Shown: piece after piece, positions 1 to 34,969 of the stretch | Layout: the number at the start of each line of letters is the position of its first letter | How positions within the stretch are numbered: position 1 is the first letter of the stretch | NCBI GenBank assembly: GCA_021846965.1 | Contig: JAJZWA010000027.1 | Span: 14,881 to 49,849 of the forward strand | Direction: 5' to 3' | Length of the DNA: 34,969 nucleotides | Origin: Pseudomonadota bacterium | GTDB lineage: Bacteria; Pseudomonadota; Gammaproteobacteria; Burkholderiales; Burkholderiaceae_C | Made by a program: the position numbers and the translations under genes | The notes under the pieces: generated by a model | Database searches by the model: none | Seen by the model: the letters and a program-made list of their open reading frames with translations, nothing else | What the model was told of the DNA's origin: nothing

Positions 1-30
1 GGCCGGCTTCGAGGCCGGCTTCGAGGCCGG
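1..30. repeat. 12-bp tandem repeat inside the DUF748 gene
   Basis: Two and a half copies of GGCCGGCTTCGA run from position 1 and are cut by the window edge. They are in frame and encode PASK units on the minus strand, so copy-number changes would keep the reading frame. Confidence 0.8.
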
Positions 31-1911
31 CAGCAGTCCGGCGGGCAGCAGGTGCTGCACCGACCATGCGCCGCTGGAATCGCGGCTCAGGGCCGCCCGT
101 GGCTGCACCAGGGCGGCGCTGCCCAGGCTCAGGCTGCGCGACTGCAGGTCCACCCTGGCCTGGCGCAGCTGCAGGGCCGTCGCGTGCATTCCGGCCGGCC
201 CGCCAAGGGAGGGCTGCTCGACGTCCAGGGCACCCGCGTCGATGCGCAGTACCGAGGGCCGGGAGCTCCAGTCCAGGTTGGCGTCGCGCAGCACGATGGC
301 CTTGGCGCGCGGTCCCTGGCCGGCGTCGGCACCCGTGGGCTGCCAGCTGAAGTCCTTCCACTGCGCCTGGGCCAGCGCGGCATGCAGCCCATGGCCCGTC
401 CAGCTCAGTCGGGCCTGCGCCTGGAGCACGCCGGAGGGCAGCGGGGCCCCGTGCAGCCAGGTCTGGGCGTAGGGCAGCGCGAGCTGCGGGTCCAGGCCCT
501 GGAGCTGCAGGGTCGCGTCGGCCCTGGCGGCGTCCGCGCTGGCTTGCAGGCTCAGGCTCAGTCCCTGCGGGCCCAGCAGTTGCGCGCTGGCCTGCACCGG
601 CTTGCCGGCGTTGGCGGCCGGCAGGGGCCATTGCACCGGGCCCACGCTGAGCAGGGGCATGCGCAGTGTCCAGTCCACCACGGGTCGCACGCTGGCGTCA
701 TGCCATTGCAGTTGCGCGTCGCGCAGGCTGGCACCGGCCAGCTCGACCCGCCATGGCGCAGGCGCGGTCGCCGGCGCGGTCGCCGGCTTGCCGGTCACTG
801 CCGCGCGCGTGCCGTGCGCCGCGCCTGGCGTGCCGTGCGCCGCGGGGGAGGAGGCCGCGGGGGAGGAGGCCGCAGGGGTGGAGGCCGCGGGGGTTGCCGG
901 GGCGGTTGCGCGACCGGGCGGCGCGCCGAGTTCGGAGCGGTCGAGCCGCGCCTGCAGGCCCTCGATGCGGAGCTGGCCCAGGCGCAGGCGGTGCTGCAGC
1001 GGCAGCACCGAGATCAGGTCCAGGCTCGCCGAGCGCACTTGGGCCAGCGCCTGGCCCGAGCGCTCCAGCCCGAGGTGCTGGATGTCCACATGGCCGGAAA
1101 TCTCCGGCCCGGCCGAGGCGTGCAGGGCCCACTGCATGTGCAGCGTGGTGTCCAGGCTTCCTTGGGTCAGGCGCACCGGCAGGTCCTTGGGCTGCAGCGC
1201 GGCCCATTGCGCAAGCGCCAGCTTGTCCAGTTGCAGGTCGACGTGCAGCAGGGGGCTGGCACCGAAGACCTTGCCGCTCAGGCGCAGGCTGAGCGGCGCG
1301 CCGTCGAGCAGGCCCCTGGCGCTGGCATGCAGCGCGCCGTCGGCGCTGCCCAGGGTCGACAGCTGGGTGAGCTGGAACTGCAGCTTGCGCAGGTTCGTGC
1401 GCAGTCCGCTGGCCTGGTCTTCATAGCGCAGGCTGCCGTCGCTGAGATCGAAGGCATCGATGGCGAAGCCCGGTGTGCCGCCCGAGGATGCGGAGGGACT
1501 GCTGGCCATGCGCCGCAGGATGTCCTCGAAGTCCAGGTGCCCGTCGGCGTCGCGCACGACGCGAAGCTGCAGGCCCTGCAGGCGCACCTCGCCGAGGCGC
1601 GCGTGCAGTCCCCACAGCGAGCTCCAGTCCAGGCGCACACTGCCCTGGGCGAGGCGCAGCGCATCGGCGTGACCCGCCGCGTCGAGTACCTGCAAGTCCT
1701 GCACGCGCAGGCGCAGCAGGATGGGGTTGAAGCTCAGCGAGCCTACGCGGACCACGCGGCCCAGATGCTGCTGTCCCAGGCGGGGGATCTCCCGGCGCAG
1801 CAGCGAGGGCACGGCCCAGGGGGACAGGGCCAGCAGCAGCACGAGCAGCAGCGCGAGTACGGCCAGGGCGCGCAGCGACCAGCGCAGCGAAATACGGGCG
1901 TAGGGGGACAT
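1..1911 (-). CDS. DUF748 / AsmA-like envelope protein (3' part missing)
   Basis: This frame stays open from an ATG at 1911 to the left edge, giving at least 637 residues without a stop, so the C-terminus lies outside the window. The N-terminus is short and basic, followed by one hydrophobic segment at about residues 11-30 (LRALAVLALLLVLLLAL), which suggests an inner-membrane anchor with a large periplasmic part. After it come the alternating beta-strand phrases typical of DUF748 proteins, for example VRVGSLSFNPILLRLRVQDL and DLSDGSLRYED. DUF748 belongs to the AsmA/TamB/YhdP-like superfamily, some members of which are implicated in phospholipid transport to the outer membrane; a role here is inferred. 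The middle holds an Ala/Ser/Pro/Thr linker coded by a short tandem repeat (about 838-900), and another repeat lies at the edge. It starts 62 bp after ubiD on the same strand, so co-transcription is possible. The spaced G-run before the ATG is a weak ribosome site. Confidence 0.85.
   Translation of the reverse strand, partial: MSPYARISLRWSLRALAVLALLLVLLLALSPWAVPSLLRREIPRLGQQHLGRVVRVGSLSFNPILLRLRVQDLQVLDAAGHADALRLAQGSVRLDWSSLWGLHARLGEVRLQGLQLRVVRDADGHLDFEDILRRMASSPSASSGGTPGFAIDAFDLSDGSLRYEDQASGLRTNLRKLQFQLTQLSTLGSADGALHASARGLLDGAPLSLRLSGKVFGASPLLHVDLQLDKLALAQWAALQPKDLPVRLTQGSLDTTLHMQWALHASAGPEISGHVDIQHLGLERSGQALAQVRSASLDLISVLPLQHRLRLGQLRIEGLQARLDRSELGAPPGRATAPATPAASTPAASSPAASSPAAHGTPGAAHGTRAAVTGKPATAPATAPAPWRVELAGASLRDAQLQWHDASVRPVVDWTLRMPLLSVGPVQWPLPAANAGKPVQASAQLLGPQGLSLSLQASADAARADATLQLQGLDPQLALPYAQTWLHGAPLPSGVLQAQARLSWTGHGLHAALAQAQWKDFSWQPTGADAGQGPRAKAIVLRDANLDWSSRPSVLRIDAGALDVEQPSLGGPAGMHATALQLRQARVDLQSRSLSLGSAALVQPRAALSRDSSGAWSVQHLLPAGLLPASKPASKPA
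838..900. repeat. imperfect 15-bp tandem repeat, in-frame linker
   Basis: About four copies of a 15-bp unit (GCCGCGGGGGAGGAG and variants) lie in the DUF748 gene and encode an Ala/Ser/Pro/Thr-rich linker on the minus strand. This looks like a flexible inter-domain linker that expands by slippage. Confidence 0.75.
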
Positions 1912-1973
1912 GATGCCCCCATTATGAACAAAACCCGCAAGAAATTGATGGGTTCAGCGCAAGATCCACGCGT

Positions 1974-3524
1974 TCACAGCGGCCGCGCGCTGGCCCGCCC
2001 CGCCGGCCACAGCTGGCGCACCAGCTCGTCCGCGCGGCGCTGGGCCTGAGGATCGGGCACGATCGGGCGGCCCCACTCGCGCGAGGTCTCGCCCGGCCAC
2101 TTGTGCGTGGCGTCCATGCCCATCTTGCCGCCCAGGCCCGCCTGCGGCGAGGCGAAATCGAGGTAGTCGATCGGCGTGTTGTCGATCAAGGTGGTGTCGC
2201 GCACCGGATCCATGCGGGTGGTGATGGCCCAGATCACGTCGCGCCAGTCGCGGATGTTCACATCGTCATCGGTGACGATGATGAACTTGGTGTACAGGAA
2301 TTGCCGCAGGAAACTCCAAAGCCCCATCATGACCCGCTTGCCATGCCCCGCGTACTGCTTGCGCATGGAGACTACGGCAAGGCGGTACGAACAACCCTCC
2401 GGGGGCAGGTACACATCGGTGATCTCGGGGAATTGCTGGCGCAGCAGGGGCACGAACACTTCGCCCAGCGCCGCGCCGAGCACGGCCGGCTCGTCCGGCG
2501 GCTTGCCCGTGTAGGTGGAGTGGTAGATGGGCGCCGAGCGTCGGGTGATGCGTTGCACCTCGAACACCGGGAACCATTCCTGCTCGTTGTAGTAACCGGT
2601 GTGATCGCCGAAGGGGCCTTCCAGCGCATGCAGCCAGCCCTCGATCTCCTTCAGCGGCACGCCGGTGTCGCTGCGCCCTTCGAAGCCGCGTTCGGCCGGG
2701 GGGATGTGGCCTTCGAGCACGATCTCCGCATGCGCCGGAACCTGCAGCGGCAGGCCCAGGCAGTCGGCCACCTCGGTGCGCGCGCCGCGCAGCAGGCCGG
2801 CGAACTGGAACTCCGAGAGCGAGTCCGGCACCGGGGTGACGGCGCCCAGGATGGTGGCGGGGTCGGCTCCCAGCGCCACCGCGATGGGAAAGGGCTGGCC
2901 CGGATGCATGGCCGCGTGGTCCCGGAAATCCAGCGCGCCGCCGCGATGCGACAGCCAGCGCATGATCAGCTGGCGCCTGCCGATGCGCTGCTGGCGGTAG
3001 ATGCCCAGGTTCTGGCGCGGCTTGCGCGGGCCGCGGGTGACGACCAGGCCCCAGGTGAGCAGCGGTGCGGCATCGCCGGGCCAGCAGGTCTGCAGTGGCA
3101 ACGCGTCCAGGTCCACCTCCTCGCCTTCCAGGCATTCCTGTTGGCAGGGCGGGCGGCGCAGGGTGCTCGGGCGCATGTCCCACACCGCGCGCACCAGCTG
3201 GAACAGCTCGCCGGCGTCCTTGAGGCCGCGCGGCGGTTCGGGCTGACGCAGCGCCGCCAGCACTTCCCCGATGCGGCGCAACTCGCCCACGTCCCGCGCG
3301 CCCATGCCCATGGCCACGCGCCGCGTGGTCCCGAACAGGTTGCCCAGCACCGGCATGGCATGAGCGCCGGCTTGCTGGAACAGCAGCGCGGGGCCGCCGC
3401 GCTGCAACATGGCATCGCAGACCGCGGTCATTTCCAGCCGGGGATCCACCGGCTGGGCGACCTCGATCAGGTCGTCGTGAGCGCGCAGGACATCCAGGAA
3501 ATCCCTGAGATCGCGGTATTTCAT
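1974..3524 (-). CDS. ubiD: UbiD-family 4-hydroxy-3-polyprenylbenzoate decarboxylase
   Basis: This gene encodes 516 residues, close to the 497 of E. coli UbiD. UbiD is the prenylated-FMN-dependent decarboxylase that converts 4-hydroxy-3-octaprenylbenzoate to octaprenylphenol in ubiquinone synthesis. Family features seen include the N-terminal [10 protein letters not shown], the metal/cofactor region [25 protein letters not shown] and the C-terminal [16 protein letters not shown] chose the ATG at 3524 because the conserved N-terminus begins there. The open frame continues about 370 bp upstream, but that translation is Pro/Arg-rich and unlike UbiD. No good Shine-Dalgarno precedes the ATG. The gene diverges from the lytic transglycosylase across an AT-rich stretch and is followed by the DUF748 gene. 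UbiX is not in the window. Confidence 0.95.
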
Positions 3525-3852
3525 ATAACGGAAAGTTTGGAGACCTAAAGGCTTATCAATTGACAGGATATAAGCAGGCTCTAAAATGGCAGCTGTTCTC
3601 GCACCACCGATGGGTCCTGCTCGCTTGGGGTCAGGGCCTACGCAGCAGCCTACGGGCTTCGCCTTGCGCGGGGCGTGCGATGGAATCGCCCCGGAACCGT
3701 CCCGGCCCCGAGCCCGGTGACGACGTGCCAGTCGCATCGTAGGCCAGGCACGCCCGCTTCGATGCGCCGGTTCCGGATCTGTGCCCGGTGGTGGCAACCG
3801 CGGCGCCGCTTGTCGGCTCCGCCTGCCCCGCCAATCGACACAGGAGAAGACG
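3525..3852. other. divergent intergenic region, ubiD / lytic transglycosylase
   Basis: This stretch has no convincing gene. The first 80 bp are clearly AT-richer than the surroundings and carry the plus-strand promoter at 3560-3587. The rest, about 3595-3840, is GC-rich and would be a leader of about 260 nt for the transglycosylase. Frames through it on both strands give low-complexity Pro/Arg/Gly translations. No riboswitch family was recognised. Confidence 0.6.
3560..3587 (+). promoter_or_regulatory. sigma70-type promoter for the lytic transglycosylase
   Basis: TTGACA at 3560-3565, a 16-bp spacer and TAAAAT at 3582-3587 form a near-consensus promoter in an AT-rich patch of a GC-rich genome. 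Transcription would start near 3594, giving a 5' leader of about 260 nt. Confidence 0.65.
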
Positions 3853-4674
3853 ATGTCGCAAGACGCGCAAGTCCGGCTTCCCAGCTGGCGAAGCATCGGC
3901 GCCGAGGTCCTTCAGTGGACCCACAACACGCTGATGATGGTGGGTTTTTTCGTGGTGGCCGCAGGCGCCTATCTGTACCTGCATCCGCAATCGGTCCTGT
4001 CCCTGGAACGCAACGTCGTGCAATGGGTTTCGGCACGCAGGATGGCGATGCAGGAACTGCAGTCGCTGGGCCAGCGCGCCGCGGACATGGGGCCGGGCAT
4101 CTCCACCGCCGACGCGGCAGTGCTCGAGCCGCAACCCCTGCCGCCGCTGCAACCGGCGCAGCTGGCCGTGGCGGACTGGCTGGCTCGCCGCTACAGCATC
4201 GCCCCCGCGGCGATGCGCGAGCTGGTGGCGGGCGCCTGGGCCGCCGGGCGCCAGGAGCACCTGGATCCGACCCTGATCCTGGCCGTGATGGCCGTGGAAT
4301 CCTCCTTCAACCCCTATGCCCAGAGCGCGGTGGGCGCGACCGGCCTGATGCAGGTGATGGCCAAGGTGCACCGCGACAAGTTCGCCCCCTACGGCGGCGC
4401 GCGGGCCAGTCTCGACCCGCTGACCAACGTGCGCGTGGGAGCCGTGGTGTTGCGCGATGCCATCGACCGCGGCGGTTCGCTGCAGGCCGGGCTGCGCATG
4501 TACGTGGGCGCTTCCTCGGTGGCCAGCGAGGGCGGTTATGCGAACAAGGTGCTGGCCGAGCAGGCGCGCCTGCAGCAGGTCCTCGCCTCGGCCCGGCAGC
4601 GGGCACCGCGCCCCATCACCTCGCGGGTGCAGACGGCCAGCAGCGCGCCGGTGCATCCGTCCTCGGCCATCTGA
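3853..4674 (+). CDS. membrane-anchored lytic transglycosylase (SLT domain)
   Basis: The product has 273 residues. A single hydrophobic segment at about 27-44 would anchor it in the inner membrane with the rest in the periplasm. Residues about 125-255 form a soluble lytic transglycosylase (GH23) domain. [16 protein letters not shown] carries the expected catalytic Glu149, and GATGLMQVM follows, as is usual in the family. Such enzymes cleave the MurNAc-GlcNAc bond and release 1,6-anhydro-muropeptides. The ATG at 3853 is chosen because AGGAGA lies seven bases upstream; the frame is open further upstream without a better start. The gene is followed by the glyA leader. I cannot assign it to a named Mlt enzyme. 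Confidence 0.9.
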
Positions 4675-4740
4675 GCTTTCCGACCCTGGTGACGGCGTGC
4701 CTTTCGGGGCTGCGCCGGGCCGGGTCTCGGTTACCATATC

Positions 4741-4871
4741 GTGGTTGCGCGACTGGCGATGAGGCCCGGCAACGCCTGATGCGGCCCCCGGGCCGCCACG
4801 GGCGTGGCCACCACGGGCCAAGGTGGGACTGACCACCAGGAAGCGCAGCCGTTGCCGCCGTTCGCCTGGGC
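4741..4871 (+). promoter_or_regulatory. ZTP (pfl) riboswitch aptamer upstream of glyA
   Basis: The elements I associate with the pfl/ZTP riboswitch occur in order. P1 is GGTTGCGC (4743-4750) pairing with GCGCAGCC (4843-4850) over all eight positions, one as G-U. The conserved GACTGGCG follows P1 at 4751-4758. The P2 hairpin is GGTGG...CCACC (4822-4837). AGGAAGC (4838-4844) stands where the consensus has a purine-rich GGGGAGC. The 3' element CCGTTCGCCTGGGC is at 4858-4871, and its CGCC (4863-4866) can pair with GGCG (4755-4758) as the pseudoknot. ZTP riboswitches sense the purine intermediate AICAR/ZTP, which accumulates when 10-formyl-THF is short, and glyA is a known target class. A weak -10-like TACCAT lies at 4733-4738. 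Unusually, about 63 nt separate GGCG from P2; see the extra arm. Confidence 0.78.
4763..4819 (+). promoter_or_regulatory. extra nested stem-loop arm inside the ZTP aptamer
   Basis: Three nested helices fit here: GGCCCG (4763-4768) with CGGGCC (4814-4819), ACGCC (4772-4776) with GGCGT (4801-4805), and GCGGCC (4781-4786) with GGCCGC (4791-4796). The arm sits between the conserved GACTGGCG and P2, where I remember the consensus having only a few bases. Confidence 0.6.
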
Positions 4872-4879
4872 TCCACCAG

Positions 4880-4915
4880 GCCGCCGGGCCGATTTGCCGG
4901 CCGGGGCGGCTGTTT
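4880..4915 (+). terminator. putative expression-platform terminator before glyA
   Basis: GCCGCC (4880-4885) pairs with GGCGGC (4905-4910), and inside it GGCCG (4887-4891) pairs with CGGCC (4898-4902). TGTTT follows. A competing hairpin GCCTGG/CCAGGC (4864-4881) would sequester the conserved aptamer 3' strand and overlaps the terminator's 5' arm, as expected of a switching platform. The U-tract is short. Confidence 0.5.
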
Positions 4916-4953
4916 CGTGCGCCTGTGCGCGCTTCGCTTCCCGGGAAACCTCC

Positions 4954-6207
4954 ATGTTCGACCGCTCCATCGCCATTGCCCAGGCCGACCCCGAGCTTTG
5001 GGCCGCCATCCAGAACGAGAACCGCCGCCAGCACGAGCACCTGGAGCTCATCGCCTCCGAGAACTACGCCTCGCCGGCCGTCATGCAGGCGCAGGGCACG
5101 CAGCTGACCAACAAGTACGCCGAGGGCTACCCCGGGCGCCGCTACTACGGTGGCTGCGAGTACGTGGACGTGGCCGAGAGCCTGGCCATCGAGCGGGTCA
5201 AGCAGCTGTTCGGCGCCGAGGCCGCCAACGTGCAGCCCCATTCCGGCGCGCAGGCCAATGAGGCGGTGTTCCTGGCCTTCCTCAACCCCGGCGACACCAT
5301 CATGGGCCTGAGCCTGGCCGAGGGCGGGCACCTGACCCACGGCATGTCGCTGAACATGAGCGGCAAGTGGTTCAAGGTCGTGCCCTACGGCCTGGATGCG
5401 CAGGAGCGCATCGACTACGAGCAGATGCACCGGCTGGCGCTGGAGCACCGGCCCAAGCTGCTCATCGCGGGGGCTTCCGCGTACAGCCTGCACATCGATT
5501 TCGAGCGCTGCGCGAGCATCGCGCGCGAGGTCGGGGCGATTTTCATGGTCGACATGGCGCACTACGCGGGCCTGATCGCCGCCGGCGTGTATCCCAACCC
5601 CGTGCCCCATGCCGACGTGGTCACGTCGACCACCCACAAGACCCTGCGCGGCCCGCGTGGCGGCATCATCCTCATGAAGTCCCAGCACGAGAAGGCCATC
5701 AACTCGGCCATCTTCCCCGGACTTCAGGGCGGCCCGCTGATGCACGTGATCGCCGCCAAGGCCGTGGCCTTCCGCGAGGCGCTGGCGCCGGAGTTCAAGG
5801 TCTACCAGCAGCAGGTGGTGGCCAATGCCCGCGCCATGGCCGATGCGCTCGCCGCGCGCGGCCTGCGCATCGTCTCCGGCGGCACGCAAAGCCACCTGAT
5901 GCTGGTCGACCTGCGCGCCAAGAACATCACCGGCAAGCTGGCCGAGTCCCTGCTGGGCCAGGCGCACATCACGGTGAACAAGAACGCCATCCCGAACGAT
6001 CCGCAGAAGCCCATGGTGACCTCGGGCATTCGCGTGGGTACTCCGGCGATGACCACGCGCGGCTTCCGCGAGGCCGAGGTGGTGCGCACCGCGAACCTGA
6101 TCGCCGACGTGCTGGAGGCGCCGGAGGACGCGGCCGTGCTCGAGCGCGTGCGCGCGCAGGTGCGCGAACTCGCGGACGCCTTCCCGGTGTACTCGCCGGG
6201 CAGCTGA
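4954..6207 (+). CDS. glyA: serine hydroxymethyltransferase
   Basis: The protein has 417 residues, the same length as E. coli GlyA. It is a PLP enzyme that interconverts serine plus tetrahydrofolate and glycine plus 5,10-methylene-THF, the main entry to the one-carbon pool. The PLP lysine is Lys229 in [15 protein letters not shown]. Other family signatures are [22 protein letters not shown] and [13 protein letters not shown]. The ATG at 4954 fits the family N-terminus (MFDRS); the frame is open upstream through the riboswitch, but those residues are not GlyA-like. The ribosome site is weak (GGGAAA). The riboswitch immediately upstream suggests control by ZTP, that is, by folate or purine status. 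The gene converges on galE with a strong GC hairpin between them. It is not followed by nrdR in this window. Confidence 0.97.
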
Positions 6208-6222
6208 CAGCTGCCGCATGCG

Positions 6223-6251
6223 GGCGGCCGCGCCCCTGGGGGCCGGCCGCC
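6223..6251. terminator. GC hairpin between convergent glyA and galE
   Basis: GGCGGCC (6223-6229) pairs with GGCCGCC (6245-6251), with an inner GCCCC/GGGGC helix. It sits in the 62-bp gap between the two stop codons and could act from both sides. It lacks a T-tract, so intrinsic termination is uncertain. Confidence 0.45.
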
Positions 6252-6269
6252 GCGGCGCTCCCGCCGGGT

Positions 6270-7292
6270 TCAGGCGGCGCCGAAGCCCTCGGGGTTGGAC
6301 TGCTGCCAGCGCCAGGCGTCGGCGCAGATGGTGTCGAGGTCGCGCACGGCCTTCCAGCCCAGCAGTTCGCGCGCGGCGCTCGGGTCGGCCCAGCACTCGG
6401 CGATGTCCCCCGCGCGACGCGGGGTGATCTCGTAGGGCAGCTTGCGCGCGCTGGCGCGTTCCATCGCCTGCAGCAGCTGGAGCACCGAGCAGCCCTGGCC
6501 CGTGCCCAGGTTGACCGTGAACATGCCTTCATGCGCCAGCAGGTGGCGCAGCGCGGCCACGTGCCCTTCGGCCAGATCCATGACGTGGATGAAATCGCGC
6601 ACGCCGGTGCCGTCCGGCGTGGGCCAGTCCCCACCGAACACCCGAAGGTGCGGCAGGCGCCCGACCGCCACCTGGGTGATGTAGGGCAGCAGGTTGTTCG
6701 GCACTCCGCGGGGGTCCTCGCCGATGAGCCCGCTGGGATGCGCGCCCACGGGATTGAAGTAGCGCAGGCGCGCGATGCGCCAGCGCGTGTCGGCACGCCG
6801 CAGATCCGCCAGGATGTCCTCGATCACCAGCTTGCTGCGCCCGTAGGGGTTGGTCGCGCTGCGCGGGAAGTCCTCGCGGATCGGCACCGTGGCCGGGTCA
6901 CCGTACACGGTGGCCGAGGAGGAGAAGATGATGTTGCGCAGCCCGGCGCCCTGCATCGCCCGCAGCAGCGTGGTGGTGCCGCCGATGTTGTTGTCGTAGT
7001 ACTCGAGCGGCTGCTGCACCGATTCACCCACCGCCTTCAGGCCCGCGAAGTGGATCACGGCCTGCGGCTTGTGCTCGGCCAGCAGCTTTTCGAGCAGCGC
7101 CTGGTCGCGCACGTCGCCCTCGATCAAGGCCGGACGCACGCCCGTGATGCGGGCCACGCGGGCCAGGGATTCGGCGCTGCTGTTGCACAGGTTGTCCAGC
7201 ACCAGGGGGGTGTAGCCGGCGTCGATCAGGGCCACGCAGGTGTGCGAACCGATATAGCCGGCGCCGCCGGTCACGAGGATGGGGTCGGTCAT
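6270..7292 (-). CDS. galE: UDP-glucose 4-epimerase
   Basis: The protein has 340 residues, near the 338 of E. coli GalE. It is a cytosolic short-chain dehydrogenase-type enzyme that interconverts UDP-glucose and UDP-galactose with bound NAD. The Rossmann motif VTGGAGYIGSH is at about residues 7-17. SSSATVYG supplies the catalytic Ser/Thr at about 124-128. The YxxxK pair is Tyr150/Lys154 in NPYGRSK. No galK, galT or polysaccharide genes adjoin it, so a role in surface polysaccharide precursor supply is only inferred. The start is the ATG at 7292. The upstream bases show no strong Shine-Dalgarno. Confidence 0.96.
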   Translation of the reverse strand: MTDPILVTGGAGYIGSHTCVALIDAGYTPLVLDNLCNSSAESLARVARITGVRPALIEGDVRDQALLEKLLAEHKPQAVIHFAGLKAVGESVQQPLEYYDNNIGGTTTLLRAMQGAGLRNIIFSSSATVYGDPATVPIREDFPRSATNPYGRSKLVIEDILADLRRADTRWRIARLRYFNPVGAHPSGLIGEDPRGVPNNLLPYITQVAVGRLPHLRVFGGDWPTPDGTGVRDFIHVMDLAEGHVAALRHLLAHEGMFTVNLGTGQGCSVLQLLQAMERASARKLPYEITPRRAGDIAECWADPSAARELLGWKAVRDLDTICADAWRWQQSNPEGFGAA

Positions 7293-7358
7293 CTGGGTGT
7301 TCGAGTAGGTGGGGCCGGCGCGAAGGTGCCGGCTGCCGACATCCTACCGGGCGACGAC

Positions 7359-7394
7359 AAAAAACAAGGCCGGCGCGCGTCGCGGGCCGGCCTT
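7359..7394 (-). terminator. intrinsic terminator downstream of tRNA-Lys
   Basis: On the minus strand AAGGCCGGC (7394-7386) pairs with GCCGGCCTT (7374-7366), followed by G and a run of six T (7364-7359). This is a textbook Rho-independent terminator, placed about 57 bp after the tRNA and before galE. Confidence 0.85.
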
Positions 7395-7450
7395 CTTGGA
7401 TGACCTCGTAGTGATCAACTTGCTGGATCGACCACTGGCATCCTGTGTAC

Positions 7451-7526
7451 TGGTGGGGGCACAAGGATTCGAACCTTGGACCTACTGATTAAGAGTCAGC
7501 TGCTCTACCAACTGAGCTATACCCCC
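7451..7526 (-). tRNA. tRNA-Lys (anticodon CTT)
   Basis: The 76-nt minus-strand sequence starts GGGGGTATAGCTCAG and ends GCCCCCACCA, so CCA is encoded. The anticodon loop reads CTCTTAA, giving anticodon CTT, which decodes AAG. The TTCGAAT T-loop and the seven-pair acceptor stem (one G-T pair) are intact. It appears to be a single tRNA transcription unit with its own terminator at 7359-7394. Confidence 0.97.
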
Positions 7527-7599
7527 GAAAGCTCGACATCATAGCCCAAACCGCCCGCGGTGGACAAGAGCCCAGCCTCCGGGGCGCCCCGGGCGCCGC

Positions 7600-8046
7600 T
7601 CAGTTGCCTTCCATCGGGGGAGGGCGGTTGGTGATCAGCCAGTAGGCGCCCAGGCTGGCCACGGTCTCGGCGAACTCGCCGAAGTCCAGCGGCTTGCGCA
7701 CGAAGCTGTTGGCGCCGCACTCGTAGCTGCGCAGGCGATCCATGTCCTCGTCCGAGGACGTCAGCATGACCACCGGCAGCAGTCGCGTGTGCTCCGAGTC
7801 GCGCAGGCGTTGCAGCACCTCGATGCCCGACAGGCGAGGCAGGCCGATGTCCAGCAGCACCACGGCGGGAATCTGGTTGCGGTCGCGCGAGGCGAACTCG
7901 CCCTCGGCCATCAGGTAGTCGACCGCCTGCTGACCATCCCGCATCACCTCGACCTTGTTGGCCAGGTGGATCTTGCGCAGGGACCGCAGGATCAGCATTT
8001 CATCCTGCGGGTTGTCCTCGACCAGCAATACCGACGGTGGGTTCAT
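7600..8046 (-). CDS. Rcp1-like single-domain response regulator
   Basis: The product has 148 residues, all in one receiver domain. VLLVEDNPQDE near the N-terminus carries the acidic pocket, Asp66 in VVLLDIGLPRLSG is the phosphoacceptor, and Lys118 in VRKPLDF is the conserved lysine. The long stretch before the phosphoacceptor strand and the spacing match Rcp1-type regulators that pair with phytochrome-like or PAS kinases. There is no output domain, so it probably acts by protein contact or as a phosphorelay step. The start is the ATG at 8046 with GAGGAA upstream. Only 14 bp separate it from the stop codon of the histidine kinase, so the two are almost certainly one operon and a cognate pair. 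The target is unknown. Confidence 0.93.
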   Translation of the reverse strand: MNPPSVLLVEDNPQDEMLILRSLRKIHLANKVEVMRDGQQAVDYLMAEGEFASRDRNQIPAVVLLDIGLPRLSGIEVLQRLRDSEHTRLLPVVMLTSSDEDMDRLRSYECGANSFVRKPLDFGEFAETVASLGAYWLITNRPPPMEGN

Positions 8047-8060
8047 GGGTGCGCCGTTCC

Positions 8061-9602
8061 TCAGGGTGTGATGACAGGGGCCGTCGGGTCCGGGGACTCC
8101 GCGGGGCTGGGCTGCGGCACGGCCGTCGGTGCCAGGGTGAATTCGAAACGCGCGCCCCGCATGGGCGCGGCCTGCGCGCGGATGGTACCGCCGTGGCGCG
8201 TGACGATGCGTTGCGCCGTGGCCAGTCCGATGCCCAGGCCGGCGAACTCGTCCTGGCGGTGCAGGCGCTGGAAAGGTCGGAACAGGCGCGCCGCATGGGC
8301 CATGTCGAAACCGGCGCCGTTGTCCTCGACCGCGAAACCGGGCGCGCCGTCGATCTCGGCCGAGCACAGCCGGATGCGGGCGGGGTCGGTGTGCGCCGTG
8401 TATTTCCATGCGTTGCCCAGCAGGTTGCGCAGCACGGCCTCGACCATGCGGGGATCGGCCAGTGCCTGCAGGCCGGCCTGCACCTCCCATTGCACGTTGC
8501 GCCCAGGCTCCTCGCGCGCCAGCTCGCCGAGCAGCTGCTCGCCCAGCGCCGAAAGATCCACCGGGTCGCGCCGCACCTCGCCGCGGGTGCTGCGGGACAG
8601 CGCGAGGATGCCCTCGATCAGCTCGCCCATCTTGTGGCTGGCGATGTCGATCTGTCGCAGGTACAGGCGCCCCTGCTCGGGGATTTCATCGGCGTAGTCC
8701 TCCAGCAGGGCCTGGCTGAAGCCGCTCATCGCGCGCAGTGGCGCCCGCAGGTCATGGGACACCGCGTAGGCGAAGGCGTCGAGCTCGCGGTTGGCCGCGC
8801 TCAGTTCGGCCGTGCGCTCGGCCACGCGACGTTCCAGGTCCGCGTTGAGTTGCAGGATCTGCTCGCGCAGCTGTTGCTGGGTCCTGCGCAGATGCGTGAC
8901 ATCGCGCAGGATGCGCGCCGAGCCCACGGGCCTTCCCTCGGCGTCGAGTATGGGCGAGACCGACACGAATACGGTGAGTTCGCTGCCGTCGCTGCGCACG
9001 CGCCGGGCCTCGTGGTGTTGCAGGGCTTCGCCACGGCGCACGCTGGCCAGCAGCCGCTCGCGCTCCACCGCGTCCTCGGGGTGGAACAGGATGCCCAGGC
9101 TGCGGCCCAGAGCCTGCTGCGCCGTGTAGCCGAACATGGCCTGCGCGCCGTGGCTCCAGCCCATGATCATGCCCTCCAGGTCGGTGCCGATGATCGCGTC
9201 GTCGGAACTCTCGACCACGGCCCGGTACCACGAAGCCGTGTCCGCCTGCAGAGCCCGCGCGCGGCTCTCGGCCGCCTGGGCGCGTTCGACGAACCAGGCC
9301 AGCACGCTGGCCAGCACGCCGTTGCCGACCAGCAGGCTCCACTGCAGCAGGTCGCGCGGGTGGATGATGGAGAAATGGCCGGGCAGGTCTTGCAGTCCCA
9401 TGGCGGCGATCAGGCCGCTGAGGACGGTGCACAGCAAGCCCGGGCCGAGTCCGCCCAGCAAGGCGCACACGGTGATCGGCACCATGAACAGCACCAGCAG
9501 CGGACGCTCGCCGTAGATGCCCGCCACAGCCTCGCGCAGGCCCAGCGCCGCCAGCGGCAGCACGATGGCCAGCGCGTAGGCGGCGCTTCGCCGGGAAGGC
9601 AT
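8061..9602 (-). CDS. DUF4118-PAS sensor histidine kinase
   Basis: The product has 513 residues from the ATG at 9602, preferred because AAAGG lies just upstream; an ATG at 9623 would add seven residues. The N-terminal 100 or so residues hold about four hydrophobic segments resembling the DUF4118 (KdpD-type) membrane domain, including the phrase GGLGPGLL. A PAS domain follows at about residues 120-235 (SSDDAIIGTDLEG). After a coiled-coil segment comes the HisKA box with the phospho-accepting His283 in AYAVSHDLRAPLR. The HATPase domain follows, with the N-box LRNLLGNAWKYT and G-boxes VEDNGAGFD and GLGIGLA. The catalytic layout looks complete. The signal is unknown; a PAS domain without GAF or PHY domains argues against a phytochrome. 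It is the partner of the downstream response regulator. Confidence 0.93.
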   Translation of the reverse strand: MPSRRSAAYALAIVLPLAALGLREAVAGIYGERPLLVLFMVPITVCALLGGLGPGLLCTVLSGLIAAMGLQDLPGHFSIIHPRDLLQWSLLVGNGVLASVLAWFVERAQAAESRARALQADTASWYRAVVESSDDAIIGTDLEGMIMGWSHGAQAMFGYTAQQALGRSLGILFHPEDAVERERLLASVRRGEALQHHEARRVRSDGSELTVFVSVSPILDAEGRPVGSARILRDVTHLRRTQQQLREQILQLNADLERRVAERTAELSAANRELDAFAYAVSHDLRAPLRAMSGFSQALLEDYADEIPEQGRLYLRQIDIASHKMGELIEGILALSRSTRGEVRRDPVDLSALGEQLLGELAREEPGRNVQWEVQAGLQALADPRMVEAVLRNLLGNAWKYTAHTDPARIRLCSAEIDGAPGFAVEDNGAGFDMAHAARLFRPFQRLHRQDEFAGLGIGLATAQRIVTRHGGTIRAQAAPMRGARFEFTLAPTAVPQPSPAESPDPTAPVITP

Positions 9603-9656
9603 TGACCTTTCGCGAGGCTCCATGAGCGGGCGCGGGGGAGGGGGCAGGCTGGACGG

Positions 9657-9691
9657 GGCGCGATGCGCGGGCCGCAGCCGCGCATCGCGCC
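9657..9691. terminator. perfect 14-bp inverted repeat
   Basis: GGCGCGATGCGCGG (9657-9670) and CCGCGCATCGCGCC (9678-9691) are perfect complements around a 7-base loop. It lies between the mepK-like gene and the histidine kinase, both on the minus strand. It could be a GC-only terminator hairpin (no T-tract) or an operator. Confidence 0.5.
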
Positions 9692-9780
9692 ATCGGCGCC
9701 CACCCGGCTGTCCTGGCGAACATACGGGGAGGGCTCGCGCACTGTCAACGCCGCGCTACCCGTCGCGCCAACCGCCGGTC

Positions 9781-10341
9781 TCAGCTCCCGGTCCACTGAC
9801 GCGGGCGGCCGACGTCCACGTGCAGGAAATCCGAGCGTGGGTAGTAGCCCACACCACCGCCGCGCAGCGACACGGCCAGCGCGCGCAGCTGCGGCAGCGA
9901 GCAGCCGGGGATGCGGATGTCCGCGGCCATGCCCTGCATGTGCAGGCTCGTGCTGGAGACCTGGCCGCTGCGCGCGTGCAGGGCCGCGTTGGTGGCGGGC
10001 GAGCGGTAGCCGCTGATCAACTGGATGGTCCGTGGGGAGCCCAGGCGCTCACACATCGCGCTCAGCAGGTCGAGCAGGCCGAGGTCGATGGCGTGGGTCT
10101 GGCCGCTGCGGAAGTCGCGCAGCACATGCTGGATGTCCAGCAGAGGCTGCGCGAGGTAACGGCCCTGCTCGAAGTAGACGGTGCGCAGGGTCTCGCCCGT
10201 GTGCAGGTTCTCGAAGGCCAGGGTGCGCACGCCCGCGGTCGCGGCCTGGGCGCGTCCGCGAGGCAGGGTGTTCAGCGCGATGCCGGCGGCACCCGCCAGC
10301 AGGCGCCGGCGCGCGGGGCAGCACAGGGGTTTCGTGGGCAT
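9781..10341 (-). CDS. YcbK/MepK-like DUF882 peptidase (M15 fold), exported
   Basis: The product has 186 residues. Arg-Arg-Arg at 11-13 followed by LLAGAAGIAL, ending in AQA at about 31-33, looks like a Tat-type signal peptide, common in DUF882 proteins. The zinc-site motifs of the family are present: ISGYRSP (109-115), HMQGMAAD with His134 and Asp141, and FLHVDVG with His174. E. coli MepK (YcbK) is a periplasmic endopeptidase active on 3-3 cross-links in peptidoglycan, and its gene sits beside the L,D-transpeptidase gene ycbB (ldtD). The same pairing is seen here, with the transpeptidase 44 bp upstream, which supports the assignment. I prefer the ATG at 10341 because it gives a compact signal peptide; a GTG at 10368 would add nine residues. 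A long inverted repeat lies downstream. Confidence 0.9.
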   Translation of the reverse strand: MPTKPLCCPARRRLLAGAAGIALNTLPRGRAQAATAGVRTLAFENLHTGETLRTVYFEQGRYLAQPLLDIQHVLRDFRSGQTHAIDLGLLDLLSAMCERLGSPRTIQLISGYRSPATNAALHARSGQVSSTSLHMQGMAADIRIPGCSLPQLRALAVSLRGGGVGYYPRSDFLHVDVGRPRQWTGS

Positions 10342-10385
10342 GGACAGGGCAGGCTGCGGGGACCGCACATGTTACGCGATGTAAT

Positions 10386-11348
10386 TCAGGGTCCCGCGGG
10401 CTGCCCGCCGGCGCGCGCTCCAGCCTGGTCGATGCGCTCGGCCAGACCCTGGGGGGCGCGCAACAGACGTTGCGCCAGCGCCCAGTCGATACGCCCCTGC
10501 AGGCCCTCGCGCGAGGCGAGCTCGCGCAAGGCGCGAAGCTCGGCCTGGGGGCTGCTTCGCCGGTAGGGGTCGGGGTTGGCCTGCAGCCACAGCTGGCCCG
10601 CGGGCCATTCGGCGAGCAGCCAGGTACGGTAGACGATGTGCACGGCGGTGCCGATTTGCACGTCACGCAGCAGTTCGAGGGCATGGTCGTCGTCGAGCCG
10701 GATGCAGCCGTGGGTGCGAAAGCTGTGGATGCTGGCCGGCGCATTCGTTCCGTGGATCCCGTAGCCCACGGCGTCCAGGCCGATCCACGCGTGGCCCAGC
10801 GGGTTGTCGGGTCCGCTCGGCACCTCCCGCAGCACCGGCTTGCCCTCGCGCCGCATTTCCTCCTGGATGGAGGGGGGGACATGCCATACCGGATCGCGCC
10901 GCATCTGCGCCACCCGAAAACGCCCCAGCGGGGTCGGCCAGTCCGCACGGCCCACCGCCACCGGCCAGGCCGCCTCGAGACGGCCCTCGCGGCGCAGGAA
11001 CAACATGCGCTGGGGCACATTGATCAGCACACCATCGGGCGGTCCGGCGGGGACCACCTGCGGGTTGTCGATGCGCAGACATTGTCCCGGGCGCAGCGGG
11101 CTGTGCGCCTGCAGCGCGTTGTCGCGCAGCAGGCGCGCCAGGGGCTCGCCGTAGCGCGCGGCGATGGCCAGCAGGGTGTCGCCGGCACGCACGCAATGCC
11201 GCGCCGGACCGCCCACCACCTGGTGCGACAACTCCGCGGGCGGGTCGGCGGTCGCTGCGCGGGAGGCTCCGGCCAGCGCGCAAGCCAGCCCCAGCAGCAG
11301 GAGCGCGGTCGCCCGGATCGGCGAGCCGGGGCGCGCGGCCGTGCTCAC
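10386..11348 (-). CDS. L,D-transpeptidase with LysM motif (YkuD family)
   Basis: The product has 320 residues. An N-terminal signal sequence (ATALLLLGLACALAGASRA, about 13-31) sends it to the periplasm. A LysM-like segment (CVRAGDTLLAIAARYG, about 52-67) would bind glycan. The YkuD catalytic domain at about 106-245 carries YGIHGT with His199 and THGCIRL with Cys215 as nucleophile; the usual serine before HGC is threonine. Such enzymes form 3-3 cross-links or attach proteins to peptidoglycan. The start is a GTG whose GTGA overlaps the TGA stop of the FUSC gene by four bases, so translational coupling is likely. The MepK-like gene follows. About 75 residues beyond the YkuD domain, mostly helical, are of unknown role. 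Which Ldt reaction it performs cannot be told from sequence. Confidence 0.92.
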   Translation of the reverse strand: MSTAARPGSPIRATALLLLGLACALAGASRAATADPPAELSHQVVGGPARHCVRAGDTLLAIAARYGEPLARLLRDNALQAHSPLRPGQCLRIDNPQVVPAGPPDGVLINVPQRMLFLRREGRLEAAWPVAVGRADWPTPLGRFRVAQMRRDPVWHVPPSIQEEMRREGKPVLREVPSGPDNPLGHAWIGLDAVGYGIHGTNAPASIHSFRTHGCIRLDDDHALELLRDVQIGTAVHIVYRTWLLAEWPAGQLWLQANPDPYRRSSPQAELRALRELASREGLQGRIDWALAQRLLRAPQGLAERIDQAGARAGGQPAGP

Positions 11349-13558
11349 GCGTGGCTCGGGTCCGCGTCTCTCGCCTGCGCCTCCGCGCCGCGCATCTCGC
11401 GTTGCAGGCGTTGGCGGATCTGCCCGATGCGCGCTGCCTCCAGCCCGATGCGCGCCAGGCGCGCGAGCAGCGGGTCCTCACTGGCCAACCAGTCCTCGGG
11501 AGGGCCGGCCTCGGCGCTGGCCGAGGGCGTGAGCCGGCGCAGGACGTGATCGCGACAGGTGTCGATCCACCGCAGGGCCTGCGCGTCGATGCGCCCCTGG
11601 GGCTGCAGCTGGGCGCGCAGCAGGCGAAGCGAGGCTAGCTGTGAAGCCAGCAGATAGGCATGGGTGATGATCTGGGCCAGTTCGCCGGGCGCGCGGCGCT
11701 GGGCCTGCGGCTCCTCGAGCATGCGGCCGTACAGGCCGGTGATTGCCGCCAGGTTGTCGAACAGTTGCTTGCGCGCCAGGCGGGACTCGCGTTCCTGGTT
11801 CGATTCGTGCCCCAGCGCGACCTGCGCATAGCGGCTCAGAGCGCCCAGCAGGTCGCGCAGCTGGCGCGGCGCGTCCAGGTATTCCCAGCGCGGCAGCACG
11901 TGGCTGGCGGCCCATGCCAGGGCCGCGCCGATGGCCGTGTCCAGCAGGCGCTGCTGGACCAGGATGTGGGTATTTTCCTGCAACAGCTGCGCCAGCAGCA
12001 GCGCCAGCACGCTGCCGGCCATCGCGGTGAAACGGTAGTGCGTGGTGACGAAGGTGCGTGCCAGGGCCATGGCCAGGAACAGCGCGAGCAGCAGCCAGTC
12101 CAGGCCCGGATGCAGCGCCACGAACATCGCCACCAGCACGCAGCCGGCGATGGTGCCCAGCAGACGGTCGCGGATGCGCTGGCGGGTGACGCCGTAGTTG
12201 GGACGCAGGATCACCGCGATGGTCAGCGCGATCCAGTAGTCGTGGGTCTGGTGCGCGAACAGCAGACGCGACACCAGCAGCGACACGCCCAGCGCCAGCG
12301 CCAGGCGCACCGCGTGACGGAAGATCGGCGAGCCCAGGCGCAGGTGCGACAGCACCTGCTTCGGGTCATAGCGCCAGGCGCTGACGAACAGGCGCACATC
12401 GGGAACCTCGGGGGTGCCGGCCGGGGCGTCGCGCATCGCGTAGGCCTGATCCAGCGCGGCAATCAGGCGGTCGGCCTGCCGCAGGGTCTGCAGTTGCGCG
12501 TCGAGCTGGGCGCGCGCATCGCGCAGTTCCCCTTGCCCGCGCGCGCCCAGCCAGGCATCGGCATGCTGCTGCACGAGGTCCCAGCGTTCGGGGCCGGGCG
12601 GGCGCTGCGGTGATTCACGGTCGTACAGCAGCGCCAGGGCCAGCGCGCCCAGGGCGTCGGCGCTGCGCTGCATGCCCTGGCCCAGCGCATCCAGCACGTC
12701 GCTGCCGTCGAAGGTCTCCCGCAGCGGAGCCGCGTCGATCTGCGCGGCGAGCTGGGCCTCGAAAAGATCCAGTGCCACCAGCAGCATGTGGGTCCACAGT
12801 GCGTCGCGCGGCGCGCGGCCCTCGCGCAGCACGAGGTCGCGGGCCGATTGCAGCGCATCGTTGACGGCACCTTGCAGGGCCGCCGCCTGCGCGTAGGCGT
12901 CGCCCTCGCCGGGCGGGGCGGGTCGCGCGGCCTGGCGCAGGTACATGGAGCCCTGCCAGCGAGCGTAGGCGCTCATGCTGTCGATCAGCTCGGCCAGTGC
13001 CTGCTCCTTCACCCGGGTGCGCAGCCAGCGGCCGATGAGCAGGGCGTAGACCGTGTAGGCCAGGGACCCCGCCAGCAGCAGGCCGGTTCCCGCGAAGAAG
13101 GGCCCAACCCCCTGCGGCGCCGGGATGCCCAGGGTGATGATGGTGATGAACAGCAGGCAGAAGGCCAGCGCCACGGCCCGCTTGCCCCAGAGGCTGACCA
13201 GGCCGGCAAGGAAACCCAGCAGCGGCACCACGGCGAGCTGTACCCAGGGGTGGGCCACGCTGGCCCAGACGGCGGCGAAGCACAGGGTGCCGGCGAAGGA
13301 CGCGAACAGCAATTCCACCGCTTTCAGGCTGACCGGCGCCGGGTTGTCGGCAAAGGACACCATCAGCGCGCCGCTTCCCAGGCTGAGCGCCGCGCCCATG
13401 CCCCCCAGCGCGTAGCCCACGAAGCCCAGCGCGAAGGTGCCCGTGGCGGAGATCAGGCCGCTGGTGAAATAGCGGCTGAACACCACGCGGCTGAGATGGT
13501 CGATCGCACCCCGGGCCGGCCCCAGGCCGGCCCAACGATCCACGCTCCGGGATTTCAC
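11345..13558 (-). CDS. FUSC (YccS/YhfK-like) inner-membrane protein
   Basis: The product has 737 residues. There are two blocks of about six hydrophobic segments: residues roughly 28-185 and 415-570. Each block is followed by a helical cytoplasmic part, the usual repeat plan of FUSC/aromatic acid exporter proteins. The second block includes YWIALTIAVILRPNYGVTRQ followed by RDRLLGTIAG, the most conserved FUSC stretch. Family members are linked to efflux of aromatic acids or other small compounds, but the substrate here is unknown. The GTG start at 13558 directly follows the TAA stop of the DUF465 gene, and its own stop overlaps the start of the L,D-transpeptidase gene, so the order DUF465-FUSC-Ldt-MepK looks like one transcript. 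Confidence 0.9.
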   Translation of the reverse strand: MKSRSVDRWAGLGPARGAIDHLSRVVFSRYFTSGLISATGTFALGFVGYALGGMGAALSLGSGALMVSFADNPAPVSLKAVELLFASFAGTLCFAAVWASVAHPWVQLAVVPLLGFLAGLVSLWGKRAVALAFCLLFITIITLGIPAPQGVGPFFAGTGLLLAGSLAYTVYALLIGRWLRTRVKEQALAELIDSMSAYARWQGSMYLRQAARPAPPGEGDAYAQAAALQGAVNDALQSARDLVLREGRAPRDALWTHMLLVALDLFEAQLAAQIDAAPLRETFDGSDVLDALGQGMQRSADALGALALALLYDRESPQRPPGPERWDLVQQHADAWLGARGQGELRDARAQLDAQLQTLRQADRLIAALDQAYAMRDAPAGTPEVPDVRLFVSAWRYDPKQVLSHLRLGSPIFRHAVRLALALGVSLLVSRLLFAHQTHDYWIALTIAVILRPNYGVTRQRIRDRLLGTIAGCVLVAMFVALHPGLDWLLLALFLAMALARTFVTTHYRFTAMAGSVLALLLAQLLQENTHILVQQRLLDTAIGAALAWAASHVLPRWEYLDAPRQLRDLLGALSRYAQVALGHESNQERESRLARKQLFDNLAAITGLYGRMLEEPQAQRRAPGELAQIITHAYLLASQLASLRLLRAQLQPQGRIDAQALRWIDTCRDHVLRRLTPSASAEAGPPEDWLASEDPLLARLARIGLEAARIGQIRQRLQREMRGAEAQARDADPSHA

Positions 13559-13774
13559 TTAGGCGGCGGCCTTTCGCAGCATCAGGTACAGCTCGTCCTT
13601 GAGCTTGAGTTTCTGCTTTTTCAGGGTTTCGATGGTCACATCGTCTCCCGTCTCGATGCCTTCCTCCAGGTTGCGGATGCGTTGGTCCAGTTCGTTGTGA
13701 CGTTCGAACAGCCTGGCGAAATGCGCATCCACGGTCTTGAGACGGGAAATCAGGTCGCGGTATTCGGGAAACAC
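13559..13774 (-). CDS. DUF465 (YdcH family) small coiled-coil protein
   Basis: The product has 71 residues, nearly all predicted helix, with the DUF465 pattern RHNELDQRIRNLEEG and KKQKLKLKDELYLML. The function of the family is unknown. The start is GTG at 13774. It lies five bases after AGGAGA, while the overlapping ATG at 13776 is out of frame and closes within nine codons. The stop TAA abuts the GTG of the FUSC gene. A TTGGCG-N18-TATACT promoter candidate lies upstream, so this is probably the first gene of the envelope operon. Confidence 0.92.
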   Translation of the reverse strand: MFPEYRDLISRLKTVDAHFARLFERHNELDQRIRNLEEGIETGDDVTIETLKKQKLKLKDELYLMLRKAAA

Positions 13775-13844
13775 ATCGTTCTCCTGTTCAGGGGCGGGAC
13801 CTGGCGCCGGGCCTTGCGCCCGGCGACGCGATGACTTCGCGTCC

Positions 13845-13874
13845 AGTATAGGAAGCCCCCGGCGCCGGCGCCAA
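13845..13874 (-). promoter_or_regulatory. promoter candidate for the DUF465-FUSC-Ldt-MepK operon
   Basis: On the minus strand TTGGCG (13874-13869), an 18-bp spacer and TATACT (13850-13845) resemble a sigma70 promoter. Downstream in the leader, CGCCGGGC and GCCCGGCG (13805-13825) form an 8-bp hairpin, which could instead end the transcript of the upstream MerR-type gene. Confidence 0.5.
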
Positions 13875-13894
13875 GCCGTCGCGCGGGGCCGCCC

Positions 13895-14872
13895 TCAGCC
13901 CGCCCCGTGCGCGGCGCGCCACTCGGCCACGCGCCGCGGCAGCGCCTGCAGGCTGCGCAGGACCTGGACCCCGGCCGGCGGCCGGGACAGCGCCGGCGAG
14001 GAGCCCCCCGCCCAGATCTCCACCCGGCTGGGCAGCGCGGCACGCAGCGCGGACAGGGTGTCGCGTACCTGGGCGCGCGCGGGCTGGGCGCTGAAGCTCA
14101 GCGCCAGTACGTCGGCGTGGTGCGCCGTCACGGCCAGCAGCATGTCGGCCACCGGGGTCTGCACCCCCAGGGACACGCAATGGCAGCCCTCCAGGGACAT
14201 CATGGCCTCGGCCATCAACAGACCCAGGCCGTGCGGTTCCTGGGCCATGGTGGTCAGCAGCACGCGGGGGCGCTCGCGGGCCGGCGACTCGGCCGCGCTC
14301 AGCGAGGCGATGGCGCCGCGCAGAACCCGGTGCATGGTCTCGGAATACAGATGTTCCTCGAACACCTGCAGTTCGCCGCGCATCCAGGACTCGCCCACGG
14401 CGGTGGTCAGCGGAGCCACGAGTTCGGCCACGAAGCGCTCCAGGCCCAGGCGGATCTGCGCCTGTTGCAACTCGCGCCGAAGGCGCTCGGCGTCGTGGCC
14501 GCGCAGCAGGGACAGCCAATGCTCCAGACTGGTGCCCGGGCCGGCGGGCGGCGCGGCCGGCGCCGGAGCGCGCGGGGCCATGGCCTCCAGTTGCTCGCGG
14601 GGCAGGGCGACGATGCGCCCCGGCCGGTGGCCCTGCATCATCAGGCGGCGCAGCAGTTGCAGCTTGTGGACCTGCTCGGCCGGATACAGACGCTCGCCGG
14701 TCGCGTTGCGCAAGGGGGAGGGGAAGCCGTAGCGGCGCTCCCACATGCGCAAAGTGTCCTTTGACAATCCGGTGTCGCGCTCGACCGTGGCGATGCTCAG
14801 GCCCCGCGTGTCGTCCGGAGCTTCCTCGACGGCTGGCGCGTGGATTTTCAAGGGAGTGAGGTGCTGGGGCAT
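13895..14872 (-). CDS. MerR-type regulator with cobalamin-binding domain (CarH/LitR-like)
   Basis: The product has 325 residues. An N-terminal MerR helix-turn-helix lies at about 25-95 (LSIATVERDTGLSKDTLRMW, then ERRYGFPSP). After a Pro/Ala linker comes a four-helix cap domain and a C-terminal B12-binding Rossmann domain. The W-x9-EH signature of adenosylcobalamin photoreceptors is present as Trp163 and Glu173-His174 (WMRGELQVFEEH). The cobalamin-ligand motif is ExHxxG rather than DxHxxG (Glu212, His214, Gly217 in QEPHGLG). Characterised relatives bind DNA with AdoCbl in the dark and release it in light. That mode is inferred here; MlrA-like light-independent relatives also exist. No Shine-Dalgarno precedes the ATG, and TATCAT at 14889-14884 suggests a near-leaderless transcript. 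The gene diverges from a DUF3833 gene. Confidence 0.88.
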   Translation of the reverse strand: MPQHLTPLKIHAPAVEEAPDDTRGLSIATVERDTGLSKDTLRMWERRYGFPSPLRNATGERLYPAEQVHKLQLLRRLMMQGHRPGRIVALPREQLEAMAPRAPAPAAPPAGPGTSLEHWLSLLRGHDAERLRRELQQAQIRLGLERFVAELVAPLTTAVGESWMRGELQVFEEHLYSETMHRVLRGAIASLSAAESPARERPRVLLTTMAQEPHGLGLLMAEAMMSLEGCHCVSLGVQTPVADMLLAVTAHHADVLALSFSAQPARAQVRDTLSALRAALPSRVEIWAGGSSPALSRPPAGVQVLRSLQALPRRVAEWRAAHGAG

Positions 14873-14925
14873 GACGAGGAGGCATGATACCGGGGACGGG
14901 ATGCCCGTGCTCTTCGGAGTCGCAA

Positions 14926-14938
14926 TTGTCCTGGACAA
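14926..14938. promoter_or_regulatory. inverted repeat, candidate operator of the MerR-type regulator
   Basis: TTGTCCTGGACAA is a perfect 6-bp inverted repeat around one base, in the region between the two divergent genes. CarH/LitR-type regulators bind TTGT-containing sites at their own divergent promoters, so this is the best operator candidate; the assignment is inferred. Confidence 0.45.
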
Positions 14939-15068
14939 GGCCTGCCCACGACGCCCTCGAGGCATGCGCGCGCGCCAGGCGACGACCGCGGGCGGCGAGC
15001 ATTACCATCACGGCTTCGTGCGGCGCTCGCTGGCTGGCCTCGCGCGCGCCTTCCTCGAGTGCTCCCCC

Positions 15069-15710
15069 ATGATCCAGCGCAGACCCGTCAGCTTCGAACT
15101 GCACCCCGACACCGTGGTCGACACCCTGGGCGACGAGCCCGCGGGTGCCGGCCAGCAGGCGCTGGGGCAGCCCGAGCCCCCGCCCGAGAACCTCGGGGAG
15201 CCGGCGCTGCCCGAGCGCCTGCTGCGCATGGAGGAATTCTTCAACGGCCGGCTATGGGCCGAGGGCGTGCTGTGCGACCGCCGCGGCCGGGTGCGCAGGC
15301 GCCTGCGCATCGACATGCAGGCCTTGTGGGAGGGCGACTGGGGACGGCTGCAGGAGTCCTACGTCTTCGACGACGGCGAACGCCAGCAGCGCACCTGGAG
15401 CCTGCGCAGGTTTCCCGAGCACGAGGGCGTGCGGCGCTACGAGGCGACCGCGCCCGACGTGGTGGGCACCGCGCGCGGGCGCGCGCTGGGCAACGAGATG
15501 CGCTGGCGCTACCTGATGGAACTGCCCGTCGGGCGCCACAGGCTGCGCCTGCGCATGGACGACCGCATGTACCTGGTGGCCGACGGGCTGCTGCTCAACC
15601 GCATCGAAATCCGCAAGTTCGGCGTGCGCGTGGGCACGCTGCTGCTGAGCTGCGGCCGCAGCGCCGAGACGGCCGACCTGGAACTGGCGTCCGCCCCGCG
15701 CTCCCGCTGA
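15069..15710 (+). CDS. DUF3833 family protein
   Basis: The product has 213 residues. From about residue 50 the sequence follows the DUF3833 pattern: MEEFFNGRLWAEGVL, a predicted beta-rich fold, YVFDDGERQQRTW, then GNEMRWRYLMELPV and DDRMYLVADGLLLNR. The biochemical role of the family is unknown. In Vibrio- and Shewanella-type genomes DUF3833 genes often sit with LitR-like B12 regulators, photolyases and ECF sigma/ChrR modules. The divergent B12-MerR gene here matches that association, though the other members are missing. The first 45 residues are Pro/Glu-rich and poorly conserved, so the start (ATG 15069) is uncertain. An ATG at 14964 would add 35 residues, and neither has a clear ribosome site. 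Its stop lies 3 bp from the stop of convergent pckG. Confidence 0.8.
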   Translation: MIQRRPVSFELHPDTVVDTLGDEPAGAGQQALGQPEPPPENLGEPALPERLLRMEEFFNGRLWAEGVLCDRRGRVRRRLRIDMQALWEGDWGRLQESYVFDDGERQQRTWSLRRFPEHEGVRRYEATAPDVVGTARGRALGNEMRWRYLMELPVGRHRLRLRMDDRMYLVADGLLLNRIEIRKFGVRVGTLLLSCGRSAETADLELASAPRSR

Positions 15711-15713
15711 GAT

Positions 15714-17582
<1,869 letters not shown>

Positions 17583-17712
17583 GGGATGGCTGGCTCCGTG
17601 TTCGGCATGGCCGCGATCCGCGGTGTGCACCGCAACATCGAGCCTGGCCGTCGTTTTGGTCGTGGACGGCGCGGGTGCGCCGTGAAGCCAGTGTACTCAC
17701 ACGCCCGCGAGC

Positions 17713-18702
17713 TCAGGGACGGTAGAAGGCCCAGAAGAATTCGCGTTGCGACTTGGTCGCCTTGACCTGCTGCATGGCGCATTTCGCGTGCAGCACCAGA
17801 CCCTCGGCGTCCCCCGCATCGTCGGGGAACAGGGTCACCCCCATGCTGATGGGGCATTGCCAGAACAGCGCGTCGGACAGCGCGTAGGGCACGTCGAAAT
17901 CCAGTTGCAGGCGCTCGAGCAGGGGCGCGATGTTGTGCATGCCCTGGATTCCCTCGAGCACCAGAATGAATTCGTCCCCGTCGCTGCGCACCACCAGGTC
18001 GGTCTTGCGCAGCGCGCGCTGCAGGCGCTGCGCGAACTGGCGCAGCACGGCGTCGCCGGCGGCGCGTCCGTGGGCCAGGTTGAGTTGCTCGAAGGCGTCG
18101 AAGTCCAGCACGGCCACCGCCAGGCGCAGGCCGCTGCGGCGGCTGCGCTCGAGCGCGGGAGGAAGCATCTCGGCCAGCGCGGCGTGGTTGAGCAGTCCGG
18201 TCAGGCCGTCGCGCAGCGGGCTTTGCTCCAGCCGGCGGCGCAAGCCCTCGCCCGCCTGGCGGTAGCCCTCGAGCTGCCAGGCTTCGTCGCGGCGCAGGCG
18301 CTTGTACAGCGCGCCCATCAAGGGGCGGCGCTGTTGCAGGGACATGCCGGCCGCGAACAGCTCGAAATCGGCGGCGAAGCCCGAGGACATGGTCATGATC
18401 CACAGGGGGCCCAGTCCCCAGGCATGGAACAGCTTGCCCGTCTCCAGCATGCGCTGCTGCAGCTCGGGCGTGTAATGGGGCGCCAGCAGTTCGCGGTAAT
18501 GGGCCGCGTGCAGATCCTGCAGTTGCTCCAGCGCCGCCTCTCCGAGGGGCGCGAGCATTTCACCCGGCCCGAGCAGGGCGCGTGCCTGGGCCTCGAAGGC
18601 CTCGGATGCCACGTGGGCCCGGGCCAGCAGCGCCGGCGCATGATCGTGCAGCGCGCGCGTCTCCTCGGCGCTGAGCTGCAGAAAGTCGAGCAAGGTTTCC
18701 AT
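17713..18702 (-). CDS. globin-coupled GGDEF protein with degenerate active site
   Basis: The product has 329 residues. The N-terminal part (about 1-150) is a globin-coupled sensor domain. KLFHAWGLGPLW supplies the likely proximal haem ligand His93 followed by the usual GLxPxW pattern. The C-terminal GGDEF domain (about 160-325) keeps LRDGLTGLLN and the RxxD inhibitory site (Arg232-Asp235) at the correct spacing. The signature itself reads SDGDEF at 240-245, so the first glycine is aspartate. The substrate segment is also altered: FDAFEQLNLAHGRAAGD, where FKxxND and GHxxGD are expected. It may be an inactive or weak diguanylate cyclase that acts as an oxygen-linked c-di-GMP receptor; this is inference. 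The ATG at 18702 has GGGGAAAG upstream. It precedes pckG by 130 bp on the same strand. Confidence 0.87.
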   Translation of the reverse strand: METLLDFLQLSAEETRALHDHAPALLARAHVASEAFEAQARALLGPGEMLAPLGEAALEQLQDLHAAHYRELLAPHYTPELQQRMLETGKLFHAWGLGPLWIMTMSSGFAADFELFAAGMSLQQRRPLMGALYKRLRRDEAWQLEGYRQAGEGLRRRLEQSPLRDGLTGLLNHAALAEMLPPALERSRRSGLRLAVAVLDFDAFEQLNLAHGRAAGDAVLRQFAQRLQRALRKTDLVVRSDGDEFILVLEGIQGMHNIAPLLERLQLDFDVPYALSDALFWQCPISMGVTLFPDDAGDAEGLVLHAKCAMQQVKATKSQREFFWAFYRP

Positions 18703-18785
18703 CGAGCTTTCCCCGGGCACAGGGATGGCGGGCACGCGGCGGCCGCCACGTGCATCTCCCTCGCCGGGATTCTCGGACGCATTCG

Positions 18786-18807
18786 CCCGGCGCGGCGGCG
18801 CGCCGGG
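18786..18807. terminator. GC hairpin after the esterase gene
   Basis: CCCGGCGCG (18786-18794) and CGCGCCGGG (18799-18807) form a perfect 9-bp stem with a 4-base loop, 29 bp beyond the esterase stop. No T-tract follows, so function as a terminator is only probable. Confidence 0.45.
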
Positions 18808-18836
18808 TCAGGAAATGCCGCGTTGTGTGACGGATT

Positions 18837-19766
18837 TCACGCCAGACGCGCGCGCATGCGGCGCACGATCTCGTCCAGGGCGCTGCGCGCGGCCGGCAGC
18901 GTGTTGGCCATGGCCAGGAAACTGTGCAGCACGCCGGGGCAGCGCAGCATCTCGCAGTCCACGCCCGCCTCGCGCAGGCGCTGCGCGTAGCGTTCCCCCT
19001 CGTCGCGCAGCGGGTCCAGCTCGGCGCTGAACAGCAGGGTCGGCGGCAGCAGCTCCAGCCGGTCGGCGCGCAGCGGCGAGGCCTCCGGGTCCAGGCGCCG
19101 CGCGGGGTCGGCGCAGTAGTGGTTCCAGAACCAGCGCATGTCGTCGGCCGTGAGCAGGTGGCCCTCGGCGTAGTCGCGGTAGCTCGGCGTGTCGAAGCCG
19201 GCGTCGGTGACCGGGTAGACCAGCACCTGCAGGTCGGCGCCGCGCGTATCGCCCGCCATGGCCACGCGCCGCGCGGCCACGGTGGCCAGCGTCGCCCCCG
19301 CGCTGTCGCCCATGACGACCAGGCGGCGCAAGGGCCGGCCCAGCAGGCGCTCGCCCTGTTCGGCGGCGAAGCGGAGCGCGGCCTGCGCATCGTCCACGGG
19401 GGTGGGGAAGGGGTGCTCCGGGGCCAGGCGGTAGTCGACCGACAGCACCGCCGTGCCGGTGCGTTGCGCCAGCAGCGCGGTATAGGGCTCGAAGGCCGCC
19501 ACCGAGCCCAGCACCCAGCCACCGCCATGGAAGTACACGACCAGGCTATCGGCCGCGGGGTCGTCGGCGTACAGGCGCGCGTGCAGCGGGGTGCCGTCGA
19601 GCGCGGGAATGCTCAGCGTACGCAGGATGGCCAGCCTCGGCGCGGGTCCGAACAGCAGCTCGAACCAGCTCGGGAACTTGCGCGCCTGCTGCACGCTCAG
19701 CCCGCTCAGGGGCTGGCGTCCGCGCGTGCGCGTGCGGCGCAGGAAATCGGTGGTTGCCGGGTCCAT
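18837..19766 (-). CDS. alpha/beta-hydrolase esterase, HSL family
   Basis: The product has 309 residues. The oxyanion-hole motif HGGGW (80-84), the nucleophile elbow GDSAG with Ser155, Asp251 in AELDPLRDE and His281 in GVLHSFL complete the catalytic triad of hormone-sensitive-lipase-type (abhydrolase_3) carboxylesterases. YRLAPEHPFP is also typical. There is no signal peptide, so it is probably cytosolic and acts on short-chain esters; the natural substrate is unknown. It starts 21 bp after the DUF1289 gene, which itself overlaps the QueD-like gene, so the three may be co-transcribed. No Shine-Dalgarno is visible before the ATG at 19766. Confidence 0.93.
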   Translation of the reverse strand: MDPATTDFLRRTRTRGRQPLSGLSVQQARKFPSWFELLFGPAPRLAILRTLSIPALDGTPLHARLYADDPAADSLVVYFHGGGWVLGSVAAFEPYTALLAQRTGTAVLSVDYRLAPEHPFPTPVDDAQAALRFAAEQGERLLGRPLRRLVVMGDSAGATLATVAARRVAMAGDTRGADLQVLVYPVTDAGFDTPSYRDYAEGHLLTADDMRWFWNHYCADPARRLDPEASPLRADRLELLPPTLLFSAELDPLRDEGERYAQRLREAGVDCEMLRCPGVLHSFLAMANTLPAARSALDEIVRRMRARLA

Positions 19767-19787
19767 GGTGCGGGGGGAGCGGGTGAC

Positions 19788-20006
19788 TCAGGATCGGCGG
19801 CCCTGCTGTCGCGGCTGCCATCCCTGGGCGAGCACGCGGCGCCAGATGGCCTGGCGTTCGGCGTCGCTCATGAAAAGCCAGTTGGAGATCTCCGTCAGCG
19901 TGCGCCCGCAGCCGCGGCAGACATCATCGAAGCAGGCCGAGCAGATGCCCACGCAGGGGCTCTGGGGCAGGCCCGGGGGCAGGGGGTCGAGGTCCGTGGG
20001 GTTCAT
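19788..20006 (-). CDS. DUF1289 family small cysteine-rich protein
   Basis: The product has 72 residues. It shows the DUF1289 pattern SPCVGICSACFDDVCRGCGR followed by TLTEISNWLFMSDAER. Four cysteines (SPCVGIC, then CRGC) suggest a small metal- or iron-sulfur-binding site; the family has no established function. The ATG overlaps the stop of the preceding QueD-like gene by four bases (ATGA), a sign of translational coupling, and the esterase follows 21 bp later. Confidence 0.92.
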   Translation of the reverse strand: MNPTDLDPLPPGLPQSPCVGICSACFDDVCRGCGRTLTEISNWLFMSDAERQAIWRRVLAQGWQPRQQGRRS

Positions 20007-21061
20007 GGGGTGTGTTGCGCCCAGGCGCCGCAGCCGTCGGCTTCGAGCAGGCGTACCGCCTCCAGCGCCGCGAGCTGCGGTCGGCAGGCGTGCAGGATCC
20101 AGTGCGCCAGGGTGCAGGTGTCGGTGTCCTCGAGACCCTCGATCTCGTAGAGTGGCTGGTGGTCCAGGCGTTCGAACAGGGGCCGGAACAGCGATTTGAC
20201 GTCGCCGAAATCGACCACCCAGCCCAGCACCTGGTCCAGCGGCGCGGCCAGGCTCAGGCGCAGCCGGAAGGTCTGCCCGTGCAGGCGTGCCTGCGCGCTG
20301 CCCTCCGGCGCGCGTCGCACGCGCACCGCGCTGTCCAGGCCGAATTCCTTCCAGATGCGGTAGGACTGGCCGTCGTAGCGCGCGCCCGAGGAACCGGTCT
20401 CGAACACGGACACGCTGCGCAGTGCGTCCAGCGAGGGGCGCAGGCGCTCCCAGATCCAGGCCGCCAGCATTTCACTGGTGGGGTTCTCCAGGCCCTCGAT
20501 GTCGTTGAGCAGCACGTGGTCCAGGCGTGCGGCCAGCGGTGCCCAGTGCGCGTCGAGGGTATCGTGGGAGCTCGCCGCGGCGCACAGTTCCACCTCGAAA
20601 CCGTGGCCGTGCATGCGCCCGCACTTGTGTCCCTCGGGAACCCTGGGCAGGAAGTGCGCGGCCTGGAAGCGGTAGCGACGCAGGCCCAGCCACTCGCCGC
20701 GCCCGTCGCAGCGCACGCCCTGGAAGGGCGTGCTGTGCAACTCCAGCGTGGCCGCGGCGGTGTCGGTGCGCAGGCGCTCGCCCAGCCAGGCGGCCAGTGC
20801 CGCGTCGTCCGGATGTTCCAGCAGGCGGTTGAGGTCGCTGTAATCCAGCGGCTCCAGCGCGCTCGCCAGATGCTCGCGCAGGGCCTGCACCTCGCCGCCG
20901 GCCGGGGCGCGCAGGGCTTGCGCGGGCAATTGCGCCCGCAGTTCGAAACCGTGGCCGTGCAGCCCCTGCGCCGGGTGTCCCTCCGGCAGGCGAGGCAGGC
21001 GGCGCGCGGCCTCGAAGCGGCCCAGGGCGGTGACGAAGGACGTGACGGAACGAGAAGACAT
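20003..21061 (-). CDS. three-domain QueD/6-pyruvoyl-tetrahydropterin synthase-like protein
   Basis: The product has 352 residues, about three times the 120 or so of ordinary QueD/PTPS enzymes. It reads as three T-fold repeats. Domain 2 (about 126-235) looks catalytic: it has AAHFLPRVPEGHKCGRMHGH with the zinc histidines and the Cys of the CxxxHGH motif, then the Asp-His pair in ARLDHVLLND and PTSEMLAAWI. Domain 1 (about 12-118) keeps LHGHGF but has AAR for AAH and lacks the cysteine. Domain 3 (about 237-350) lost HGH (reads RLHGQTF) but keeps VVDFGDVKSLF and RLDHQPLYEIEG. The family makes or converts 6-substituted tetrahydropterins in queuosine or pterin pathways; no other que gene is nearby, so the reaction is uncertain. 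The start ATG 21061 lacks a clear ribosome site. Confidence 0.82.
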   Translation of the reverse strand: MSSRSVTSFVTALGRFEAARRLPRLPEGHPAQGLHGHGFELRAQLPAQALRAPAGGEVQALREHLASALEPLDYSDLNRLLEHPDDAALAAWLGERLRTDTAAATLELHSTPFQGVRCDGRGEWLGLRRYRFQAAHFLPRVPEGHKCGRMHGHGFEVELCAAASSHDTLDAHWAPLAARLDHVLLNDIEGLENPTSEMLAAWIWERLRPSLDALRSVSVFETGSSGARYDGQSYRIWKEFGLDSAVRVRRAPEGSAQARLHGQTFRLRLSLAAPLDQVLGWVVDFGDVKSLFRPLFERLDHQPLYEIEGLEDTDTCTLAHWILHACRPQLAALEAVRLLEADGCGAWAQHTP

Positions 21062-21199
21062 GAGGCGTGACTGCGGCAAGGCGCCCGGGACGGGACCGGC
21101 CCTTCGCGGGTGGCGGCGAGCCGGGTCGGGCCAGCCCGCCACGGCGATCGTGCAGGGAGAAGTGTAGCCAGGGCTCCTGCCTGCGGTCGCGCAAGCTTC

Positions 21200-21205
21200 T
21201 AAAAT
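21200..21205 (+). promoter_or_regulatory. -10 box (TAAAAT) seven bases before the MFS start codon
   Basis: TAAAAT at 21200-21205 is followed by seven bases and then the ATG at 21213, and no Shine-Dalgarno is present. Transcription would begin at or next to the A of ATG, predicting a leaderless mRNA. No good -35 is visible. Confidence 0.5.
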
Positions 21206-21212
21206 CCCGGCG

Positions 21213-22433
21213 ATGCGCACCATTCCCGTCGATTCCCCGCGCCTGCTCGTGCTGCTGGGCGCCCTGAGCGCGATGGTGGCGCTGTCCATCGACATGGGCC
21301 TGCCGGCGCTTCCCACCCTGGCCGCCGCCTTGCACGCGCCGCAGCGTGACGCCACCCTCACCCTCAGCCTGTTCCTGGCAGGTTTCGCGCTTGCGCAGCT
21401 GGGCTTCGGCCCGCTGTCGGATCGCATGGGGCGCCGTCCGGCCCTGCTGGCAGGCTGTGTGCTGTTCAGCCTGGGCAGCGCGGCCTGCGCGCTGGCGCCC
21501 GGAATGACAACCCTGCTGGCCGCGCGCCTGCTCGCCGGTTGCGGCGCCGGCGCCGGCATGGTCGTGGTGCTGGCGGTGGTGCGCGACCTGTTCGAGGGGG
21601 CGCGGGCGCGCAGCCACCTGTCGACGCTGAACCTGATCCGCGCCATCGCGCCCATCGTGGCGCCGTCCATCGGTGCCTGGATGCTTCGTCTGGGCTCCTG
21701 GCGCGCCATCTACGCCGTGCTCACCGGCTTCGGCTGCCTGGTCACGCTGCTGGCCTGGCGGGGCCTGGGCGAAAGCCTGCGCCAGCCCGATCCCCACGCG
21801 CTGCGCCTGCGCCGGCTGGCGGCGAACTATCGGGACATGCTGGCCCACCCCGAAGCCTTCGGGCATGCCATGGTCAACGCGCTGGCCTTCGGCAGCCTGT
21901 TCGCCTACGTGGCCGGCTCGCCGCTGCTCATGACCCGGGTACTGGGACTGTCGCCGGTGCAGTACGGCATCGTGTTCGCCTGCACCGCGCTGGGCATCGT
22001 GGCAGGCGCCACCACCAGCGGCCACCTGGGGCGCCGGCATGTGCCGGGCCACCTTCCGCTGGGCGTCGGCCTGGCTTGCGCGCTGTTCGCCGCGTGCATG
22101 CTCGTCGCCCTGGACTGGCTGCCGCGCGTGGGGCTGGCCGAGTACCTGCCGCTGCTGGTGCTGGGCACGTTTTCCTACGGCCTGCTCTCCCCCAACGCGG
22201 TACACGGAGCCCTGCATCCGATGCCCCATATCGCGGGCGTGGCCGGGGCTTCGCTGGGATTCGTGCAAATGGCCACCGGAGCGGCGGCGTCGGCGCTGGT
22301 GGCCTGGTTCGACGATGGTCGCAGCGCGCACTCCATGAGCCTGACCATGGTGCTGTGCTCGGCGGCCGCCTTGCTGACCTATGTGACGGTGGCGCGGCCT
22401 GCCCAACGCCGGCGTCTGGCGCAGCCTGCCTGA
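21213..22433 (+). CDS. Bcr/CflA-type MFS drug:H+ antiporter
   Basis: The product has 406 residues and about twelve hydrophobic segments, an inner-membrane transporter of the DHA1 group. DMGLPALPTLAAAL in the first helix and loop, GFGPLSDRMGRRPAL (motif A, about 70-84), and RLLAGCGAGAGM match the Bcr/CflA subfamily, linked to bicyclomycin, chloramphenicol or sulfonamide efflux and also to export of metabolites. The substrate here cannot be told. The gene diverges from the QueD-like gene and is followed, after 44 bp, by an aminotransferase in the same direction. Confidence 0.9.
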   Translation: MRTIPVDSPRLLVLLGALSAMVALSIDMGLPALPTLAAALHAPQRDATLTLSLFLAGFALAQLGFGPLSDRMGRRPALLAGCVLFSLGSAACALAPGMTTLLAARLLAGCGAGAGMVVVLAVVRDLFEGARARSHLSTLNLIRAIAPIVAPSIGAWMLRLGSWRAIYAVLTGFGCLVTLLAWRGLGESLRQPDPHALRLRRLAANYRDMLAHPEAFGHAMVNALAFGSLFAYVAGSPLLMTRVLGLSPVQYGIVFACTALGIVAGATTSGHLGRRHVPGHLPLGVGLACALFAACMLVALDWLPRVGLAEYLPLLVLGTFSYGLLSPNAVHGALHPMPHIAGVAGASLGFVQMATGAAASALVAWFDDGRSAHSMSLTMVLCSAAALLTYVTVARPAQRRRLAQPA

Positions 22434-22483
22434 TCGCCGCCGTCGCGGGCCGCGGCGCCCGCGCAACCCTTTTCTGGATGATC

Positions 22484-23680
22484 ATGAAATTCTCAGCGCG
22501 TTCTCAGGCCATTTCCCCGTTCCTGGCCATGGAATTCGGCAAGCGCGCCGCGGCCCTGGAGGCGGCGGGGCGATCCGTGGTGCGGCTCAACATCGGCGAG
22601 CCCGATTTCGGAGCGCCGCCCCAGGTGCTGGAGGCGGCGGCCGAGGTTGCGCGCGGCACGCCTCTGACCTACACCGCCGCGCTGGGTCTGCCCGCGCTGC
22701 GCGAGGCCATCGCCGACTTCTACCTGCGCGCGCACGGCGTGCGCGTGGATGCGCAGCGCATCGTGGTCACCGCCGGAGCCTCCGCGGCGCTGCTGCTGGT
22801 GACCGCGGCGCTGGTGGACCCCGGCGACGAGGTGCTGGTGGGGGATCCCTCCTATCCCTGCAATCGCCAATTCCTGGCGGGCTTCGGGGCCGACGTGCGT
22901 CTGGTGCCCACCGATGCCTCCACCCGCTTCCAGCTCGACGAAGCCCTGGTGCGCGCCCACTGGAGCGAGCGCACCCGCGGGCTGATGATCGCCACGCCGT
23001 CGAACCCCACCGGCACCTCGGCGCCGCCCGCGCAGTTGCGCGCGATGTGCGACTTCGCCCGCGAGCGAGGCGCCTGGCGCGTGGTCGACGAGATCTACCT
23101 GGACCTGGCCGACGGCGACGCGTCCGGGCGCCCCGCGCCCAGCGTGCTGGCCTGCGACGACGAGGCCGTGGTGATCAACAGTTTTTCCAAGTACTTCGGC
23201 ATGACGGGCTGGCGCCTGGGCTGGTGCGTGGTGCCGCCCGACATGGTGCCGGTGGTCGAACGCCTGGCGCAGAACTACTACATCTGTGCGTCGAGCCTGG
23301 CCCAGCATGCCGCGCTGGCCTGTTTCAGCCCCGAGGCGATCGCCGTGTGCGAGCAGCGCCGGGCCGAGTTCGCTGCGCGGCGGCGCCTGGTGCTCGAGGG
23401 CCTGCGCGAGGCCGGGCTGCATGTGCCGGTGGAGCCGGACGGAGCCTTCTACGTCTACATCGACGTGAGCCCCACCGGGCTCGACGCCATGCGCTTTTGC
23501 GAGCGCGCGCTGGACGAGGCCGGCGTCGCGCTCACGCCCGGCAACGATTTCGGCGAACGCGGAGCGAACCGTCACGTGCGGCTTTCCTACGCGGCCTCGC
23601 GCGAACAGTTGCAGGAAGGACTGCGGCGCCTGGCCGGCTTCGTGGGCGGCCTGGGCCTGCGGTCGGGCAGGGCGGCATGA
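22484..23680 (+). CDS. class I/II PLP-dependent aminotransferase
   Basis: The product has 398 residues, the normal size. The fold-type I features are present: LNIGEPDFGAPP at the N-terminus, TAGASAAL for phosphate binding, TPSNPTGT (about 171-178), VVDEIYLDL, the PLP lysine Lys236 in NSFSKYFGMTGWRLGW, and the substrate-carboxylate arginine in RHVRLSYA. It resembles the AspC/alanine aminotransferase-like group; the amino donor and acceptor are not determined. Two in-frame ATGs (22478, 22484) are possible. I use 22484, which keeps GGA upstream. The 3' end overlaps the YbaK-like gene by four bases (ATGA), so the two are translationally coupled. Confidence 0.92.
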   Translation: MKFSARSQAISPFLAMEFGKRAAALEAAGRSVVRLNIGEPDFGAPPQVLEAAAEVARGTPLTYTAALGLPALREAIADFYLRAHGVRVDAQRIVVTAGASAALLLVTAALVDPGDEVLVGDPSYPCNRQFLAGFGADVRLVPTDASTRFQLDEALVRAHWSERTRGLMIATPSNPTGTSAPPAQLRAMCDFARERGAWRVVDEIYLDLADGDASGRPAPSVLACDDEAVVINSFSKYFGMTGWRLGWCVVPPDMVPVVERLAQNYYICASSLAQHAALACFSPEAIAVCEQRRAEFAARRRLVLEGLREAGLHVPVEPDGAFYVYIDVSPTGLDAMRFCERALDEAGVALTPGNDFGERGANRHVRLSYAASREQLQEGLRRLAGFVGGLGLRSGRAA

Positions 23681-24144
23681 GCCTGGAGTCGGTACGGGCC
23701 TTCCTCGGCCTGCACGCGCCGGACATCGAGGTGCTGGAAAGCTCCGAGCCCACGGCGACCGTGGCCGCGGCCGCCGCCGCGCATGGGGTGCTGCCGGCGC
23801 AGATCGCCAAGACCCTGTCGCTGTGGTTGCAGGACCGCGCGGTGCTGGTCGTGCTGGGTGGCGACGCGCGCCTGGACAATCGCAAGTACAAGCAGCATTT
23901 CGGCGCCAAGGCGAAGATGCTCGACGCGCCCGAGGTCGTGCACTGGACCGGGCACCCGGTGGGCGGGGTCTGCCCCTTCGGCCTGGCGCATCCGCTGCCC
24001 GTGTTCGCCGATGTGTCGCTGCGGCGCTTCGACGTGGTGCTGCCCGCGGCCGGCTCGATCCATTCGGCGCTGCGCATCGAGCCCGAACGCCTGGTTCGCA
24101 TCACGGGCGCCCAGTGGGTGGACGTGGCGCAGCTTCCGGGCTGA
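23677..24144 (+). CDS. YbaK/EbsC-type aminoacyl-tRNA deacylase
   Basis: The product has 155 residues, one YbaK/ProX-like domain. Typical phrases are AQIAKTLSLWL with the conserved lysine, LGGDARLDNRKYKQHFG, and GGVCPFGL. Relatives hydrolyse mischarged tRNAs such as Cys-tRNA(Pro) or Ala-tRNA(Pro) in trans; which substrate this one clears is not clear from sequence. The start ATG overlaps the aminotransferase stop, and the gene is followed by the YghU-like transferase after 73 bp. Confidence 0.92.
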   Translation: MSLESVRAFLGLHAPDIEVLESSEPTATVAAAAAAHGVLPAQIAKTLSLWLQDRAVLVVLGGDARLDNRKYKQHFGAKAKMLDAPEVVHWTGHPVGGVCPFGLAHPLPVFADVSLRRFDVVLPAAGSIHSALRIEPERLVRITGAQWVDVAQLPG

Positions 24145-24217
24145 TGCCCAGTCGGGTCCTGCAGATTTCCCGGGCGCGCGCTATGGTTCATGGTGCATTC
24201 GCCCTGGAGAATCACGC

Positions 24218-25090
24218 ATGAGTGAACAAGACAGCTATACCCCGCCTCGCGTGTGGACCTGGAAGTCCGCCAACGGCGGGCGCTTCGCCAATATCAACCG
24301 GCCCGTGGCCGGGGCCACGCACGACAAGGAGCTGCCGGTCGGTCGCCACCCCCTGCAGCTGTATTCGCTGGGCACGCCCAATGGCGTGAAGGTGACCGTG
24401 CTGCTGGAGGAACTGCTGGCGGCCGGACACACGGGGGCGGAATACGACGCCTGGCAGATCCGCATCGGCGAGGGGGACCAGTTCGGCAGCGGATTCGTCG
24501 AGATCAACCCCAATTCCAAGATCCCCGCGCTGGTCGACCGCAGCGGTCCGCAGCCCATCCGCGTGTTCGAGTCGGGCGCGATCCTGCTGTACCTGGCCGA
24601 GAAATTCGGGGCCTTCGTGCCCACCGATCCGGCGCAGCGGGCCGAGTGCCTGTCGTGGCTGTTCTGGCAAATGGGCAGCGCGCCCTTCCTCGGCGGGGGA
24701 TTCGGGCATTTCTACGCCTACGCGCCGGTGAAGATCGAGTACGCGATCGACCGGTATGCGATGGAGACCAAGCGCCAGCTCGACGTGCTGGACCGTCGTC
24801 TCGCGCAGTGCGCCTACGTGGCCGGCGACACCTACACCATCGCCGACATGGCCATCTGGCCCTGGTACGGGCAGCTCGCGCTGGGCGATCTGTACGGTGC
24901 CGCGGAGTTCCTGCAAGTGCAGGACTACCAGCATGTGCAGCGCTGGGCGAAGCAACTGGCGGCGCGGGTTCCCGTGCAGCGCGGACGGCGGGTCAACCGC
25001 AGTTTCGGCGATCCGGCCCTGCAGTTGCCCGAGCGCCACGACGCCGCGGATTTCGACAGGCCCGTGCAGGCCCTGGCCGGGCAGGCCTGA
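24218..25090 (+). CDS. yghU: YghU-like glutathione transferase / disulfide oxidoreductase
   Basis: The product has 290 residues, against 288 in E. coli YghU. An extended N-terminus (NGGRFANINRPVAGATHDKE) of the YghU type precedes the thioredoxin-like domain (about 45-135). That domain holds LYSLGTPNGVKVTVLLEEL, NPNSKIPAL and FESGAILLYLAEKF, and the all-helical domain follows with YTIADMAIWPW. Family members have glutathione-dependent disulfide-bond reductase activity. The ATG at 24218 has GGAGA eight bases upstream, and a -10-like TATGGT sits at 24182-24187. Its stop is 16 bp from the stop of the convergent PBP7-like gene. Confidence 0.93.
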   Translation: MSEQDSYTPPRVWTWKSANGGRFANINRPVAGATHDKELPVGRHPLQLYSLGTPNGVKVTVLLEELLAAGHTGAEYDAWQIRIGEGDQFGSGFVEINPNSKIPALVDRSGPQPIRVFESGAILLYLAEKFGAFVPTDPAQRAECLSWLFWQMGSAPFLGGGFGHFYAYAPVKIEYAIDRYAMETKRQLDVLDRRLAQCAYVAGDTYTIADMAIWPWYGQLALGDLYGAAEFLQVQDYQHVQRWAKQLAARVPVQRGRRVNRSFGDPALQLPERHDAADFDRPVQALAGQA

Positions 25091-25106
25091 AGCCCGGCGG
25101 GCCGGT

Positions 25107-26051
25107 TCAGTTCAGCGGCGGCGCGAGCTCGGTCAGGCGCGCCCACTGCTCCAGGCTCGTCTCGTGCAGCCAGGCGCGGATCTGCATGGCGTCGACGAAG
25201 TCGTTGTAGGCGCCCCAGCTGTCCAGCAGCACGACGATCACCGGGCGCCCGCGCAGCCAGGCGTCGAAGGCCAGGCAGTGGCCGGCTTCGTTGATGAAGC
25301 CGGTCTTGGACACCACCATGTGCCAGCCCCCGCCGTACAGCAGGTGGTCGCTGTTGCGGTAGACCAGACGTTCGCCGTCGGCATGCACCACGGTGCTGAC
25401 GTGGGTGGTGTCGTGCCGGATGGCGGCATAGTGCGTGGCCGCCGCCACCAGCAGCGCGAGGTCATGGGCGTCGGAGCGATTGCCCGGCCACAGGCCGGTG
25501 GGGTCCACGTAGTGGGTGTGCAGCATGCCCAGCGCGCGCGCCTTGCGGTTCATCGCGCGGATGCAGGCGGCCAGGCCCCCGGGGTAGTGGCGTGCCAGGG
25601 CGTGCGCGGCACGGTTCTCGGAGGACATCAAGGCCAGTTGCAGCAGGCGTGCCCGCGTGAAGCGCATGCCCGGCCGCAGACGCGATGCGCTCCACTTCAG
25701 GGTGTCGATGTCGGCCCGCCGGATGGTGATCATGCGGTCCATGCGCTGGTGCGCGTCCAGCACCACCATGGCCGTCATGAGCTTGGTCAGCGATGCGATC
25801 GGGCGCACCACGTCGGCGTTCTTGCGCAACAGCACGCGCTGGGTGCCCGCGTCCACGACGATCGCGGAGGCCGCGTGCAGGAGCAGCGGATCTCGGCGCC
25901 ACAGGCGGATCACCCGGGATTCGGCGCCGGGCGCCACCGGCGCATGCGGGGGCAGGTTGGCCCGCGCCGTCACCATGCCCAGCGCACTCCATGCGCAGGC
26001 TGCTGCCATGCGCGCCACCGCTCTGCGCGCCACCGCCCATCGCCTGGCCAA
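25107..26051 (-). CDS. pbpG: PBP7/8-like D-alanyl-D-alanine endopeptidase (S11 family)
   Basis: The product is 314 residues from a TTG start at 26051, preferred because AGGGGGG lies five bases upstream. It then begins with a basic signal sequence rich in Arg and Ala, ending near VTARA. A GTG at 26084 or an ATG at 26009 are alternatives. The three penicilloyl-serine transferase motifs are present: SLTK (Ser87, Lys90), SEN (144-146) and KTG in VSKTGFINEAGH. Family members are periplasmic endopeptidases that cut D-Ala-meso-DAP cross-links. The short C-terminus, without the membrane-anchoring helix of PBP5/6, agrees with PBP7/8. It diverges from the MHYT-GGDEF-EAL gene. Confidence 0.9.
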   Translation of the reverse strand: MARRWAVARRAVARMAAACAWSALGMVTARANLPPHAPVAPGAESRVIRLWRRDPLLLHAASAIVVDAGTQRVLLRKNADVVRPIASLTKLMTAMVVLDAHQRMDRMITIRRADIDTLKWSASRLRPGMRFTRARLLQLALMSSENRAAHALARHYPGGLAACIRAMNRKARALGMLHTHYVDPTGLWPGNRSDAHDLALLVAAATHYAAIRHDTTHVSTVVHADGERLVYRNSDHLLYGGGWHMVVSKTGFINEAGHCLAFDAWLRGRPVIVVLLDSWGAYNDFVDAMQIRAWLHETSLEQWARLTELAPPLN

Positions 26052-26254
26052 GCTGTCCCCCCTTTTTCGTGCCCGAAAACCCACTTTTGACGCAATCGTG
26101 AACTAATGCGCGATTGCATCACGAATCCTGCATGTAGCCCAGTCCTGATTCGACGAAATCCTCGCAAAATGCGACAGTGGATCCGCGTGCGGCGGCGGAG
26201 CCCGCAGGCGCCCACGGCTGGCGCCTGCATTCGCGACCGCTCCGGAACACCTTC

Positions 26255-28375
26255 ATGGATCACGTTTCCTACGCCTGGCCGCTGGTCCTGGCATCCCTGC
26301 TCGTGGCTGTCCTGGCGTCCTACACGGCGCTGGACCTGGCTGCGCGCATTTCCACCGCGCGCTCCGCGCAGGCCCGCCTGTGGTGGCTGGCGGGTGGGGC
26401 GCTGTGCATGGGCGTGGGCATCTGGTCCATGCACTTCGTCGGCATGCTGGCCGCCACGCTGCCGGTGCCCCTGGCCTATGACCCGGGGCGGACCCTGTTG
26501 TCCCTGCTCATCGCCATCGCGGCCTCGGGATTCGCCTTGTACCTGGTCAGTGGGCCGGATCTCACCCGTGCACGCCTCGGCGTGGGCGCCCTCGGCATGG
26601 GGGGCGGCGTGGCCGCGATGCACTACACGGGCATGGCCGCCATGCGCATGAGCCCGTTCATCGCCTACAACCCTGCGCTGGTTCTGCTGTCCGTCGCCAT
26701 CGCGATCGGCGCCTCGGGCGCCGCGCTGTGGATCGCCTTCCGGCTGCGGGCTCGCACCCATCACCTGTACCGGCTGCGGGCCGGTGCCGCCATCCTCATG
26801 GGCGCGGCGATCGCCGGCATGCACTACACCGGCATGGCCGCTGCGGGCTTTCCCGTCGGCAGCCAGTGCGGCGCGCTGGCCGGGGGCTGGAGCGGGCAGG
26901 GCCTGGCCCCCATGGTGCTGACCGCGGCGGTGGCGGTGCTGGCGGCGGCCATCGTGCTGTCCATGCTCGATCGGCGCTTCGAATTGCAGAGCGCCATGCT
27001 GCAGTCCTCCCTGTCGCAGGCGCATGGCGAAATTGCCTTCCTGGCCCTGCACGACGCCTTGACCAAGTTGCCCAATCGCCTGCAGCTGGAGCGTCGCCTG
27101 GAGCAGGCCATGCGTGACAGCCGGCGCAGCGGGCAGTCCTGTGCTGTGCTGTTCGTGGACCTCGACGGTTTCAAGGCCGTCAACGACGCTTTCGGGCACC
27201 AGGCAGGCGACCGCCTGCTGTGCCTCATCGCGCAGCGCCTGCGCGAGACCATGCGTCCGTCGGACATGGCCGCGCGCATGGGAGGCGACGAGTTCGTGAT
27301 GGTGGCCGAGGCCGTGCGCCGCGAGGATGTGCATGCGCTGGCCGCGCGCCTGGGCGCGGCGCTGCGCCAGGAATTCGTGGTCGACGGTCATCACCTGCGC
27401 ATTTCCGCGAGCATCGGCATCGCCCTGTATCCCCAGGACGGTGTCTCGGCGCAGGAACTCATCAGCCACGCCGATGCCGCCATGTACCGTGCCAAGTCGG
27501 GGGGGCGCGACGCGCATCAGTTCTTCGACCCCTCGATGCTGGTCAATGCCCAGGAGAACCTGCAACTCCTGGGCGAGTTGCGCGGGGCGCTGGCGCGCAG
27601 GGAGTTCCGGCTGCATTACCAGCCCAAGCTGGACCTGCGCAGCGGTCGCGCCGTGGGCGCGGAGGCCCTGCTGCGCTGGGCCAGCCCCAGCCACGGCAAC
27701 GTGCCTCCCGATCGATTCCTGGAACTCGCCGAACAGGCCGGCCTGATCGTGCCCATCGGCGAATGGGTGCTCGACGAGGCCTGCCGCCAGGCCGCGGCCT
27801 GGCACGCCAGCGGGCACCGGAACTGGAGCGTGGCGGTGAACCTGTCCGCGCTGCAGTTCGATCATCCCGGCCTGGTGCAGTCGGTGCGCGACGCGCTGCG
27901 CCGGCATGCGCTGCCCTCGCGCGCGCTGGTGCTGGAGGTGACCGAGTCCACGGCGATGCGCAACGTCGAATCCAGCATGGCCATCCTGAAACAGTTCGAG
28001 GCCATGGGCGTGGGCGTGTCCATCGATGACTTCGGAACCGGCTATTCCAGCCTGCTGTATCTCAAGCGCCTGCCCGCCACGGAGCTCAAGGTGGACCGGG
28101 GCTTCATTCGCGACGTGCAGCACGATGCCGACGACGCGGCCATCGTGTCGGCCATCGTCGCGCTGGCGCAGCGTCTGCAGTTGCGGGTAGTAGCCGAAGG
28201 CGTGGAGACCCCGGCGCAGCAGGACTATCTGCGGCAACTGCATTGCGACCTGGCGCAGGGCTTCCTGTTCGGCAAGCCCGTGCCGGGCTGGGAGTTCCCG
28301 CAGGTGGTAGAGCGAGCCGAGGCCCACCTGCGCGGGGCGGGGGCGGGCAGGCAGCACGCGGCCCAGGCCGCCTAG
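26255..28375 (+). CDS. MHYT-GGDEF-EAL c-di-GMP turnover protein
   Basis: The product has 706 residues. The N-terminal 240 residues are a membrane MHYT domain with three repeats, SMHFVGM, AMHYTGM and GMHYTGM; the family is thought to sense O2, CO or NO through a bound metal. The GGDEF domain carries an intact RMGGDEF at about 340-346 and an RPSD inhibitory site upstream. The EAL domain has EALLRW at about 469, DDFGTGYSSL at about 591, KVDRGFI, and EGVET at about 648. Both halves look catalytically complete, so it could make or break c-di-GMP at the inner membrane. The ATG at 26255 fits the start of the first helix, and the ribosome site is weak. It diverges from the PBP7-like gene across about 200 bp. 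Confidence 0.94.
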   Translation: MDHVSYAWPLVLASLLVAVLASYTALDLAARISTARSAQARLWWLAGGALCMGVGIWSMHFVGMLAATLPVPLAYDPGRTLLSLLIAIAASGFALYLVSGPDLTRARLGVGALGMGGGVAAMHYTGMAAMRMSPFIAYNPALVLLSVAIAIGASGAALWIAFRLRARTHHLYRLRAGAAILMGAAIAGMHYTGMAAAGFPVGSQCGALAGGWSGQGLAPMVLTAAVAVLAAAIVLSMLDRRFELQSAMLQSSLSQAHGEIAFLALHDALTKLPNRLQLERRLEQAMRDSRRSGQSCAVLFVDLDGFKAVNDAFGHQAGDRLLCLIAQRLRETMRPSDMAARMGGDEFVMVAEAVRREDVHALAARLGAALRQEFVVDGHHLRISASIGIALYPQDGVSAQELISHADAAMYRAKSGGRDAHQFFDPSMLVNAQENLQLLGELRGALARREFRLHYQPKLDLRSGRAVGAEALLRWASPSHGNVPPDRFLELAEQAGLIVPIGEWVLDEACRQAAAWHASGHRNWSVAVNLSALQFDHPGLVQSVRDALRRHALPSRALVLEVTESTAMRNVESSMAILKQFEAMGVGVSIDDFGTGYSSLLYLKRLPATELKVDRGFIRDVQHDADDAAIVSAIVALAQRLQLRVVAEGVETPAQQDYLRQLHCDLAQGFLFGKPVPGWEFPQVVERAEAHLRGAGAGRQHAAQAA

Positions 28376-28427
28376 CAGCCTGTCGAAATGCCGGAGGGGG
28401 CCGCGCGCAAGCCATGGGGCAGGTAGT

Positions 28428-28712
28428 ATGCGCGCTATGCGAGCCAAGCTCTTCACCCACGTCGTGGGAATCTTCGTGCTGGTCGGCGCCGCGCTGTCGG
28501 CGTGGATGCTGGTGCCCATGTCGGGGCGCCCGCTGGGTTCCCTCAGCGCCTCCCAGGGCGATCGCGTGATCTGGGGCTGGGCGCTGGCCACGCTGGTGTT
28601 CGGCATGGCCTGCGTGTGGCTGGTGCTGGTGCTGCACCGGGTGATCCAGCGCGCCGACCAGCGCGCCGCGATCCGGCGCACCGGCGAGGCTCCGCCCGAG
28701 GCGCACGGCTAG
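28428..28712 (+). CDS. small two-helix membrane protein, unknown
   Basis: The product has 94 residues from the ATG at 28428 or 91 from the ATG at 28437. Two hydrophobic segments (about 10-31 and 47-69) and a basic, Pro/Glu-containing tail suggest a small inner-membrane protein with the tail in the cytosol. I recognise no family. GGGGCAGG precedes the first ATG. Alternatively, TAGTAT (28424-28429) lies seven bases before the second ATG and would give a leaderless message. Codon use looks like the neighbours. It follows the MHYT-GGDEF-EAL gene by 52 bp on the same strand. Confidence 0.65.
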   Translation: MRAMRAKLFTHVVGIFVLVGAALSAWMLVPMSGRPLGSLSASQGDRVIWGWALATLVFGMACVWLVLVLHRVIQRADQRAAIRRTGEAPPEAHG

Positions 28713-28743
28713 GCGCTCGCGGCAGCGCGGGCGCCTCGGCTCT

Positions 28744-29283
28744 TCAGGGATTGCTCGACAACAGCTGCCGGTCCTCGTACAGGACCGGCTGGCCCGGGGA
28801 GCCGTGGCGCACGGCGCGTGCGAATCGCACGATGCTTTCCAGCCCGTCGAAGCCGAAGGCGATTCCGCTGGGACGGGGATCCCCGTTGGCCGGGTAGACC
28901 ACGAACATCGGGCCGCCCAGGTGGCCCTGCGTCAGCGCGCGAGCCTGCGCGGCGTCGAGACCCTGCCGGAATTCCTCCTGGGCACAGGGCTGGATGCCAT
29001 CGCAGGCACCGCCCAGGCGCGCGACTCGGTAGGCCCCATCGCCCGCCGGGCGCAGCACCACCAGATCGAAGCGGCGCAAGGCGTAGCGGGCTGCGCCGGA
29101 GTGGATCAGCGCGGCGAGCTGGGCGGACTCCTCGCCGTGGGCGAGAACCAGCACGCCCACGCCGAGCCGGTGCTCCGCGTGCGCGTCCAGCTGGGCGCGT
29201 TGTAGGGGAGTGGGTGCCGCATGGGCCTGGGCGGCCCACAGGGCGATGGCGGCGCCAAGGCCGCGCAGCATGGATTTGTGCAT
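28744..29283 (-). CDS. exported protein of unknown function
   Basis: The product has 179 residues. The N-terminus MHKSMLRGLGAAIALWAAQAHA is a clear Sec signal peptide with cleavage near AHA-AP, so the protein should be periplasmic or secreted. The mature part has two cysteines (GGACDGIQPC) that could form a disulfide, and the phrase GGPMFVVYPANGDPRPSGI. I do not recognise the family. The frame is open upstream to 29508, but the ATG at 29283 is the one that yields the signal peptide. It is transcribed away from the lower-GC gene-free region 29284-29831. Confidence 0.7.
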   Translation of the reverse strand: MHKSMLRGLGAAIALWAAQAHAAPTPLQRAQLDAHAEHRLGVGVLVLAHGEESAQLAALIHSGAARYALRRFDLVVLRPAGDGAYRVARLGGACDGIQPCAQEEFRQGLDAAQARALTQGHLGGPMFVVYPANGDPRPSGIAFGFDGLESIVRFARAVRHGSPGQPVLYEDRQLLSSNP

Positions 29284-29831
29284 GGTGTTTCGCGAACGGA
29301 CCGGGCCGCGGAAATACCCGCGGAACTCATAGGGGATTAGAGCCACTCCGCTGCACGTCGCGTTCATCAATAGTGCGCAGCCACCCCTTGTTCGCGGGGG
29401 CGGCACGACTTGTGTCGCGATGCGGATGATTCGGCGACAACAGGCGCATTCCCGACGTTGCGCAAAGATCCCGCCAGTCCCTGGCGAGGAGCCTGGAACC
29501 GGGACCATTCGTCTCGGTCGCAGGCTTTTCAGGGCCTCCGCATGGGAAGCAGATCATCAATATTGTGGATACCGGAATTCAACGTCCACCCAGAGGGAAG
29601 CTTGGGCGCAGGGCGCTGATCGGCATTTCCTACACGGGGTTTCTTGCAAATACCTTACACGTGAATGGGGCGGGTTTCAGGGACGACGCCATGGCGACGG
29701 GAAGAAGCCATGGATTACCGAAACATACCCGATGTTACAAACCTGTCATTCGATTTCACGGAATAATCGGGATGCTATTCGCATGCCGACGAGCGGGCAC
29801 GCGAATCTGCATTGGATTCGCCTGCTTCGAT
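29284..29831. other. 548-bp gene-free region of lower GC
   Basis: No credible gene is seen on either strand. By eye the GC content is far below the flanks, especially 29620-29800. It holds an inverted repeat at 29689-29713, a 9-bp direct repeat TCATCAATA (29364-29372 and 29554-29562) and a CCGCGG-N6-CCGCGG palindrome near 29308-29325. It must contain the divergent promoters of the exported-protein gene and the LuxR-type gene. I cannot exclude a small RNA or decayed foreign DNA. Confidence 0.55.
29689..29713. repeat. inverted repeat CCATGGC-N11-GCCATGG
   Basis: Perfect 7-bp arms (29689-29695 and 29707-29713) flank an 11-base purine-rich spacer, about 120 bp before the LuxR-type gene. It could be an operator or an RNA hairpin. 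Confidence 0.45.
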
Positions 29832-30524
29832 ATGCCCGTCCGCTCTACGATTTCCCGATTCCCGCCCGCGCAGAGGGCGGTCGCGTCCACGCAGGTTCCG
29901 CTCGCCGGCGAGGGGATCTCCCCGGATCCGATGGTGGCAGCCAGCGCATTGGCGGTCGCGGTGCGACATACCGGCCAGGGGGTGATGGCCGTGGGCGTCG
30001 GCGCGAGGCTGGTCTATGCCAACGAGGTCGCGTACTCCTGCCTGGGGCCCGAGGGGCCCCTGCGTCTGCGGCAAGGGTGCCTGACGCCCACCGGCGTCGC
30101 GGGGCGCTGCGTGTCCGAGGCCCTGCTGCGTCTGGAGCAGACGGGCAGGCCCCAGTTCTTCGCGCTGCACCGGCCGGCCACGGCGGGGAGCAGCGCGCAG
30201 ACCTTTGCGGTCACGGCGATCCTGGAGGAGCAGACCATGCTGCGCCAGCGGGTGCTGATCCTGGATCCTTTCGGCGAGCGCGGCGCCCTGGACGAGTCCG
30301 CGCTCAGCAACTGGCTGGGTCTGACGCCCGCGCAGGCGCGCGTGGCGGCCTGCCTGTCACGCGGGCTTTCCCCCGAGGAGGTCGCCACGCACTGCGGCCG
30401 CTCCATCGCGACCATCCGCACCCAGATCCGCGCCATTCTCGAGCGCACGAACCTGGAGAACCTGCAGCAACTTCACCGCGCGCTCGCAGGGCTGGGCCGC
30501 GGATTTTGCGAGATCTCCAGGTAG
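29832..30524 (+). CDS. PAS-like / LuxR-type HTH transcriptional regulator
   Basis: The product has 230 residues from the ATG at 29832. The C-terminal part (about 165-228) is a LuxR/FixJ helix-turn-helix: [20 protein letters not shown], then [20 protein letters not shown]. The middle (about 55-140) has a PAS-like phrase, [17 protein letters not shown], suggesting ligand or redox sensing. No ribosome site is visible. The frame continues upstream through lower-GC DNA to 29565, with a further ATG at 29772, so the start is uncertain. The last 52 bp overlap the 3' end of convergent dsdA. Control of dsdA or the downstream transporters is an inference from position only. Confidence 0.8.
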
Positions 30525-31846
30525 GCCCGCATCTGTTCCTCGGGCACCATGCCTCCGCCGGTGGCCCAGGCCAGGTGGGTGGCGACCGGCATCGATTCGG
30601 GTACCCGCGTGCTGGAGGCGAAGCCGGCCAGGGCCGAGGGCTCCAGGCGCAGGCCCTCGCTACGGTGCAGCAGGCCCAGCAAGGCCAGCATCTCCTCGTC
30701 GCTCACCGTGCAGTAGCCGTCCACCAGGTGCTGCACGGTACGCCCGACGAAGGCCGACGCGCGGCCCACGGCGAGGCCGTCCGCCAGCGTGCGATTGTCG
30801 ATGCCGAAGTCCTGCACGCAGACCGCGTCGTGCAGCCCGGTGTACACGCCCAGCAGCATGCAGGGCGAGTGCGTGGGCTCGGCGAACAGGCAGTGCACGG
30901 CATCCCCGAAAGCCAGCTTCAGGCCGAAGGCCACGCCGCCCGGAGCGCCGCCGACCCCGCAGGGCAGGTGCACCCATAACGGGTGATCGGCATCCACGCG
31001 CACGCCCGCCTCGTCGAACTGCTGCCGCAGGCGCCGCGCGGCCACCGCGTAGCCCAGGAAAAGCTGGCGCGAGTTCTCGTCGTCCACGAAGTGGCAGCGC
31101 GCGTCGGCGGCGGCTTCGCGCCGGCCCTCGCGCACGGCGGCGCTGTAGTCGCTGGCATGCTCCACCACGCGCACGCCGCGCTCGCGCAGCAGGCGCTTTT
31201 TCCACTCCCTCGCATCGGCCGACATGTGCACGCTGACCTCGAAGCCCAGCGCCGCGCCGACGATGCCGATGGACAGGCCCAGGTTCCCCGTGGAGGCCAC
31301 CGCGATGCGATGCGCGGCGAACAGCTCGCGCGCTGGAGCCTCGGCCAGGCGCGCGTAATCGTCGTCCGCGCGCAGCAGTCCGGCCTCCCAGGCCAGGCTC
31401 TCCGCGTGCTGCAGCACCTCGTGGATGCCGCCACGGGCCTTGATGGAGCCGGAGATCGGCAGGTGACTGTCCAGCTTCACCCACAGATCTCCGTGGTGCG
31501 GAGCGCCATGGCGTTGGCGCAGCGCCTCGCGCATGGCGGGCAGGCGCCGCAGCGGTGACTCGATCAGGCCCTGCCGCGCCGCCGTCTCGGGAAACACCCG
31601 CGCCACCCAGGGCGCGAAACGCGCGAGGCGGCGCTCGGCCTCGTCCACGTCGGCCTCGCCCAGGCCGCAGCCCGCGAGGGCCTGCGCCGCCGGTTGCACG
31701 GCAGGGTGGAACCAGGTGGTCTCGCGCAAGGCCATCAGCTCACGCAGCAGCGGATGCGTGCGCAGCCAGTCCTCCAGCCTGCGTCCGGCGACGGTGTGGA
31801 GCGCGCCGGGCGCGCCATCGAGGGGAGGAGGGAGGGCATCGTGCAT
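30473..31846 (-). CDS. dsdA: D-serine ammonia-lyase
   Basis: The product has 457 residues, against 442 in E. coli DsdA. It is a fold-type II PLP enzyme that converts D-serine to pyruvate and ammonia. The PLP lysine is Lys136 in [23 protein letters not shown] holds the phosphate-binding loop, and [17 protein letters not shown] and [11 protein letters not shown] are strongly DsdA-like. The C-terminus runs a few residues past the usual end, and that extra piece lies in the overlap with the LuxR-type gene. The ATG at 31846 is shared with no clear ribosome site. It diverges from an MFS transporter with 83 bp between start codons. No dsdX or dsdC homologue is recognisable. Confidence 0.96.
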
Positions 31847-31929
31847 GGGAGAAGCCGTGGCGGGGCTGGCCGGCGGGATCGGGTGGTGCTTCGGCAGGAT
31901 AAGTCATGGGACGCTAGGATTCGCATGCC

Positions 31930-33183
31930 ATGACCATCGCGCCCCGACCGCTTTCCGGCGATGCATTCCCCGGCCTCGCGATGTCCAGCATGCTCGCCGT
32001 GCAGACCCTGGCTTCGGCGGCGGCGCTGGCCGTCCCGGCGATCGCACCCGCGGTGTCCGCGAGCACGGGCCTGCCCTTGAGCGCGGTGGGGCTGTACAGC
32101 GGCGCCCTGTACGTGGGAGCGATGCTGTCGGCGATCAATGCCGGCATCCCCGTGGTGCGCCTGGGGGCCATGCGCACGGCCCAGTTCTGCCTGGTCATCG
32201 TCGCCTGCGGCCTGCTGCTGGTGGCCAGCGCCGTGCCGGCCCTGATGCTGCTGGGCGCGGTGCTGGTGGGCAGCGGCTACGGCACCTCGACCCCGGCCAG
32301 CTCGCACCTGTTCGCCTATGAGGTGCCGCCGCGCTGGCGCGGATTGGTGTTCTCCATCAAGCAGACCGGCGTGCCTCTCGGGGGCATGCTGGCGGGGGCC
32401 GTGTTGCCCGTCGCGGACCAGCGCATGGGCTGGCGACTGGCCCTGCCCGTGCTGGCCCTGGTCTGCGTGCTTTGCAGCGCACTGCTGCAGCCGCTGCGCG
32501 CCCGCTTCGACCGCTACCGCGAAGCCGGCCGGCGCGCCGGCACCGGCGGTTCGCTGCGCACGCTGCGCATGGTGTGGACCCACGCACCCATGCGCGAGCT
32601 GGCACTGTCCACGCTGTTCTTCGCGGCCATGCAGGGAAGCCTGGCCAGCTATCTGGTGGCCCAGGCGCATGTGGGCGCGGGGCTGGACGCGGTGCGCGCC
32701 GGGCTGCTGCTGGCCGCGGCACAGGCCGCCGGCGTGGTCGGGCGCATCGCCTGGGGCTGGATCAGCGATCACTGGGTGCGCCCCTCGCGCATGCTGGCAC
32801 TGCTGGCGCTGGCGATGGGGCTTTGCGCCTTGCTGGCCGGCCTGCTGTCTCCCGCCTGGCCGCGCCCGGCGCTGTGGATGCTGGCGGTGGTGTTCGGGGC
32901 CACGGCCACCGGATGGAACGGCGTGTACCTGGCCGAGGTGGCGCGCCTGGCGCCTCCCGGCATGGCGGGGGTGCTCACCGGAGGAACGCTGTTCTTCACC
33001 TTCTGCGGCGCCTTCGCGGGGCCCTCGGCCTTCGCGGCAGTGGCCTCGCTGACCGGGCGCGTGGGCAACGGCTACCTGGCCATGGGCAGCGTGCTCGCGG
33101 CGCTCGGCGTACTGCTGCTCGCCAGGCAGGCGCGCGCCACACGGCGCCTGGACACGGGCACAGCTGCGCGCCCTCGATCGTAG
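31930..33183 (+). CDS. MFS transporter, CynX/NarK-like
   Basis: The product has 417 residues and about twelve hydrophobic segments. GSGYGTSTPASSHLFAYEVP and RGLVFSIKQTGVPLGGMLAG resemble the group of MFS permeases that carry small organic or inorganic anions, but I cannot name a substrate. TAGGAT (31915-31920) lies nine bases before the ATG at 31930, so the message may have almost no leader. It shares its upstream region with divergent dsdA, which makes a role in D-serine or related amino-acid movement conceivable but unproved. Confidence 0.88.
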   Translation: MTIAPRPLSGDAFPGLAMSSMLAVQTLASAAALAVPAIAPAVSASTGLPLSAVGLYSGALYVGAMLSAINAGIPVVRLGAMRTAQFCLVIVACGLLLVASAVPALMLLGAVLVGSGYGTSTPASSHLFAYEVPPRWRGLVFSIKQTGVPLGGMLAGAVLPVADQRMGWRLALPVLALVCVLCSALLQPLRARFDRYREAGRRAGTGGSLRTLRMVWTHAPMRELALSTLFFAAMQGSLASYLVAQAHVGAGLDAVRAGLLLAAAQAAGVVGRIAWGWISDHWVRPSRMLALLALAMGLCALLAGLLSPAWPRPALWMLAVVFGATATGWNGVYLAEVARLAPPGMAGVLTGGTLFFTFCGAFAGPSAFAAVASLTGRVGNGYLAMGSVLAALGVLLLARQARATRRLDTGTAARPRS

Positions 33184-33218
33184 GCGCCCCGGGCGTGCCC
33201 GCGATACGTGAAATTGCT

Positions 33219-33224
33219 TATATA
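33219..33224 (+). promoter_or_regulatory. -10-like box before the MHS transporter
   Basis: TATATA at 33219-33224 sits in a short AT-rich island (AAATTGCTTATATAGAT) inside GC-rich DNA. No convincing -35 is present. It would start a transcript of the MHS transporter, and perhaps the porin, with a leader of about 115 nt. Confidence 0.35.
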
Positions 33225-33348
33225 GATCGCGCATAGCAGCTAGTCCGCGCGCGCCGTTGGTGCGAGGCGTGCAACTGGGCGAACATGAAGGCAGGCAGGC
33301 GCGGTTTCGCGCAGTGCCGTGCAGATTCCACAAGAAGGGGACAAATCC

Positions 33349-34671
33349 GTGCAAGCCATCCGAGCCGAGGCATCGGGCAGTGCGCTCACCCAGGGCCAGG
33401 TCACCGCGGCCATCGCGTTTTCCGCGCTGGGCTGGGCCTTCGACCTGTTCGACCTGTTCATCCTGCTGTACGTCGCGCCGGTGCTGGCCAAGGTGTTCTT
33501 CCCCTCCGGGCAGCAGATGCTGTCGCTGGCCGGGGTGTACGCCGCCTTCACCGCCACCCTGATCATGCGCCCGGTCGGAGGCTGGGTGTTCGGGCGCTTC
33601 GCCGACCTGCGCGGACGTCGGCGCGCCATGGTCGTGGCCGCCGTCGGCGTGGGTCTGTCCACCGCGCTGATGGGCACCTTGCCGACCGTGGAGTCCATCG
33701 GACTGCTGGCGCCCACGCTGTTCCTGGGCCTGCGCCTGGTGCAGGGGGTGTTCATGGGAGGCATGGTGGCCTCCACCCATACCCTGGGCACCGAGTCCAT
33801 CGCGCCGAAGCATCGCGGCCTGGCCTCGGGCATCATCTCCGGCGGAGGCTCCGGCGTGGGCAAGCTCATGGCCTCCCTGGTGTTCCTGGCCGTGACCTCG
33901 CTGTTCCCGGGCCCGGCCTTCGCGCAGTGGGGCTGGCGGGTCATGTTCTTCAGCGGCCTGATCAGTTCCCTGCTCGGCTTGTTCGTGTTCAGCCGCCTGC
34001 ACGAGTCGCCCCTGTGGGAAGCCCTGCAGCGCGCCAAGCCTGGCGAGGCCGGGCGCAAGGCGCCCGCCGCGTCCGTCGAGCGCCTGGGGGCCTTCGTGCC
34101 GGTGGTGTTGCTGTGCATCGTGCTGACCACCTGCGGCGGCGGCCTGTCCTACCTGACCTCCGGCTACCTGCCCACCTTCATGAAACTGGTGAACCACGTC
34201 AAGCCGAAGGACCTGGGGCAGATCCTCAGCCTGTCGGCGCTGGCGGTCATCGCCTCCTCGGTACTGTCGGGCTATCTCACCGACATCGTGGGGCGCAAGC
34301 CTGCCATGCTGGTCTATGGCGTGGTCTCGCTGGTGGCGATCCCGCTCATGTACCACGGGCTCGCGCAGGCCCAGTCGCTGCGCGAGATCGGCATGTACTC
34401 GGTGCTGCTCAGCGCGGTGGGCACCTTCTGCTACGCCCCGCTGCTGATCGTGCTCAACGAGCGCTTCCCCACATCCATCCGCTCCAGCGGAACGGCCGTG
34501 TCGTGGAACATCGGCTTCGCCCTCGGCGGCTCCATGCCGGTGGTGGTGTCGTTGATCGCCAAGGCCTCCAGCGGCCTGAGCGTGGCGCTGGCCATTTCCA
34601 CCGCGGCGCTGGCATTGGCCTACCTGCTGGCGGCCTGGGTCACGCCGACGCGCCACAACCTCATGCACTGA
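33349..34671 (+). CDS. MFS metabolite:H+ symporter (MHS family)
   Basis: The product has 440 residues from a GTG at 33349, chosen because AGAAGGGG lies nine bases upstream; a GTG at 33319 would add ten residues. It has twelve predicted membrane segments. GWAFDLFDLFILLYVAP in the first helix, RPVGGWVFGRFADLRGRRRA (motif A) and ERFPTSIRSSGTAVSWNIGF near the end are typical of MHS-type proton symporters for carboxylates, shikimate, proline/betaine and aromatic acids. The substrate is unknown. A porin gene begins 103 bp downstream, suggesting a joint uptake route through outer and inner membranes. A GC hairpin without T-tract (34676-34691) lies between the two. Confidence 0.92.
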   Translation: MQAIRAEASGSALTQGQVTAAIAFSALGWAFDLFDLFILLYVAPVLAKVFFPSGQQMLSLAGVYAAFTATLIMRPVGGWVFGRFADLRGRRRAMVVAAVGVGLSTALMGTLPTVESIGLLAPTLFLGLRLVQGVFMGGMVASTHTLGTESIAPKHRGLASGIISGGGSGVGKLMASLVFLAVTSLFPGPAFAQWGWRVMFFSGLISSLLGLFVFSRLHESPLWEALQRAKPGEAGRKAPAASVERLGAFVPVVLLCIVLTTCGGGLSYLTSGYLPTFMKLVNHVKPKDLGQILSLSALAVIASSVLSGYLTDIVGRKPAMLVYGVVSLVAIPLMYHGLAQAQSLREIGMYSVLLSAVGTFCYAPLLIVLNERFPTSIRSSGTAVSWNIGFALGGSMPVVVSLIAKASSGLSVALAISTAALALAYLLAAWVTPTRHNLMH

Positions 34672-34774
34672 AGCACGCGGCCCTGGCCGCGCCAGGCCCC
34701 CCGGACCCTTGCGCCGGGATGGGCCAGGCCTCGTGCACCCCACGAAATCCCCACGAACCACCCGAGGAGACCCC

Positions 34775-34969
34775 ATGATGAAAACCCACAAGCTGCTGAG
34801 CCTGAGCATGGCCGTGGCCGCGGTCTGCGCCGTCCAGGCGCGGGCCGCGGGCCCGACCGTGTACGGCAACATCGATGTCGGCGTCACGCACGCCACGGGT
34901 GCGCCCGGTGGCTCGCTCACCGAGCTGACCGCGGGCAACGACTTCCCCGACCAGATCGGCTTTCGCGGC
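34775..34969 (+). CDS. Gram-negative porin, 5' part only
   Basis: Sixty-five codons are present before the right edge. The ATG at 34775 follows GAGGAGA at 34764-34770; a second ATG is the next codon. A Sec signal peptide (KLLSLSMAVAAVCAVQARAA) is followed by PTVYGNIDVGVTH, the first strand of Burkholderia/Neisseria-type trimeric porins, and later FPDQIGFRG, the usual second-strand start. It should form an outer-membrane channel for small solutes. The rest of the gene is outside the window. Confidence 0.88.
   Translation, partial: MMKTHKLLSLSMAVAAVCAVQARAAGPTVYGNIDVGVTHATGAPGGSLTELTAGNDFPDQIGFRG

Follow-up and report, generated by a model that had tools for sequence, protein, structure and literature searches.

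We found that the leader of glyA in the window (the whole stretch of DNA analysed, 34,969 nt) is, on sequence grounds, a ZTP riboswitch of the known pfl class, with an extra hairpin arm inserted in its aptamer between GGCG and P2. Riboswitches of this class turn their gene on when ZMP/ZTP signals that 10-formyl-THF is scarce. Our preferred reading, to which we give a probability of roughly 0.7, is a pfl-class ZTP riboswitch acting on glyA, with a J1/2 arm that would be mainly architectural and an expression platform that is most likely translational. The aptamer and its gene are laid out as follows:

4739-4878, plus strand: ZMP/ZTP riboswitch aptamer (RF01750), insert included, from cmscan
4741-4750, plus strand: 5' strand of P1, pairing with 4843-4852 in the Rfam alignment
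4755-4758, plus strand: GGCG pseudoknot strand in J1/2, pairing with CGCC 4863-4866
4759-4762, plus strand: AUGA, the 5' junction linker from GGCG to the arm, mostly AUA in relatives
4763-4819, plus strand: extra hairpin arm, from folding, pairing in near relatives and family-wide hairpins
4822-4837, plus strand: P2 hairpin of 5 bp (4822-4826 with 4833-4837)
4843-4852, plus strand: 3' strand of P1, from the Rfam alignment
4857-4871, plus strand: P3 stem-loop, with the CGCC pseudoknot strand 4863-4866 inside, from the Rfam alignment
4954-6204, plus strand: glyA, serine hydroxymethyltransferase, 417 aa without the stop codon

The RF01750 (ZMP-ZTP) covariance model matched 4739-4878 with 42.3 bits, exceeding the gathering cut-off of 39 by only 3 bits (E 7.8e-4 with the window as search space). 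The alignment covers the model from end to end and carries a 58-nt insertion behind model position 25; no other match in the genome (3.66 Mb) reaches E 0.001. Directly downstream lies a purine/one-carbon gene, as expected of the family: GlyA matches NF000586 at 652 bits (cut-off 335) and PDB 4mso at 700 bits. The preliminary description had proposed a ZTP riboswitch on glyA from the order of the landmark elements of the pfl/ZTP motif, and both the assignment and the elements held up, with P1 now counted as ten pairs. Shared with RF01750 are P1, the GGCG of J1/2, P2, P3 with its CGCC pseudoknot, and glyA downstream. The outer two pairs of P1 are G-U and its inner GCGC agrees with the family; a CU/GG step joins 4753-4754 with 4839-4840. 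The GGCG/CGCC pseudoknot and the P3 with its conserved CGCCUGGGC are both present; P3 differs from the model in being short, with a stem of only 3 bp (4857-4859 with 4869-4871), the two outer Rfam pairs being mismatches. The P1-P3 linker is 4-6 nt long. In RF01750, J1/2 is only a few nucleotides long, whereas the distance from GACTGGCG to P2 in the window is 63 nt; since the model absorbs the insert and the match still passes the cut-off, we treat this length as variation and not as a defining feature.

Folding of the whole 140-nt aptamer revealed no unusual stability (z -1.34; 22 of 200 shuffles as good), and the native aptamer was not recovered as its minimum-energy fold. For 4739-4965, fold energies rose from -123.7 without constraints to -112.7 once P1 and P2 were imposed and to -105.9 once P3 was imposed too; these energies exclude the pseudoknot and the ligand.

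A possible promoter element precedes the aptamer:

4732-4737, plus strand: TACCAT, a candidate for the -10 promoter element, 11 nt ahead of the P1 strand when this is counted as 8 bp

Of 143 distinct leaders, 120 have a TANNNT no more than 20 nt ahead of the P1 strand, at a spacing of 10 nt in 50 and of 11 nt in 46. Because this motif lies mostly 10-11 nt upstream across leaders, transcription probably starts near the 5' edge of P1. A scan with consensus promoters found no -35/-10 pair upstream of P1.

In the window, the arm is built from four helices (4763-4767/4815-4819, 4768-4770/4807-4809, 4772-4778/4799-4805 and 4781-4786/4791-4796), with a five-base bulge, ACCAC, at 4810-4814. The stretch 4763-4820 folds at -41.1 kcal/mol (z -3.4), which 1 of 200 shuffles equalled; with flanks (4757-4825), z was -2.3 and 4 of 200 shuffles were as good. 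Among seven near relatives, 97.1% of the cells in P1, arm and P2 pair, compared with 31-45% with slid partners. L050 was left out of this count because its arm tip was misregistered in the MAFFT alignment; its arm still forms a single hairpin, and the base of that hairpin is the same. Neither L044 nor L040 was used for pair counts.

Covariation in these seven relatives was thin: two pairs changed on both sides, both in the tip helix of the arm, and 35 of 500 column shuffles reached that number. The outer arm helices hardly vary, and 42 of 500 shuffles equalled the percentage paired together with the covariation score. Hence, with outer helices that barely vary, covariation within the window's own clade speaks neither for nor against the arm.

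Across the parsed loci, a single hairpin formed in 118 of 119 distinct inserts, and the two ends were joined by a pair in 117 of the 119, compared with 49.1 expected from dinucleotide shuffles. The folding z of these inserts averaged -2.33, and 83 of the 119 reached p 0.05. We also used a test that is free of folding, in which four columns at a set spacing from GGCG were compared with four at a set spacing from the P2 core GTGG (three of the 119 inserts were dropped, their P2 start being a misfit to the anchor). All four basal pairs were present in 72 of 116 distinct inserts, compared with 25.3 when partners were permuted (sd 3.5, maximum 40, 2000 permutations). Sliding the fixed columns by one base lowered the count to 6 and 2. 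With 62 divergent representatives, 32 had all four basal pairs, compared with 10.4 permuted (sd 2.5, maximum 19); the permutations of both sets ignore descent. Since pairing in the fixed columns exceeds that of permuted partners, the base of the arm is, by this test, kept paired while the sequence turns over.

These results bear out the extra structured arm inside the aptamer that the preliminary description had drawn, through the stable fold of 4763-4820 and through hairpin closure and basal pairing across relatives. Covariation, which it had named as the check on the arm, came out in part: it is thin in the near clade, whereas basal pairing in fixed columns beats permutation across distinct inserts.

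The flanks of the arm recur. With boundaries taken from minimum-energy folds, AUA precedes the stem in 66 of 117 distinct closing arms, and GA or GAC follows it in 75 of the 117. The peripheral hairpin would have grown from the 5' side of J1/2, between GGCG and P2, and P1, arm and P2 would meet in a three-way junction, joined by short linkers that in relatives are mostly AUA and GA. Because length, sequence and loop drift while the base stays paired, we infer that the arm is mainly architectural; linkers that recur while the arm sequence is free likewise suggest architecture rather than recognition. Such an arm may hold or stack the junction and set the timing of co-transcriptional folding. 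The idea that it offsets a short P1-P3 linker was rejected, since arm and linker lengths are uncorrelated over all 146 distinct loci (rho -0.05, p 0.57); the rho of -0.25 among 120 arm-bearing loci (p 0.005) is uncorrected for kinship and was not used.

RF01750 was matched in 22 of 28 genomes of the genus and 234 of 299 of the family, in 17 of 200 genomes of an order sample, in 2 of 274 of a class sample (both of the window's family) and in 38 of 398 of a phylum sample, each of the five sets including the window's own genome. A motif parser read 153 of 169 loci, and an arm was scored where an insert of 15 nt or more separates GACTGGCG from P2. The 16 unread loci stand outside all counts; they are L153, L165 and 14 named glyA loci, for which a missing riboswitch is indistinguishable from parser failure.

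Such inserts occur in 63 of the 66 named glyA leaders that could be parsed (80 named loci were examined, the top 80 among at least 594 when ranked for GlyA similarity and not for riboswitch score), in all 23 same-genus loci, window included, in 28 of 29 further family loci plus 3 of 3 later family loci (the 30 family loci being the best-scoring RF01750 matches of the family), and in 9 of the 14 loci parsed from the order's other families. In contrast, only 4-6 nt separate GACTGGCG from P2 in all 18 parsed loci outside the order, which come from one phylum sample with 30 loci taken from its best-scoring matches; the 63 nt of the window are mostly one hairpin. The kinship split of the last 35 loci was read manually from sample tables. 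Named and unnamed loci overlap (L053 and L048, for example, share one insert), and the group counts are of loci and not of independent events.

The arm had been presented as an oddity of this one RNA, and this did not survive, as inserts stand at the same spot in most parsed Burkholderiales loci. Since most of the related riboswitches examined in the order carry a hairpin there, the arm is, across these loci, a lineage variant of Burkholderiales rather than a one-off. Since the 119 distinct inserts measure 19-73 nt, with a median of 36, the 63 nt of the window are long but not extreme; the parser misread two inserts, giving 45 nt for L051 (63 by another parse) and, with P2 misplaced, 19 nt for L094. 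Nine members of the order lack the arm (L025, L105, L119, L131, L148, L158, L162, L163 and L168). Hence, inside the order, the arm would be dispensable to the ZTP class or would have a history of repeated gain or loss.

Although their aptamer is complete, seven same-genus matches out of 23 (L046-L052) reach only 34.5-38.6 bits and so fall short of the RF01750 cut-off (39). This suggests that long arms cost model score and that members may go unannotated.

In the translational platform that we prefer, the 3' strand of P3 would pair either within the ligand-bound aptamer or with the glyA ribosome-binding site, and glyA would be switched on once ZMP/ZTP signals the shortage of 10-formyl-THF. The element concerned is:

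4940-4946, plus strand: CCCGGGA, with a Shine-Dalgarno-like GGGA 7 nt before the ATG, in a possible duplex with 4865-4870

In the window, CCUGGG 4865-4870 can form six pairs with CCCGGG 4940-4945 at -11.1 kcal/mol, but 59% of shuffles are as good, which is chance level. In 45 of 79 distinct leaders, GGCAG lies within 16 nt from CGCC, and 32 of the 79 combine it with CTGCC in the last 26 nt before the ATG. The mean energy of the duplex between the P3 strand and the ribosome-binding site was -10.93, compared with -10.33 permuted (sd 0.18; lowest of 300, -10.77), in a permutation that mixes lineages, so that relatedness may explain part of the set effect; singly, only 7 of the 79 leaders reached p 0.05, with about 4 expected by chance. 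In L085 both strands have changed (GGTAG with CTACC) and still pair, and the pairing of L104 reaches eight pairs with a bulge. These results suggest that many relatives can pair the 3' strand of P3 with the ribosome-binding site, as a translational ON switch would. Because its own pairing is at chance level, the translational reading of the window draws on these relatives and on the absence of a convincing terminator.

The same aptamer could instead act on transcription, and two further hairpins are concerned:

4864-4881, plus strand: GCCTGG/CCAGGC hairpin, the competitor proposed earlier, from manual reading of leader alignments
4879-4911, plus strand: GC-rich hairpin, weakly terminator-like, from minimum-energy folds and a terminator scan

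Here, the hairpin at 4864-4881 would capture the P3 strand when ligand is missing, the hairpin at 4879-4911 would terminate, and ZMP would block termination. This has a precedent in the pfl ZTP riboswitch of Clostridium beijerinckii, which uses displacement of the P3 strand into a terminator in the passages on its switching in PMC10085676 and PMC10687018. Among five close leaders, folding yielded the downstream hairpin in three (the window, L046 and L048) and missed it in L047 and L049, and the terminator scan gave one weak site (4894-4909), where 0.3 are expected by chance. The hairpin is followed by GUUUC, with only three consecutive U. As for the capture stem, its six pairs are intact in two of the eight closest leaders (the window and L051), five of the eight have one mismatch, and L050 lacks it. 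CGCCGGG and no U-tract follows it, so that a stem competing with the aptamer and leading directly into a U-tract, as a terminator ON switch has, was not found. The transcriptional switch that the preliminary description had seen in GCCTGG/CCAGGC therefore fares poorly: the stem exists but is poorly conserved and has no U-tract directly after it, and the case for switching through it is weak. Many relatives can moreover pair with the ribosome-binding site instead, and we regard control of transcription as doubtful for the window.

Elsewhere in the order, a third kind of leader has a competing hairpin, GGCAGCC...GGCTGCC, with a U-run farther down (for example, L071, L075 and L086). Together with L126, these three are long glyA leaders in which GGCAGCC...GGCTGCC overlaps P3; a U-rich run stands about 10 nt beyond it in L071, L075 and L086. 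Since this group has both a competing hairpin and a U-run, platforms would differ within the order, and these long-leader glyA genes possibly have a different, attenuator-like platform.

Returning to the arm, free drift in sequence and length would also be expected of a neutral hairpin, mobile or a repeat, inserted into a junction that tolerates it. The genome has no second full copy, and a dispersed repeat was rejected on this ground (the next best match covers 41 of 63 nt at 78%, E 0.009). A single insertion point across parsed loci and the maintained basal pairing also argue against neutrality, which we consider unlikely. The leader had no match on plasmids in PLSDB at E 1e-5.

A conserved docking loop in the arm was ruled out, as none appears among the loops of the distinct inserts, where no loop sequence is conserved and the 37 tetraloops include 1 GNRA and 3 UNCG; this lack disfavours a sequence-specific binding partner. 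Hence, although the arm is present in most parsed Burkholderiales loci at a constant insertion point with recurrent flanks, a functional third domain (a second ligand, a protein or a tertiary docking site) that alters affinity or cooperativity is very unlikely, given these loops, arm lengths of 19-73 nt and nine order members listed without an arm.

A broader reading is that the RNAs form a distinct Burkholderiales three-way-junction subclass of ZTP riboswitches, in which the arm would be a third domain under selection, retuning co-transcriptional folding or ligand affinity, along with a shift of control from terminator to ribosome-binding site. We offer this tentatively and think it improbable.

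The C. beijerinckii pfl ZTP riboswitch consists of a P1/P2 and a P3 subdomain linked by a J1/2-L3 pseudoknot in the structural passages of PMC10687018, and the window has the same two subdomains and the same pseudoknot between J1/2 and L3. The variable, hairpin-bearing part of the C. beijerinckii RNA is the P1-P3 linker in the corresponding passages of PMC10687018 and PMC10085676; in contrast, the linker of the window is short and its extra hairpin is in J1/2. The platforms differ too, as that of C. beijerinckii is a terminator, whereas pairing with the ribosome-binding site is more likely in the window. The ZTP aptamer models in those passages (PMC10687018, PMC10085676) put the variable region between P1 and P3; a lineage with a hairpin inside the pseudoknotted junction in most parsed members provides natural constructs for testing the effects of peripheral helices on aptamer folding. 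Among the ZTP/pfl papers listed (at most 20 per search), no title or abstract opening describes such an arm, the defining 2015 paper (Kim, Nelson, Breaker) and the 2019 strand-displacement paper being outside that scope.

A betaproteobacterial counterpart is Hsnc029 of Herbaspirillum seropedicae, an RF01750 match of 59.3 bits and 100 nt that, like the window's, lies ahead of glyA (PMC7011215). The passage on it in PMC7011215 gives it as an Rfam match and mentions no insert; its length of 100 nt would fit a short arm.

Besides the J1/2 arm, many relatives have a long P1-P3 linker. In ten loci (L065, L067, L072, L078, L088, L093, L098, L111, L115 and L127), P2 carries an enlarged loop of about 24-42 nt; such loops often resemble a further hairpin, additional to the J1/2 arm. 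Multiple RF01750 matches occur in genomes G258 (two) and G795 (three), and the parsed copy of G258 is L025, which is without the arm.

Upstream of the riboswitch, the protein encoded at 3853-4671 (plus strand) has weak matches to lytic transglycosylases, with 39.2 bits against MltC, below the family cut-off. Beyond glyA, a tRNA gene lies at 7454-7526 of the window on the minus strand (RF00005, 76.9 bits).
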